A stretch of 64,000 nt of DNA, taken from contig JACJOC010000085.1 of the NCBI GenBank assembly GCA_014695345.1, positions 62,001 to 126,000 of the forward strand, written 5' to 3'. Position numbers and translations under genes: made by a program. The notes under the pieces are model-generated. The model ran no database searches and was not told where the DNA came from. It saw nothing but the letters and a program-made list of their open reading frames with translations. This stretch comes from Cyanobacteria bacterium FACHB-471. Its GTDB lineage: Bacteria > Cyanobacteriota > Cyanobacteriia > Elainellales > Elainellaceae. This document shows, in pieces, positions 1 to 64,000 of the stretch. Positions within the stretch are counted from its first letter, which is position 1. Each line of letters starts with the position of its first letter.

Positions 1-1424
1 ATCGAAGTGTAGGTTGATCCCCAATCACTTGTATAACGAGCAACACCTGCCTGAACGTATCCGCTGTTGAGGGAAAGAACTGTAAACCGCTGCCCTGCAG
101 GAGTTGTTATTGTTTCTTGAAGCCCGAGGCGGCCGATCGCCACTTCTCCGGCTTCGTTCCAAGCAATCGCCCCTCGATTCAAAATTGGCCCTGAGATCCA
201 GCGACCATCTCGACGAATTGCGCCCAGCGGCAACTGATTATTGCGGTTGAAGAAACCACCATTAATAGCAGCGATCGCTTGTGAGCTTTGAGCCATCGTA
301 ATCAGTGGCGTAGTCCCAATAGCACTAGAGGCATTGCTCCAAATTGGTCTAACTGCCAATCCTGACTGACGGGGATCAATGACTAGAGCGATTACTGGAA
401 ATTGGGCGCTTCCTGTATTCACAACTTGCTCTTGCCAGCGAATACCCGGTGCCCAAACAATATTGCGTTGCACGGTGGAATCTGCTCCAACGTCGATGAT
501 CATACGATTAGGGTTGGGCAAAGACCAGACGCGAGGACGCAGATTCGTGGGAATGCCAACTCGAATCACCGTTTGATTGCCGCTTGCCTGAACATTGAGC
601 GAAGTTAGTCGATTACCTGGTCCTGCCTGGAAGTTTCGGACTAACGCAGGATCAGCCTGGGCGTTGATATTAACTACCAATTCTCCAGATTGCTCGGTGA
701 CCTGCCAAGGGGTTGAGCGGTCGAGGTCAATCACAATGCGATCGCCCCAACTTTGCCGTCCTTGACGAACCGCCATTACTCTAGACACTGGCGTAGAAAT
801 CCGCAGCACATTGCCACTCACCTGCATCTGCCAGCCAGCCTGCTGTGCGAGTTCAGTGATATCCAAATAGCGATATCGACTGGTGAGCCAGGTTCCCAAC
901 GCCAGAGCATTTGTACCTGAATCAGAAAACCACTGCACAGCCTGCCTAGAGGCACTTTCAGTATTCAGTAGCTCAACGCCAACTGTTTGCATCAATCCAG
1001 TATCAGCAATGCCAATGCGCTGCTGGCGCTGGCTCCAGGCCGCATTTAGAGTGCGACCGTTAATTACAACCTGAGTACCCTCAGTGACGGGTATGGCTTG
1101 AGAAATCCTAACTAGAACAGGGGTCCAGAACTCTTGCGGAATCACTTCTACATCGGATGCCTGAACAGATGGTTCAGCGGACTGATTGGAGACATTTTCA
1201 GTGACAGGCAAGATATTCGACGACTCTTGAACAACGGGCATTTGGAGCTGTAAACTAGCGCTTTGCAGAGACTGAAGAGATAGGAGCGCTTCATTTCCCT
1301 GAGTAAAATCAGGCGCATGGAAAGTAGCAGCCAGCAGGGGGAAGATCAGCAGGGAAGAAGATTTTTTTGAGAAAGACTGCAGAATTGAGCCTTTGAGGAG
1401 GCGTTGCTTGTTAACTTGATTCAC
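1..1424 (-). CDS. AMIN-like / phosphodiester glycosidase (NAGPA-type) exported protein, 3' end outside window
   Basis: My reading of the minus strand gives an uninterrupted frame of about 474 codons that leaves the window before its stop. The only good start is a GTG at 1424: the frame is closed by TAA a few codons upstream and I see no clear Shine-Dalgarno. The N-terminus is basic (NKQRLLKGS) and followed by a hydrophobic stretch (LLIFPLLAA), which suggests a signal peptide and periplasmic location. The middle part, with pieces such as DRIVIDLDRSTPWQV and NRMIIDVG, resembles AMIN-type beta repeats found in cyanobacterial envelope proteins. The C-terminal part seen here contains AAINGGFFNRNNQLPLGAI, the hallmark of the phosphodiester glycosidase (NAGPA/DUF2233) fold. 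Family enzymes act on sugar-phosphate or glycan linkages; the substrate here is unknown. The family assignment is fairly sure, the function is inference. Confidence 0.75.
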   Translation of the reverse strand, partial: MNQVNKQRLLKGSILQSFSKKSSSLLIFPLLAATFHAPDFTQGNEALLSLQSLQSASLQLQMPVVQESSNILPVTENVSNQSAEPSVQASDVEVIPQEFWTPVLVRISQAIPVTEGTQVVINGRTLNAAWSQRQQRIGIADTGLMQTVGVELLNTESASRQAVQWFSDSGTNALALGTWLTSRYRYLDITELAQQAGWQMQVSGNVLRISTPVSRVMAVRQGRQSWGDRIVIDLDRSTPWQVTEQSGELVVNINAQADPALVRNFQAGPGNRLTSLNVQASGNQTVIRVGIPTNLRPRVWSLPNPNRMIIDVGADSTVQRNIVWAPGIRWQEQVVNTGSAQFPVIALVIDPRQSGLAVRPIWSNASSAIGTTPLITMAQSSQAIAAINGGFFNRNNQLPLGAIRRDGRWISGPILNRGAIAWNEAGEVAIGRLGLQETITTPAGQRFTVLSLNSGYVQAGVARYTSDWGSTYTS

Positions 1425-1811
1425 GTTGCTCAGTGTGACTTAGCGGGAGCAAGGGGCATTACTCCAATGGATAGTGAGGTTAGCGAACTGCCAGTTGGGT
1501 TGCTGGAAACACAGTGTGGTTGAAATGAGGCTGTGAATCGAGCTAACCTTCAATGGGAATTTGCAGCGGTTTGTGCTTCCAGGATCCCCCAGACAACCCC
1601 GTCTTGCCGACAGCTGTTCACAATTGTTAAAAGACGCATCCCCTCAAGGGCGGGTTTACTTATACACCAGTTCTAGAGTTGCGCTGATTGCTGCTCTAGT
1701 TGCATAAGGAATGGTTAGATAGAGCCTTACGCTGATTCCTGAGACGAAACATTCAGCTCAATATGCGCTTAGCCTGCGCTAAGCGACCTCTTCCTGCAAG
1801 GTTTTGCAAAT

Positions 1812-1877
1812 TTCTAAAAGGGGCTAACAAGAATTCTAAAAGGGGCTAACAAGAATTCTAAAAGGGGCTAACAAGAA
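1812..1877. repeat. Three exact tandem copies of a 22-bp unit
   Basis: The unit begins TTCTAAAAGGGG and ends CTAACAAGAA; copies sit at 1812-1833, 1834-1855 and 1856-1877 without mismatches. It is not a heptameric STRR repeat of the kind described in filamentous cyanobacteria. Exact identity suggests recent slippage or duplication. Its role is unknown; it lies about 390 bp from one start codon and 860 bp from the other. Confidence 0.9.
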
Positions 1878-2668
1878 TTTGGATTGTTTGACTTGAACTG
1901 TTCATCTAAAAGTTGAGCGTAAAACTGCTCTTTCTGGCCGCGATTTAGAGATACAGCCGCTACTTCTTTCTGCAAAGACAAAAATTGCATTTCTCAGAAA
2001 ATCTGTAACGCAAGATACAAAACTCGTTTTTCGCGATTTTGGTTGTGGAAGCGCGTAGCCTTTGCTCATTTTCTGCTAACTCTACAGGGGAATCAATGAT
2101 TGTTGAGATTCCTAGGACTAGACAAATTCAAGCTTTCGACATTTGCCTTACAAATATAAAAATCAGAATTTTGTAGTAAATGCATCAGTTCGAGAGTTGC
2201 AATTCTACTAGCGTCACCTCCTTAGTCATTCAGCAAGGAATAATCACATAGATTTAAAGTTTTAGCTTCATAATAGAAATTAAGACAGCCGATTTTTGAT
2301 TAGATCATTGTTACAAGTACAATCAGCTTTCTGAGTAGACTTAAAGCTTTGATTGAGACTGAGGGTGAGTTGAGCTTGGAAATTAAGCCGCTGGTGAGCG
2401 AAATTTGAGCATCTGCGTCGCTCCAAATACAGCGAGGGTTGCCAAGGCTCGATATCCTCTATAAGATCCATGATCTATTCGGTGCCATCCATGTGGATTT
2501 TTTATAGATAGCGACTTTGCAATCCACGCTACGGTACTGAGGGTTTTACCTTAAATGGCATTGCGGCTGCTTGAGCCTTGAAAGTGTCAGAAGCATTGCT
2601 TCGGACAACTTTCTCGTCTCCTCAGTTTTTGGCTTTTGCGGGTTGATAAGGGGTTTTCTTTTTAGGGT

Positions 2669-2698
2669 TGTCATTTAGATATTTGACAGTTTTTGTCA
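2669..2698. promoter_or_regulatory. Possible operator: alternating TGTCA / TGACA arms before glutamate synthase
   Basis: TGTCA at 2669-2673, TGACA at 2684-2688 and TGTCA at 2694-2698 form two overlapping inverted repeats ending 43 bp before the glutamate synthase start. Arm centres are 15 and 10 bp apart. This is seen directly; binding by a regulator is inference. It does not match the NtcA consensus GTA-N8-TAC. Confidence 0.3.
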
Positions 2699-2741
2699 TC
2701 CAGATGATTTTTCAGCGATTACAAGCGAGACGGGTTGTTCT

Positions 2742-7409
<4,668 letters not shown>

Positions 7410-7438
7410 TCTCTGATCAACTGCAAGAACGTAGCTAT

Positions 7439-7469
7439 AGAGCGCTATCACGTATTGTGATAGCGCTCT
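7439..7469 (+). terminator. Stem-loop after glutamate synthase
   Basis: A perfect 13-bp stem (AGAGCGCTATCAC with its complement) closes a 5-nt loop 30 bp after the stop codon. The downstream T content is moderate (TTGATATTTCT), so this may be a terminator or an mRNA-stabilising 3' hairpin. Confidence 0.7.
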
Positions 7470-7525
7470 TGATATTTCTGTAGGATTGTTGGTGAATCAG
7501 AGCTATTTAGGGAAGTTTAGACGGT

Positions 7526-8341
7526 ATGGACAACTTTATTCCAAAGGCATTGGAATCTAAGCGAGACATTTTTCTTGCAACAAAGATGCCGTTTATACAC
7601 ATCGAGCCATTTGAGACAAACGAATTCCTGTCCCCTTGGACTAGCAAATATTTAGGTACTCCCTACTTACCCAAAGAAGCCCAATATCCATACACGACTG
7701 ATGGAGAACCATTGGCGTTTTTGGCACAAATTAATTTTTCAGAAGTACCAAAGCTGGAGGGTTATCCAACATCAGGAATTCTTCAATTTTTCATTTCAGA
7801 TGACGATCTTTATGGTCTTGAATTTACCGATCCTCACGATCCATCCGAGCAGTTTAGATTGCAACAACAGCAAAATAAGTTTCGGGTAGTTTATTATCCA
7901 AACGTGATTGAAGATTTGAGCCTTCTCACGGACTCTTTTGACTTTCTACCAGAGTTTGAAGGGCTCCCAGTGTATAAACAGTGTAGATTGGAGTTTTCAT
8001 TGCGAGAAGAACTAGCTGGAATAAATGATCATAGATTTGCAAAATTATTTGGGAAAAATTTTAATCTCTTAGCTGAAGGTGAGGGACGGGAAAAGATTAT
8101 AGATTACCAATTTATGTTTTCCTCCGGCAATAAAATAGGCGGTTATGCAGACTTTGCTCAAGAGGATATTCGTTTCTTAGCTCCGCCCGAGGAAAATTGG
8201 TTGCTTCTCCTACAAATTAGCGACGCAAAAAATGCTGACATCATGTGGGGAGATGCAGGAGTCGGTAATTTCTTCATTGAGGAAAAAGTTTTAGAAGCTC
8301 GTGATTTCTCCAGAGTTTTATACAACTGGGATTGCGGCTAG
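7526..8341 (+). CDS. DUF1963 (YwqG-like) protein
   Basis: A 271-residue soluble protein with the typical DUF1963 layout: an early segment with SKYLGTPYLPKEAQYPYT, then PLAFLAQINFSEVP, a middle GILQFFISDDDLYGL, and a late LLLLQISD...WGDAGVGNFFI. Family members are widespread bacterial proteins of unknown biochemical role, often seen beside immunity or stress genes, but nothing here points to a toxin partner. The ATG follows a short AT-rich leader. The gene is clearly AT-richer than glutamate synthase before it, which may mean separate ancestry. It is followed after 41 bp by the next plus-strand gene. Family call is good; function unknown. Confidence 0.8.
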   Translation: MDNFIPKALESKRDIFLATKMPFIHIEPFETNEFLSPWTSKYLGTPYLPKEAQYPYTTDGEPLAFLAQINFSEVPKLEGYPTSGILQFFISDDDLYGLEFTDPHDPSEQFRLQQQQNKFRVVYYPNVIEDLSLLTDSFDFLPEFEGLPVYKQCRLEFSLREELAGINDHRFAKLFGKNFNLLAEGEGREKIIDYQFMFSSGNKIGGYADFAQEDIRFLAPPEENWLLLLQISDAKNADIMWGDAGVGNFFIEEKVLEARDFSRVLYNWDCG

Positions 8342-8382
8342 TGGGGTAAAGAACAAGTATCAGTTTAAGTTGACCCAGCAGT

Positions 8383-9285
8383 ATGAGTTCCGGAGCGAGC
8401 AGTCCACCTTATCTTCCGTTTGCTGATGGGCAGTGGCGTATGGTGCCGGGGTTGAGATCGCTCAACTTACGAACGTGGATTGAGATTGACGAACATTTCG
8501 AGCGTGAACTGGCGCTGAAGGAAACGCTGTTGCAACAGCGCTACGCTGAGGTATTTGCTAGCCTGCCAGGGAGTGAACCTGGTCAGCAGGAAGCACTGGA
8601 TTTACTGGTGACGCATTTGCTAGAACATTTTCCTCAGCGCTATCAGCGAGAGGGCGATCGCCTCCACAACTTAGCAACCGGACAAACTTGGCATCTCTCA
8701 GACTTCAAAGCCGCCCCGCTTGATCTTGCTGGGCGGTTGGTTCAGGAAGATTTTTGTCTGATGCACTCTGCCTCTGAAGGTTATGTGCTGTCTGCAGCTT
8801 CCGTTTGTTTCCCCTCTCGCTGGCTGTTAGCCGAAAAGATAGGGCGATCGATGGAACAAATTCATGCACCCGTACCCAGCTATACAGAGAAGTTGCGATC
8901 GCCTGTCAATCGATTCTTTCAGCAGATCAGGAGCGATCGCCCCGTCTGGCGTTTGAACTGGAGCATCGTAGACTCGCCTGACCTATTTCTTTTGCAAAGC
9001 CAAGATGCTGCACCTAATTTGAATGCTGCCAATGCAGGAGAAAAGCTCTGGATTCGGGTAGAGCGACAAACCCTACGACGGCTGCCTCAAAGCAGGAATA
9101 TCCTGTTTACAATCCGCACCTATGTCCATTCCTTAAGAGTGCTTGAGGCTGAGCCGACCGCAGCAAGAGGTTTAGCAGCTGCAATTCAACAGATTTCTCC
9201 TGAAATGCAGCAATATAAAACGCTGTTGCCCATTCGAGAAGTGCTGCTAAATTATCTGGCGGATACTATACAGAATCTTGATTAG
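8383..9285 (+). CDS. DUF3445 family protein (heme-dependent oxidative N-demethylase-like)
   Basis: A 300-residue protein recognised by the DUF3445 segments PSRWLLAEKIGRSMEQIHAPVP and, near the end, LWIRVERQTLRRLPQSRNILFTIRTY. Characterised relatives include the catalytic subunit of a heme-dependent oxidative N-demethylase that removes methyl groups from small amines with oxygen as oxidant; most members, including cyanobacterial ones, have no assigned substrate. No signal peptide or membrane segment is visible. The ATG is preceded by GACCCAGCAGT, with no strong ribosome site. HIP1-type GCGATCGC sites inside the gene indicate long residence in a cyanobacterial genome. Family is likely, activity is inferred from relatives. 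Confidence 0.75.
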   Translation: MSSGASSPPYLPFADGQWRMVPGLRSLNLRTWIEIDEHFERELALKETLLQQRYAEVFASLPGSEPGQQEALDLLVTHLLEHFPQRYQREGDRLHNLATGQTWHLSDFKAAPLDLAGRLVQEDFCLMHSASEGYVLSAASVCFPSRWLLAEKIGRSMEQIHAPVPSYTEKLRSPVNRFFQQIRSDRPVWRLNWSIVDSPDLFLLQSQDAAPNLNAANAGEKLWIRVERQTLRRLPQSRNILFTIRTYVHSLRVLEAEPTAARGLAAAIQQISPEMQQYKTLLPIREVLLNYLADTIQNLD

Positions 9286-9426
9286 AAGCATGGGTTACTG
9301 ATCTTTGAAGTAACAAATTTTTGCTTGCGTTTTGACAAAACGCCATAGAATCTTAAAGAACACTGTTTGTCTAGCAAGTGAGCATTGGACATAGCAGTCT
9401 TAGAATAATCCGTAGATGGGTGAGGA

Positions 9427-9496
9427 GTGAGCGTCATATTCTGGAAGTGTAACGCTCACCAACTGTTCAGGGTGAAAATTGGAACTTTTCCAATTT
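9427..9496 (+). promoter_or_regulatory. Two hairpins in the leader of the polysaccharide operon
   Basis: An 8-bp stem (GTGAGCGT at 9427-9434 with ACGCTCAC at 9452-9459) is followed by a 9-bp stem with a 3-nt loop (AAATTGGAA at 9476-9484, TTCCAATTT at 9488-9496). They lie just before the exporter's ribosome site. They could form a leader structure or end transcription from the preceding gene; no T-tract follows either, so a leader role is slightly favoured. Confidence 0.35.
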
Positions 9497-9525
9497 GCGA
9501 TGCGTGGTGAGCGGAGGAATGGGCA

Positions 9526-10383
9526 TTGTTGGGATTGATCAAAGGGCTAGTTCACAAAGCCAGCAAGATAAAGCGCTGGTTGCCAATACCTGAGCAGGGG
9601 TGGACTCAATTAAGCCTGCTCAAGGCATTGGTACAGCGAGACTTGGAAGCTCGCTATAAGGGGTCGATTCTGGGAAACATTTGGCCGCTGTTAAACCAAC
9701 TCTCCCAGCTACTCATCTACACTTACGTCTTTTCGATTGTTTTACGGGTCAAGCTGACTCTCAACGGCTTGCCAGAAAATAACCTCACTTTTGGACTGTG
9801 GCTGTTTGCCGGACTGCTACCCTGGATTGCTTTTACGAGCGGGTTGATTCCGGCGGCAGGTTCCGTCGTGGCACAGACAAATTTGGTAAAAAAAGTAGTA
9901 TTCCCGCTGGTTTTGCTGCCTTTAGTTCCAGTTTTTTCAGCATTCATCGAAAGTACATTTGGGTTGATGGCGCTAATTGTGTTTGTAGCAGCAATCACCC
10001 AAACGCTACACGCGACCCTGTGGCTGTTGCCGCTAGTCTGGATGCCTCAATTGCTGCTAACCGCAGGGCTAGCCTACCTGACCGCAGGACTCACCGTTTT
10101 TCTCCGGGATATTCCTCAGACACTAGGAATTATTCTAAACCTGTGGTTTTACGTTACCCCAATTGTTTACCCCGCAGACATTATTCCTGAACGGTTCAGG
10201 AGCTTAGTGTTTTGGCTTAATCCAATGGCAGCGATCGCAGAAACCTACCGAGATCTTGTTCTAGTTGGCAAAGTTGCCCACTGGGGAGAATGGGGGGTCG
10301 CTACAGGGGTGTCCTTAATAGCTTTTACTGGTGGTTTGTGGGTTTACGGGCGGCTGCGTCCAGCATTTGCTGATGTCCTTTAA
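9526..10383 (+). CDS. wzm: Polysaccharide ABC exporter permease, Wzm/TagG type
   Basis: The 285-residue inner-membrane half of an ABC-2 exporter that moves a lipid-linked polysaccharide across the cytoplasmic membrane. Visible features are the family signature near the N-terminus (RDLEARYKGSILGNIWPLL, residues about 38-56) and roughly six hydrophobic helices, ending with the re-entrant region around LWFYVTPIVYP. The start is a TTG: the frame is closed by TGA 18 bases earlier, and GGAGG at 9513-9517 sits 8 nt before it; the nearby ATG is in another frame. The stop lies 21 bp before the ATG of the ATPase subunit, so the two are co-transcribed. It opens the AT-rich polysaccharide island. Confidence 0.93.
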   Translation: MLGLIKGLVHKASKIKRWLPIPEQGWTQLSLLKALVQRDLEARYKGSILGNIWPLLNQLSQLLIYTYVFSIVLRVKLTLNGLPENNLTFGLWLFAGLLPWIAFTSGLIPAAGSVVAQTNLVKKVVFPLVLLPLVPVFSAFIESTFGLMALIVFVAAITQTLHATLWLLPLVWMPQLLLTAGLAYLTAGLTVFLRDIPQTLGIILNLWFYVTPIVYPADIIPERFRSLVFWLNPMAAIAETYRDLVLVGKVAHWGEWGVATGVSLIAFTGGLWVYGRLRPAFADVL

Positions 10384-10404
10384 GAATTGCTCAATAGTGG
10401 TGTG

Positions 10405-11700
10405 ATGGATGAAATTGCGATTTCGTTAAAGAACATCTCGAAGTGCTTTAAGCGCTACGCCAAACCAGTAGATCGCCTCAAAGAAGTTTTACTGCCGAAA
10501 AAAAGTCACGCTCAGATGTTTTGGGCACTGCGTGATATTAACTTGAATGTAGCCAGAGGCGAAGCTCTTGGAATTATTGGTCAAAACGGCTCTGGCAAAA
10601 GTACGTTACTTCAAGTCATTGCTAGAACACTAACTCCGACCACAGGAGAAGTATTCGTCAACGGGCGAGTTTCGGCTCTGTTAGAACTTGGCAGCGGTTT
10701 TAACCCAGAGTTTACAGGCAGGCAGAATGTATTTTTCAATGGTCAGATTTTAGGACTTAGCCAAGAAGAAATTGCGACTAAGTTTGATGAAATAATCAAG
10801 TTTGCCGAGATTGGAGACTTTATCGAACAGCCTGTAAAGACATATTCTAGTGGAATGTTTGTCAGGTTAGCATTTGCCGTTGCAGTCAATGTGAATCCTG
10901 ACATTTTAATCGTCGATGAGGCATTAGCAGTTGGCGATATTTACTTTCAGCAGAAATGTTTTGAAAGAATCCAAGAACTTAAGCATCAAGGAACAACTCT
11001 TCTATTTGTTTCTCACGACTCTACTGCTGTGTATAAACTCTGCAATAGAGCGGTCTTAATGGAATCAGGAAAAGCAGTACTAGATGCAAATCCGAAACAA
11101 GTTATTGATTTATATGAGGCAAAACTTCTAAAGAAAAGAGATACGCATTCTGAATCCGTAGAAATCCAGATGTTAGCTAAGCCTAATTCATCTGCTCAAG
11201 AAACACTGTCTTCCGATAAGGTTTTAGAAGAAGTTGTTATTCAGTCTTCGGAAGTTGTTGTTAAATTTGTAAAGCTTCTGGGCGAGAATGGTCAAGCTGT
11301 TGATTCAGTAATCAGTGAGCAAGATCTTCAATTATCGATTGGGCTATTATTTTCACAAAGTTTTGACGATCCGCATGTTGGCTTCAAGATTCGAGATAGA
11401 ACTGGTGAAGTCATTTTTGAGACCAATACATTTGCGATGAAAGAAAAGATTGGCAAGGTCTGTAATGGAACGTTTTTAGAAGCAAATTTCAAGTTTCATG
11501 TGCCGCTGAGGGAAGGCGAATATACGATCACATTAGGCGTTGCTGACGGCGGATTTGGAGAGTGCCTATTTAAACGATCGCTAGTATATGCTCATAACTC
11601 TGCCGCCTTTAATGTCCTGAGAAACGATGAATCTATTCGCTGGTCTGGTATTGTAAATCTCAATCCTTCTATTTCAATTAATAGCTCTGTTTATGTTTGA
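10405..11700 (+). CDS. wzt: Polysaccharide ABC exporter ATPase, Wzt type with C-terminal carbohydrate-binding-like domain
   Basis: Energises the Wzm channel. Residues 1 to about 245 form the ATPase: Walker A GQNGSGKST (about 59-67), signature YSSGM, Walker B ILIVDEALAVGD. The remaining 180 residues form a beta-rich extension of the Wzt-C kind, which in O-antigen exporters recognises the modified non-reducing end of the finished chain. That extension makes a termination-coupled export mechanism likely, and fits the methyltransferases encoded immediately downstream. I chose the ATG at 10405 (MDEIAIS); an in-frame TTG at 10387 and GTG at 10402 are less likely. The stop overlaps the next start by 8 bp. 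Confidence 0.92.
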   Translation: MDEIAISLKNISKCFKRYAKPVDRLKEVLLPKKSHAQMFWALRDINLNVARGEALGIIGQNGSGKSTLLQVIARTLTPTTGEVFVNGRVSALLELGSGFNPEFTGRQNVFFNGQILGLSQEEIATKFDEIIKFAEIGDFIEQPVKTYSSGMFVRLAFAVAVNVNPDILIVDEALAVGDIYFQQKCFERIQELKHQGTTLLFVSHDSTAVYKLCNRAVLMESGKAVLDANPKQVIDLYEAKLLKKRDTHSESVEIQMLAKPNSSAQETLSSDKVLEEVVIQSSEVVVKFVKLLGENGQAVDSVISEQDLQLSIGLLFSQSFDDPHVGFKIRDRTGEVIFETNTFAMKEKIGKVCNGTFLEANFKFHVPLREGEYTITLGVADGGFGECLFKRSLVYAHNSAAFNVLRNDESIRWSGIVNLNPSISINSSVYV

Positions 11701-13540
11701 GTTGATTATTCAAAAAGCGCAACAGTCAGATTATGATTTTAGAAAGACTGCTAATCCATCTGATCCGTTAGCACATCTCTTTGATGAATGGGTCGATTAT
11801 TATAAGTTGAAATGGGCGATCGCAAATGTACTAGAACCTAGTTCTATCTTGGAAATAGGTGTTCGATTTGGCTATTCAGCGCAAGCATTTTTGCACGGAA
11901 ACCCCAGTGCTAAATATACTGGCATTGATCTAGATTCAGACTCTTATGGAGGGGTGAGAGGAGCAATTAATTGGGCAAAGGCAGCAACCCAATCCTTTGC
12001 TACTGACTTTATTATTGTGGATACACAAACTCTAGAGTATTTCCCTGGTGATATTTACGATCTAATTCATGTTGATGGGCAACAAGATGGAGATGGCTCC
12101 TTTCATGACCTAGAACTTGCTCTTAAGCAAGGACGATATATCTTGGTAGATGGATATTTCTGGACAAGACAAAATTACACGGCAATCAGTGATTTTTTAT
12201 TTCGACACGCTAAATTACTAGATTTCTACGGTGTAATTCCTGGCTATGCAGGAGAATTATTGATCAAAGTTTCTCCTACCTATTTAGAACAGGTTAGCAA
12301 AGAGCAAAGCTATAAAACCAATTCTAATTTTGCTATTTGTCAGGCTTATATCGCTGACTATTACGCTAAAGATTATAGTGGATTTGAGACGTATAGAAGA
12401 AATAAAGGCAAAAGATTACAAGATCCCAGATTGCAAGCGATCGCAACAATTTCTAGCCTAAAAGCTAAAGGCTCCGCATTAGATATTGGGTGTGGAAGTG
12501 GTGAACTAACTTACTATTTTGCTCGGCAAGGGTTTAAGACTACTGCAATCGACAATTCAGCAGACGCAATTCAACTAGCAGTAAAGTGTTTTGATGAAGC
12601 TGAGCATTTATTAGCCGACGTTCAATTTCTCTGCGACAATGCTTGCACCGTTCCTTTACAGGTTCAGTACGATTTAGCAGTTGCCTCTGATGTGATTGAA
12701 CATTTGTCGCCTGATGAAGTAGATACACTTTACCAAAAAGTAGCAAAGCATTTAAAGCCAGACGGTTTATTTGTACTGCACACTTTTCCTAACCTCTGGT
12801 ACTACAAATATGAATACCCTAGAAGAAGAAAGATAGCTGCTTCTGTGGGAGCTTATCTGCCACCAGAACCCAACACAAGCTATGGGCTTTGGATGCACAT
12901 TAATGAGCAATCTCCAAGGGTATTGAAGCAGCAATTGTCAAAGCATTTCAAACACGTATTGCTTTGGTTTGGAGATATCAATAACCCTGGTGGAAGCCTG
13001 CTTAAGAAGTTTTCTATAAAAGAAATGCGTGCTGCTCATAGTTTGTTTGCGATCGCATCCCATCAACCTATTGATTTAGATCAGCTAAAGTCTCGATTGC
13101 AAATGGCTCCCTTGCCAGTTATTCAACCTTATGAAATCAAAATAGCGGTTAAGGATTTTCCTAAAAATGCCTTAGTCAAAAGTGAGTTCATCGCGACTGT
13201 AGAAATTACAAACAAGAGTCGTTCTGTTTTAAATAGCTGTGCTCCTAACCCAGTTCACCTCTCCTATCACTGGTTAGACAGTAAAGCGACCAAAAACGTA
13301 ATCTTTGAAGGCGAGCGAACCAAGCTAATTCCACCTCTAAACAATAAAGAATCTCAGAAAATTTTTGATCTTCTTTCCGCCCCAACAAATAAGCAGGTGT
13401 ATGACTTGAAAGTTAGCGCACCATCAGAAGCAGGCAACTATGTACTTAGAATTACGTTAGTACAAGAGGGTGTTCGTTGGTTTGACCAGGAACCTATCGG
13501 ATTGGCAGAAGATATTTCCATCTCAATTCATAACAACTAG
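11693..13540 (+). CDS. Two-domain SAM methyltransferase with C-terminal beta-sandwich
   Basis: A 615-residue protein with two class I methyltransferase domains. The first carries motif I as ILEIGVRFGYSA (about 52-63) and LIHVDG, resembling Methyltransf_24-type enzymes. The second has ALDIGCGSGE (from residue 262) and SDVIEHLSPDE. After about residue 480 comes a beta-rich module (VHLSYHW...LVQEGVRWF) of the type also appended to polysaccharide exporter ATPases and glycosyltransferases. The gene starts inside the end of wzt and is followed after 5 bp by another methyltransferase. Methylation of sugar residues or capping of the chain is the natural inference; which hydroxyls are modified cannot be read from sequence. 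AT-rich, like its neighbours. Confidence 0.85.
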   Translation: MFELIIQKAQQSDYDFRKTANPSDPLAHLFDEWVDYYKLKWAIANVLEPSSILEIGVRFGYSAQAFLHGNPSAKYTGIDLDSDSYGGVRGAINWAKAATQSFATDFIIVDTQTLEYFPGDIYDLIHVDGQQDGDGSFHDLELALKQGRYILVDGYFWTRQNYTAISDFLFRHAKLLDFYGVIPGYAGELLIKVSPTYLEQVSKEQSYKTNSNFAICQAYIADYYAKDYSGFETYRRNKGKRLQDPRLQAIATISSLKAKGSALDIGCGSGELTYYFARQGFKTTAIDNSADAIQLAVKCFDEAEHLLADVQFLCDNACTVPLQVQYDLAVASDVIEHLSPDEVDTLYQKVAKHLKPDGLFVLHTFPNLWYYKYEYPRRRKIAASVGAYLPPEPNTSYGLWMHINEQSPRVLKQQLSKHFKHVLLWFGDINNPGGSLLKKFSIKEMRAAHSLFAIASHQPIDLDQLKSRLQMAPLPVIQPYEIKIAVKDFPKNALVKSEFIATVEITNKSRSVLNSCAPNPVHLSYHWLDSKATKNVIFEGERTKLIPPLNNKESQKIFDLLSAPTNKQVYDLKVSAPSEAGNYVLRITLVQEGVRWFDQEPIGLAEDISISIHNN

Positions 13541-13545
13541 TCAGT

Positions 13546-14931
13546 ATGATTGAAGCTAATAATTCTAAAATTGACGTAAATGTTTTAATGCAAAAGGTAC
13601 AGGAAGAAGTCGCTAAACGCCGTGATTTTAATCCTATAGAGGCAGCAGTTAGCAGCTTGAGCACTATTAACACTGCTAGTATCAGCCACGCAGAGGCTCA
13701 ATTAAGCGTTGCTGAAACTTTTTCTGAAGTCCCCACAAAGTTTCCAGATAAATTTAATCGTTTTCCATTTACAATCCTCAAACCTCTACAAAAATTTGCT
13801 CTTAAGGTTTATGGTTTTCTATTTAAAAAGCAGCGAGTAGTTAATTCCTCTCTAGCGCAAGCTCTCAAAGTTTCTCTTGACCTTAACCAGAGATTAAGCC
13901 AACAGGTTGTGACTCTCCAAGCCCAGTTGCACAAGCTAGCAGACCAAGTAGATTCTATAGATAGGCAAACTGCGGATACCAGCATCAGTATGGATGAGCG
14001 GTTCTCCACAATAAATAATCATCTTGCAGCTACAGATGAACGCTTCTCTGCTGTGGACGGTCGCTTTTTTACAGTAGATAGTCGTCTCACAGCGATGGAT
14101 CAAAAGCTTTCTTCCACCAATGAATATTATGTGAGAAATGAAAGCTACATCAAGGACGATTTAACACAACAGAAGCGCCTGATTACTCTGTTTTTAGAAG
14201 AGGCAAGAAAACGTTTGCCGGAGCCTTTTGAGCAGGAGCAATTGCAGACTTTTGAGAATGAAGGGAAGCATCTGCTGGATGCATTCTATGTTGCTTTTGA
14301 GGATTATTTTCGAGGCAGCTATCAAGACATTTCTGATCGCCTAAAAGTTTATTTGCCGCTTCTAGAACAAGCAAAGTTAGATACAGCAAACTTTCCCATT
14401 TTAGACATCGGCTGTGGACGAGGAGAGTGGTTGGAATTGTTGCAGCAATCTGGCTACACGGCAACAGGGCTAGACATTAACAGAGTAATGTTAGATCGAT
14501 GCCGCTCACGAGGACTAGAGGTAGTTGAAGCAGATGTAATAGCTTACTTAAAGTCTCTGCCTTCACAAAGCTTGTCAGCCATAACAGGTTTCCATATCAT
14601 TGAACATTTACCAGTCATAGAATTACTCACCTTATTTCAAGAGATATTTAGAGTTTTGAAATCGGGCGGGTTAATTATTATGGAAACTCCCAATCCCCAG
14701 AATGTCCTAGTAGGAAGCAACAACTTTTATATGGACCCCACTCATCTCAATCCTTTACCTGGCCCGCTAACTAAATTTATGCTTGAGAATGCTGGATATC
14801 AAGCCGTTAAAATTATGAACTTGAATGCTTATGCTGATTCGTTCAAAGTTGGCGGTTCAGAAATTGCAGATCGATTCAATGATTATTTCTATGGTCCTCA
14901 AGACTACGCAGTCATTGGTTATAAGCCATGA
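13546..14931 (+). CDS. Coiled-coil methyltransferase, WbdD-like in concept
   Basis: A 461-residue protein. The N-terminal half is mostly helical: residues about 100-215 form a predicted coiled coil that includes three 14-residue repeats (149-190) of the pattern DERFSxxDxRxxxx. The C-terminal half is a class I SAM methyltransferase with ILDIGCGRGEWLELL starting at residue 285, FHIIEHL, and the late motif ETPNPQN...DPTHLNPL, which is common in methyltransferases of O-antigen clusters. In ABC-exporter systems such as E. coli O9a, WbdD uses methyltransferase activity plus a coiled coil to stop chain growth at a set length. Here the coiled coil precedes the enzyme and no kinase domain is visible, so the similarity is functional analogy, not proven homology. 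Overlaps the next gene by ATGA. Confidence 0.82.
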   Translation: MIEANNSKIDVNVLMQKVQEEVAKRRDFNPIEAAVSSLSTINTASISHAEAQLSVAETFSEVPTKFPDKFNRFPFTILKPLQKFALKVYGFLFKKQRVVNSSLAQALKVSLDLNQRLSQQVVTLQAQLHKLADQVDSIDRQTADTSISMDERFSTINNHLAATDERFSAVDGRFFTVDSRLTAMDQKLSSTNEYYVRNESYIKDDLTQQKRLITLFLEEARKRLPEPFEQEQLQTFENEGKHLLDAFYVAFEDYFRGSYQDISDRLKVYLPLLEQAKLDTANFPILDIGCGRGEWLELLQQSGYTATGLDINRVMLDRCRSRGLEVVEADVIAYLKSLPSQSLSAITGFHIIEHLPVIELLTLFQEIFRVLKSGGLIIMETPNPQNVLVGSNNFYMDPTHLNPLPGPLTKFMLENAGYQAVKIMNLNAYADSFKVGGSEIADRFNDYFYGPQDYAVIGYKP

Positions 14932-17258
14932 AGCCTTTGTGCATTGTAACTCCCTGGTTTGGTAAAGACTTAAAAGGAGGAGCTGAGCAGCAAGCCTGGC
15001 AGGTAGCAACACGACTGGCAGCACAGGGCCATGCGGTCGAAGTGCTAACAACCTGCTGCCGCTCATTCTTAGACAATTGGACATCCAACTACTACAGACC
15101 CGGAGTGAGGCAAGAGCAAGGCGTAAAGGTTCGGCATTTTCGAGTCAACCGCCGCAATGAAGAGGCTTTTGCTCGAGTAAACAGCTTAATGTTAAATCTG
15201 CCGTCTTCAGCCTTAAAACCCCAAGTTAATCCGGTCAACCCAGAAGATTCACTGATCTTTGCTTCTGAGAATATAAATTCAGCTAAATTACTAAATTTTT
15301 TGAAACGGAATAAAGACCAGTACCATGCTTTTCTGTTTCTTCCCTATCTTTATGGACCTGTTTTAAACGGATTGCCCATCGTAGCAGATCGGGCTTTTTT
15401 ACAGCCTTGTCTCCATGATGAAGTCTATGCATATTTACCTGAAGTTACTAATATCTTTCATCTAGCACGTGGGCTGCTGTTTATTAGCGAAGGAGAAGCT
15501 CAGCTAGCCACACAGCTTTATGGTCCAGGCATTATTCACAAAAGTTCTGTTGCAGGTGCAGGAATAGAAGCAGGTTCCAGCTTTGATGAAAGTCTTACCC
15601 ATGTGGGTGGTTTTTCGGTTAAGCAGGAGCAGTTTGTGCTGTGTCTGGGTCGCCGTGATTCTGGGAAAAATACTGATTTATTAGTTAAAGCTTTTGCACA
15701 CTTCAAACAAGAGAATCCTGCTTCTGATTTGAAGTTGGTCCTCGCGGGACCAGGCAATCGGTCTTACAGCGGGTTAGCGCCAGATCTAATTGACTTAGGT
15801 TTAGTAGAGGAAAAAGAAAAGGAGTTGCTATTAGCAAACTGTCTGGCTTTATTTCAGCCTAGCCAGAATGAAAGCTACTCTCGTGTGATCATGGAGGCTT
15901 GGTTTTATAAACGACCCGTAGCAGCTCATAGGAATTGTTTGGCAACGGCGATCGCCGTTGAAAAAGCTCAAGGCGGTTGGCTAGCAGAAACTGAGCTAGA
16001 GTGGTCAGAACTATTTGACAAAGTTGATCAGATTGGCGAAGAACAGCTTACGAAATATGGGATCAAGGGACAGGTTTACGCCGAGGAAAATGCAGCTTGG
16101 GACAAAATTATTCAGCGTTACGAAATTGCTCTAAATTTGACTGAGCGCGCTGTTACTTCACCCCTTCAACTAAAGCCTAAAAAGCTGAAGGAAATTCATC
16201 AGTTACTACCTAATCTTGCCTACGGGGATGCGATTTCAAATCACGCAATCGAGATTCGCAACTATCTCCGTCAGTGCGGATACCGCTCAGAAATTTTTGT
16301 TCGCTATCTTGACCAAAAGGTTGCCCATGAAGCAACTGTATTCAGCCCAAAATATCTCGACAATCAAGCGGGGCTAATCTATCACCACTCGATTGGCTCA
16401 GAACTGACGGAGTATGCGATCGCCCATTCTGGACCTAAATGTTTGGTTTATCACAACATCACTCCCGCAGAGTTTTTCTTACCCTATCGTCCTGATGTCG
16501 CCAAACTTTTAGAGGATGGTCGAACCGAATTGAGGCAGCTAGCTCAGCATTTTCCAATATCAGTTGGAGATTCTACATTTAACGTAGAAGAACTGCTAGA
16601 AGTTGGGTTTGCTGAATCAGAAGTTTTACCAATCATCGTCAATCCTAAAAAATGGGATACGCCGCCAGATGCTGCTTTAATGCGACAACTGCAAGATGGC
16701 AAAACCAATTTGCTTTTTGTAGGTCGTATTGCCCCTAATAAACGACAAGATGATTTGATTGCGGCGTTTGCTCATTACTTAACGTTTGATCAAGAAGCCC
16801 GTTTAATTCTGTTGGGTGGATACGGATTGACTGACCCATACTATTTTCATCTGATCAATCTAATCGACAAGCTAAATCTAGCGAATCATGTTTTACTGCC
16901 AGGGCTAGTTACAGAAGCGCAGCTATTGGCTTATTACCGAACGGCTGACGTGTTTTGGTCGATGAGTGAGCATGAAGGATTTTGTGTGCCACTTGTTGAA
17001 GCGATGTGGTTTGATACTCCAATTCTTGCTTACAAAAGTAGTGCCGTTCCTGAAACATTAGGTTCAGCAGGATTAATTTTCAACAGTAAAAATGATTTGG
17101 TTCAAGTAGCCGCCCTAGCAAAGCTGCTGGTAAAAGATAAAGAATTAAAGTCTAACGTAATCAAAGCACAGCGCCAACGACGAAATGATTTTCTCACAGA
17201 GTTAGGGCACGGTAAGTTAGATAATTTGATTTTGAAGATGGAAAATGTATCTGTATGA
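14928..17258 (+). CDS. Tandem GT4-GT4 glycosyltransferase
   Basis: A 776-residue protein with two complete GT-B fold halves. The first (about 1-400) opens with IVTPWFGKDLKGGAEQ, a nucleotide-sugar transferase N-terminus, and has PSQNESYSRVIMEAW as its donor-binding E-x7-E region. The second (about 415-776) has LLFVGRIAPNKRQDDLI and SEHEGFCVPLVEAMW. Retaining GT4 enzymes add hexoses from nucleotide donors; a two-domain enzyme can make a two-sugar repeat, as mannosyl polymerases do. The first half resembles the separate GT4 protein encoded at 18206-19429, suggesting duplication. Both flanking junctions are 4-bp ATGA overlaps, so expression is translationally coupled. Sugar specificity is unknown, though gmd in the island suggests GDP-mannose-derived donors. 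Confidence 0.88.
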   Translation: MKPLCIVTPWFGKDLKGGAEQQAWQVATRLAAQGHAVEVLTTCCRSFLDNWTSNYYRPGVRQEQGVKVRHFRVNRRNEEAFARVNSLMLNLPSSALKPQVNPVNPEDSLIFASENINSAKLLNFLKRNKDQYHAFLFLPYLYGPVLNGLPIVADRAFLQPCLHDEVYAYLPEVTNIFHLARGLLFISEGEAQLATQLYGPGIIHKSSVAGAGIEAGSSFDESLTHVGGFSVKQEQFVLCLGRRDSGKNTDLLVKAFAHFKQENPASDLKLVLAGPGNRSYSGLAPDLIDLGLVEEKEKELLLANCLALFQPSQNESYSRVIMEAWFYKRPVAAHRNCLATAIAVEKAQGGWLAETELEWSELFDKVDQIGEEQLTKYGIKGQVYAEENAAWDKIIQRYEIALNLTERAVTSPLQLKPKKLKEIHQLLPNLAYGDAISNHAIEIRNYLRQCGYRSEIFVRYLDQKVAHEATVFSPKYLDNQAGLIYHHSIGSELTEYAIAHSGPKCLVYHNITPAEFFLPYRPDVAKLLEDGRTELRQLAQHFPISVGDSTFNVEELLEVGFAESEVLPIIVNPKKWDTPPDAALMRQLQDGKTNLLFVGRIAPNKRQDDLIAAFAHYLTFDQEARLILLGGYGLTDPYYFHLINLIDKLNLANHVLLPGLVTEAQLLAYYRTADVFWSMSEHEGFCVPLVEAMWFDTPILAYKSSAVPETLGSAGLIFNSKNDLVQVAALAKLLVKDKELKSNVIKAQRQRRNDFLTELGHGKLDNLILKMENVSV

Positions 17259-18209
17259 CTCGCTACAGCAATGCTTTCTCTAAGCTATTCGATAGGTTTA
17301 GTAGAAAGGCCCAAAAATCTTTAGATATTAAGCCTCACGAACTTTTTCCACTTAATCCAGAATTGCCTCTGCCAGCAGGTATCTCTGAAAACGAGTTATT
17401 TGATTTTCTTAAATCCGTCTTAGTTGAGGACGCACCTCCGCAGGAAATGGCAAATTACTGCCAGTATGATTTCCGCAGATTTGTCTACACCTATGGGCTA
17501 GCAAGAGATTTAGCTGGAAAAGGGCTTGAGCTAGGCTCAAATCCTTATTTCACGACAATGCTGCTAAAGGAATTCACGCAAATAGATCTATCTTTAGCTA
17601 ACTATTTCAACTCTGAATTAGGCAGCACTGTTGAGCGGGGAGTGTCGTACCAAAAATTTGGCTCAAAGGAGAATTTGTCAATCAAGCTTAAGTCAAGCCA
17701 ATTTAACATTGAGGAGGAGAAATTTCCTTTTGCAGATAAGGAGTTCAACGTAGTTTTTTTCCTGTGAAATTATAGAGCATCTACTTATTAACCCGATTGC
17801 TGCCCTTGAAGAAATCAAGAGAATTTTGAAGCCAGGCGGAGCATTAATTCTAACCATGCTGAATGTGAGTAGATTAGAAAACGTCGTCAAAATGATTGCC
17901 AGAGAAAATATCTATGCCCCCTACTCCGGTTATGGACCCTATGGCAGACACAATCGTGAATACAACAAACACGAACTTTATCTTTTGCTAACCTACTTGG
18001 GGTTTGACATTGATGCAATGTTTACGGCTGACGTACATTTAAACAACGCTAACGGTTATGCACCGATCGCTGACTTTTCAGCACTGCTTAAAAAGCGAGA
18101 ACAAGATTTAGGACAGTATATCTTTGTCAGAGCCTTAAATGTTAGAGAGGCAGGTCATAAGAAGCCTGCTTTTCTATATAGAAGTTATCCTGCTGATGAG
18201 CTAGAGTGA
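17255..18209 (+). pseudogene. SAM methyltransferase split by a +1 frameshift in a T7 run
   Basis: The first frame (17255-17767) reads 170 codons and stops just after FNVVFFL. The following frame continues without a gap from 17763: CEIIEHLLINPIAALEEIKRILKPGG, then to the stop at 18209. Removing one T from the seven at 17754-17760 joins them as FNVVFSCEIIEHL, a canonical methyltransferase motif, giving a 317-residue protein. The N-terminal part includes GLELGSNPYFTTMLL, a variant of motif I. The 5' end overlaps the previous gene and the 3' end overlaps the next by ATGA, so the gene belongs to the operon. It may be a real inactivating change, a phase-variable or slippage-read gene, or a homopolymer sequencing error; the sequence alone cannot decide. 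Confidence 0.85.
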
Positions 18210-19429
18210 TGCCTAGAGTTGCTTTTGTCGTTCAACGTTGCGGTTTGGAGGTAAATGGTGGCGCAGAAGTCCTTTGCCTCAAAATTGCACAGTATATGTC
18301 CGAGCATTGGGATTTGGAGATATTGACAACCTGTGCCTTAGATTATGTCACTTGGGAAAATTACTACCCACCAGGAATAGAAGAAGTTTCAGGAGTCAAA
18401 ATACGTCGCTTCTGGGTAGAGAGACAGCGAGATATTGATGAGTTTAATCATTTATCTAAAAAAATCTACTCTCGCCTTGAGACGGCTTCGATTGAGGAGC
18501 AGGAGGACTGGATGTGTTCTCAGGGTCCGTGGGCACCGGATCTGACTGCTTATGTCGAACAACATCAACATGAGTATGACGTGTTCATATTTTTTACCTA
18601 TCTGTATGCAACAACTTATTTCGTTCTGCCGCTAGTTGCTGAGAAAGCTTACCTTGAACCATTAGCTCATGATGAATGGACGATTTACATGAGTATGTGG
18701 AACAGCTTCTTTCAAAAGCCGCGTGGTTTTATTTTCAATACGGTGGAGGAACAACGCTTTCTTAAAACTCGTTTTCCAGATGTCGATCTAGAGGGGGCGA
18801 TCGCCGGAATAGCTGTAGAACCCCCAGAAACTTTTAGCGCAGCCCAGTTCAGACAGCAATACAAAATTGATGAACCCTTTTTGCTGTATATGGGTAGGAT
18901 TGATCCTTCCAAAGGCTGCGAAGAACTGTTTAACTATTTCATCTCGTTACGTAAACAAGAACCTGGGTCAAGAAAACTGGTTCTGTTAGGCAAACCAACC
19001 ATGCCAATCCCCAAACATCCAGATATCGTAGCGCTTGGTTTCGTAGATGAACAGACAAAATGGGATGCTCTAGCAGCTTGCGACATATTGGTGATGCCTT
19101 CACCCTATGAAAGTCTTTCTATCGTGTTACTAGAAGCTTGGGCAGTAGGAAAGCCCGTTTTGGTAAATGGCAAATGTGATGTGTTGCTGGGTCAATGTCA
19201 AAGGTCTCAGGGCGGTCTCTGGTACAACAATATCAACGAATTTCAAGTAGCGGTAGAAACGATGAACCATCGAGTTAGAAGACTACTAGGAGGACAGGGG
19301 AAATCCTTTGTAGAAGCTAACTATGTTTGGTCTGAGATTCAGAGACTATATCTAAGTCTGTTTTCTGACAATACAAGTACTACCAACCAGCTTTCTGCGT
19401 CTGAGAATGCAGAAAATCTAACAATTTAA
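18206..19429 (+). CDS. GT4 family glycosyltransferase
   Basis: A 407-residue retaining glycosyltransferase of GT-B fold. The N-terminal half has EVNGGAEVLCLKIAQYMSEHW and LTTCALDYVTWENYYPPG; the C-terminal half has LLYMGRIDPSKGCEELF and the donor-binding PSPYESLSIVLLEAWAVGKPVL. The N-terminal segment closely parallels the first half of the tandem GT4-GT4 protein upstream (LTTC, W-NYY-PG, VK-R-F-V). It starts within the stop of the frameshifted methyltransferase and is the last gene of this tightly packed run; a roughly 300-bp gap follows. Cytoplasmic, probably assembling the polysaccharide repeat. Confidence 0.88.
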   Translation: MMPRVAFVVQRCGLEVNGGAEVLCLKIAQYMSEHWDLEILTTCALDYVTWENYYPPGIEEVSGVKIRRFWVERQRDIDEFNHLSKKIYSRLETASIEEQEDWMCSQGPWAPDLTAYVEQHQHEYDVFIFFTYLYATTYFVLPLVAEKAYLEPLAHDEWTIYMSMWNSFFQKPRGFIFNTVEEQRFLKTRFPDVDLEGAIAGIAVEPPETFSAAQFRQQYKIDEPFLLYMGRIDPSKGCEELFNYFISLRKQEPGSRKLVLLGKPTMPIPKHPDIVALGFVDEQTKWDALAACDILVMPSPYESLSIVLLEAWAVGKPVLVNGKCDVLLGQCQRSQGGLWYNNINEFQVAVETMNHRVRRLLGGQGKSFVEANYVWSEIQRLYLSLFSDNTSTTNQLSASENAENLTI

Positions 19430-19728
19430 ACTTTAGTATGATCTCCATAATTCTCTAATTCAAACTTGAGATTCACCAAGTTGTGCTGTATTGTTGTTTT
19501 GTCATTTTTTGTAAGTCTCTGGTTCATCAAGTAGACCATCAAACATAGCTCACATATCAGTTGAAGTCTTGGTAGAAGCAGAGAAATGGGGCAGAATAGT
19601 AAAACTTTAAGGTAGCATCTTGAGATTAAGCTCAAAGAACATGACACAATCTAAAGTTGAATAAATTTAGCAACCGTCACCAACTCGTCTAGGTTGTTTT
19701 AGTTTGTAACAAATAGCACGTAAACCCA
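19430..19728. other. Gap separating two parts of the polysaccharide island
   Basis: About 300 bp of AT-rich DNA with no convincing gene. A 73-codon minus-strand frame (19426-19647) is low-complexity and was rejected. The gap probably holds a promoter for the second run of genes. Confidence 0.5.
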
Positions 19729-20718
19729 GTGACTATACTTACGCAAATCCCTGATATTAGTATCGTTGTTCCCGCCTTCAACGAAGAGCAAACATTAGAA
19801 ACTTTGCTCGATCGCATTGTAAATGTTACAGAACAAATTCCTGACCAAAAATTTGAAGTGATCTTTATTGATGACGGCAGTACTGATCGTTCGTGGGCTA
19901 TCCTTCAGAGTCTTGCTGCCAAGGAGTCGTGGGTACGCTGCTTTCGACTGCGTCGTAACTTTGGTAAAGCTGCTGCCCTATCAATAGGAGCTAGCATGGC
20001 AAGGGGTGACATCCTGATCACAATGGATGCAGACTTACAGGATGACCCCCAAGAGATACCGCGGTTTTTAGAGAAGCTAAAAGAGGGGTATGATCTAGTT
20101 TCTGGTTGGAAAAGAAATCGCAAAGACCCTTTATCCAAAACGCTCCCTTCAAAAGTTTTCAATACAGCTATTTGTTTAGTCAGTGATGTAAAACTGCGGG
20201 ATTTTAACTGTGGTTTCAAAGCAGCACGAAAAGAAGTTTACCAAAACATTTCCCTGTACGGCGAGCTGCACCGCTACATTCCTTTGCTAGCTCACAATCT
20301 AGGTTACAGAGTAGGTGAGATTCCTGTTCTTCATCACCCCCGAGCCGCAGGAAAGTCTAAATACGGTTTAGAAAGGTATGCACGTGGCTTCCTTGACCTG
20401 CTAACAGTGCTAACTATTACGCGATACGGTCGTCGCCCAGGACATCTGTTTGGGGGAGTAGGACTAATTAGCGGTATGGCTGGTTTCCTAATCTTAAGCT
20501 ATCTCACAGGAGTGTGGGTCTTTACCAGCGACGCAATCGGAGGACGACCACTGCTTCTACTTGGAATTATGTTAGAGATTCTGTCGGCACAATTGCTCTC
20601 TCTGGGAATGTTGGCAGAGCTAGTTTTAAACTGTAGTCCATCGCAACCAACGCATCTACTCATAGCCGATAGCAGTGACATTTCCACTGCTTACAATAAG
20701 GAGAAGAGCTATTCATGA
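19729..20718 (+). CDS. GT2 family glycosyltransferase, DPM1/GtrB type with two C-terminal membrane helices
   Basis: A 329-residue inverting transferase. The GT-A domain shows ISIVVPAFNEEQTLETLL, DDGSTDRSW (about 48-56) and MDADLQDDP, the metal and donor-binding acidic cluster. Two hydrophobic helices at about 243-270 and 280-305 anchor it, as in polyprenyl-phosphate sugar synthases (dolichol-phosphate mannose synthase, GtrB, ArnC). It likely transfers a sugar to undecaprenyl phosphate at the inner face of the membrane, which could feed the GT-C-like protein encoded at 21518-23791. Start is GTG, with no strong ribosome site. The stop overlaps the next ATG by 4 bp. Confidence 0.88.
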   Translation: MTILTQIPDISIVVPAFNEEQTLETLLDRIVNVTEQIPDQKFEVIFIDDGSTDRSWAILQSLAAKESWVRCFRLRRNFGKAAALSIGASMARGDILITMDADLQDDPQEIPRFLEKLKEGYDLVSGWKRNRKDPLSKTLPSKVFNTAICLVSDVKLRDFNCGFKAARKEVYQNISLYGELHRYIPLLAHNLGYRVGEIPVLHHPRAAGKSKYGLERYARGFLDLLTVLTITRYGRRPGHLFGGVGLISGMAGFLILSYLTGVWVFTSDAIGGRPLLLLGIMLEILSAQLLSLGMLAELVLNCSPSQPTHLLIADSSDISTAYNKEKSYS

Positions 20719-21479
20719 AACCAGACGTTTTCAAGCAGTATCAAGCAGAGAGCGGGAATTGGTTAAAGCGTGGTCGTCGCAGCCTGCTCCGCACTTTGCT
20801 TGAAGAAGCGAGCGGAACCACCGGGGCTACAAAGTCCCTCGATATTTTGGAAGTGGGGGCAGGAGTAGGTCAAAACATACCAACCTTACAAGAATTTGGA
20901 CAGGTAGAGGTCGTTGAGGTTAGTGATATTGGGCTTGCTGCGTTAAAAGACATCCCCAATATCAATAAAATTTATAGCACCCCTATTCCCTTCAATCTAA
21001 ACAAAAGCTACGACATCATTTGTGCTTTGGATGTTGTAGAACACATTGAAGACGACAAAACTGCTGTTAAATGGCTCGTCGATCGCCTTAAGCCAGGTGG
21101 TTACTTGATTACAACAGTACCTGCCTATCAATGGTTATTTTCTGATCATGATATTGCTTTAGGACATTACAGGCGCTATACCCAGAAAACTTTCAATCGC
21201 ATTCTTCCCGCTGAACTAACTGTTCTCAAAAGCGGTTATTTCAACAGCGTGTTGTTTCTGCTTGCTGCGGCAATCCGTCTCGTTAAACGACTGACCAAAA
21301 GTGTACTTCCATCTAGAAAAGGATTCGCTGAGCTTAAGAAAGAAAGCTCTACTGTTCCAAGCTGGGTTGATTCAGCTTTTGGAAGCTTTCTGTTAGTGGA
21401 AACCAAAATAATAGAAAAAAAGCCACTATTCCCTTTTGGTTTATCAGTGTTTTGTTTAGCCAAGAAAGCTAGCAACTGA
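20715..21479 (+). CDS. Class I SAM-dependent methyltransferase
   Basis: A 254-residue protein with motif I LDILEVGAGVGQNIP (about 42-56) and the later CALDVVEHIEDDKTAVKWL and LKPGGYLITTVPAYQWLFSDHD, typical of Methyltransf_11/23 enzymes found beside glycosyltransferases. A short hydrophobic patch near FNSVLFLLAAAIRLV could touch the membrane. The ATG overlaps the GT2 stop, implying coupled translation and a shared pathway, possibly acting on a lipid-linked sugar. Substrate unknown. Confidence 0.82.
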   Translation: MKPDVFKQYQAESGNWLKRGRRSLLRTLLEEASGTTGATKSLDILEVGAGVGQNIPTLQEFGQVEVVEVSDIGLAALKDIPNINKIYSTPIPFNLNKSYDIICALDVVEHIEDDKTAVKWLVDRLKPGGYLITTVPAYQWLFSDHDIALGHYRRYTQKTFNRILPAELTVLKSGYFNSVLFLLAAAIRLVKRLTKSVLPSRKGFAELKKESSTVPSWVDSAFGSFLLVETKIIEKKPLFPFGLSVFCLAKKASN

Positions 21480-21517
21480 CAGTTTAAAATACCTTTAATG
21501 GTTTAGGCTCTGCGATT

Positions 21518-23791
21518 ATGAGAATAAAGCTCGATAGAGTTAAGATACCTCGATACTTTTTCAACTCCTATACCGAATTGGCAACGTATTTCGCCACTCT
21601 AGTTTCTTCCTGCATCTTGTTATTTATTTTCTTAAATTTAGGCGGCTCAACACTTTCAACCCCATTTAGTTATGCTGGTGACGCTTTATATAAAGCTAAT
21701 GAAGTAAAAACTATGATGGACACCGGATGGCTTTTTCATAATCCATCTCTTGGTGCTCCCTTTAGCTACGATAGGCTTGATTTTCCCAGATTTGATTCCC
21801 TCAACTACCTAATCATGAAGATCTTTTTGATCTTCACCAAAGATTACGCCATAGTTCTTAACTCATACTACTTACTCTCTTTTATACTTTGCGCCCTAAG
21901 TGCTTTGTTTGTTATGAAGCACTTTAAAGTATCTAACCTCGTTGCTTTCTACGGCTCAATTCTTTTTGCATTTCTTCCCTACCCTTTTTTTCGAGGGATA
22001 CCACATTTCTCAAATGCAGCCTATTACATGATACCGCTGTCTGTAATGGTTTTGCTCTGGACAGCATTAGGCTCATTCTTTAAAGACGGCAAGATTTCTA
22101 GAAAACACCTTCTAGTCACATTTTTGATATCATTTCTCACTTCGCTGCAAATGCCATACAACGGCTTCTTTATGGCTGTTCTTACACCCGCTGCTGGCTT
22201 ATCTGGATTTCTAAAAACTAAGAATTTCCGGGCGCTTCTAATAGCTGTTTTTATTTGGTTTTCGATCGCAAGCGCTTTTACAATTGAGCAAATACCCAGA
22301 ATCCAGCACAAGTCAGTCCATGGTGTTAATGTTAGCGTCGCCGAGCGTTCTGTTACAGAGGTTGAACTTTATTCACTTAGGCTATCTCAACTTCTTGTAC
22401 CTCACTTCAAACATAGAATTGATAAAGTTGCTGAGGTAAAAGACAGATTTGATGACACCTTTTTGCACACCAATGAGAATAAGACTTCATATCTTGGTCT
22501 ATGGGGAGCAATAGGTTTTTTGTTTCTCTTATTCTTTGTTGTTTTTTCTAAGGTGGATAAGCTCGAATCCACATATTTCCGAAATATCCCTGCCTCATCA
22601 ATTTTGGCTTCGCTAAGTGCGCTAAACATAGTTGCCTTTTCATATGCAACTTTTGCTGGCTTTAGCGCAATGTTTGCCTTTTTTGTGGAGCCTAAAATCC
22701 GGGCCACAAATCGAATATCAGTCTACATCGCATTCCTATCGATATTCGCACTTTGCATTGTTCTAGATGTTGTTAGACGTAGTTTTAAGCCAAGAAAGAG
22801 ATTTTTTATCAATATATTTTTGGCAGTCATTTTCTTTATTAGTCTTCTAGATCAAACTTCTCCAAAATTAATCCCTAAATATGATGCAATTCAGGAGAAT
22901 TATGAACACGACAAGCAATACTTTAGCTTGCTAGAAGAGCGATTACCTGACAATGCTGCTGTTTATCAAATGCCCTACGCCTTCTACCCGGAACGCGGGC
23001 CTATTAACAAGATGACGGATTATGAGCACTTAAAAGCATACTTTCATACGTCTAATTTGAGATGGAGCTACGGTTCTGCCAGAGGACGACAGGGATATTA
23101 CTGGAATATGGATTTGGCAGAGCGTTCTCCGGCTGAGCTAGTTCAAAGGCTAGAAAACTTTGGTTTTTCAGCAATCTACATTAATAGACTTGGCTTTGAA
23201 GATCGTGCAGAAACACTCATGCAGGATTTATCAAACCTGCTGCAACAAGAACCTTTAATCAGCGAAAATGAGCGGTACGCAACCTTCTTTTTACCCGATT
23301 CAGATGTTGCCAACCCGCCTTATCTTGCCGAGCCTTACAAGCTTGGAGACACAATCAGCTTTTCTGCAAATGCCCATCCTATGGTCTTCTACTCGTTGGG
23401 CTGGGCTAAACCGGAGGATTGGGGAACTGGGACCCTTGGGAAAGATGCCCGGTTAGTTATGCAAGTTGACGGTTCACCAGCCTCTAATGCAGTGGAGCTT
23501 TCAGCCATAGCTCGGGCTTTTGTTAACGAGGAACATCCCAAGCTTGATGTAGAGGTGATTGTCAATGGGGAGGAGGTTGGCCAATGGGAGTTTGTTTATG
23601 GAGAGAGTGCAGATGGTGAGCGAAAAGCTGTTATTCCAGCAGATCTAGTTGCCAAGCAAAATCCCCTTGAGATTGTTTTTAAGATGCCTAATGCCAAATC
23701 TCCTGCTGAACTAGGTATTTCTAGTGACGGGCGTGTGCTTGGTCTTGGAATATATGAACTGCGCTTAGACAATGTTAGCAATCCTTTGTAG
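21518..23791 (+). CDS. Polytopic membrane protein, probable GT-C-type glycosyltransferase or related
   Basis: A 757-residue protein. An N-terminal helix (ATLVSSCILLFIFLNLGG) is followed by an extracytoplasmic loop with GDALYKANEVKTMMDTGW, then about ten further hydrophobic helices to residue about 450. The loop contains acidic residues after the first helix, as GT-C enzymes that use polyprenyl-phosphate sugars do (compare GtrC or YfhO-like proteins). The last 300 residues form a soluble part that should face the periplasm, with a beta-rich tail. It follows a GT2 that may supply the lipid-linked donor. I recognise no precise family; the GT-C reading is an inference from topology and context. 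Confidence 0.7.
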   Translation: MRIKLDRVKIPRYFFNSYTELATYFATLVSSCILLFIFLNLGGSTLSTPFSYAGDALYKANEVKTMMDTGWLFHNPSLGAPFSYDRLDFPRFDSLNYLIMKIFLIFTKDYAIVLNSYYLLSFILCALSALFVMKHFKVSNLVAFYGSILFAFLPYPFFRGIPHFSNAAYYMIPLSVMVLLWTALGSFFKDGKISRKHLLVTFLISFLTSLQMPYNGFFMAVLTPAAGLSGFLKTKNFRALLIAVFIWFSIASAFTIEQIPRIQHKSVHGVNVSVAERSVTEVELYSLRLSQLLVPHFKHRIDKVAEVKDRFDDTFLHTNENKTSYLGLWGAIGFLFLLFFVVFSKVDKLESTYFRNIPASSILASLSALNIVAFSYATFAGFSAMFAFFVEPKIRATNRISVYIAFLSIFALCIVLDVVRRSFKPRKRFFINIFLAVIFFISLLDQTSPKLIPKYDAIQENYEHDKQYFSLLEERLPDNAAVYQMPYAFYPERGPINKMTDYEHLKAYFHTSNLRWSYGSARGRQGYYWNMDLAERSPAELVQRLENFGFSAIYINRLGFEDRAETLMQDLSNLLQQEPLISENERYATFFLPDSDVANPPYLAEPYKLGDTISFSANAHPMVFYSLGWAKPEDWGTGTLGKDARLVMQVDGSPASNAVELSAIARAFVNEEHPKLDVEVIVNGEEVGQWEFVYGESADGERKAVIPADLVAKQNPLEIVFKMPNAKSPAELGISSDGRVLGLGIYELRLDNVSNPL

Positions 23792-23805
23792 GAGGTTCAG
23801 AATTA

Positions 23806-24579
23806 GTGTCAGATATGCCAGCTAATAATCTTGTCTCAGGAATAGCAACAGCGGTTAAGCAAGGCTACGTCCTGCTCTTTAGAGGATTACGTAGCCTTGC
23901 CAAAAGCATAGGTTTGTTAGGAGTATTAGAAGCTCATAAGAACAACCGCACCCTGTTCTGGCTTCGCAGTTTATTTGCCATTTATGATATGGACGATATG
24001 ATTCGTCTGGGTGTGCCCTGGTGGACTTTTTCATCCATTGATTTGGTTGAACGTTTTCTAGCAAATGTGCCGCAAGCGCGCGTATTTGAATACGGGGCTG
24101 GGGCAAGCACGCTCTGGTTAGCTCAACGTGCTGGTGCAGTATATTTTCTTGAACATGATGCTGTGTACAAAAAGAGCCTCGATCGCTACACTGCTGGACT
24201 AGCAAATGCCAAGGGGTTTTTGGAGGTTCCGGTTCCAGATAAATCACCAGAACCTTTCACGTCAAGTCGCTCGGATATGCGGGGTATGAGCTTCAGGAAC
24301 TATGTCAAACATCTTGATGCTGTGGATGGTCTATTTGACCTGATCATCATTGATGGTCGATGTCGGGAGCAGTGCCTAGAGCAGGCTTTGCCACGTCTTA
24401 AAAAAACTGGGTGTATTGTATTTGACAATAGCGGTAGAAAGCGCTACCGCAGAGTTATTGAACAACTGAATTATCCTATGATTGAAACTCGCGGATTAAC
24501 ACCCTCTTTACCTTATCCAGGTCAGACTACTCTAATTTTTAAGTCGGTGGAAGTACGAAATAAGCTTCAAGCTAAGTGA
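23806..24579 (+). CDS. Methyltransferase-like protein (class I fold)
   Basis: A 257-residue protein with FEYGAGASTLWLAQRAGAVYFLEHD (about 97-121) as a motif I equivalent and FDLIIIDGRCREQCLEQALPRL, a pattern seen in SAM-methyltransferase-like proteins of polysaccharide clusters. Start is GTG at 23806: TAGGAGG ends 10 nt before it, and a later in-frame ATG has no ribosome site. The stop shares bases with the GTG of the next gene. Whether it still methylates is uncertain. Confidence 0.75.
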   Translation: MSDMPANNLVSGIATAVKQGYVLLFRGLRSLAKSIGLLGVLEAHKNNRTLFWLRSLFAIYDMDDMIRLGVPWWTFSSIDLVERFLANVPQARVFEYGAGASTLWLAQRAGAVYFLEHDAVYKKSLDRYTAGLANAKGFLEVPVPDKSPEPFTSSRSDMRGMSFRNYVKHLDAVDGLFDLIIIDGRCREQCLEQALPRLKKTGCIVFDNSGRKRYRRVIEQLNYPMIETRGLTPSLPYPGQTTLIFKSVEVRNKLQAK

Positions 24580-25532
24580 AAAAAGCTGTTTACCTGGTTG
24601 GTTATCTGGTAGTTGGACTATCACTGTTTTTTCTTCTGAGAAACTTGGTAGTTAACTTAAAAGATATTCCTGGCTTTGAATTTACTTACCAAGCCGTTCT
24701 AGCGTTGGTTATGTCTACGCTTCTTTGTGCTGGTACGGTTGCAATTTTAAGTTTGGCTTGGAGTCTCTTAATTAGAGGAGGTAATGTCTATTTGACGGTT
24801 AGACAAGCTTATGTGATTATGGCTCAATCCCAGATTGGCAGATACTTACCCGGAAACATTTGGCACTATGCGGGTCGGGTCGCTTTAGGTCGCCGATATG
24901 GAGTTTCTGCTGAAGCGACCCTTCTCAGCACCAGCATGGAAACCGTGATGATCTTTGGGATGGGTCTCATCATATCGGTAGCTGGGTTGCTATTCAGTGA
25001 GCAGTTTTTCCCAGATGTCAGGATAGATTTCTACACAAGGAATCTTGCTGCACCGATCGCCTTAGTCATTGCTGTATTTGCAGTAATTGGCTTGGCAATT
25101 ACCGCTGTATTTGTTGTTGCCAAACCTGTTTGGACATCTGCCAAAAATTGGATTAAGGAACGCTTGCCCTACATTCACGTAGGACGTATTGGTGTATCGG
25201 GACTTCTCTATATTTCAATATTTCTTATATTTGGAAGTGTTATTTGGCTTTTACTAAACTTAATTTGGCGAGTAGAAGCTGGAATATCCTGGTATCAATT
25301 TGTTTGGAGTTTTTCGATAGCCTGGGTAGCTGGCTTTGTGACTCCGGGTGCCCCAGGAGGTATAGGTGTCAGAGAAGCGATCCTGGTTACGTTGTATTCT
25401 CCAGTATTGGGAGAAGGACTGGCGTTAGGTTTGTCGCTCATGTTGAGGGTGCTAACGAGTTTAGGAGACCTAGTTGCATTTGGTCTAGCCTACTATCTAA
25501 GTCAAACCCAAAATTTGAAATCTTTAAGATAA
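24576..25532 (+). CDS. Lysylphosphatidylglycerol-synthase-like integral membrane protein (UPF0104)
   Basis: A 318-residue protein with about eight membrane helices. Characteristic segments are QSQIGRYLPGNIWHYAGRVALGRRYGVS and, near the end, GFVTPGAPGGIGVREAILV, both hallmarks of the PF03706 family whose founding member is the flippase part of MprF. Relatives in polysaccharide clusters have been proposed to move lipids or lipid-linked sugars. GTG start overlaps the previous stop, and the dehydratase gene follows after 4 bp. A role in lipid-linked intermediate transport is inference. Confidence 0.82.
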   Translation: MKKAVYLVGYLVVGLSLFFLLRNLVVNLKDIPGFEFTYQAVLALVMSTLLCAGTVAILSLAWSLLIRGGNVYLTVRQAYVIMAQSQIGRYLPGNIWHYAGRVALGRRYGVSAEATLLSTSMETVMIFGMGLIISVAGLLFSEQFFPDVRIDFYTRNLAAPIALVIAVFAVIGLAITAVFVVAKPVWTSAKNWIKERLPYIHVGRIGVSGLLYISIFLIFGSVIWLLLNLIWRVEAGISWYQFVWSFSIAWVAGFVTPGAPGGIGVREAILVTLYSPVLGEGLALGLSLMLRVLTSLGDLVAFGLAYYLSQTQNLKSLR

Positions 25533-25536
25533 CCCC

Positions 25537-26502
25537 ATGACAAAGAAAGCCTTGATCACCGGATTAACTGGACAAGACGGTTCTTATCTCGCTGAACTTT
25601 TGTTAGAAAAAGGCTATGAGGTGTACGGGTTGGTGCGTCGATCCAGTTCTGGTAATGTTGGGCGGATTGGTCATCTTTCTGATCGAATTCAAATTGTTTC
25701 GGGCGACCTTCTAGATCAATTTTCTTTAATGGATGCGATCGCCAGCGCCCAACCGGATGAGATTTATAATCTTGCTTCCCAGAGCTATGTCCCAATTTCT
25801 TGGACACAACCCGCCCTCACAGCCGAGTATACGGCGATCGGAGTCTCTCGACTTTTAGAAGCGATTCGTCGCGGTAAACCTGATGCCAGACTTTACCAAG
25901 CCTCTAGTAGTGAAGTCTTTGGACAACCTGACGAATCTCCTCAAAATGAGCGTACTGCCTTTCGGCCTCGCAACCCTTATGGTGTTGCCAAAGCCTATGC
26001 CCACTGGATGACGATCAACTACCGTCAGCAGTACAACCTCTACGCCTGCTGCGGGATCACTTATACCCATGATTCCCCCCGACGGGGAACAGAATTTGTG
26101 TTTCGCAAGATTACTAATGGAGCTGCCAGGATTAAACTGGGTCTGGACAACGAGTTGAAATTAGGAAATCTAGATGCCCGTCGAGATTGGTGTTATGCCA
26201 AAGACGCGGTATATGCAATGTGGTTGATGCTGCAACAAGAGCAACCCGACGATTACATTATCGCTAGCGGCGAAGCTCGTTCTGTCAAAGAGCTAGTTGA
26301 ATGTGCGTTTAATTGTGTCGGCTTGAACTGGCAGGATTATGTCTCTGTTGATCCTGCTTTCTATCGCCCTGATGAAGCAGTGCAGTTAGTCGGTTCTACT
26401 GATAAGATTCAGAAAAGTTTGGGTTGGAAGCCTGGTCACTCTTTTGAGCAATTAGTCGAATTGATGGTTGATTACGACCTCAAGCAATTGAGTGACGGCT
26501 AA
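25537..26502 (+). CDS. gmd: GDP-mannose 4,6-dehydratase
   Basis: Converts GDP-mannose to GDP-4-keto-6-deoxy-mannose, precursor of GDP-fucose, GDP-rhamnose and related deoxysugars. The 321-residue protein has the NAD(P)-binding GLTGQDGSYLAELL, the SSSEVFG motif with the catalytic Ser/Thr and Glu, and the YGVAKAYAHW active-site Tyr-X3-Lys. It has the family's HDSPRRG segment where many members have HESPRRG. It supplies an activated sugar to the surrounding glycosyltransferases. No reductase or epimerase that would finish fucose or rhamnose is encoded in the window, so the final sugar is open. Confidence 0.92.
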   Translation: MTKKALITGLTGQDGSYLAELLLEKGYEVYGLVRRSSSGNVGRIGHLSDRIQIVSGDLLDQFSLMDAIASAQPDEIYNLASQSYVPISWTQPALTAEYTAIGVSRLLEAIRRGKPDARLYQASSSEVFGQPDESPQNERTAFRPRNPYGVAKAYAHWMTINYRQQYNLYACCGITYTHDSPRRGTEFVFRKITNGAARIKLGLDNELKLGNLDARRDWCYAKDAVYAMWLMLQQEQPDDYIIASGEARSVKELVECAFNCVGLNWQDYVSVDPAFYRPDEAVQLVGSTDKIQKSLGWKPGHSFEQLVELMVDYDLKQLSDG

Positions 26503-26527
26503 CTGTGAAATAGAAAGAGATTTGCTC

Positions 26528-26568
26528 AGAAATGAAACTCAGAAATAGGTTCTTCGGGTTTCATTTCT
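26528..26568 (+). terminator. Stem-loop after gmd
   Basis: An 11-bp perfect stem (AGAAATGAAAC and its complement) closes a 19-nt loop 25 bp past the gmd stop. There is no T-tract, so termination is uncertain. Confidence 0.4.
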
Positions 26569-26677
26569 AAGCAGAAATTAGACTAGAAGTGCACGGAAAT
26601 AAGCGAGATAGCACTTAAATCATTGTCTATGCCTGTACTAGTAGCAAGGTGATCGGTGTACTCAAAGTATATATTTG

Positions 26678-27838
26678 ATGTTAAAAGTTGTAGTTGATGC
26701 GACTCCGTTGCTTCCAAAACCTAGTGGTGTTGGCTTTTATGTTGCCAATCTGATTCAGGCACTTCATGCATTACAGGACCAAGAAAACTTTCAGTTAGGA
26801 ATTGCTTACCAGCCAAGTCTCAAGAATTGGCTTCACGGAAATCTTAAATTCCCTGATTCAATTCAGCAATATTCTAATCTTCATTTGCTACCGTTGCCTG
26901 TTAGAGTTCTTAATCTATTAGCAACCGTTCCAAATCCACTTTTGTCTTATTTTGAGCAATCTTTTGAGCTACCAGATATTGTTCATGGCACTAATTACGC
27001 TGTATATCCGTGCCAAAAGAGTTTGAGGGTAATGAGCATTTATGATCTGACATTTATCAAGTACCCAAACTATGTCAACGCAATTGTCAGAAGCTATGCC
27101 TCACGTATTCAGCAATGTCTTAGATGGACTGATCTAGTTTTGACAATTTCGGAAAGTTCTAAGCAGGATATTGTTGAGCATTTGAATGTTAGCCCTAGCC
27201 GGATTCAAGTTACTCCCCTAGCAAGTCGTTATCACACAAATTACCTATCCAAAGAAGTGGCTGAACAGCTTACTCATTCTGTTAGCTATGACTTTTCAAA
27301 ACCTTATATTCTTTTTGTTAGCACGATTGAGCCTAGGAAGAATATTAACGTTTTGATTAAGGCATTCAATCTACTTAAGCAGAAACACAAAATCGAGCAT
27401 CACTTAATTTTAATTGGGCAAAAAGGTTGGCAGTATAAACCAATTTTTGCAGAGATTGAGCGATCGCCCTGGAACCACTGCATCCATCATCTCAACTATT
27501 TGTCTGATGAGTTGGTTGCCTTGTTTTATTCAAAAGCAGATGTTTTTGTGTACCCATCCCACTACGAGGGATTTGGTCTACCAGTATTAGAAGCTATGAC
27601 GTTAGAAGCTCCCGTTATAACTTCTAATACGTCGTCGCTACCCGAAGTTGCAGGAGATGCGGCGCTTTTAGTTGATCCAAACGATGTTGCAGACATAGCT
27701 AATGCCATCTTGCGCGTCGTGAGCGATCGCACCCTACGTCAAGAACTGATTCGCAAAGGCAAAGAGCAAGCAAAGCTATATTCCTGGGAGAGAACTGCTC
27801 ATGAAACCCTCAGAGCTTATCGTTCGCTTCTGGTATAA
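26678..27838 (+). CDS. GT4 family glycosyltransferase (GT1-like, mannosyltransferase type)
   Basis: A 386-residue GT-B enzyme. The N-terminus ATPLLPKPSGVGFYVANLIQ and the middle ILFVSTIEPRKNINVLIKAF, YPSHYEGFGLPVLEAM and TSNTSSLPEVAGDAALLVDP are those of the common bacterial GT4 subfamily that includes mannosyltransferases. I chose the ATG at 26678; a TTG directly before it is in frame. Separated from gmd by about 175 bp, so it may have its own promoter. It ends the polysaccharide island; the next gene is convergent and belongs to tRNA modification. Confidence 0.88.
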   Translation: MLKVVVDATPLLPKPSGVGFYVANLIQALHALQDQENFQLGIAYQPSLKNWLHGNLKFPDSIQQYSNLHLLPLPVRVLNLLATVPNPLLSYFEQSFELPDIVHGTNYAVYPCQKSLRVMSIYDLTFIKYPNYVNAIVRSYASRIQQCLRWTDLVLTISESSKQDIVEHLNVSPSRIQVTPLASRYHTNYLSKEVAEQLTHSVSYDFSKPYILFVSTIEPRKNINVLIKAFNLLKQKHKIEHHLILIGQKGWQYKPIFAEIERSPWNHCIHHLNYLSDELVALFYSKADVFVYPSHYEGFGLPVLEAMTLEAPVITSNTSSLPEVAGDAALLVDPNDVADIANAILRVVSDRTLRQELIRKGKEQAKLYSWERTAHETLRAYRSLLV

Positions 27839-27853
27839 ATCCCTGGTGTTGCC

Positions 27854-29026
27854 TTAGATCGAGGCTTCAGGCAGAATCAGCATTGCATCTCCAAATGAGT
27901 AGAAGCGGTAATTTTGGGCGATCGCCTCTTGATAGAGCGCTAGCAGTCGCTTTCGCCCAATCAAAGCGCTGACCAGCATCAGTAAGCTGGACTTAGGCAA
28001 ATGGAAATTGGTGATTAGCCCTTGCACCACTCGCCACTGGTAGCCAGGGTAAATAAAGAGGTCAACCTTGCCGCGATAAGGCTGAAGCGTTCCTGCCTGA
28101 GCTGCACCTTCTAGAGCACGGGTAACGGTGGTACCGACTGCAAAGATACGTCCCCCTTGAGCTTGGGTTTGGCGAATTTTTTCCACCGTTTCGGGGGGAA
28201 CTTCTACCCACTCTCCGTGCATTTGATGGGTGGTGATGTTATCTGTTTCCACCGGGCGGAAGGTTCCTACCCCAACGTGCAGGGTGATAAATGCCTGGTC
28301 AATTCCTTTTGCTTTGAGTTGAGCGAGCAATTCTGGCGTGAAGTGTAGCCCTGCGGTAGGGGCAGCAACGGCACCGGGGCGATCGCCATACACCGTCTGG
28401 TATTGCTCTGGATCAGCTTCAGATCCAGTAATGTAGGGCGGCAAAGGCACTTGGCCCAGCTGCTCTAGCACTTCGTAAAGAGACTGTCCTTCCGGTAGGT
28501 TAAATTGAATAATCCGTCCACCAGTTGGCTCATCAGTTGACAGGATCTCGGCAGCTAATGGTAGACCGGACTGGACTGATAGATCGGGCTGAACTGGTAG
28601 ATCGGGTTGAACGATGCTTTCCTCCAATCCTCCAAACAGAATTTGTGCCCCTGGTTTGAGTCGTCTGCCAGGTTTGACGAGGGCTAACCAACGATTGGGC
28701 TGCTGTTCCTCTAACAGTAAAACCTCGACCTCAGCGCCTCCTGGCTTACGCCCGTAGAGACGAGCGGGAATTACGCGGGTGTTGTTGAGTACCAAGAGGT
28801 CGCCGGGTTGGAGCAAATTCGGCAAATCTCGAAAGATACTGTGCTGGTGCGTGACAGTTGACGAAACGACAAGCAATCGGGCACTGTCTCTGGGAACGAC
28901 AGGGTTTTGAGCAATTTGCTGCTCGGGTAACTGGTAATCATATGCAGCCAACAGCCAATCTGATTGGTCGGGAGGAATGGAGGGCGATCGCTTCCAGTTT
29001 TGTTCGTCCGTTATCTTGCTCATCAT
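27854..29026 (-). CDS. queA: S-adenosylmethionine:tRNA ribosyltransferase-isomerase
   Basis: Transfers and isomerises the ribosyl part of SAM onto preQ1 at position 34 of GUN-anticodon tRNAs, giving epoxyqueuosine. Segments seen are [26 protein letters not shown] (early), [34 protein letters not shown] and [15 protein letters not shown] (late). At 390 residues it is longer than the usual 340-360, because of an extra N-terminal tail of about 20 residues and an internal low-complexity insert at residues 140-156 with the repeated QPDL motif. The protein starts with two ATG codons; either could be used. Convergent with the GT4 gene, with only 15 bp between stops. Confidence 0.94.
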
Positions 29027-29215
29027 TCTGCTTGAAATTCTGCTTGAAATTTAGTATCTACGGTAAAGCCTGCCCTGTTTTCAGTTTGCTTTTAGTCTTC
29101 CGCTTCGTCAGATTGGGTGAACCTCCCTACTCCAGGTCGGGGATTATTCCCCTATTGGTTATCCGTGATTCCATTCAGAATATAGATGTAGCATTTGCCC
29201 GGACATCCAAACCTT

Positions 29216-29605
29216 ATGGAATATCTCTATTACCTTGCAAATGCCAGCCTGACGTTGAGAGTTGTCGAACACCTCCACACTTCACCCTGGCTCCCAGTCC
29301 GTTTCATGACTGTGATCCACCAGATTGACGGCTGGGTAGTTAAGGTAAAACTCACTCACAACCTGGATGCACAGCAGCACGGAGATTTCCGCGCTTTCCT
29401 AAACGAACTGGGTATTCCCTATGAGCCTGAAATTCGCGTGAAAATGGCTCTTTGGGGACTAGAAACGGGACAGTCTCCAATTGACGTGATGCATCGCTAC
29501 CAGGTCGCTGTTGTCTCTCATGGCAATCCTGATCGCGACGAAATTGAGGAATTTCGCAAGCAATTCGTTCACGGACTCGGCTACTGTCCAGAAACTTTGG
29601 CTTAA
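29216..29605 (+). CDS. Small conserved protein of unknown function
   Basis: A 129-residue soluble protein starting MEYLYYLANASLTL; an in-frame TTG 21 bases earlier is possible. I recall no named family. The sequence is well behaved (amphipathic, no low complexity) with a core WLPVRFMTVIHQIDGWVVKVKL and a helical tail ending GYCPETLA. It is followed by a textbook terminator, which supports a real transcribed gene. It lies between divergent queA and convergent rnz, with no clear partner. Function unknown. Confidence 0.7.
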   Translation: MEYLYYLANASLTLRVVEHLHTSPWLPVRFMTVIHQIDGWVVKVKLTHNLDAQQHGDFRAFLNELGIPYEPEIRVKMALWGLETGQSPIDVMHRYQVAVVSHGNPDRDEIEEFRKQFVHGLGYCPETLA

Positions 29606-29639
29606 GCTGGCAACCACTTACAGCCTAATCTGAATTACC

Positions 29640-29669
29640 AGGAGCGCAGCATTGCTGCGCTCCTTTTTT
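29640..29669 (+). terminator. Rho-independent terminator
   Basis: An 11-bp stem (AGGAGCGCAGC with its complement), ATT loop, and six T residues, 35 bp after the small conserved gene. Confidence 0.9.
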
Positions 29670-29721
29670 AGGTTATTTCTGTTCTAGGTTATTTTAAAGT
29701 TGATTAAATCAGGTGCAATAA

Positions 29722-30675
29722 CTAAACCGCTGCCAATGTTTCGGCTTGGCGACGAGGAATGTCATAAGTGAAAAAGTCATGAGCCATGGTCGTATGGGGA
29801 AAGATTGTCTGAGCTTCAGACAGCAGATCAGTGAGGGCGATCGCATTTCCCGGTGCATAGCGCGGGCTAAAGTGAGTCATAATCAGCTTCTTGGCTCCCG
29901 CTGCAAGAGCTACCTGAGCCGCCATCGTAGAAGTAGAATGAAGCCGCTGGTAAGCTAATTCAGCATCCTGATGGGCAAACGTCGCTTCATGCACTAGCAC
30001 ATCTGCATCTTGCGCTAGCTCTACCGAATTTTCACAGAAAATCGTATCGGTGCAATAGACAAACTTACGTCCAATCTGGGTTTCGCCACATAGATCAGCC
30101 CCATTAATTTTGCGCCCATCTGCTAAGGTAATCACCTCCCCTCGCTTGAGCTTGCCATACAGTGGACCTGAAGGAATGCCTAACGCAGCAGCTTGCTCTA
30201 CATCAAATCGTCCTGCTTTATCTTTTTCCGAAACGCGATACCCAAAAGCAGGTACCCGATGCGTCAAAGGGCTACAGCTTACGGTAAATTCCTCATCCTC
30301 AAATACAACTCCGGGCTGTACGGTGTGGACTTTTACCGGATAGGAAAAATGGGTCTGAGAATAGCGCCCACAGGCTCGCAAATACTCATTCAGGTGAGGT
30401 GGTCCGTAAACATCAATCCGGGTTGGATTACCCGCCAACCCACAGCTTGCCAGCAGCCCCATCAAGCCGTAGATGTGGTCCCCGTGCATGTGAGTGACAA
30501 AAATGCGCGTGATTTGGCTAATCTTGACATCACTACGGAGAATTTGGTGTTGAGTGCCTTCGCCACAGTCAAATAGCCAGGTTTCTGCTCGTTGCGGCAG
30601 TCGCAGAGCAATGCTGGAAACGTTGCGCGATCGCGTCGGCACACCCGAACTAGTTCCTAGAAAAGTAATCTGCAA
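29722..30675 (-). CDS. rnz: Ribonuclease Z (tRNA 3'-endonuclease)
   Basis: Cuts tRNA precursors after the discriminator base. The 317-residue length is that of the short, bacterial form. The zinc site HMHGDH-I sits at residues 62-68 (H62, H64, D66, H67), preceded by [17 protein letters not shown] and the PxKxRN-like entry, and followed by [14 protein letters not shown] and MTHFSPRY, which supply the remaining metal ligands. A plain metallo-beta-lactamase hydrolase is unlikely given this set. The ATG is followed directly by MQITFLGTS, the family's usual start. Confidence 0.95.
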
Positions 30676-31119
30676 GATGGGTCAACCTGATTTTTGGCAC
30701 AAATGCTTTGCACGAATCTTCTGCACAAATCTATAGTGACATAGGATGCAAATTCATCGCTGTGAACTTCCTAGATTCAAAAATACCGAAACATTCGGCC
30801 GCAGTTAGAGCCTCAAATTCAAGAATTCAAGAGGATTCCGGTTAGTTGTAACTGAGTGATGAATGATGCAAACAGTTATAGCCCATGCCGGACAAAGATT
30901 ATAGGTAAAACGTTCGCACTACAGGTGTTTCGACGATTCATTGAATTGGTATGAGTTCTAAAAGTGACTAGAATTTGATCTAAATTACGGTCTAAATTCG
31001 GTTCAAATTGGTCTATATTGGGCAGGGTTATTGCTTCATGCCAATCTTCCCCTGTCATTTGTGAATCCCTGAGTCCACTGCAAACTTATCTTTATCTCAG
31101 TGTTAGGAGTCCGCAAGTT
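30676..31119. other. Divergent intergenic region between rnz and the SpoIID-like gene
   Basis: About 440 bp. It contains four imperfect 11-bp repeats at 30974-31019 (listed separately). Short reading frames here are chance. It should hold promoters for both flanking genes. Confidence 0.5.
30974..31019. repeat. Four degenerate ~11-bp direct repeats of the type GGTCTAAATT
   Basis: Units end in CTAAATT, CTAAATT, TCAAATT and CTATATT, with a period of 10-11 bp, so they fall on one face of the helix. They lie about 100 bp before the SpoIID-like start. Could be regulator sites or a curved-DNA element; only the periodicity is seen. Confidence 0.6.
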
Positions 31120-32322
31120 ATGACATCTGGATGCTATGCCAAATCTCGCTGGTTTCGGCTTCAGCAATTCACTCGTTTTACTAAACACTCCTGGTGGTTT
31201 TCGCTGCTGCTGTGGTTGGTGGCGATCGCTCCCGCCTATGCTCAGCGCTTAGAAATGCGCGTTGCTGTTGAGCAAGGGGTGTCTCAGGTGCAAGTCGGCA
31301 GCTCAACAGATGCTGTCGTACGTGACGGCTCAGGTCAAGTCTTAGCAAACATTCCAGCGATGAATGCGAAGGTAGCTGAGTCCGAGGCAGGGAGAGTGGC
31401 GATCGACGATTGGCAGTCAAGCCAAATCTGGATCGAACCCAGTGAAGGCGGAGCCGTCTGGATTGGCGACAAATGGTATCGCGGACGCACCCTAGTTGTC
31501 CCTACAGGAAATGGGCTGACAGCCGTCAATTACGTCGATTTAGAACATTACCTTTACAGCGTCGTTGGCGCTGAAATGCCCACTAGTTGGCCCATCGAGT
31601 CGCTCAAGGCACAGGCGGTTGCTGCCAGATCCTATGCGCTTTTCCAGCGTCAGACGGGTGCCAACGAGGTGTTTGATGTCGGTGACACTCAAGCTTGGCA
31701 GGTCTATGGCGGCTTAGGCGAAGAAACAGCTAGCACCCAAACTGCTGTAGACCAAACTCAGGGTCAGGTGCTGACCTACAACGGGCAAATCATCAATGCC
31801 GTTTTTCACTCTTCATCAGGTGGACACACTGAAGATGTGGAGCAGGTTTGGGTCAGTCCACTGGCTTATCTGCGCGGCGTTCCTGACTTTGATCAATATT
31901 CTCCTGACAGACAATGGGTTGAAAACTTCTCCGCGTCCGACTTACAGCAACGGATTTCCGGCGTAGGCAATATCGTTTCCTTTACTCCAGAGGAATATAC
32001 TCGTCCTGGTGGTCGCGTCAGAAGAATGCGAGTTGTTGGGGAGTCAGGAAGCCGCATTATGACAGGCGATGAAATTCGCCGCGCTTTAGGACTGAAAAGT
32101 ACTTTATTCGCAATTACACCGCAGTTTGAGCCGGTCGCCAGCGCGGGCGAAACTGTGCCTTCTCGTCCAGTTAGCTTCCAGGTCGTCGGCGGTGGCTTTG
32201 GTCATGGAGTCGGCATGAGCCAGTGGGGAGCTTACGGTATGGCGATGCAGGGACAAAACTATCAGCAAATTGTTCGCCATTACTACACGGGCGCAATTTT
32301 GTCTCAGATCGAGGTTCGCTAA
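31120..32322 (+). CDS. SpoIID/LytB-domain exported protein
   Basis: A 400-residue protein with a signal anchor or signal peptide (SWWFSLLLWLVAIAPAYAQ, cleavage expected after AYA). The body is the SpoIID domain, recognised by YLYSVVGAEMPTSWPIESLKAQAVAARSYAL, the later VFHSSSGGHTEDVEQVW, and GGGFGHGVGMSQWGAYGMA. In Bacillus SpoIID is a lytic transglycosylase of peptidoglycan and LytB enhances an amidase; the cyanobacterial homologues are presumed to act on peptidoglycan. I start it at the ATG at 31120, which has AGGAG 10 nt upstream, not at the TTG 102 bases earlier. A long inverted repeat follows the stop. Confidence 0.9.
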   Translation: MTSGCYAKSRWFRLQQFTRFTKHSWWFSLLLWLVAIAPAYAQRLEMRVAVEQGVSQVQVGSSTDAVVRDGSGQVLANIPAMNAKVAESEAGRVAIDDWQSSQIWIEPSEGGAVWIGDKWYRGRTLVVPTGNGLTAVNYVDLEHYLYSVVGAEMPTSWPIESLKAQAVAARSYALFQRQTGANEVFDVGDTQAWQVYGGLGEETASTQTAVDQTQGQVLTYNGQIINAVFHSSSGGHTEDVEQVWVSPLAYLRGVPDFDQYSPDRQWVENFSASDLQQRISGVGNIVSFTPEEYTRPGGRVRRMRVVGESGSRIMTGDEIRRALGLKSTLFAITPQFEPVASAGETVPSRPVSFQVVGGGFGHGVGMSQWGAYGMAMQGQNYQQIVRHYYTGAILSQIEVR

Positions 32323-32340
32323 CTGGTTATTCAGTTAAGA

Positions 32341-32384
32341 GAAAGCAGTGAGGACAGGGCTTAAGCCCTGTCCTCACTGCTTTC
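32341..32384. terminator. Perfect 44-bp inverted repeat between convergent genes
   Basis: Two 22-nt arms (starting GAAAGCAGTGAGG) meet with almost no loop and are flanked by TTTT on the plus side. It can serve as terminator for both the SpoIID-like gene and the opposing membrane-protein gene. Confidence 0.85.
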
Positions 32385-32413
32385 TTTTGATCTGTACGAT
32401 GGCTCTGGGACTC

Positions 32414-33745
32414 TTAAAAGCCTTGCTCTAACCTGCGCCGCCACTCGGCGTCAACTTTGTCAGGGTTAGAGGCTTCCTGCTCAAGTAGGTCTTGCTCAGT
32501 GGTGTATGCCAGGTTATCAGCACTGATCACGGTTTCAGCAGCAAACTGTTTGGCATAAGCGATTTTGCTTTGGAGTTCAGGGGTTGCCTGACTTAGCAGC
32601 ATGGCGTGCTCTTGGCGCTGGCGGTTGCGAGCTTCAACTTTTTGGTTTCGCCATTTAACCCAAAAGTAGCGGATTAGCGGGATTCCGATAAAGGCGATGC
32701 CATAGGCTAGCAGTAGCGGGTAAATGACATCAACAAAGGCAATCAGTCCGCCAATCTCGGCTATGAGCGCCGGATCGGTAAGCAGGGTTCCCAAAAATAT
32801 CGCTCCAGCCAGGTTGGCAACACCCAAACCGATGGCGATCGCCACCTGCCCTGAACTGGCATGACTAAATTTCCACAGAGATTCCTTTAGGTAAGCCGCT
32901 ACCGATTTACTGCGATTTTGTTTTGCAGTCACCTGTAGCTCTGGGAAGTGGTAGACGATTTGTCCATCCGGGCTAACCTCTGGGCGACCGTTGAAGCGGC
33001 TCAGCACAGGCAACATGTAATCTTCGTATTCTCGGTTGTAGCCAGTGCCCAGGTCATCCAGGTAAGGCGCAACCTGTTCGGCAGCAACAGCACCGCTATT
33101 ATTACGAATGACTGTGGCGATCGACTGCCAGCGGCGTTCATCCAGGTCGGCGTTGGGATTGCCATCACCAAACAGGAAGGAGAAAACCGCTTCCAAAAAA
33201 TTCATCTCATTGTTTGGCTCAATCCCCCGACGAGAAGTGGTCTGACGCTGGCGATAATATGACCGGCGATCGTAATAGTCGGGGTAAAAAATCCAGAATA
33301 GGTCAGGCCCAAACCAAAACCGGGGAAGGAAGATGAATCCACCACCGCCGCTATCTCGGCGCTCGTCACCGCCCTCTCGGCTAGCGTTCGTCGCAGTGAT
33401 CAGAACAAAAATCGAGACTGCAATCAAGACCAGCGATGCGATTAGCAGAATGCCAAAGGATATGCGGATCAGGTAAAACAAAATCTTCCAGAGCTTGTTC
33501 CACCATTCCTGTAGGCGCAGCCTTAAGTATTTGTTTCGTAAGACCCCCCTAAAGTTACGGGGAAAGAGATAGGCAATTTCTCCTGAGTCTGAGACTTGAA
33601 GATGTCCTCCGGCTTCAGATGCTAGCGCCAGCAGATCTTGCTCGGCCAGCTTAATGTCCAAGCCTGACTGAGAGGCTACGTCGCCAGTGGTGACGCGATA
33701 ATCTAGCTTCTCAATCGCCTGCATGACGATAGGGTTTAGAGCCAT
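32414..33745 (-). CDS. Conserved cyanobacterial membrane protein
   Basis: A 443-residue protein of no named family known to me. The first 80 residues look like a winged-helix or similar fold (MQAIEKLDYRVTTGDVASQSGLD, then SDSGEIAYLFPRNFR), a pattern repeated weakly around residues 215-280 (SDGQIVYHFPELQ-like), so there may be two copies of one small domain. A hydrophobic hairpin lies at about 92-115, and two or three more helices at about 305-365. The C-terminal tail is charged. Membrane location is seen; the function is unknown. Confidence 0.75.
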   Translation of the reverse strand: MALNPIVMQAIEKLDYRVTTGDVASQSGLDIKLAEQDLLALASEAGGHLQVSDSGEIAYLFPRNFRGVLRNKYLRLRLQEWWNKLWKILFYLIRISFGILLIASLVLIAVSIFVLITATNASREGGDERRDSGGGGFIFLPRFWFGPDLFWIFYPDYYDRRSYYRQRQTTSRRGIEPNNEMNFLEAVFSFLFGDGNPNADLDERRWQSIATVIRNNSGAVAAEQVAPYLDDLGTGYNREYEDYMLPVLSRFNGRPEVSPDGQIVYHFPELQVTAKQNRSKSVAAYLKESLWKFSHASSGQVAIAIGLGVANLAGAIFLGTLLTDPALIAEIGGLIAFVDVIYPLLLAYGIAFIGIPLIRYFWVKWRNQKVEARNRQRQEHAMLLSQATPELQSKIAYAKQFAAETVISADNLAYTTEQDLLEQEASNPDKVDAEWRRRLEQGF

Positions 33746-33842
33746 GCCAATTTCTCGGTGAAAACTACGGGGTATACCTCCAGTATAGGATTCAGATTTT
33801 CCAATCTACCCCGTAGCAGGTTGATCCAATTTAATTCATTGG

Positions 33843-34202
33843 CTAGCGCGGTACTCGTTGAAACGATAGGATTTGCTGTTTGATAATTCGTTTAATCAAA
33901 GCAACAGCAGCAGATGGGTGGTAATTGCGGTTTTGAAAATAGCTTTGGTCGGGTCGATGGTTCAAGTAGGGTAACGCTACCTCGCATGACCTGCCATCAT
34001 TCCCCATCACATCACTGTCTGGCACCCACATCACCGAGCCGTCTGGAAAAACAGCTACACCGTCTAAAAGTGAGCTTGAAGGCTTCTGCGGTTTCAGCTT
34101 GGCAGGATTCTCTTTGACAGAGTTGCTTTTTGCAAAGTTATTGTCTAATTCGTTGTTTAAAGAACTGTTTGAAAACTGCTGTTTTGAGTCGGACATCATC
34201 AC
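33843..34202 (-). CDS. Hypothetical small protein
   Basis: A 119-residue frame beginning with three ATG codons, the third (34196) followed by SDSKQQFSNSS. The N-terminal 40 residues are Asn/Ser/Lys-rich and probably disordered; the middle GVAVFPDGSVMWVPDSDVMG looks folded. No family recognised, no signal peptide. It is plausible as a lineage-specific gene, but a chance frame is possible. Confidence 0.42.
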   Translation of the reverse strand: MMMSDSKQQFSNSSLNNELDNNFAKSNSVKENPAKLKPQKPSSSLLDGVAVFPDGSVMWVPDSDVMGNDGRSCEVALPYLNHRPDQSYFQNRNYHPSAAVALIKRIIKQQILSFQRVPR

Positions 34203-34793
34203 GATTAGCTCCGTAGTTCTACAAAATGGTGAGGGGCAGGTTTACCACCTCAATGTGTGACGGAACACCCGTGAAGGTTATTTTTCAGGAACATCCAACC
34301 CATCAACAGCTGACTACTCTCTAGCAGCGCAGCTACTGTACGTCGCAGGAACTTTTGATTTCAAACTAATTCGCAGCACCCGCTCAAACTCAACTGCTGC
34401 ACCCCAGACCTGGATTTTAAGCATCGTCGTTCAGCCCGGCATCAATTTGGAGAGGTAGTTCGCTTAGCAGGGACTCTATCTCAATGGCTAGAACGTTGTT
34501 GGACTTGAGAATAGTATGTGGGACTTGCATGAAACCGTTGGTGATCGTCCTGGGGAAAAGGTGTGACAATTTCTTAGAATTAGAGTGACTCCTATAGAGG
34601 GTAGACGTGACCTGGTTAGACAAGTTGAGTGATGACAGTCACGCGATCGCCCACAACCGTCTAGTATTGGAATTTGACCGGTCAGGCTCAGCATTAAGTT
34701 AGTTGGTAAGTGGGCGATCGCCTCATATAAATCAGCTACTCTAAACAATAAATCAGCTACTCTAAGCAGTTAGTTCTCCTATCACAAGCAGCT
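34203..34793. other. Gene-free region before ycf3
   Basis: About 590 bp. Two overlapping minus-strand frames (34417-34623, 34488-34748) look random and were not called. It includes HIP1 sites and a direct repeat just upstream of ycf3 (34727-34765). Confidence 0.5.
34727..34765. repeat. 18-bp direct repeat before ycf3
   Basis: ATAAATCAGCTACTCTAA occurs at 34727-34744 and again at 34748-34765, a 21-bp period (two helical turns), ending 28 bp before the ycf3 start. A regulatory role is possible. Confidence 0.8.
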
Positions 34794-35315
34794 ATGCCCA
34801 GATCTCAACGAAACGACAATTTCATTGATAAAAGCTTTACGGTCATGGCAGACCTGATTCTTAAAGTTCTGCCAGCCAGCAAAAGCGCGAAAGAAGCTTT
34901 TGCCTATTACCGAGACGGCATGTCCGCCCAAGCAGATGGTGAATATGCCGAAGCACTGGCAAACTACGAAGAAGCATTGGGGCTTGAAGAAGACCCCTAC
35001 GACCGCAGCTACATTCTCTATAACGTAGGACTGATTCATGCCAGCAACGGCGAGCACGAGCGAGCGCTAGGACACTACAGGGAAGCACTGGAGCTAAACC
35101 CCCGAATGCCTCAGGCTCTCAACAACGTTGCGGTAATTTATCACTATCTGGGCGAACGCCAGGAAGAAGCAGGCAACTCTGAAGCGGCCGAAGAATATTA
35201 TGATCAGGCTGCTGAATATTGGCAGCGCGCCATCCGAATGGCTCCCAACAACTACATCGAAGCTCAAAACTGGCTGAAAACCACTGGGCGGTCAAAAATG
35301 GACGTGTATTTTTAG
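34794..35315 (+). CDS. ycf3: Photosystem I assembly protein Ycf3
   Basis: A 173-residue TPR chaperone for photosystem I assembly at the thylakoid membrane. The N-terminus [26 protein letters not shown] and the end [13 protein letters not shown] are those of cyanobacterial and plastid Ycf3. Three TPR units are visible, starting near residues 35 ([20 protein letters not shown]), 72 ([20 protein letters not shown]) and 120. Length is normal. gatC follows after 12 bp, so the two are probably co-transcribed. Confidence 0.97.
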
Positions 35316-35327
35316 TAAGGATAAAGC

Positions 35328-35618
35328 ATGATTGACCGCGAACAAGTTCAAAAAGTCGCCCATTTAGCCCGACTGAATCTAACTTCTGAAGAGGAAACTC
35401 AGTTTACTGGACAGCTCAGCGATATTTTGGAATATTTTGAGCAACTGAGTGAGCTAGATACGAGTGAAGTGGCACCAACCACACGGGCGATCGATATGAG
35501 CAATGTCTCTCGCCCTGATCAGCTACAGCCTTGTGAAGACCGAGAGATTATTCTCGAAAGTGCCCCTGATCGGGATGGTGAGTTCTTCAAAGTGCCGAAA
35601 ATTGTCAATGCTGAGTAA
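35328..35618 (+). CDS. gatC: Glu-tRNA(Gln)/Asp-tRNA(Asn) amidotransferase subunit C
   Basis: Small structural subunit of the GatCAB complex, which converts Glu-tRNA(Gln) to Gln-tRNA(Gln). The 96-residue protein has the family opening VQKVAHLARLNLTSEE, the helix LSDILEYFEQLSELDTSEVAPT, and ends FFKVPKIV. AAGGA sits 8 nt before the ATG. gatA and gatB are not nearby, as is usual in cyanobacteria. Confidence 0.96.
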   Translation: MIDREQVQKVAHLARLNLTSEEETQFTGQLSDILEYFEQLSELDTSEVAPTTRAIDMSNVSRPDQLQPCEDREIILESAPDRDGEFFKVPKIVNAE

Positions 35619-35657
35619 AACCCAGCTAGTGCAAACCACCTAGCCTATTCATCAGTG

Positions 35658-35677
35658 AAAGGGGCTTCAGCCCCTTT
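35658..35677. terminator. Bidirectional stem-loop between gatC and nadK
   Basis: AAAGGGGC and its complement close a tight loop (TTCA). It sits between the converging stops; the flanking A- and T-runs make it usable from both sides. Confidence 0.7.
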
Positions 35678-35690
35678 GTGGCTAGCGGCA

Positions 35691-36611
35691 TTAGTTGCGG
35701 TGATTGTTGCTGTAACGTACTAGGGCTCCAGCCCATTGCAGCTTTTCGCGCAGCGTTTGGTAATAGGAATAGTTCTCTCGCAGAACAATGAAGTTGGCAG
35801 AGCAATCTGCCATGCGAATATCAACTCGCTGCCCTGGCCAAATTGAAGTTGCCAAAACGCCATCCATCCATAGCTTCGTCGTCAGCTCTCGGTCTGCCAA
35901 AGGCCAGATACTGACGACTGAGCGAGGAGGCAGCACAATTGGGCGACTGGAAAGACTCAGAGGGCAGATAGGAGTAACGGCGATCGCCTCCATACCAGGA
36001 TGCAAAATCGGCCCATTTGCAGCAACGGTATAGCAGGTTGAGCCAGTAGGAGTTGCCACGATCAGTCCATCCCCCTGGTACTGGTCAACGACTTCTCCGT
36101 CGATTTCCATTTCCAGGATGGAGGTAATCATGCGATCGGCGGAACCAGGTTTAACGCACATCTCGTTCAGAGCGTAGTAGCGATCGCTCATGGGCTCCTG
36201 GTTTTCACGCCCGCCTTCAAAAGTGCAGGCTTGCAACATCATTCGTCGCTGCACTGCAAACCGATCTTCTAGCAGTCGATCCCAAAGCTGCTCAGGGTTT
36301 TTCAGGTGAGCTGAAGACTCGGTTAAAAAGCCTAAATGTCCGCCAATATTGATGGCGAGAATTGGAATGCCTTCGGGCGCGAGGTGTCTAGCGGCTGCCA
36401 GAGTCGTTCCATCCCCACCAAACACCAGACCCAGATCTATCTTCTGCTGTACCGATGCCAGAAAAACCGGATAGGGGTTGTCCTTGGCACCGCTTGGGCC
36501 GACCAGGACGCGACACTTCCGGTTTTCCAACTGCTCAGCACACTGCTCTGCCCGGCGTTGGCTGAAGGAGTCTCCTGCTTTATAGGCAATAATGACCTGA
36601 TTTAGCTCCAA
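35691..36611 (-). CDS. nadK: NAD kinase
   Basis: Phosphorylates NAD to NADP, which matters in a photosynthetic cell. The 306-residue protein has the catalytic GGDGT (in VFGGDGTTLAAARHL), the NIGGHLGFLTE segment, and the ATP/NAD-binding GDGLIVATPTGSTCY. Cyanobacteria usually carry two NAD kinases; this one lies downstream of the ndh genes on the same strand, 21 bp after ndhE, so it may be part of that operon. Confidence 0.95.
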   Translation of the reverse strand: MELNQVIIAYKAGDSFSQRRAEQCAEQLENRKCRVLVGPSGAKDNPYPVFLASVQQKIDLGLVFGGDGTTLAAARHLAPEGIPILAINIGGHLGFLTESSAHLKNPEQLWDRLLEDRFAVQRRMMLQACTFEGGRENQEPMSDRYYALNEMCVKPGSADRMITSILEMEIDGEVVDQYQGDGLIVATPTGSTCYTVAANGPILHPGMEAIAVTPICPLSLSSRPIVLPPRSVVSIWPLADRELTTKLWMDGVLATSIWPGQRVDIRMADCSANFIVLRENYSYYQTLREKLQWAGALVRYSNNHRN

Positions 36612-36632
36612 ACCTTCACCACACTAAAAGCA

Positions 36633-36938
36633 CTACCACTTGAGCAAATTAAACTGCTCCATATCTACCGTATCGCGGTTGCGATAGATCGAAAGCACAA
36701 TCGCCAAACCGACAGCCGCCTCAGCAGCGGCGATCGTAATTACAAATACCGTGAACACCTGTCCTTTGATTCCACTGGGGTCAAGGTAGTTAGAAAACGC
36801 CATTAAGTTGATATTAACGGCATTTAGCAGTAGCTCAATTGACATCAGCACCCGAATCGCATTGCGGCTGGTGACCAGACCATAGATTCCGATACAAAAC
36901 AGGGCAGCTGCCAGGAGAAGAAAGTATTGAAGTTCCAT
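36633..36938 (-). CDS. ndhE: NDH-1 subunit 4L (NdhE, NuoK-like)
   Basis: Membrane-arm subunit of the photosynthetic NDH-1 complex. The 101-residue protein has three helices and the conserved acidic residues in [16 protein letters not shown] and [14 protein letters not shown], needed for proton translocation. It is last of the conserved ndhA-I-G-E order. Confidence 0.97.
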
Positions 36939-36983
36939 AGAGTTTTGTCAATCTCAAATTTGCAGCAATTTCCAGGGAGCTAC

Positions 36984-37631
36984 CTAAACATTGCGTTGTG
37001 TTGGAGAAGTTCCAAGGGTTCTGTCGGGGCTACCGGGTGCCGCTGAAGCCAGTTCACGAGGACGTTCGGGCAATGTCAACACAGGTTGTTGAGTCTCCTC
37101 TCGCTCAAGCGCATCGGGCAGAAACTCACGTCGTGCTAGAACGATCGCTCCAATCAGCGCCATCAGCAGCAACACCGAAGCTAGCTCAAACGGCAGCAAA
37201 AAGTCGCTAAAGAAATGCATACCAATCACAACAGTAGAGGTATCTCCTGCCACCGGAGCCGTAGAAATTGCCCAGGGAGTTGCCAGCACCATCGTTCCTA
37301 GTAGGGCAAACAAACCTAGGCAAACGGCTGCTGTTGTAATTTTGCCAACCCAGGCATTCCGCAGCGGCACAAAATTCTGACGCTTGTTAACCAGCATGAT
37401 TCCGAACAGAATCAGTACGTTAACGGCTCCAACATAGATAAGTACCTGAGCCGCAGCAACAAAGCCCGCATTCAGCAGAATGTAAAGCCCTGCAATGCTA
37501 ATAAACACGCCGCCCAGCAGGAACGCCGAGTAGACGATATTTTCTAATAGCACCACACCCAGTGCCGCACCCAGCATCATCAGCGCCAGCACGCCAAATG
37601 AAACAATTTGAACTCCATCCGCTAAGTTCAC
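36984..37631 (-). CDS. ndhG: NDH-1 subunit 6 (NdhG, NuoJ-like)
   Basis: A 215-residue membrane-arm subunit with five hydrophobic helices, including AAQVLIYVGAVNVLILFGIMLVN, which contains the family's pi-bulge helix. The last 45 residues are a soluble tail (RREFLPDALEREE...) typical of cyanobacterial NdhG. Lies between ndhI and ndhE in one operon. Confidence 0.96.
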   Translation of the reverse strand: MNLADGVQIVSFGVLALMMLGAALGVVLLENIVYSAFLLGGVFISIAGLYILLNAGFVAAAQVLIYVGAVNVLILFGIMLVNKRQNFVPLRNAWVGKITTAAVCLGLFALLGTMVLATPWAISTAPVAGDTSTVVIGMHFFSDFLLPFELASVLLLMALIGAIVLARREFLPDALEREETQQPVLTLPERPRELASAAPGSPDRTLGTSPTQRNV

Positions 37632-37665
37632 GTTCGCTAATCTCCATCAAGTTTTTACCACCAGT

Positions 37666-37700
37666 GGAGTAGGCAGAAAAAGCTGAGATCTGCCTACTCC
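37666..37700 (-). promoter_or_regulatory. Hairpin between ndhI and ndhG
   Basis: A perfect 12-bp stem (GGAGTAGGCAGA with its complement, 11-nt loop) lies in the 81-bp gap inside the operon. No T-tract follows, so processing or stabilisation of the ndhA-ndhI messenger is more likely than termination. Confidence 0.5.
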
Positions 37701-37712
37701 AACCTCTGAGCC

Positions 37713-38309
37713 TCACTTTGCGCCATTTTCTTCGGCTTCTTCCAAAATTTCTTCTGGTAGCTTACCAGCCCGACGGGAACCAGCAGGTAGCCCATGAGGA
37801 TAAAGCACGCCTTTGGGCAAGTACGCTAACTCGCGCATAGGTTGCACCATCGGGTCTTGCGTAACTTTGTAAGGGAGACGGCCCAACGCCACATTATCAA
37901 AGTTTAGTTCGTGGCGATCGTAGGTACACAGATCATATTCCTCAGTCATGGAGAGGCAGTTGGTCGGGCAGTATTCGACGCAGTTACCGCAGAAAATGCA
38001 AACGCCAAAGTCAATGCTGTAGTGGTTTAGCTTTTTCTTCTTGGTTTCTTTGTTAAATTCCCAATCCACCACAGGGAGGTTAATCGGGCACACCCGAACG
38101 CAGACCTCACAGGCAATGCACTTGTCAAACTCAAAGTGAATCCGACCACGGAACCGCTCTGAGGGAATCAGCTTCTCGTAGGGATATTGAACAGTAATCG
38201 GGCGACGCTGCATGTGGTCAAAGGTGACAGACAGCCCTTGTCCGATATATCGGGCAGCTTGGACTGCCTCTTTGGTATAGTCAGTAACTTGCTTAAGGAA
38301 CTTCAACAT
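37713..38309 (-). CDS. ndhI: NDH-1 subunit I, two [4Fe-4S] ferredoxin-like protein
   Basis: Electron-carrying subunit at the base of the peripheral arm. Two C-x2-C-x2-C-x3-C-P sets bind the clusters: [12 protein letters not shown] and [12 protein letters not shown]. The start is the ATG at 38309 ([14 protein letters not shown]), the normal N-terminus, with AGGTGA 5-6 nt upstream; an upstream in-frame TTG would add five residues and is unlikely. The C-terminal 40 residues, ending EEAEENGAK, are a charged extension common in cyanobacteria. Confidence 0.97.
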
Positions 38310-38441
38310 AGTGTCACCTAACAAGGATCAGGAATGAGGGTTGAAAAGGGAGGATAAGGGGTGGGAACTTTTTGCGGATGAAGAGGTGGCTACAAGTGCA
38401 TTCATTCTTGATTCTCATCCTTGATTCTCATCTTCCAAAAG

Positions 38442-39560
38442 TCACCCGCCGAAGGCAAAGGGGAAGGTGAGCTTGAGAGCGGCGGTGAGCAGAAGATTTA
38501 CTAGGGAAACAGGCAATAGGAATTTCCAACCCAGGTCTAGCAGTTGGTCAATGCGAACGCGGGGAAGCGTCCAGCGCAGCAAGATTGCCAGGAAAACAAG
38601 CAGATAGGCTTTGAGCAGAGTCATGATGATGCCCAGCGACCCGGTAAGTACCTGGAGCCAAGGGGTAGACTCACTTATGCTTAACCAACTTGCTAAGGAT
38701 TCGATAGGAATGATGAAATTCCAACCGCCCAGATAGAGGACGGAGACAAATAGAGACGAAAGCACCAGGTTGACGTAGGAGCCAAGGTAAAACAAGCCAA
38801 ATTTGATGCCCGCGTACTCAGTTTGGTAGCCTGCGACCAATTCTTCTTCTGCCTCTGGGAGGTCAAAGGGGAGACGTTCGCATTCTGCAAGAGCCGCAAT
38901 CCAAAAAATCAAGAAGCCAATGGGTTGCCGCCAAACGTTCCAGCCGAGGATTCCATAACCAGACTGCTGCTGAACGATGTCGATGGTGCTGAGGGAGTTT
39001 GACATCATGACGATCGCCACCACCGACAGCGCCAGCGGAATCTCGTAGCTAATCGATTGTGCAGCAGCTCGCAGCCCACCTAACAGAGAATACTTGTTGT
39101 TTGAAGCGTAGCCAGCCATTAGCAAACCGATGGGTGCAATGCTGGAGAGCGAAATCCAGAGAAAAACACCAATACCCAAATCGGTAATCAACAGATTTTG
39201 TCCGAAGGGCACGATCAGGAATGACAGGAATACGGGAATGACGACGATCGCTGGTCCGAGCGTAAACAGCAAAGAATCAGCTTTTGCAGGAATAATGTCT
39301 TCCTTGACTAGCAGTTTCAGACCGTCGGCGATCGGAATGAGCATCCCTAGGGGTCCAGCGAATTCAGGACCAATTCGCTGTTGGGCTGCGGCTGAAATTT
39401 TTCGCTCTAACCAAGTTGTGACCAACACCCCTAGAGTCGCGCCAACGAGTACTAACAGCATGGGGAGGGGCAACCAGGCGACCCTAGCCACCTCAACAGG
39501 CAGCCCCAGATCAACGAGGAGCTGAATAAAACTTCCTTGTAAATCAATTCCTGAGTTCAT
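38442..39560 (-). CDS. ndhA: NDH-1 subunit 1 (NdhA, NuoH-like)
   Basis: A 372-residue membrane subunit lining the plastoquinone pocket. Conserved parts are [20 protein letters not shown], the loop [44 protein letters not shown] (given here in pieces by the residues RxxAQSISYE), and [25 protein letters not shown]. The ATG at 39560 ([10 protein letters not shown]) is preferred over an in-frame TTG six codons earlier; AGGAA lies just before it. First gene of ndhAIGE. Confidence 0.97.
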
Positions 39561-40130
39561 GTTTCCTATTACGGGCAACGATTAGGACAACTTATCTAGC
39601 CGTCAAATTACCTTAATTCACTGAACCATTAAGCCAATTTAGCTGCTAGATCAACCGTCAGACTACCGCACAACGTAGTACAACGTCCGTCAGCTTGCAG
39701 GCTAAAAAGCCTCGTTAAATTTGTGAAGATTCTTCACGCACTCTATTGCATAGTATATCGCTGCCCGGTTTGCAGAACGGGGCGTATAGCATTCAAATCT
39801 GGGGTAAATCATGAGAAGTTCTACTGAACTGGATAAATTGTGCTTAAGTCAGTTCAGAATTTCTTGAAAGCCTCGACTGCTTACTATTTGAACCATAGAG
39901 GCTGGGCTATAGCAGCTCTGTCAGGGCAAATAATATAGCGACCGGAGTTATCCGAATGCCGGACCCACATGGCTTGATTCACCTCAAGAACAATTTTGAA
40001 AAAATGCCTCAGTTGGGCGTAACAGTTGGGTATAGTGGGAGCTATTCCTGGGAACGCGCTTACCAACCGATAGATTTTCAAATGTTATTCTTTACCAGGT
40101 GTATTTTTAGCCCTCTGTAAATCATTAGCC
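39561..40130. other. Divergent intergenic region between ndhA and a sigma-like gene
   Basis: About 570 bp, moderately AT-rich, with no recognisable gene or structured RNA. A 65-codon minus-strand frame (39884-40081) was dismissed. It should hold the ndhAIGE promoter. Confidence 0.5.
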
Positions 40131-40823
40131 GTGCTAGTTCCAAATTTTCCTGAATGTAGTCACCCTCTCGTGAAATCGCTGTTTCACTACAGCGACCAGG
40201 AATTGCTGACGCTGTTTCAACGGCATCCCGATGCAGGGCAGTATTTTACAGCGATCTTTTGCCGCTATAGTCCGATTGTGTACACGCTAATTCGGCATTC
40301 GGCGCGATCGCCCGTTCAGGCAGACTACCTGTTTGCAATCACTTGGAAGCACATCTATCACGAGTTGGGTGGATTGGATCTGCACGCCGCTGCCGCTCCG
40401 AGTGCAGCATCCCGATCAGGGCTGTCTTTGCAGAGTTGGCTGATTAATGTCACCGCTGTCTGTATTAATGGAGCTGATTTGCCAGCGGTTGAGTCGATTC
40501 ACTATTCTCTCAAAGCTGCTTCACCACCGCTGTGGTGCTACATCGAGCAAGCGCTGGATCAGCTTCCGCCTGTTCAACGGTTGATGATTGTAATGGCGCA
40601 AACCTTTCACTGGAGCGAAACCCGAATTGCAGCCTACTTGCAGGCAGAAGGCGAGGCAATTTCGGCGGCTGAGGTCAAGACACAGCTTCAAGATGGCTAT
40701 CAAAAGCTAGAGGCTACCCTACCCGCTGATATCCGCGCTATTTATTTAGAAGGCAAAGGGCTGGCTCAGCCACAGGCAAAACCAGATACTGACCCTGTGC
40801 CAATGGAATCAGGGCTGGAATAA
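40131..40823 (+). CDS. Sigma-70-like (ECF-type) protein, cyanobacterial branch
   Basis: A 230-residue cytoplasmic protein. Residues about 15-75 resemble sigma region 2 (ELLTLFQRHPDAGQYFTAIFCRYSPIVYTLIRHS) and about 130-200 a region 4-like helix-turn-helix (LDQLPPVQRLMIVMAQTFHWSETRIAAYL, then AEVKTQLQDGYQKLEA). The linker is longer and less conserved than in usual ECF factors. Start is GTG. The last 25 residues are Pro/Gln-rich. No anti-sigma gene is adjacent. It may be a genuine sigma factor or a derived regulator. Confidence 0.7.
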   Translation: MLVPNFPECSHPLVKSLFHYSDQELLTLFQRHPDAGQYFTAIFCRYSPIVYTLIRHSARSPVQADYLFAITWKHIYHELGGLDLHAAAAPSAASRSGLSLQSWLINVTAVCINGADLPAVESIHYSLKAASPPLWCYIEQALDQLPPVQRLMIVMAQTFHWSETRIAAYLQAEGEAISAAEVKTQLQDGYQKLEATLPADIRAIYLEGKGLAQPQAKPDTDPVPMESGLE

Positions 40824-40852
40824 GGTTGCTGCAATTAGAGATGTTTAAGACG

Positions 40853-40882
40853 AAAAGGCACCCACTTCGCGGGGTGTCTTTT
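40853..40882 (+). terminator. Terminator of the sigma-like gene
   Basis: AAAAGGCACCC pairs with GGGTGTCTTTT (one G-U) around an 8-nt loop, 30 bp after the stop; the stem runs into TTTT. Confidence 0.8.
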
Positions 40883-40952
40883 CATCTGTGACCCCAATTT
40901 ATGTAAGAAGCGATCGCTTCTCTGCGAAACCGGCGATCGCTTCATCGTGTCG

Positions 40953-41410
40953 TGGTCAAGATTCGAGTGAATCCAAAGAACTCAGGGGCAACTCCGTTTA
41001 GCTACAGTGTTTAGCTACAGTGCTGACGAAGATTCAGCCAAATGTGGCTTCACTCAATTCCCTAAACGATGCTTCTATAACGGTTTTCAAAACGACCTCA
41101 GCAATTCAGACCTGCTATCAAGTACGAAGTAACCAACGACGACAGCACTGGCTATGGATTGCTGTGGGACGGGGAAGGGGTCATGTATGCAGTCTTTTCC
41201 TCCACTGGAACACAGGGCAAATCCACTCAGGACTTTCGCCGCTTTGCCACTCGCCTCGTCATTACGGCAGATGCCTGGTTTTCTCCTCGTCATGCCAATG
41301 CATTGCCCATGACCTGTAGCGGTTCGTCGCCCTTTAGCTATCAGCTCAGATTCACTCCCAACTTACAGCCAGTCGATGTTCTTAATGCTGCTTCAGCCAA
41401 GCTATTTTAG
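40953..41410 (+). pseudogene. Decayed gene with two partial copies of one C-terminal module
   Basis: A first fragment reads VVKIRVNPKNSGATPFSYS and then loses frame at an exact 13-bp tandem duplication (TTTAGCTACAGTG at 40997-41009 and 41010-41022); the shifted frame continues LTKIQPNVASLNSLNDAS. A second fragment from about 41111 reads KYEVTNDDSTGYGLLWDGEG, MYAVFSSTGTQG, DFRRFA, then jumps to WFSPRHANALPM and SPFSYQLRFTPNLQPVDVLNAAS. From memory these resemble a family of cyanobacterial proteins in which a GWLxSYGxGGG-type stretch follows DFRRFA; that stretch is missing here. So an internal deletion is inferred. No start codon fits either fragment. The broken frame and the duplication are seen directly; the family match is recollection. 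Confidence 0.5.
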
Positions 41411-41554
41411 ATAGTCTTGAGAAAACTTGAGTAATCTTTGGAGAAGTCCATTCGGAAGGCATAATTCCAAACAACACTCCCAGAAACCTTACGGGTAGTG
41501 ATGTTAATGTCATGAATTTTGGCAGAGCGGTCCAAGGCTGCATTCTCAGAAATC

Positions 41555-41905
41555 ATGACAAATAGAGGCTACCGACTCGTGAAATACTTTTTTCTCTCAG
41601 ACGGTTGGACAGTTGGACGGGTATGGGAAATGGGTGGGCTGTGGAATGAGGTCGCCTGGCGACGCAAACCCGACATCCGCCGGATGAATCTTTGTATCGC
41701 TGAAAAGGGCGAGAAGCTGTGGCTCTACCGGGTTGAAGATGAAGTGATAATGGTAGAAGTCAAACCCGAAGCAGAATTTAATACTGAGGCTGCTAGTGCG
41801 ATCGGTCAGGTGGTGCTGAAGCGATTGATCAGTGCTGATCAGGCGATCGAATTACTCTGTGCAGCAGAAGCCTTTTTTGAGCCTGCGTCCTTCGAAGGAG
41901 TATAG
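41555..41905 (+). CDS. Conserved cyanobacterial protein of unknown function
   Basis: A 116-residue soluble protein starting [18 protein letters not shown]; an upstream TTG-type start would add 12 residues of unlikely composition. Dense aromatic and charged content ([23 protein letters not shown]) gives it a compact beta-rich look. Such short proteins are common near recQ-like genes in related genomes only by my impression, so no functional link is claimed. It precedes recQ by 50 bp on the same strand and may be co-transcribed. Confidence 0.65.
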
Positions 41906-41955
41906 CCCAGTTATCTGAACCCTTATTCCTGAGAGTTTTAAGGCAACATGGAAAA

Positions 41956-44196
41956 GTGGATGCAGTACTTAATTCGATGACCCCGAATTTAACTCCGATC
42001 GCTTCTCAGTTTAGTTCACTAGAGCAGGCGCTCAAGCACTTTTTTGGCTACGATCGCTTCCGACTGGGGCAACAGCAAATCATTGAGGCGGCACTACAAG
42101 ATCAAGATTTGCTAGTGATCATGCCCACTGGAGGCGGCAAATCTCTGTGTTTCCAGCTTCCGGCGCTGCTCAAACCAGGGCTGACGGTCGTGGTTTCGCC
42201 GCTGATTGCGCTAATGCAAGATCAGGTCGAGGCACTGCAAGATAACGGCATTGGAGCAACCTTCCTCAACAGCAGTGTAGGTTTAACGGAGGTGCGTCAG
42301 CGCGAGGCGGACATTCTCAATGGGCGGATTAAGCTACTCTATGTGGCTCCAGAGCGTTTGTTGGGAGAACGTTTTTTAGCGCTGCTTGACCAGATTCAAG
42401 CAAAAGTCGGGATTGCGGCATTTGCGATCGACGAAGCGCACTGCGTTTCAGAATGGGGGCATGACTTTCGCCCAGAATATCGGCAGCTTCGCAGTTTGCG
42501 CGATCGCTACCCAGATGTGCCCGTGCTGGCACTGACAGCAACAGCAACAGAACGGGTGCGGCAAGACATTGTGCGGCAGTTGGAGTTGCGATCGCCCAAC
42601 ATCCACATCGCTAGTTTCAACCGTCAAAACCTTTACTACGAAGTTCGTCCAAAGCAAAGACATGCCTACGGAGAACTGCTGGAACAGGTGCGACAAACCT
42701 CCGGCTCTGGAATTATTTACTGCCTCAGTCGGCGCAAGGTGGATGAACTCACCTATCGACTTCAGCGTGATGGCGTTGAAGTGCTCCCTTACCACGCCGG
42801 ACTCGGCGATAAGGAGCGATCGCAAAATCAGACCCGCTTCATTCGGGATGACGTGCGCGTTATGGTTGCAACAATCGCCTTTGGTATGGGAATCAACAAG
42901 CCAGACGTGCGGTTTGTGGTTCACTATGACTTGCCCCGCAACCTGGAAGGCTATTATCAGGAGTCGGGACGCGCTGGACGAGATGGCGAAGCGGCACAAT
43001 GCACCCTCTACTTCAGCTACGGCGACATCAAAACGGTTGACTTTCTGATTGAACAGAAGTCTGACCCTGATGAGCAGCAAATTGCCCGCCAGCAGTTGCG
43101 CCAGGTGATCGACTATGCGGAGGGAACAGATTGCCGCCGCCGGATTCAACTGGCTTACTTTGGCGAGAGCTTTATTGGCAACTGCGGCAACTGTGACAAT
43201 TGCTTGCATCCCCGTCCGACGGAAGATTGGACCGTTGAGGCGCAAAAGTTTTTGTCCTGCGTAGCTCGCTGTCGAGAGAGCTTTGGGATGAAGTACATCA
43301 TCGACGTACTGCGCGGGTCCAAAGACAAGCGAATTCTGAAGAACGGACACGACAAGCTTTCGACTTATGGCATTGGGCGCGATCGCAGTGCCGATGCCTG
43401 GAAAGTGTTGGGGCGATCGCTCTTGCATCAAGGCTTGCTGGAAGAAAGCTCGGACGGTTACTCAGTCCTGAAGCTGAATGCCGCCAGTTGGGACGTGATG
43501 CGGAGCCAACGCACGGTCGAGATTGTGTTGCCGCCACGTCTAGAAAGCCAGGCTGAGGAATCTCAACCCAGAGCAGATTCAGAAATGCTGTTTGAGCGGC
43601 TGCGAGTGTTGCGCAAGGCGATCGCCGATGAGCAATCTGTGCCGCCCTACGTCGTCTTTGCTGACTCCAGCTTGCGGCTAATGTCCCAGAAACAGCCCCA
43701 AACTCTAAAAGAATTCGCCAAAATTTCAGGGGTGGGTAGCCACAAGCGCGATCGCTACGGCGCTCGATTTACTGCTGAAATTCGGGCTTTTTGTGAGGAG
43801 CAGGGAATTCCCACTCGCTCAGAAGACGATAATTTCGGTTCAGAACAGACCGAACCCACTCCCTCTCCCTCACCCGAGGGAATGCTGTCCACCACTCACC
43901 TGCACACGCTAGATTTGCACCAGCAGGGCCTGTCTCCAGCCGAAATTGCCGAACAGCGCAACTTTCGCCTCAGTACGATCATTGACCACCTGGGAGTGCT
44001 GATGGAAGCCGGACAACGGGTCGATTTAGATTCGCTCGTTCCACCAGAGCGGCAGGCAACGATTGAGCAGGCGATCGCCATTACCGGCGCAGATTCCCTA
44101 CGGATGATTCGGGATCACTTAGGAGAAACCTACAGCTACCCTGAAATTCGCCTGGTCAGAGCAGCCTGGAAGCGATCGCACTCCGATGACGAATGA
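41956..44196 (+). CDS. recQ: ATP-dependent DNA helicase RecQ
   Basis: A 746-residue 3'-5' helicase for recombination and fork repair. The motor has TGGGKS (58-63) and DEAH (159-162) followed by the aromatic-rich loop [13 protein letters not shown], and motif [12 protein letters not shown]. The zinc-binding part has the Cys set CRRRIQ...CGNCDNC, followed by the RQC winged helix and an HRDC domain ([28 protein letters not shown], split here as LRVLRK...VPPYVVF). After a Thr/Pro/Ser linker (TPSPSPEG) comes a C-terminal helix-turn-helix of the HTH_40 kind ([17 protein letters not shown]). GTG at 41956 is the farthest start; an ATG seven codons on is an alternative. Its stop is 8 bp from that of the convergent kinase. 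Confidence 0.96.
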
Positions 44197-44204
44197 CTGA
44201 GTGG

Positions 44205-47200
44205 CTAAACGCTATTCGCCCTTCCGGTCAGGTTTGCAATCACTGCCATAAATTCCGCCGCATCGACGGGTTTGGGGATGTGAATCTGGAATCCTGCTAA
44301 TAAAAGCTGGGTGCGATCTTCTGGCCCAGCACAGGCGGTTAGTGCGACTGCGGGCAAAATCAGATTGCGATCGCGGGCGATCGCCCGAACTTGTCGAATC
44401 AAAGCATATCCATCTTCTTCTGGCATGTGAATATCGCTGACCAATAAATCGGGGGGTTGGGCGATCGCTCCCGTTAGAAAATCAACCGCCATTCGAGTAG
44501 ATTCCAAAGCAATTACCGTTGCACCACACTGTTCCAAAAGCGTCGTGAGGAAGTCGCGGGTGTCCGCCTCATCATCCACAACTAAAATACGTAATCCGGC
44601 TAGCTGATTTGGCTGGTGAATTGTTTTTTGTCCCAAAACGGTTGGTGAGGTGAGTTCCGCTGCTTCTGCAGCTTCGGGTGGGGCAACCAGCGGCAGGGTA
44701 ACGGTAAAGGTTGCACCCTGTCCCTCTCCCTCGCTCTCTGCCAACACTGTGCCACCGTGCAACTCTACCAGGTGCCGCACAATCGCCAACCCTAACCCCA
44801 ACCCACCGTGAGAACGGGTAATAGAGCTGTCTGCCTGCCGAAATCGATCAAACACATGCGGCAGGAATTTGGGGTTAATGCCTCTACCTGTATCGCTGAC
44901 TCGAATGCTAACGGTACGATTGCTCTGCAATAGCTGCACTTCGACCCTGCCATTTTGCGGCGTAAACTTAATGGCATTAGACAGCAAATTCCAGATAACC
45001 TGCTGGATTCGTTCTGGATCGCCAGAAATCGCCTGAGTTCTGGGGTCGTAAAACGCCTCTAAGTCAATCATTTTGGCTTCAGCCGCCGGACGAACTGAGT
45101 CTAGCGCTGCTTCAATCAGAGAAATGAGGGTGACGGATCGAATGTTAAGCCGCACCTTGCCGCGAATGATCCGCGAAACATCTAAGATATCTCCAACCAG
45201 TTGGGTTTGCGATCGCGCGTTTCGCTCAATCGTTTCGAGTGCCCGATTAACCGTATCCAGGTCAAACTTGCGAGTACGCAACAGTTGTGCCCACCCCAAA
45301 ATGGCATTGAGCGGCGTTCGCAGTTCGTGAGAAAGCGTTGCCAGAAACTCATCCTTCATCCGGTTGGCGGCCTCGGCCTCGGCACGGGCAGCCTGTTCGC
45401 GCACCAGCAATTCGTCCTTAGCTCGGTTGGCGGCTTCTAGCTGAGCAGTGCGTTCAATCACCCGCTGTTCCAGTTCAGCATTGAGCGCACGAATTTGAGC
45501 TTCAGCCTGTTTACGCTGGGTGATGTCGTGCATCACGACCACGGCTCCCAGCTTTGTCCCCTGAGGATCGGCGATCGCCTGCCCGCTAGCTAATACCGTT
45601 CGGGCACTTCCCTGTTTCGGCACAATCATCATTTCCCGATTGTGGACATGCTCGCCTTGCAGGGCCCGAAACATCGGAATCTGCTCTTTGGTCAAAGGGG
45701 TTTGTCCGTCAGGTGAATACAGACTGTAATATTCTGCCCACTGCTCTAGCGCTAGGGCTTGTTCTGGTAGCCCGTGAAATTCTCGGGTTGCCCGGTTGAA
45801 CAAAGTCAACGTGCCATCAGAATCACAAGCGACAATCCCAGCATTCACATTGTCCAGCACGGCTTTGAGAAATTCTTGCTCGCGCACCAGGGCAACTTTA
45901 GCGTTAGAAAGTTCTGCTGTGCGTTGCTCTACTCGTAGCTCTAACTCATTATGAGCCTGCTTTAGCGCAGCCTCCGCCCGTTTCCGCTCGGTGATGTCCA
46001 GCACAAAGGAAACTCCGCACTGGTTAGATTCTTCTAGAAACGCTCCACCAATCAAAACCGGCACCCGGCTACCGTCTTTGCGAAAATACTCTTTCTCGAA
46101 GGGCGCAAACCTACCGGAATGACGCAACTCAGCGACGGTTTTTTGATCCAGATCATAGAACTCGGCCGGTGTCATATTTTTCCAGCTAATTCTGCCTGCC
46201 TGCAAATCCTCTTTGGTGTAGCCGACAGTCTGGAGAAAAGTGTGATTGGCTTCGGTGATGTTGCCCTCTAAATCCCAAAACATGATGCCGATCATGTTCG
46301 ATTCGGCGACTCGTCTAAACCGGGCTTCGCTCTGCCGCAAAGCGATCAGCGCAGCCTGCAATTCTTGCTGACGGCTCGCAACACTTTCTGACAGCGTGAG
46401 TGTATCCTTACTCTGAACGGCAAGCTCATGTTCCAATACATCTCGAAATTGCTTGACAGCCACCTGGTTAGAAACTCTTGCCCGCAGTTCGTCTACTGAA
46501 AAGGGCTTCATTAGATAGTCCTGTGCGCCATGTCGCAACAGATCGATTCTCAGATTGTCATCTGCTTTGGCACTCAACAAAATGATTGGCGTGCTGTTTA
46601 ACTCTGGATAGGTTCGTAGGGTTTGCACCAGTTGATCGCCACTGATTTGAGGCATCATCAGGTCGGTCAAAATCAGGTCGGGCTGAAGGGCGATCGCCTG
46701 TTCTAACCCAGCTTGACCATCGGGAGCCGTGGCAATGCGATATTCCTGCTGTAGGGTTTCGCAGATGAACTGGCTCATATCAGGATTGTCTTCTACAACC
46801 AACACAAGCGGACGGGCTGCTTCTTCTGGAGAGTGGGTGAATGAGTCAGGAGTCTTATGACCATTGCCAACTTCTAAGGTTGCTAGCGTTTGTCGGGCGA
46901 TCGCCTCATCTATCTCTTGGATGGCATCTGCATAGTTAGAAGAATTTTCACCATTACTGCCAGCATTGCTATCAACTAACGGCAGGGTAACGATAAAAGA
47001 GGCTCCACCTCCTGGCGCATCTTCTACTGCAATCGTGCCTTTGTGTAACTCGACAAACTCCTTGGCGATCGCTAACCCTAACCCCGTTCCGCCGTGCTGA
47101 TTGGACTGGCGATCGCCCTGCTGATAGCGCTCAAAAATGATTTGCCGCAGTTCTGGTGACACTCCCGGTCCGCTATCTTGAACCGTTACGCTAACCTGTC

Positions 47201-48137
47201 TAGCAACCTCATCTACCCATGTTTCAGCAAAGCTTCCATTGCTCTGAAGCTGCAAAGTACAGCGTACCTCACCCCCCACTGGCACAAACTTAAACGCATT
47301 AGCCAGCAAATTTAAGAAAACCCGCTGTAGTTTCTCGGCATCTCCTTGAACCAGCAGCGCAGATGGCGTTTCAACAACAAAGTTAACCTGACGTTCTTCT
47401 GCCAATGCGCTGAATTGCGAAGCACTCAGCCGCAAGAGCTGTGCCAGGTCAAGCCGCACACAGCGTAACTCCATCCGATTTGCTTCTAGCTTCGAGATAT
47501 CCAACAAATCGTTGACATATTTCAGCAGGGTACGAGCGTTGCGGTTGATGCTCTCCAGGCTGTGGCGAAAGGGTTGAGCTGCTGCTTCCCGCAGCAAACG
47601 CTCCGTTGGTCCCAGTACCAGCGTCAGCGGCGTTCGCAGTTCATGGCTAACATTGGTGAAAAACTGGGTTTTAGCCTGATCCATCTGCTTAAGCTGATCG
47701 TAGAGCGTGGCTAACTCCTGGTTGGCCATCTCCAGTTGCAGTCTACGCTCTTCCGCTAGTTTTGCACTGCGAACCAACCTTTGAACCTGGGGAATTAAAG
47801 GGGGCAGGGCAAGGGCTGTGATCACGGAGGCGATCGCCGTTACCAGCTTCACTCCCCCTGACAACCAGTAAGTGGGGTGCCAGAGCGTCCATACCTCAAT
47901 AAAATGGGTCGCCCCGCAGGCGGCAATAAACAGCCCAAACGCTAAAAAAATTCCGTGAAAGGGAAGCTGAATTTTACGAACTAGGTGAACCAGCGTTACC
48001 GAAATTGCAAAATAGGCGAGCCCAATTGATAGGTCAGAACCCACATGCAGCCCGACCAGTTCTGGCTTCCATAAATAGCAATGTCCGTGTGGAATAAAGC
48101 CATTGGAAGCAAACAAACTATTCAAAAATTCAGACAT
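44205..48137 (-). CDS. Hybrid histidine kinase with ethylene-binding membrane domain and two kinase-receiver modules
   Basis: A 1310-residue protein. The N-terminal membrane domain (about 1-125, three helices) matches the ethylene-binding domain of plant ETR1: Asp35 and Tyr42 in SDLSIGLAYF, and the copper-ligand pair Cys74 and His78 in ACGATHFIEVWT; the ETR1 Pro36 equivalent is Ser46. Next come HisKA with His165 (NVSHELRTPL), an ATPase domain to about 388, a receiver with Asp492 (ILTDLMMP), two PAS domains (about 603-720 and 752-875), a second HisKA with His937 (TLSHELRTPL), a second ATPase domain and a second receiver with Asp1235 (LVSDIHMP). Synechocystis SynEtr1 is the characterised cyanobacterial relative. 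Ethylene binding is inferred from the conserved ligands; the output partner is unknown. Confidence 0.92.
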   Translation of the reverse strand: MSEFLNSLFASNGFIPHGHCYLWKPELVGLHVGSDLSIGLAYFAISVTLVHLVRKIQLPFHGIFLAFGLFIAACGATHFIEVWTLWHPTYWLSGGVKLVTAIASVITALALPPLIPQVQRLVRSAKLAEERRLQLEMANQELATLYDQLKQMDQAKTQFFTNVSHELRTPLTLVLGPTERLLREAAAQPFRHSLESINRNARTLLKYVNDLLDISKLEANRMELRCVRLDLAQLLRLSASQFSALAEERQVNFVVETPSALLVQGDAEKLQRVFLNLLANAFKFVPVGGEVRCTLQLQSNGSFAETWVDEVARQVSVTVQDSGPGVSPELRQIIFERYQQGDRQSNQHGGTGLGLAIAKEFVELHKGTIAVEDAPGGGASFIVTLPLVDSNAGSNGENSSNYADAIQEIDEAIARQTLATLEVGNGHKTPDSFTHSPEEAARPLVLVVEDNPDMSQFICETLQQEYRIATAPDGQAGLEQAIALQPDLILTDLMMPQISGDQLVQTLRTYPELNSTPIILLSAKADDNLRIDLLRHGAQDYLMKPFSVDELRARVSNQVAVKQFRDVLEHELAVQSKDTLTLSESVASRQQELQAALIALRQSEARFRRVAESNMIGIMFWDLEGNITEANHTFLQTVGYTKEDLQAGRISWKNMTPAEFYDLDQKTVAELRHSGRFAPFEKEYFRKDGSRVPVLIGGAFLEESNQCGVSFVLDITERKRAEAALKQAHNELELRVEQRTAELSNAKVALVREQEFLKAVLDNVNAGIVACDSDGTLTLFNRATREFHGLPEQALALEQWAEYYSLYSPDGQTPLTKEQIPMFRALQGEHVHNREMMIVPKQGSARTVLASGQAIADPQGTKLGAVVVMHDITQRKQAEAQIRALNAELEQRVIERTAQLEAANRAKDELLVREQAARAEAEAANRMKDEFLATLSHELRTPLNAILGWAQLLRTRKFDLDTVNRALETIERNARSQTQLVGDILDVSRIIRGKVRLNIRSVTLISLIEAALDSVRPAAEAKMIDLEAFYDPRTQAISGDPERIQQVIWNLLSNAIKFTPQNGRVEVQLLQSNRTVSIRVSDTGRGINPKFLPHVFDRFRQADSSITRSHGGLGLGLAIVRHLVELHGGTVLAESEGEGQGATFTVTLPLVAPPEAAEAAELTSPTVLGQKTIHQPNQLAGLRILVVDDEADTRDFLTTLLEQCGATVIALESTRMAVDFLTGAIAQPPDLLVSDIHMPEEDGYALIRQVRAIARDRNLILPAVALTACAGPEDRTQLLLAGFQIHIPKPVDAAEFMAVIANLTGRANSV

Positions 48138-48473
48138 ACCGAATCAACCAGGAAGGTTAGAAGTCGCCCGTATTAATACACACTAGGAGGGTTTCTCCCC
48201 CGAACCCTATTCCCTTCATTATATTTTCGAGAAACCCTATAAACCTCTTGCTACTGAGGCAACTTGTCATCAGGACTGTAACAATTTATGCCTGAACAAA
48301 AAATTTAGCGTAAAGGCAATGCCCTCACGCTAATAAAGTTGTTTGAAAAGTAGCAGACATCTCCGTAGAGGCGTAAATTTGGCAAGTAGACGCTGAAATA
48401 AACCGAGAATTTTTGCCCAAATGCCATGCCCCTACAGGCACTTGATATTAGTTAGACTGCACTACTTGTACTC
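48138..48473. other. Region upstream of the hybrid kinase
   Basis: About 340 bp. Carries a 10-bp inverted repeat (AGGGTTTCTC at 48188-48197, GAGAAACCCT at 48229-48238, 31 bp apart) 50 bp before the kinase start, a possible operator. No gene seen. Confidence 0.5.
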
Positions 48474-49676
48474 CTATCGCTGAGACTTGTGAATTGGAGT
48501 ACCACAAGGGTAGGTGGCAATAGGCTCACGCTTTTCGGAGGTTGGTATACTTGCAACGGACGACACAAGCTCTCGGTCTGCCTGTTGCGCGGTTATGTAA
48601 TCTTGCCGCAGTTGCTCCAACAGTTCTTCACGGCGATCGTAGAGCCGCTTCAGCGGACGGGGAGGACACTGGTTGGTCACATAAGCAGTCAGAATCGGCA
48701 GTGCGATCGTGCTGTCGGTGTAGCAGACCACTGTGCTGGGTAGCTCATTCGGGTCAATTTTGCCCCAACTTACCGCTTCGGTAGGTGTTGCACCAGAAAG
48801 CCCACCCGTATCAGGACGAGCATCGGTAATCTGAATAAAGTAGTCATGACCGCGCTCTTCTAGACCCAACACCTCATGAATTTGGGGCTGAGTTTGCAGC
48901 AGGAAATTTTTGGGGCTACCACCACCAATGATCACCGCAGCGCTCTTGCCCTCTACACCGGGAAGGTCTGAATTGCGAGCACCATAGGCGATCGCCGCTG
49001 TCTCATTCACATCGAGGGAGGGGTCAAGCACCAGTTTCGATCCTTCCAATGCCAGTGCAGCTACATTCATTCCAATCGAACTGTCTCCAGGCGAAGAGGT
49101 GTAAATCGGTACGCCACATTCGTAAGCAGTAGAAAGCAGGCAGGGATGCTGCACACCGCGTCTTTTCTCAACTTCACTCACGTATTTACCTAAAAGATAA
49201 TGAAACTCAGCAGTTCCCATACGTTTTTGGAAGGGTTCAGAACGCAACAACTCACGGATGAAGGCATCGGTTTCTAGCAGCACATCGTAGTCAAATACGA
49301 TGTCATAAATCCGAATCCGGCCTTCCTGGCGGAGCTTCACATCATCTACGAAAGGATTGCTGGCAAACAGGTCTAGCCCCAAACCGTAATGCATATCGTG
49401 ATACAGATTTGCCCCGGTGCTGATGATGTAATCGATCATGCCGTTGCGAATCAGCGGTGCCAAAACCGATACGCCAAATCCAGCAGGGGTCATCGCGCCT
49501 GATAGGGTCAGTCCAACCGTAACGCCCTCACGCATCACTTCGCGGCTAAGCAAGTGACAAATTTCTCTCAAACGCGCAGAGTTGTAGGCAGTGAAGTAGC
49601 TGTCGATCAAATCGACCACGCTAATTTCTTTGGGCATCGGAGCAGGTGCGATCTTGTGGCTGAGCGATTTAGACAT
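48474..49676 (-). CDS. Deoxyhypusine-synthase-family protein
   Basis: A 400-residue cytoplasmic enzyme of the NAD-dependent deoxyhypusine synthase fold. Conserved parts are [27 protein letters not shown], the [12 protein letters not shown] active-site region and [16 protein letters not shown]. In eukaryotes and archaea this enzyme moves a butylamine unit from spermidine to a lysine of eIF5A. Bacteria lack eIF5A; the bacterial homologues are thought to make or alter polyamines (for instance homospermidine-type products), so the substrate here is open. The active-site Lys that forms the enamine-type intermediate cannot be placed with certainty; the segment AVSWGKIDP carries a good candidate. 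Start [11 protein letters not shown]. Monocistronic. Confidence 0.85.
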
Positions 49677-50512
49677 TGGTACACTCCCAATTGTTAAGCA
49701 TCAAGTGTGAAACGGTGAGGGTGCGCCTTTGGAGGATGAACCGCGTCTCTGCAAACTGCGGACTTGGGTTAAGTCAAAATTCAGCCTGATCTTGCAGGAG
49801 CTTACGGCTTAGACATGTTGCTCACGCCAAGCTAGGAATCTAACCTGCAAGAAGTCTGAATGAGTTTTGATGAGTACACGAATGCGATCGCCCCTACTGA
49901 TTCAACCCGCGGTAGGGCTGAAACTCCGGCAGCAACCATAGCATTCCCAACAATCGCCCTAGCTCAAAGCCTTAGCGATAGCCAACTCAAAGCAGGAATA
50001 GACATTTCCTGCCTCAAGCTCAAAACTGAATTAACCCAAATTCTTCAAATCTACAGATATCCTGATCGACCCAGTTTGCGAATATGCCAGAGACGGCGCT
50101 ATATCGTCATGGCTTGTGCAGACATGTACTCCGCAAACCTCTAGTTACAGGTCGATCAGCTCATACTGGGCCCCTCACAGCGGTCTGCCCAAGAGAGAGC
50201 TGGGTCACATCGCCGTCTCCGCTTTAGTTTCATTTCTAGATACCACAGGGGCATCCATGGATCCCCGGTGAAAGCAAGGAGTTTCAACGCTCTGTGCAAC
50301 CTTTCTCAATACAAGATAACTCTACTTTAACACTTGTAGGCCCTCGCGCTATCCCATCAAAGGGGTACTTGGAAGTACATAGAAGTCTTACCTAGACAAG
50401 TTGCTGTAGCATGAATCTAACCAAGCTTTTTTCCCAAGCTTATTTACTATGATCTTTGCTCGGCTCTTGTAAGGTTCAGTCTAGTAAATCCTGATTCAGG
50501 AGCTACTCACTT
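49677..50512. other. Gene-poor region before the cobO pair
   Basis: About 840 bp. A 94-codon plus-strand frame (49860-50144) has an odd composition and no ribosome site, and is not called. A small GGGGCATCC...GGATCCCC hairpin occurs near 50246-50264. I looked for a cobalamin riboswitch upstream of cobO and found no B12-box. Nothing else recognised. Confidence 0.5.
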
Positions 50513-50797
50513 ATGCCAGATTACATCTCCTCATCCACACTGAGCTATGTGCCAAGCTCGACTCAAACTCAAGAGTCAACCTGGCAAACCTTTGAAGGCA
50601 TCTTGCAACGACTTCACCAGGAAGGAATTTATATTGATGCTGAGCAACTCGCAGTTTTTTTCCTCTCTCACGGTTTACCGGTGCATTTGCGCTATGTACC
50701 CGATCGCCTAAAGCAAAGGGCGATCGCGATCAACCAAAATTACCAGGGCGACATGGCGCAACTCGTTGACGAAGTAGAATCTCACACACAAGATTGA
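50513..50797 (+). CDS. Small conserved protein encoded next to cobO
   Basis: A 94-residue soluble protein. After a Ser/Thr-rich head it reads ESTWQTFEGILQRLHQEGIYIDAEQLAVFFLSHGLPVHLRYVPDRL, a helical region, and ends with KQRAIAINQNYQGDMAQLVDEVE. AGGAG sits 13 nt before the ATG. Its stop overlaps the cobO start (TGATG), so the pair is translationally coupled. No family recognised; a link with corrinoid metabolism is inferred only from coupling. Confidence 0.75.
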   Translation: MPDYISSSTLSYVPSSTQTQESTWQTFEGILQRLHQEGIYIDAEQLAVFFLSHGLPVHLRYVPDRLKQRAIAINQNYQGDMAQLVDEVESHTQD

Positions 50798-51501
50798 TGG
50801 AAACTAACGCTCCCGATCTCGATCAAAGCCTGTCCACAGAAACCGCACCCAACCAGTTATCTGATCAGCCCCCCACAGAACTGACGGCTGAGCAATATCA
50901 GCGCAAGATGCAGCGACGCAAACAGGTTCAGGAGCAGCGGTTAGCCGACAAAACAAACCAGAAAGGTCTGGTCATTGTGCATACGGGCAACGGCAAAGGC
51001 AAGACAACGGCTGCCCTGGGAATGGTGTTGCGATCGTTAGGACACGGCTATCGAGTGGCGATCGTCCAGTTCATCAAAGGAGCCTGGGAGCCTGCCGAAA
51101 AAGCAGTCCTTGCCCCCTGGACAGAGCCAAAAGACGGCAGTTTACCTCAGCTAGAATTTCATGCAATGGGAGAAGGGTTTACCTGGGAAACCCAAGACCG
51201 CCAGCGAGATATCGAAAAAGCCCAGGCTGCATGGCAAAAAGCCCTGTCATTCATCCATAACTCAGACTTTAGAACCGTACTGTTAGACGAAGTAAACATT
51301 GCTCTCAAGCTGGGCTACTTGCAAGTTGAACAAGTATTGACAGGTCTAGAGCAAAAGCCTGAAAACTCTCATGTCATCCTAACTGGACGAGGCGCACCCC
51401 CAGCGTTAATTGAACGGGCTGACCTAGTTACTGAGATGACGCTCATCAAGCATCCCTTCAAAGAGCAAGGCGTTAAAGCACAAGCTGGAATTGAGTTCTA
51501 G
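50797..51501 (+). CDS. cobO: Cob(I)yrinic acid a,c-diamide adenosyltransferase
   Basis: Adds the adenosyl group to the cobalt of corrinoids in cobalamin (pseudocobalamin) synthesis. The 234-residue P-loop protein has GNGKGKTTAALGMVLRSLGHG (P-loop at 64-71), IVQFIKGAWEP, and the late VILTGRGAPPALIERADLVTEM, all diagnostic of CobO/BtuR. An N-terminal 50-residue charged extension is common in cyanobacteria. ATG at 50797 overlaps the upstream stop; an in-frame TTG three bases earlier is less likely. Confidence 0.96.
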   Translation: METNAPDLDQSLSTETAPNQLSDQPPTELTAEQYQRKMQRRKQVQEQRLADKTNQKGLVIVHTGNGKGKTTAALGMVLRSLGHGYRVAIVQFIKGAWEPAEKAVLAPWTEPKDGSLPQLEFHAMGEGFTWETQDRQRDIEKAQAAWQKALSFIHNSDFRTVLLDEVNIALKLGYLQVEQVLTGLEQKPENSHVILTGRGAPPALIERADLVTEMTLIKHPFKEQGVKAQAGIEF

Positions 51502-51784
51502 CTCAAGGAGCAGGATTCTTACTCATCATCTGGCTAGGGCTACATATCTTAGTAAAGTTCTCTGCGCCTTATAGAACTGAAGTGTAATTCTTATTTGAAG
51601 ACTCAGTGCTGGTACTGGGCAGTACCAAACAAGAGCGGATAGCCTAGCTTTAACCGAGCTTAAAAACTTTTTGCGAACACCAGGAAGCCCAGGGTGTGCA
51701 GCCATCTCTGCAATGCAGAGTAATTTGTGCTGCCTTGAAATCTATCTGCATCATTTCTTTGCACATGAGCAGGGCAAAATCAGT

Positions 51785-52015
51785 ATGTATAGAAAGAGAC
51801 TCAGCATTCGGACTCGTTCACTTTTTGTGACGACTTCTCTTATCCTGACCCTAGTTTGGCTGCTTGGAGTATTTGCTTCAGCAGTGCTAGCAGCCCAAGA
51901 ATATGTTCCTCCTGACGTTGGGCTGCCAGACCGTCGAGAATCAGGCGGCGCTCGCTTCTTGATAGAGCGTCAACCCGCCGATTTCTTGCAAGGCACTTTA
52001 GAAAGCTTCTACTAA
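51785..52015 (+). CDS. Small exported protein, possibly the head of a truncated DUF928 protein
   Basis: A 76-residue frame starting MYRKRLSIRTRSLFVTT, with a hydrophobic signal sequence (LILTLVWLLGVFASAVLA) and likely cleavage at ALAAQ. The mature part reads YVPPDVGLPDRRESGGAR, which resembles the start of DUF928 proteins; it then ends after LQGTLESFY with no trace of the rest. So it is either a short envelope protein or a degraded one. Its stop overlaps the stop of the opposing gene by 4 bp. An upstream start would add 38 residues of poor quality. Confidence 0.5.
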   Translation: MYRKRLSIRTRSLFVTTSLILTLVWLLGVFASAVLAAQEYVPPDVGLPDRRESGGARFLIERQPADFLQGTLESFY

Positions 52016-52590
52016 TCTGGATCTTGAGTATCGCCACGAACAGATTGAATCAACGGTATCGCTTCGGGTAACTGGCTGTAGCCTAGCCAAAGGGTACTAC
52101 CCCCCAAAATCGTAATTGCCCCAATCAACAAACCAGTCAGCAACTTAACTTGAGAACGAAGCAGCTTGACTTCCTGTCTACGAGTCTCGGCATCTAGCAA
52201 AACAGCTTTAACATCTACAACTTCAGCTTCTAGCTTTTTAACGGCATTGGTTGGCGATCGCCGAAATGAAGCCTTTGAATATAGCCATTTCGTGATCAAT
52301 TCAGGACAGTTTTTCTTAATCCAACGCATTGCAAAGAATCTGAATGCTGGCTTGGACATTGTTGAAATCCGCCTCATCAAGCCATTCAGAGAACGAGAGC
52401 GAAATTTCTGGTTGATCAAGTTTGCTGAACCCACGTCATAAAGACAGCTCAGAATTGCCTTAATCGTTACATCCTCTCGTCGAATCAGGTTATCCAACAA
52501 CAGCAACACATCGCGCATCCGCTCTGCCTGCAAACGCTCTTCTTCTGCAGATGGCATATTCCGTATCGTGTTTTGGCGAGGAGGGCGCAT
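52012..52590 (-). CDS. Conserved protein with C-terminal coiled coil and membrane helix
   Basis: A 192-residue protein. The first 70 residues are charged and helical (AEEERLQAERMRDVLLLLDNLIRREDVTIKAILSCLYDVGS). Around 113-150 a predicted coiled coil (VKKLEAEVVDVKAVLLDAETRRQEVKLLRSQVK) leads to a single membrane helix (LLTGLLIGAITILGGSTLWLGY). The tail is short. Could start at the 12th codon (MPSAEEE), which has the AGATGGC-like context; no strong ribosome site at either. No family recognised; likely a membrane-anchored structural or regulatory protein. Confidence 0.65.
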   Translation of the reverse strand: MRPPRQNTIRNMPSAEEERLQAERMRDVLLLLDNLIRREDVTIKAILSCLYDVGSANLINQKFRSRSLNGLMRRISTMSKPAFRFFAMRWIKKNCPELITKWLYSKASFRRSPTNAVKKLEAEVVDVKAVLLDAETRRQEVKLLRSQVKLLTGLLIGAITILGGSTLWLGYSQLPEAIPLIQSVRGDTQDPD

Positions 52591-52922
52591 GAGAAAGCTT
52601 TAGAGGCAGTAATTCTATTATTGATTAGGCATAAAGAAAGATGAAACCCACTTTCAGACAGAGATAACGATGTAACTAAGCTTACGTCTTCTAGCAAATT
52701 GTACTGCTGCAGAATGCAGCCTCTTAATCAGCGTCTTAATCGCAAACAGTGATTACTAAACTTCTACTTGTGTTGCTAACTCTTACTCACTCCCTAAGCT
52801 CACGCTCTGAGAGACTTTGAGGGGTTTGCAAGCTCCTCAAAATATTTTTTGGGGCTTTAGAGTACGCCCTAAGCCCCCTACAAACTCCTTATTGGCTTAG
52901 CAAAGCCGTTTACCCTGCTGGG
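52591..52922. other. Region downstream of the cellulase gene
   Basis: About 330 bp between the membrane-anchored protein's start and the cellulase stop. An imperfect stem (GGGGCTTAG with CTAAAGCCCC) near 52852-52880 could be a 3' hairpin for the minus-strand cellulase. No gene seen. Confidence 0.4.
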
Positions 52923-55079
52923 TTAAATTCCATTGTTCACCTCAATGCCAGGTAGGCTGTTGAGTTGAGCGTCGGTGAGCGGATTGCCGCCAAAGTTGCT
53001 ATACATCCGAGCTAAAACACCCGTAAAGGCGGCATTGTAATCGAGCGCAACTTCGTTAGAAATGTAATCGGTGCGGGCATCGGTATAGGCATTGTCATTG
53101 GGGGCAGACGGACCACCTACCAGTGCACCATAAAGAATATTGCGGTTGGCAGTAGGGTCGCTGATGTTGGTTGTGCCAGAGGCTCCACGATGATGAGGAT
53201 TCTTAGGTGACTTGTCCCCAAACCCAACCATGTAGCTCATTTGGTTGGGGTTAACGCCCAAAATGTAATCGACCTGGTCTTCTGTGAAGTTAGAATAGCG
53301 CCCTCCTCCGTTGTTGACCGTATCGCTGTAAATTCCTGATAGGAAAGCAGTATTAGCGCTGTAGCGCAGGGAACCCCACTGGTCGAGCCATGCCATGCCG
53401 CCTTCTGTATGTTTGACGCTGCCGGTTTTGCTGCTCCAGTTGTTGAGCCAGCCTTCTACATCATTGCGGTATTTAACATTACCTGTTTCCTGAGCCAGCA
53501 GAATGGCTGCACCGTGAGATTTGTTGTCCCAGTTGTGGGTCCAGCCTGCATTCACGCCCTGATAGTAGCTTTCAGCTTTGTTGAGGTAGTTTTTGTCGCC
53601 TGTAGCTTTGTAAAGCCAGGTCGCGCCCCAAACCAGTTCGTCGTTGTAACCGCTCCAGGAGTTATAGTAATTCGCAGCATCGGGAATGGAGTCGGAATAC
53701 TTGCCCCGATAGGTGTCTGCGAACTGGAATAGCTGAACGGCGTTCTTGAGCAAGCGATCGGCGTAGGCAGGGTCAGATGAGCGGAAGACGATAGAAGCTG
53801 AGGCGAGGGCAGCAGCAGCTTCACCCGCCAGGTCAGAACCGGGATTTTGGCGATCGATTTTATAGGCAGGGCGTTGCATTGTCATGTTTTCAGCAGATCC
53901 CCAATAGGCATGATCGAGGTCACCTCGTCCGACTTGCCCCCAAAATGCTTTAGTGCCATTGCTGTCGGTGACGTGTGCTTTGAGGATGTAGTCTGTCCCC
54001 CAACGGATAGAATCGAGTGCCTCATCAAGCTGCCCACTTTTTTGGTAAGCCTCGCGGTATTCAATCACACCCCAACTGAGCAGCGTCATTGAACCCGCCA
54101 TAGGGAAGCCAAATTTGACGTGATCGCCTGCATCATAGTAACCACCCGCGAGATCAACGCCGACATCAGCTCCGTCTTTGAGTCCAGAGTTGCCACGCCA
54201 TTCAATTCGATTGTCATTAGGAAGCGCACCGGAGCGCTGAGCTTCGTAAAAAAGCAGGGATTTTTGCAGCGCTTCTCCGTAATTGGGGACTCCGGAAGCG
54301 GGTGGGGGAAGAGGCGCGGGAGTCGGGGTGGGAGCCGGAGTCGGGGTGGGAACTGTGGATACGTCGTCGTTGAGGAGAGTGGCGAGCGCCTGTCCATCTC
54401 GAATCGTAGCTTTTGTGGAGCTAGCCAGGTTGAGCTTAAAGGTTTCGTTTGCCTCGACCGTATTGTCGCCCTTAATGGTGACAGCAATCTTTTTGGAAGT
54501 TTCACCAGGCGCGAAAGTCAGGGTGCCAGAAGTAGCACCGTAATCAGAACCAGAGCTAGCGGTTCCATTGGCGGTGGAGTAATTGACCGACACAGAACTG
54601 GTGCTGGCTTGAGAGAGCTTAACGGTGAATGCGGCGTTGGTGTTGGTATTGAGAGTGCCTTCCTTAACGGAGAAGTCGTCGACCGAGAGTGTGGGTAGGG
54701 CGATCGGAGCAGGTGCAGGGGTAGGTGTCGGAGCAGGGATAGGGGTAGGTGTGGGGGGAGGTGTGGACGAACCCAACGACTGCCCATTCAAAATGTAGTT
54801 AGTTGGCTTAATGGTCGTTCCACTTGACTTATTGCCATTAAATCCAAAGGAAATATTTTGACCCGGAGAAATGCTGCCATTCCAGCTACCATTTCGGACT
54901 ACATACCGATTTCCTGTTTTGCTGACGATTTCAGCATTCCAAATATTGGTAATTTCAAAAGGAGCCTCAAACTCTAGTGTCCATTGTTTCAGAGAACTGG
55001 TGCCACCGTTCGTGATGGACATTCCCCCAGTGAAGCCGCTACCCCAGTCATTGTTTACGGAAAAGGCGACAGTATTCAT
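52923..55079 (-). CDS. Modular GH9 cellulase: CBM2, Calx-beta, GH9
   Basis: A 718-residue endoglucanase-type enzyme cutting beta-1,4-glucan. Residues 1-100 form a CBM2 cellulose-binding module (NDWGSGFTGGMSITN, conserved Trp residues 12, 33, 47, 66). A Pro/Thr linker (106-129) leads to a Calx-beta domain (132-240), a second Pro/Thr linker (243-262), then GH9 from about 265. Catalytic residues: the DAGDH motif at 316-320, NPHHR near the end, and Glu676 in NEVALDY as the proposed acid. There is no signal peptide: the CBM begins at residue 2. Calx-beta modules and signal-less termini are common in calcium-binding exoproteins of cyanobacteria, often exported by type I secretion. It may trim cell-made cellulose or have come by transfer; the domain order is seen, the rest is inference. 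Confidence 0.92.
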   Translation of the reverse strand: MNTVAFSVNNDWGSGFTGGMSITNGGTSSLKQWTLEFEAPFEITNIWNAEIVSKTGNRYVVRNGSWNGSISPGQNISFGFNGNKSSGTTIKPTNYILNGQSLGSSTPPPTPTPIPAPTPTPAPAPIALPTLSVDDFSVKEGTLNTNTNAAFTVKLSQASTSSVSVNYSTANGTASSGSDYGATSGTLTFAPGETSKKIAVTIKGDNTVEANETFKLNLASSTKATIRDGQALATLLNDDVSTVPTPTPAPTPTPAPLPPPASGVPNYGEALQKSLLFYEAQRSGALPNDNRIEWRGNSGLKDGADVGVDLAGGYYDAGDHVKFGFPMAGSMTLLSWGVIEYREAYQKSGQLDEALDSIRWGTDYILKAHVTDSNGTKAFWGQVGRGDLDHAYWGSAENMTMQRPAYKIDRQNPGSDLAGEAAAALASASIVFRSSDPAYADRLLKNAVQLFQFADTYRGKYSDSIPDAANYYNSWSGYNDELVWGATWLYKATGDKNYLNKAESYYQGVNAGWTHNWDNKSHGAAILLAQETGNVKYRNDVEGWLNNWSSKTGSVKHTEGGMAWLDQWGSLRYSANTAFLSGIYSDTVNNGGGRYSNFTEDQVDYILGVNPNQMSYMVGFGDKSPKNPHHRGASGTTNISDPTANRNILYGALVGGPSAPNDNAYTDARTDYISNEVALDYNAAFTGVLARMYSNFGGNPLTDAQLNSLPGIEVNNGI

Positions 55080-55332
55080 TCGTTGTCAATTTCCTTCTGT
55101 GAGTAAACAGCAAAAGCTTGGCTATTTTTTTGCTCAAAAAAAATAGTAGGTACTTCATTTCTGCGAGAGAAAATAGAAGCACCTACTGTGTTAATCGCTT
55201 TGTATATTTCGGGACCAAATCTGTTTAAAGATTGTTCCCAGTTGCTTAAAGATTAGTCTTTTAGTTCATCTCGAGCAAGTGTTTTAGGAGTAATAAACAG
55301 CTTCCTAAAGAACTGGAATCATCCGATGTAAG

Positions 55333-55545
55333 CTACTTCATCGAATTTGAGGAACAGCATTTTTCCTCACTGCCACTCGTGCACCTATAAACACCTCCTT
55401 TTCGAGCGGGCTGTTCTCGATTAGCTGAACAGTAATCGCTGAAATCTGCGGCTAATTTATCCAGCTTTTCTGGCGCAAACTCGTAGCGCTCGGGAAGGCT
55501 ATAGGGTTTGCCGTTTTGGTCTTTGATGGCAATGTTTAATCTCAT
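55333..55545 (-). CDS. Small protein with Cys-rich tail
   Basis: A 70-residue protein starting MRLNIAIKDQNGKPYSLPERYEFAPEKL (split: residues 1-28), with AGGAGA 6 nt before the ATG, the best ribosome site around. The first 45 residues look folded (beta then helix); the tail CTSGSEEKCCSSNSMK has three Cys. No family recognised. It lies upstream of the GH9 gene on the same strand but 250 bp away, so an operon is doubtful. Confidence 0.6.
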   Translation of the reverse strand: MRLNIAIKDQNGKPYSLPERYEFAPEKLDKLAADFSDYCSANREQPARKGGVYRCTSGSEEKCCSSNSMK

Positions 55546-55736
55546 AAGAAATCTCCTGCTCTGCTTAAAATGCCTACAATTTCGTATCCTACTAAGGAAT
55601 CACAAAGTAATAGCATCGCAATTGTTGATAGGGGTGAAGCTAGCAGTTGGCAGGTCTTGTGGTGCAATCCATCGTCCTGGCTTTGCCAAATTTGTCAGAA
55701 TAGTGAGTCAGTGGCATCCAGGTAAAATAGGGCTGC

Positions 55737-58496
55737 ATGGAAATTCTCTCGGTTACGTTAAAAAACTTCAAGTCGCACAGCGACCGCCACTTCCAGTTTC
55801 AGCCTGGCACCAATGCCATTTGTGGTGAAAACGGGGCGGGGAAAACGAGCATTTTAGAGGCGATCGCCTGGACGCTGTTTAACTACAGAGGTTCGTACAA
55901 AAATGAAGACCTGATTCGCAATGGGGCAAATAGTGCTCAAGCGACAGTTGCTTTTGTGTCGAGCCGCGACACCCGCACCTACGAGGTACAGCGCTGCACG
56001 ACCAAGGGCTACACCTTGTACGATCCACAACTGGGTCAGCGGCTGGACTACAAGCACATCGAAGAGGAAGTGATGCCCTGGATGCGGCAGCATTTGGGAG
56101 TCGCTCCAGGAACCGATTTGGGGCGACTGTTTGCTAACACGATTGGCGTACCGCAAGGAACTTTCACGGCAGACTTTTTGCAAACAGCAGAAAAACGCAA
56201 GCCGATTTTTGACGCAATCCTCAAAGTAGAGGAATATCGGCAGACCAATCAACAAATGCTGTCGCTGGAAAAGTACGGCAAAGCAGAAGTTGAGCGGTTG
56301 GAGGGGGCGATCGCCCAGTACGAAGACTCGCTTAAAGACTGGGAAGCTTTGTGGCAGAGGCAACAGGAACTCAGCCAGGAGATTGCCGCAGCAGAGACAG
56401 CACTTGAGCAGTTGCAGGCAGATTTAGCAAAGCTGCAAGTTGAAAAAGACGCTTTGGCTGCTCAGGCGCGACAAGTGCAGCAGCTAGAAGGCCAGTTGCA
56501 CAAGCTAGACGCACAGCTTGAAAGTAAGCAGCAAGCAAACTGGCTGTTGCAGCAGTCTGTCGAGCGATCGCAGCAAGCAGTCCGGACCTGTGAATCGAGT
56601 CGCGAGGGCTATCAAACATTCCTGCAAGCCGAGATCGCCTTGAGAGAATTGGATCAGCAGGGGCGAAACCGTCAGAATTTAATCAAACAGCGGGATGCTC
56701 AGCAAAAGATGCTGCTCGATCAGCAAACGGAGTTAACCCGGCTCACCGTGCAGCTCGAAAACTTGAAACAGGCTGAGCTGGAAGCTGAACAACTACAGCC
56801 GTTAATCCAACAACAGCAAGACCTGGAGCAACAGCAAACCACAACCGTTGAACTACTCCAGCGGCTTCAAGCTTCTGAAACGGAAGCTAAAAACCTGACG
56901 AAGCAGTGGACAAAAATCCAATCCAGTTTGGAGCGGCTGACCCAAGAGATTGCTCAGATTCAGGCATTAGAAACAGCAATCAGGCAAATTCCAGAACTGG
57001 AGCAGCGGCGCGATCGCCTTCAGGAAAGACTCAGCCGCATTGCTGCCGCAAAACAGTTTGAAGCAGACTTGCGGCAGTTGATAACAGTTGGGACAGAGAA
57101 GGGCGATCGCCACCAGCTTCAGGCAGAAGAAGCATTGTCTACACTGGCGCAAATGCAGCAGATAGTACCGCTGTTGGCAACAGCTTCTGTGGATGCAGCT
57201 CTAGATGCAATTCGGGCAGGAGTTGAGCTAAACGACGAACTGTTGGATGCGCTGCAACGCATTTTGGCGGATCTGGAACAGCAAACTTCTTTGCCGCAGC
57301 TTGAGCAGCAGCTACGCGATGTGAGAAAGCAGCTCGATGAGGTTTACAGACGGCAAGCAGAGTTTGCCACATTGGAAGCTCGTTTGGCGCAGCAGAGTCA
57401 ATGGCAGGAGGAAGCTGAGCAAATTCACAGCCGCATCAGCCAGCTTCAAACTCAACTCACAGCAGAACCAGCTTTAAAACAACAGCGATCGCAGCTTGCA
57501 GCCAAGTTGGAGCAGTTGGGCGATCCGCGTGGACGCAGTCAGCTTCTAGCCCGACAGCTTCAACAGCAGTCCCAGATTCAATCTGCCTATGCTCAGCTTC
57601 AACAGGCACAGGCAGGCATTCAACAAAAAATTGCCGATTTAGAGGTGACTATCAACCAGTTTGCTGAGCTAGATGAGCAGATCGATCAGCAGAAACAGTT
57701 GCGTCAAACCCACCAACCTGATTACCTAGCCTATCTGCAGCACCAAAAAGATGCTGAAACTCTACCAAATTTGCAAGCTGAACTGGAGGGGGCGATCGCC
57801 CAACTGCAAACGTTAGAAACCGAGCAGGTTGCCCTCAAAACTAACTACGATCAAACCATTCAAACCTACGATCCAGAACAGTGGCAGCAGGTTGAAGCCG
57901 TTTACAACACGACTCGCAGTCAGGCTGACCAAATCATGGGTGGACTGCCTCAGCAGCGCAAACTGTTGGACGAGCTAGATCACCAACTGGCTACACTTCA
58001 GGCGTTAGCCGAAAAGCGCGATCGCGCCCAAATTGATTTGAAACAGCGAGAGCGAATTCGCCGCTTTATCACCTTTGCCCGCAAAGTTTACAAAGAAGCT
58101 GGGCCGCGCATTACCGAACGCTATGTGCAAAGCGTTTCCCAGGAAGCCGACAAACTGTTTCGAGAATTGATGAACCGCCAAAACGTGGCACTGGAGTGGA
58201 CGCGAGACTACGAAATCATGGTGCAGGAAGGCGCATTTTCTCGTCGCTTTATCAATCTCTCTGGAGGTGAGCAGATGTGTGCTGCGCTGGCAGTGCGTCT
58301 GGCATTATTGCGAGTCCTAGCAGACATCGATATCGCCTTTTTTGACGAACCCACAACCAACATGGATCGTCCTCGGAGAGCAAGTTTGGCAGAGGCAATC
58401 GCCAATATCAAAACTTTTCGACAGCTTTTTGTCATTAGCCACGACGACACCTTTGAGCAAGTCACCGAAAATGTCATCCTGGTCGAGCGAGAATAA
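55737..58496 (+). CDS. sbcC: SbcC/Rad50-like SMC-type nuclease ATPase
   Basis: A 919-residue protein of the SbcC/Rad50 family, which pairs with SbcD/Mre11 to cut hairpins and process DNA ends. The N-terminal half-ATPase has the Walker A GENGAGKT (30-37) and the Q-loop region; the long middle (about 180-740) is coiled coil rich in Gln and Leu; the C-terminal half has LSGGEQMCAALAVRLALLRV and Walker B IDIAFFDEPTTNMD. No C-x2-C zinc hook is visible: the only Cys residues lie at NAICGENG, VQRCTTKG, VRTCESSREG and GEQMCAAL. No sbcD gene is next to it. The ATG has only a weak ribosome site. Confidence 0.88.
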   Translation: MEILSVTLKNFKSHSDRHFQFQPGTNAICGENGAGKTSILEAIAWTLFNYRGSYKNEDLIRNGANSAQATVAFVSSRDTRTYEVQRCTTKGYTLYDPQLGQRLDYKHIEEEVMPWMRQHLGVAPGTDLGRLFANTIGVPQGTFTADFLQTAEKRKPIFDAILKVEEYRQTNQQMLSLEKYGKAEVERLEGAIAQYEDSLKDWEALWQRQQELSQEIAAAETALEQLQADLAKLQVEKDALAAQARQVQQLEGQLHKLDAQLESKQQANWLLQQSVERSQQAVRTCESSREGYQTFLQAEIALRELDQQGRNRQNLIKQRDAQQKMLLDQQTELTRLTVQLENLKQAELEAEQLQPLIQQQQDLEQQQTTTVELLQRLQASETEAKNLTKQWTKIQSSLERLTQEIAQIQALETAIRQIPELEQRRDRLQERLSRIAAAKQFEADLRQLITVGTEKGDRHQLQAEEALSTLAQMQQIVPLLATASVDAALDAIRAGVELNDELLDALQRILADLEQQTSLPQLEQQLRDVRKQLDEVYRRQAEFATLEARLAQQSQWQEEAEQIHSRISQLQTQLTAEPALKQQRSQLAAKLEQLGDPRGRSQLLARQLQQQSQIQSAYAQLQQAQAGIQQKIADLEVTINQFAELDEQIDQQKQLRQTHQPDYLAYLQHQKDAETLPNLQAELEGAIAQLQTLETEQVALKTNYDQTIQTYDPEQWQQVEAVYNTTRSQADQIMGGLPQQRKLLDELDHQLATLQALAEKRDRAQIDLKQRERIRRFITFARKVYKEAGPRITERYVQSVSQEADKLFRELMNRQNVALEWTRDYEIMVQEGAFSRRFINLSGGEQMCAALAVRLALLRVLADIDIAFFDEPTTNMDRPRRASLAEAIANIKTFRQLFVISHDDTFEQVTENVILVERE

Positions 58497-58511
58497 TTGT
58501 CGTCTTAGAGC

Positions 58512-58589
58512 AGGAAGAGCGCACCCTGCAGTGCCGGGTGCGCTCTTCCTAATTTTTAAACGGGAGTCCAGTTTCCCTAACTCCCGTTT
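58512..58589 (+). terminator. Tandem stem-loops after sbcC
   Basis: A 15-bp stem (AGGAAGAGCGCACCC and complement, 9-nt loop, then AATTTTT) followed by a second 10-bp stem (AAACGGGAGT at 58558, complement ending 58589). The first is a good terminator. Confidence 0.85.
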
Positions 58590-58661
58590 GCCGAAGGGGC
58601 AGAATCTTGTCTGCCTGGTAGATGCAAGCTCGTTACAACCGCCACCTCATGCTTAGGTTCT

Positions 58662-59216
58662 TTACTGCAGGTCGGCTTGGCAGGTTGCTAAAATTCGCTC
58701 GTCATTTTCGCTCATTTGCTCAATCTGGTGATAGCCCTCTAAACCGACGGGGGCGATCGCATTTCCCGTCGTCGCGACTGAGGAATTCTCGTTCAGTGCC
58801 ACAACGTAGGGATGAGCTGTTTGTTCGTAGCTGTTAATTACAGTTAACTCTAGCTGATTCCCGCCAAACTGACCATTAAAACAGTCAAAGGAGGAATAGG
58901 GCATATAAAACGCACCCTCAACCTGGCTGTCGTTTACCTCAAAAACCATGTAAGCAGCACCCACCTGATCGGGTTCTGGAGACTGACCAAATAGATAAAC
59001 TCCATCCGGTAAAGCGCGAAGACTTCCGACATCGGCTGCTGCAGTAGCGACTGAGACGCGGCCCTCGCGGGCAGTTTCTGGAGCCTCTGTTGCCACTACA
59101 GCACCAGAACTACTAACTGCCAATCCGAGAGCGAGAAACAACCCAGCTAACGGCTGATTGATAACGTGTGTGAGAGTACGCAACGGCGAGAATGCGCGAA
59201 GAGATGAATTAAACAC
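58662..59216 (-). CDS. Exported protein of unknown function
   Basis: A 184-residue protein with a signal peptide (LAGLFLALGLAVSSSGAVVA, cleavage likely after VVA or ATEA). The mature part has LPDGVYLFGQSPEPDQVGAAYMVFEVNDSQVEGAFYMPYSSFDCF (residues about 70-115, quoted by its key words DGVYLFGQ and SSFDCF) and ends with CQADLQ, so two Cys could form a disulfide. It looks like a small beta-rich periplasmic protein conserved in cyanobacteria. No named family. Confidence 0.72.
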   Translation of the reverse strand: MFNSSLRAFSPLRTLTHVINQPLAGLFLALGLAVSSSGAVVATEAPETAREGRVSVATAAADVGSLRALPDGVYLFGQSPEPDQVGAAYMVFEVNDSQVEGAFYMPYSSFDCFNGQFGGNQLELTVINSYEQTAHPYVVALNENSSVATTGNAIAPVGLEGYHQIEQMSENDERILATCQADLQ

Positions 59217-59726
59217 CGTAGTTTCCTCCCAAAAAAACTAAAAACCGAAGATCAGGCTGTTGTCAAATTTACTGGAGAAGCTATGTACAGCTATTCAACT
59301 AAGGAAAGACTTTGAACAACCGTTGGATAACCGTTAGGATGATTTGGCTTCCTGAGAACAAAGCTCTTGGTGCATAGCTGCAACCGTTACATTGAGCTAC
59401 AACGGCAAATTTCTTGATTCCAGAAATTAATGTGGCAAATTCTTGGAATTGTCTGGGCGATCGCCCCTCTTCTGTAGCTTGCCCTTAATTTACGCCGAAA
59501 TGCTGCTTCTTCGCCTCATCCGATTGATTCACCCGATTGATTCATCCAACTAATTCATGTGATGGACTGATCGGCTAGGATTCAACTAAAACAGCACCCG
59601 CAAAAGGTACCTTCAGATCGCAAGGACAAGCCTTTGGGGTGCTGCGGAAGCTATTTGTCATAACTAAAATCGCCTCTTGTCAGGGGCACCGGGGATCAGC
59701 AAGCCAGAAGCCTGCTGCAACCTCGG
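59217..59726. other. Region between the exported-protein gene and the sigma factor gene
   Basis: About 510 bp. Contains the likely terminator of the sigma factor gene (59588-59644) and presumably the promoter of the exported protein. No further gene seen. Confidence 0.5.
59588..59644 (-). terminator. Terminator-like structure after the sigma factor gene
   Basis: On the minus strand CAGCACCC and GGGTGCTG pair at the base, with a further CCTTT/AAAGG helix inside and a long loop, followed by TTTTAG. It lies about 80 bp past the sigma factor stop. Confidence 0.55.
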
Positions 59727-60713
59727 TTAGCTTGCCAGGTAGCCTCCCACGCTGGCTTTGCGGCGACGCAGATGGTCAAGTGCCTGACGCTCAAGCTGGC
59801 GTACCCGCTCTCGGCTAATGTTCATCCGTTGACCGACTTTGGCGAGAGATAGCTCATTGCCATCTTCCAAACCAAAGCGCAGGACAAGAACTTCGCGCTG
59901 TTGGGGTGTGAGTTCAGCTAGCAGACCTTCCAGGTCTTGACGCAGGGACTTCTGAGCAGCATAGGTTTCAGGCGACGCACCTTCGTCTTCTAGCAGATCC
60001 TGTAGCTCGGTGTCTTGGTTATCTCCAACCTTAAGGTCGAGAGAGACAGGTTGCCGCGCCATGATCAGGTATTCCCGAATTTGAGCAGGCTCCAGCTCCA
60101 ATGCTTTGGCAATCTCGGCTGGGCTAGGACTATGTCCCAGTTCTTGAGTTAGCTCGCGCTGAACTTTTTTGATCTTGTTCAGCTTTTCGGTGATGTGAAT
60201 GGGCAGACGAATGGTACGAGCTTGTTGAGCGATCGCCCGCGTGATGGCTTGACGAATCCACCAGTAAGCATAAGTGGAAAACTTATAGCCCCGCATGGGA
60301 TCAAACTTCTCGACGCCGCGCTCTAACCCTAGCGTTCCTTCTTGAATCAGATCCAGGAACTCTAGATTTCGCTTTTGGTACTTTTTGGCGATCGCCACCA
60401 CCAAGCGCAGGTTTGCTTCGATCATCTTCTGCTTGGCTCGTTGTCCCTGACGGACGACCTGATGCAGCTCAGACTCGCTCAGATTGACCCGATTCGACCA
60501 CTCTGTATCAGTGGGATCACGGTCTAGCTCCTGAGCTAGCGCTTCCTTAGAATCTAGAAGCGCCATCATTTGCTGCACTTGCTTACCGTAAACAATCTCT
60601 TGCTCGTGAGTCAGCAGGGGCACACGACCGATCTCATGCAAATATGTGCGTACCATATCTGCGGTAAACATGGGCTTAGCAGCAGCCTTGGTTTTAGTGT
60701 TTGCAGTTGGCAT
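59727..60713 (-). CDS. Group 2 RNA polymerase sigma factor (SigB/SigD type)
   Basis: A 328-residue non-essential primary-like sigma factor. Region 1.2 begins at FTADMVRTYLHEIGRVPLLTHEQEI; region 2 has MIEANLRLVVAIAKKY, NLEFLDLIQEGTLGLERGVEKFD and FSTYAYWWIRQAI; region 3 has HSPSPAEIAKAL; region 4 ends with LAKVGQRMNISRERVRQLERQALDHLR. There is no region 1.1, which separates it from SigA. I start at the ATG at 60713 (MPTANTK), the usual N-terminus; the frame could extend 14 residues further. Group 2 factors answer to stress, carbon or nitrogen status and light. The exact member is not determined. It has a long (660 bp) upstream gap. Confidence 0.93.
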   Translation of the reverse strand: MPTANTKTKAAAKPMFTADMVRTYLHEIGRVPLLTHEQEIVYGKQVQQMMALLDSKEALAQELDRDPTDTEWSNRVNLSESELHQVVRQGQRAKQKMIEANLRLVVAIAKKYQKRNLEFLDLIQEGTLGLERGVEKFDPMRGYKFSTYAYWWIRQAITRAIAQQARTIRLPIHITEKLNKIKKVQRELTQELGHSPSPAEIAKALELEPAQIREYLIMARQPVSLDLKVGDNQDTELQDLLEDEGASPETYAAQKSLRQDLEGLLAELTPQQREVLVLRFGLEDGNELSLAKVGQRMNISRERVRQLERQALDHLRRRKASVGGYLAS

Positions 60714-61375
60714 GGGTGATACGGTAAACTCCGTCAGATGAAACGTGGAACACAATCTAAAGAAAATAGAAAGAGGGTTAGGCTTTCAAAGGAAAGACTG
60801 TTTGGGAAATGGGCTAGATGAACCCAGATGCTCTAGCAAAAATCAAGCCTTCGGAATGCCTATCCCAAATGAGGAGCAGAGGACAGGTAAATAGCCAGGT
60901 TAGCTGAGGCTTTAACTTTCCTCAGCCAACACCAGAATCAATCACAAACCCAACTAAGCGACGTACTTTGAGGACGCAGACTCAATCTCAACAACAAGCA
61001 AACAATTAGAATCGACCAGCTTTGGATCAACTAACAACTTCTACCGGCACTCAAACTCCCGAATTAAACTCGGAGTCATTATGAGTTTGACTTAATTAAA
61101 TAGTAGTACAAGTTTAGACTCCAGTAAATAGATGGCGATTCATCCTTTTGGATGAAATTGAAGACGGCTTTTGTAAACGCCGTACACCTGCTAGGTAGAC
61201 GATGTTTACAGTTAGACTAGATTTGTAAGCAGTTCAGGGAAGGGCATACAGACGTTCTCTACTTCTATAAGCATGGACTAAATTCCTGTGGCAGAGGTAG
61301 TGAGAACCCAGAGTAATAACCGAACTGAGAACTAAGCTTAAGACTTTTTTAATGTCTTGCTCAGATCAAGCTCAG
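60714..61375. other. Long upstream region of the sigma factor gene
   Basis: About 660 bp, AT-rich, gene-free. A long leader with several possible promoters is common for stress sigma factors. I recognise no specific site or structured RNA. Confidence 0.5.
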
Positions 61376-63127
61376 CTAAAACCCTAAATCTGCCTTTGCA
61401 GACTCAGCAGCCTTAAAAACACTCGCACTCGGCATTTCTTCCCAGGGAGTATCCCCGATCTCGGCGTAGAAGGTTTCGTCATAGGGGCGGGTGCGAACCA
61501 CGACAGGCATGGGTACGGCATGACCCAAAATCAGCGCTTGCTGCTTGGAATCTAGCTTTGCCAACACCGATCGCAGGCTTTGCCCACCAGAAACCCCCGT
61601 AAAGATGGCATCAATATCCTTCTCATCATTGAGCAGGGCAGTGATGCGGGTACCGACCTGAGACATGACTTCATTGTCAATACCAGAGGGGCGCTGATCG
61701 ACTACCAATAGGGTGACAAAATACTTTCGCATTTCGCGAGCAATCGTCCCAAAGATGGTTTGACGTACTGTACTAGGGTCGAGGAATCGATGGGCTTCTT
61801 CGATCGTGATCACGAGTTGGTGGGGGCGATCGCTTACATTCTTGGTCTGCAAAAACTTTTCCGCTTTATGCACATAGCTAGCGTGGATGCGGCGAGCAAT
61901 GACGTTGGTTGCCAGCATGTAAGACAGCAGATTGGACTGAGAGCCAAACTCTACTACCACATGCTTTCCCGCTTCTAAAGACTCCAAAATTTGTCCAACA
62001 TAGTTATGAGGGCAACTATTGCGGATGTATTTCAGCTCGTCCAAGCGGGTCAGCTTTCGCTGTAATGCCATGATTGACGACTTGCTGCCCATCTTGGTTT
62101 CGCAAAATTCCTGGATCTCCTCATTGGTCATTGCCAACAAGCGAGTAATCCAGGCTTTGCCAAACTCGTTGCGAAGAATAATCGCGTTTTCCAAACTGGC
62201 TTCTGAAAGGTTTAGCTCTCCTCTCACCAGCATCAAATCTTCTACGTCAATCTGATCGTAGCCAATGTAAAGTTCCTGCGCGTCTCGCACGCCTCGTCGT
62301 TTCGTCGATTCAGGATCAAGCGTGTAGATCTGCACCTGTCCGGGGAAAAGCTGGCGCAGTCCTTTCACGGTGCTGAAGCGTTTGCCCTCACTGGCTGCCT
62401 CCCAGCCATACTCAGAGTGCATGTCAAAAATCAGGTTAACGGCTGCTCGTTTGCGAATGATCCCAGACAGTAGCAGTCGCGTCAAAAAGGATTTGCCCGT
62501 ACCAGATTTGCCAAAGATGCCGTTACTGCGTTCAACGAAGCGATCGAGGTCAAGGCAAATCGGCACATCCATGTCGATCGGTTGCCCAATCGCAAAGTTG
62601 CGCCGATGTGGGTCGTCTTCCCAACCAAACACGGCGCGAAAGTCCCGTTCGCTGGCATCAAATACCTGACTGAAGTGGCTGGGGATCGTTTTAACGGGCA
62701 GCAGTTCAATGTTGGCACTGCTTTGAGCTTGATGAGAGGCGATCGCCCTTCCTCCGCCGTTCCCCTCTAAGCTAACCCCATAGCTACCAGACTGCTTGGA
62801 TTTACCTCTGCCATTCTCATCCTGCATTACCTCTTCTGGGGTAAACATCAGCATCGGGGTTAGGTTAATCGTGCCGTAAGTTCCAGTTCCAGCCAGCACT
62901 TCTTGCAAAAACGTGTTGCCAGGATCAGGGGGGTTCGCCATAATCCGCTGGCTGGCAGTTCCCAGAGCTACATCCGTCAACATGCAGAAAAAGCGCGATC
63001 GCACCCCCTGCACCACCAAAAATTTGCCAACCCGCATGTCTTCTACCAACACATCGGGATGCAGCCGCACTTCTAATCCTTGGCTGAGAGAACCCTGAAT
63101 GACTGAACCCAAAGGTTTCTCTGTCAT
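61376..63127 (-). CDS. HerA-like (DUF87) DNA-translocase-type ATPase
   Basis: A 583-residue protein of the HerA/FtsK superfamily. A HerA-type beta-barrel lies before residue about 160; the P-loop GKSGTGKS is at about 206-213, followed by IFDMHSEYGWEA, and the Walker B-like LVITIEEAHRFLDP; the arginine-finger region near VVDQRPSGIDNEV follows. Residues about 100-140 form a polar, glycine- and serine-rich insert. HerA with NurA resects DNA ends in archaea; no NurA-like gene is adjacent, and cyanobacterial members have no proven role. I chose the ATG MTEKPLGSV; an in-frame TTG eight codons earlier is possible. Confidence 0.85.
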   Translation of the reverse strand: MTEKPLGSVIQGSLSQGLEVRLHPDVLVEDMRVGKFLVVQGVRSRFFCMLTDVALGTASQRIMANPPDPGNTFLQEVLAGTGTYGTINLTPMLMFTPEEVMQDENGRGKSKQSGSYGVSLEGNGGGRAIASHQAQSSANIELLPVKTIPSHFSQVFDASERDFRAVFGWEDDPHRRNFAIGQPIDMDVPICLDLDRFVERSNGIFGKSGTGKSFLTRLLLSGIIRKRAAVNLIFDMHSEYGWEAASEGKRFSTVKGLRQLFPGQVQIYTLDPESTKRRGVRDAQELYIGYDQIDVEDLMLVRGELNLSEASLENAIILRNEFGKAWITRLLAMTNEEIQEFCETKMGSKSSIMALQRKLTRLDELKYIRNSCPHNYVGQILESLEAGKHVVVEFGSQSNLLSYMLATNVIARRIHASYVHKAEKFLQTKNVSDRPHQLVITIEEAHRFLDPSTVRQTIFGTIAREMRKYFVTLLVVDQRPSGIDNEVMSQVGTRITALLNDEKDIDAIFTGVSGGQSLRSVLAKLDSKQQALILGHAVPMPVVVRTRPYDETFYAEIGDTPWEEMPSASVFKAAESAKADLGF

Positions 63128-63346
63128 GATACCTATTCCACAATCGCTCAATCCTTTGAGCTATCGTAACTTGAATATCCCTTAATTAATACATTCGTTC
63201 TCAATACATTCGTTCTGCTAACAGTTCTGAACTGAATTAGAGAAAAGTCACAGTGCATTTATCACACCTAATAATTGATAGATAATTGATAGTCAATGAC
63301 TTTTAACCGAATGTTGACTTCTGATATTGTCTCAACAAAATGGTTT

Positions 63347-63391
63347 AGAGATGGAAAGGCACTCCGCGACGCGGAGTGCCTTTCCATCTCT
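63347..63391. terminator. Near-perfect 45-bp palindrome after the GST gene
   Basis: Two 22-nt arms (starting AGAGATGGAAAGG) around a single-base centre, 24 bp past the minus-strand glutathione transferase stop. A strong 3' hairpin; lack of a clear T-run leaves termination likely but not certain. Confidence 0.75.
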
Positions 63392-63414
63392 AACTCAAAC
63401 TCTTGGAGTTGGTG

Positions 63415-64000
63415 TTACTCAATGTTGATTGAGGTTGGGGCAGACGAAGAAGGAGGAACCGTTGAAACCGAAGATTTACGGTAGTCAGCATAGAGGCGAT
63501 CGCGCCACTTAAAGAACGGCTCAAAGGTGCCAACATCGGCAATGCCGGGAACCCCTTTGCCCTTCAGATTCTCAGGAATATCAAGATAAGAACCCGAAGG
63601 AAACTTGACGTACATTGTTAATCCAGCAACAGCAAAATCTGCCAGGGTAGGAGAATCACCCAGTAAATAAGGCTGATCCATCAGAATGAAACAGAGCGAG
63701 GCTAGATCCCGCTTCATGGCATCCTGAGCAGTTTTGAGAGCCTCTGGGCCTAAACCTACACCCAAACCTAAAACACTAAAAATTTCATTGGGCACTGAAC
63801 CGACTAACCCTCTGAGCAAATCAGGAGTCGTTGCAGGCAGAAAGGCTTTACGGAAAGACTGGTCTTGCCCCAATGCTCCTAACATTACTTTGCGGGCGTT
63901 CAAACCAATTGATTCATCTGCCCACTGCTCCATTAGCAGGCACAACCCTCGCTGCTTGGAATCGGCTGGAATGATGGGGCGATTGGGATATTTACGGTCG
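63415..64000 (-). CDS. Glutathione S-transferase family protein, 5' end outside window
   Basis: The frame is open to the right edge, so about 194 C-terminal residues are seen. The entry segment RKYPNRPIIPADSKQRGLCLLMEQWADES marks the junction into the all-helical C-terminal domain of GSTs; the later LMDQPYLLGDSPTLADFAVAGLTMYVKFP is the conserved D-containing capping motif (SPTLADFAV). The thioredoxin-like N-terminal domain with the glutathione site lies beyond the window. The C-terminal 20 residues are Ser/Pro-rich and may be flexible. Substrate unknown. Confidence 0.85.
   Translation of the reverse strand, partial: DRKYPNRPIIPADSKQRGLCLLMEQWADESIGLNARKVMLGALGQDQSFRKAFLPATTPDLLRGLVGSVPNEIFSVLGLGVGLGPEALKTAQDAMKRDLASLCFILMDQPYLLGDSPTLADFAVAGLTMYVKFPSGSYLDIPENLKGKGVPGIADVGTFEPFFKWRDRLYADYRKSSVSTVPPSSSAPTSINIE

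Follow-up and report, generated by a model that had tools for sequence, protein, structure and literature searches.

An ETR1-type membrane sensor domain on a double hybrid histidine kinase: a conserved branch with a substituted binding pocket

The window (the whole 64,000-nucleotide stretch of DNA analyzed, from Cyanobacteria bacterium FACHB-471) encodes, from an ATG start, a single 1310-residue chain in which an ETR1-type membrane domain (ETR1_N) is followed by a HisKA-HATPase-receiver set, two PAS domains, and a second HisKA-HATPase-receiver set (Table 1). This double-kinase ETR1_N chain is real. Pfam matched HisKA, HATPase_c, and Response_reg in two stretches each and PAS twice, all above cut-off, and all of the residues named in a sequence-only reading of the same DNA (D35, Y42, C74, H78, H165, D492, H937, and D1235) were confirmed in the translated chain. 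Pfam matches and the tested active-site residues agree with that reading on two complete sets around two PAS domains. Chance is ruled out by the Pfam scores, the recurrence of the front half in other phyla, and purifying selection. With evenly divided confidence, we propose that the protein represents a distinct double-kinase branch of membrane sensor kinases with ETR1_N, in which a ligand bound at Cu(I) would drive a TodS-like His-Asp-His-Asp relay.

Table 1. Features of the double-kinase gene, in positions of the window
Feature	Positions	Strand	Basis
Whole gene, ETR1_N double hybrid histidine kinase, 1310 aa	44205..48137	-	ORF and Pfam
ETR1_N membrane sensor domain, residues 27-120	47778..48059	-	Pfam PF25487, 118.6 bits; AF2 mean pLDDT 89
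Codon of Ser46, place of AtETR1 Pro36	48000..48002	-	Placed by distance to D35 and I45
Predicted helical linker between membrane helix 3 and kinase 1, residues 121-152	47682..47777	-	AF2 helix 114-149; no Pfam domain and no GAF between
HisKA 1, residues 154-218, phospho-acceptor His165	47484..47678	-	Pfam; boundaries from own profiles
HATPase 1, residues 263-387	46977..47351	-	Pfam
Receiver 1, residues 445-555, Asp492	46473..46805	-	Pfam
PAS 1, residues 617-717	45987..46289	-	Pfam
PAS 2, residues 755-872	45522..45875	-	Pfam
HisKA 2, residues 927-990, His937	45168..45359	-	Pfam
HATPase 2, residues 1039-1150	44688..45023	-	Pfam
Receiver 2, residues 1184-1297, Asp1235	44247..44588	-	Pfam; boundaries from own profiles

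A profile search did not place the N-terminal domain outside the ethylene-binding family: its ETR1_N match scores 118.6 bits against a cut-off of 27. The AF2 model places three long helices at residues 25-55, 61-86, and 90-110. No solved PDB relative of the domain was found by sequence or by fold (best Foldseek E value, 0.95). Six of the seven AtETR1 ethylene-binding residues, among which we count Tyr32, are kept in the window protein, and the exception is Pro36, replaced by Ser46. The copper ligands Cys65 and His69 of AtETR1 correspond to C74 and H78, a putative copper site here; loss of this pair in close homologues was sought and not found, as both residues are present in 37/37 clade rows. 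The remaining residues of the set are also held in the clade (Y, I, and I in 37/37 rows and D in 36/37), as are the output positions 97, 104, and 116 (34/34, 34/34, and 32/34 rows), which by spacing are K91, S98, and P110 of AtETR1. Position 46 is Ser in 33 of the 37 rows, Ala in 4, and Pro in none, while Pro stands there in 87 of 96 ETR1_N rows outside the clade, one of which (L033) is fragmentary and gapped at the seven sites. The 130-row count left out repeats (L001-L004 and L054-L056) and identical sequences; L157-L159 joined it later. The exchange probably took place once, in an ancestor within the clade, which makes the clade rows non-independent; an independent-pairs test gave one pair on supported branches.

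Accessible passages on AtETR1 name D25, I35, P36, I62, C65, and H69 as binding residues (PMC6586836, PMC11819568), found by alanine scanning (PMC11819568), and Ser46 thus stands in place of a residue listed there as essential for binding (PMC6586836). The accessible part of a further paper (PMC13012798) contained no mention of P36 or cyanobacteria that we could find. The earlier claim that the domain carries the ETR1 ligand set therefore stands for the four residues checked but not for the full seven required in AtETR1. Because Ser or Ala replaces Pro36 throughout the 37 clade rows, binding of ethylene should not be taken for granted; ethylene is a plausible but putative ligand of the window protein.

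The best-surviving alternative, to which we give a little less than even weight, is that the protein is a true ethylene receptor that tolerates Ser in place of Pro and whose kinase 1 is controlled by ethylene in the manner of SynEtr1 or AzoEtr1. The six binding residues and the signal-output residues are consistent with it, most substitutions within the domain are silent (dN/dS of 0.05-0.06 against congeners), and residues specific to the clade at positions 52, 66, 79, and 103 could compensate. It has to be set against the reported need for P36, the Ala of four clade rows (the residue used in the plant scan), and the retention of all seven residues in GeiEtr1 and GeiEtr2 (PMC6682694) and AzoEtr1 (PMC11819568), as given in the accessible text. 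Moreover, six rows outside the clade and its kin L047/L049 lack the Pro, and in four of them (L046, L050, L051, and L052) a further binding or output residue is missing as well, which is not the case in L038 and L148.

A sensor that keeps Cu(I) but has changed its ligand, to CO, another alkene, an oxygen species, or copper supply, is tentative and on the whole unlikely. The conserved Y, I, I, C, H, and D without Pro would fit such a change, as would the additional clade-specific positions in the membrane helices. The window genome encodes four ETR1_N proteins, and two of its receptors (L036 and L037) have the full seven-residue set, which implies that an ethylene sensor is already present. However, the Pro36 change may be neutral, nothing directly supports another ligand, and the change probably arose once.

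The double-kinase layout is not confined to the window protein. The clade defined by the front half (ETR1_N, kinase 1, and receiver 1) has members in 19 of the 388 genomes sampled from the class, in one proteobacterium, and in 4 of 40 genomes from a search around a myxococcus (the myxococcus counted); a fifth match of that last search, L160, has two kinases and no ETR1_N by our profile and is outside all clade counts. All 21 clade matches of the class search carry a second kinase, either within the chain or, where the frame is broken, beside it, and no unbroken member without one was found in the class search, the proteobacterium, or the genomes round the myxococcus. The tested catalytic residues are kept in both kinases in 32/32 rows, a count that omits near-copies (L063, L077, L081, and L084) and L093, whose second HATPase is cut by a contig end. 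Front halves like that of the window protein, with Ser or Ala at position 46, occur in Phormidium tenue FACHB-886 (L085), Laspinema palackyanum (L094), Oculatella sp. LEGE 06141 (L048/L077), and Citreicoccus inhibens (L099). Aphanothece sp. CMT-3BRIN-NPC111 (L102) shares that front half, with Ser or Ala at position 46, as well as PAS and the terminal receiver, with PAS-GAF where the window protein has PAS-PAS. Unlike the window protein, most other double kinases of the clade have neither PAS nor a terminal receiver. Integration of ethylene with a PAS-sensed signal, as proposed earlier, therefore cannot explain the layout in general.

The two kinases appear to differ in descent. Kinase 1 forms one clade (7/7 chosen rows, support 100/99; 34 starred rows). 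A single origin of kinase 2, with rows grouped by chain position, was rejected for all 32 rows (AU P = 0.013) and for 27 cyanobacterial rows, a subset split off after the first tree was seen (P = 0.034), in trees with long branches and a narrow outgroup (the 15 best matches to the window kinase 2 in its own genome plus kinases from a few fetched loci). The four near-copies were left out of the kinase trees as well. Kinase 2 of 19 compact cyanobacterial members belongs to another lineage than that of the window protein. From these trees, the second kinase appears to have been replaced during evolution while the front half stayed constant.

The window kinase 2 itself falls among ordinary hybrid kinases, in an 8-row group (98/85) that includes hybrid kinases encoded beside Laspinema members. 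The back half may therefore work on its own as a hybrid kinase that only happens to be in the chain, which would run against a relay. A further reading is that ETR1_N-kinase-receiver and PAS-PAS-kinase-receiver proteins were fused by chance and signal separately, which we consider unlikely. Both halves are indeed complete in the window protein. Nevertheless, no unbroken clade member lacking the second kinase was found, and most members lack the terminal receiver and PAS, which means that the second kinase of those members does not stand alone as a hybrid kinase. The apparent exchange of kinase 2 under a constant layout further argues that two kinases are needed in one chain.

The proposed relay is based on the retained copper-ligand pair and output residues, a predicted helical linker running straight to kinase 1, and intact tested active-site residues in a transmitter-receiver-transmitter order. 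Pfam found no PAS ahead of kinase 1, where ETR1_N is the N-terminal domain. Ethylene or another small Cu(I)-binding molecule at the membrane site would set kinase 1 activity, and the phosphoryl group could then pass from His165 to Asp492, His937, and Asp1235, as in the His1-Asp1-His2-Asp2 relay of TodS/TodT. The PAS domains could gate kinase 2. The window protein lacks an output domain, and its gene, flanked by RecQ and a deoxyhypusine-synthase-family gene, has no adjoining regulator gene, so the phosphoryl group would leave via an unlinked response regulator or HPt protein. The TodT gene, in contrast, is adjacent to that of TodS. No regulator was found beside all clade members among 21 loci with flanks, but in 6 of these a separate receiver gene lies 60-506 bp upstream on the same strand (Pfam was run on one). 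In compact relatives, kinase 2 more likely passes the phosphoryl group to a separate receiver, encoded adjacently in some loci.

Purifying selection acts on the whole gene. Against two congeners, dN/dS was 0.09 and 0.07 over its full length and 0.06 and 0.05 within ETR1_N (rough values, as dS is near 1), and every domain gave 0.01-0.14 in three genome pairs. In the two nearest genomes, both congeneric metagenome-assembled genomes (MAGs), the region is split into three and four frames, yet one DNA alignment covers the entire gene in each. The breaks are single-base deletions at four distinct places, three at GGCGATCGCC, the HIP1 motif, and one in a CCC run. Single-base gaps on the MAG side fell at GGCGATCGCC in 2 of 11 and 2 of 15 cases (small counts), all four within the gene; among the others, one is in recQ, and the rest outside this gene lie outside listed genes. 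Since dN/dS between the two MAGs is still 0.09, the breaks are probably assembly errors. A pseudogene in the two congeners was considered, but broken frames conflict with that value; our guess is that errors arising systematically at GGCGATCGCC, in reads or in assembly, are the better account. The split frames might also suggest that two neighboring genes were falsely fused in the window genome, which is rejected as highly improbable, given single-base deletions within one continuous alignment and unbroken double-kinase chains in Oculatella, Laspinema, Aphanothece, and others.

In the accessible literature, bacterial ethylene receptors are single-kinase proteins; here, a double-kinase branch is conserved and its binding pocket carries a substitution. 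Such a branch offers a direct natural test of the role of Pro36 and of whether ETR1 domains sense anything besides ethylene, and the exchange of kinase 2 is a natural experiment on phosphorelay rewiring. A broader and doubtful reading is that a multi-phylum ETR1 branch lost P36 (to Ser, or to Ala as in the plant scan) but kept its copper site, that its two-kinase relay inherited the front as a block and repeatedly took kinase 2 from local hybrid kinases, and that its Cu(I)-bound ligand is other than, or besides, ethylene.

No ETR1-type receptor with two kinases was found in the titles, abstract openings, and passages of the top-ranked open-access matches. The earlier statement that known cyanobacterial receptors are simpler holds for SynEtr1, GeiEtr1, and GeiEtr2, with one kinase each in the accessible text (PMC6682694). 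According to the same passages, SynEtr1/UirS (slr1212) of Synechocystis sp. PCC 6803, like the window protein, has an N-terminal ETR1-type domain on a histidine kinase and a second sensory input, but this is a phytochrome-like sensor; its regulators are slr1213 and slr1214, and its ethylene binding has been measured (PMC6682694). The window protein differs in having two kinases and two receivers, with Ser where AtETR1 has Pro36. GeiEtr1 and GeiEtr2 of Geitlerinema sp. PCC 7105 share the ETR1-type domain, GeiEtr2 with PAS, GAF, and a C-terminal receiver, but each has a single kinase and all seven binding residues (PMC6682694). AzoEtr1 of Azospirillum brasilense, also a bacterial ETR1-type receptor kinase, is described as a 525-aa protein with one PAS, one kinase, and the seven residues; a regulator gene overlaps its end, and it binds ethylene (PMC11819568). 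TodS, TmoS, and StyS of pseudomonads share with the window protein the transmitter-receiver-transmitter order, a sensor before kinase 1, and PAS before kinase 2; the TodS layout and its four-step relay are reported in the accessible part of PMC4321377. TodS lacks a membrane region, has an N-terminal PAS sensor and one central receiver, and acts on TodT (PMC4321377), whereas the window protein has a membrane sensor with a predicted copper site and its own last receiver. StyS of Pseudomonas aligns to residues 121-1304 at 32.7% identity, with coverage of 80% of the query.

The sequence-only reading had described the product of the sensor kinase gene (the window protein) as an ETR1-family domain joined to two kinase-receiver sets and two PAS domains, and a domain profile search (Pfam) agrees. 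ETR1_N lies at residues 27-120 (118.6 bits; cut-off, 27), HisKA, HATPase_c, and Response_reg each occupy two stretches, and there are two PAS matches; as Pfam output gives the single best stretch per family, second copies were positioned with our own profiles of the window protein and its relatives. Each of the eight residues named in that reading (Asp35, Tyr42, Cys74, His78, His165, Asp492, His937, and Asp1235) was found in its place. The genome encodes four ETR1_N proteins. No regulator gene adjoins the sensor gene, whose neighbors are RecQ and deoxyhypusine-synthase-family genes.

Sensor kinase gene and nearby features in the window
Feature	Coordinates	Strand	Remarks
Sensor kinase gene	44205..48137	-	ATG start, 1310 residues
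RecQ gene	41956-44196	+	Flanks sensor gene
Deoxyhypusine-synthase-family gene	48474-49676	-	Upstream of sensor gene; adjoins the orthologue in both congeners too
Family 9 glycosyl hydrolase gene	52923-55079	-	CBM_2 and Calx-beta domains; probable cellulase in a cyanobacterium

Seven AtETR1 residues, identified by alanine scanning (PMC11819568), are needed for ethylene binding (PMC6682694; PMC11819568); they include I35, P36, I62, C65, and H69 (PMC6586836) and D25 (PMC11819568). Placed by spacing, the AtETR1 sites correspond to D35, Y42, I45, S46, I71, C74, and H78 of the window protein. The remaining AtETR1 residue is Tyr32, in line with the Tyr42 listed in the sequence-only reading. Six of the seven are thus kept, and Pro36 is replaced by Ser46. 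Because a required residue was tested and is absent, the term ethylene receptor should wait until binding has been measured.

The substitution is characteristic of ETR1_N proteins with a second kinase. Residues were counted in 130 rows after removal of repeats: 34 from the double-kinase group (both kinases are in frame in 31; in L035, L072, and L080 the frame or contig is broken) and 96 others. At the Pro36 place, the former have 33 Ser and 1 Ala; the latter have 87 Pro, 7 Ser, and 1 Ala, and one row is a fragment. Three later-found members, relatives of the myxococcus Citreicoccus inhibens, all have Ala, one also with Asn for Asp35, giving Ser 33/37 and Ala 4/37 for the group overall. Positions 52, 66, 79, 103, and 112 are likewise group specific (130 rows), and the places of AtETR1 K91, S98, and P110 hold K in 34/34, S in 34/34, and P in 32/34 double-kinase rows. 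The rows are related: on the tree, non-Pro requires five changes and the double kinase two, which leaves too few independent pairs for a test of association.

Eight rows outside the group have Ser or Ala instead of Pro. Pro is the sole loss in L038 and L148, and L051 lacks two output residues. The many-PAS proteins L046, L050, and L052 have lost a copper ligand or other binding residues, which makes it probable that ethylene sensing has disappeared from some ETR1_N domains. The Ser-type domains of L047 and L049 (genomes G026 and G025) sit in another layout, in which three receivers follow a single kinase, and the L047 domain groups with the double-kinase clade (22 rows, support of 100/98; L049, a near-copy, was left out); the sensor domain therefore seems to have moved between architectures.

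ETR1_N is present in 204 of 388 genomes of the class, and a front-half profile (E ≤ 1e-95) matched 20. One, G086 (332 bits), was rejected as a single-kinase protein placed outside the clade; the remaining 19 hold 21 matches, each of at least 628 bits. The double-kinase layout, which the sequence-only reading considered more elaborate than known cyanobacterial receptors, recurs in these genomes (19/388). The complete order of the window protein, including both PAS domains and the last receiver, was otherwise seen only in two congeners, with frames broken. The commonest group layout is ETR1_N-kinase-receiver-kinase without PAS (821 to 974 amino acids stop to stop; L159 is longer). The window protein, L048 and L077 (Oculatella), L093 (contig ends within), and L102 carry PAS or GAF between receiver 1 and kinase 2, and a terminal receiver occurs in the window protein, L094, L096, L097, and L102. 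A genome-contig scan that used two query-derived peptide patterns, and so favored the query's own type (80 of 162 loci kept), added the noncyanobacterial members “Proteobacteria bacterium 005FR1” and C. inhibens. Around the latter, 5 of 40 genomes matched, C. inhibens included; four of these combine ETR1_N with two kinases. The fifth (L160 in G393) also has two kinases, with a front kinase of the same type, but our own profile finds no ETR1_N in it, and PAS seems to take that place. The open frame of L159 (G396), which is related to the myxococcal member, extends ahead of ETR1_N by as many as about 450 residues.

The active-site residues tested, namely phospho-acceptor His, N-box Asn, and residues of G1 and G2, are intact in both kinases (32/32 distinct double-kinase proteins at each of 12 places). 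In receiver 1, all 32 have Asp and either Thr or Ser, and 31 have Lys, with a gap in the other. Kinase 1 forms a single clade (7/7 chosen rows, 100/99; 34 rows in a quick tree). One origin of kinase 2 was rejected, in a tree with a narrow outgroup and long branches: forcing 32 rows into one group cost 65 log units (p-AU 0.013), and forcing the 27 cyanobacterial rows together cost 36 (p 0.034). For kinase 2, 19 compact cyanobacterial members (those without PAS or terminal receiver) form one group (100/97), from which the compact L090 and L092 are separate; the window and Oculatella copies join Laspinema-type members and hybrid kinases encoded beside those (8 rows, 98/85); and the proteobacterial and myxococcal copies are separate, on long branches. 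The front half is therefore constant; the back half seems to have been swapped, with copies of ordinary hybrid kinases as the probable replacement in some lineages. In L094, L096, and L097 (Laspinema and Phormidium pseudopriestleyi), kinase 2 groups with neighboring hybrid-kinase genes (6 rows, 100/99), which suggests exchange with the gene next door.

In six of 21 double-kinase loci with flanking DNA (L082, L083, L085, L086, L088, and L095), a receiver is encoded separately on the same strand, 60 to 506 bp upstream of the frame. A separate receiver gene lies downstream of L094 and L096, a hybrid kinase gene upstream of L094, L096, and L097, and a two-component gene cluster upstream of L102; none of these flanks the window gene.

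The window gene is under constraint: against two same-genus genomes, both metagenome assembled (MAGs), dN/dS is 0.09 and 0.07 for the whole gene, 0.06 and 0.05 for the ETR1_N part, and 0.045 and 0.03 for kinase 2, rough values with dS near 1. Single-base deletions break the orthologue frame in both MAGs (L034 and L035), two in one and three in the other, at four distinct places (gene nucleotides 308, 1241, 2559, and 3784), one common to both; three places lie within GGCGATCGCC and one within a CCC run. The breaks may reflect true recent gene loss, but sequence errors are the probable cause, given a dN/dS of 0.09 (dS 0.22) between the two MAGs.

AlphaFold2 (AF2; 150 residues, 53 sequences; mean pLDDT 89) placed helices at 25-55, 61-86, 90-110, and 114-149, predicting three of membrane-spanning length and one linker helix. 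No solved relative of the membrane domain was found by sequence or by fold search.

Each of the parts is known. Neither their combination nor its cross-phylum spread, the pocket substitution, or the apparent kinase 2 exchange was found in the literature searched, which was available in part and mostly without subscription journals. One paper describes outputs of bacterial ethylene-domain proteins as “from simple to complex” (PMC7700396), and therefore specialists may already have noticed double-kinase cases in databases. By kinship the window protein is an ETR1_N family member, and it is TodS-like by layout. The membrane domain would set kinase 1, phosphate would pass along His165-Asp492-His937-Asp1235, and PAS signals would gate kinase 2. 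TodS has two transmitters round a receiver, a His1-Asp1-His2-Asp2 relay, and an N-terminal sensor on which aromatic compounds act (PMC4321377); the window protein has the same transmitter-receiver-transmitter order but, unlike TodS, adds its own last receiver.
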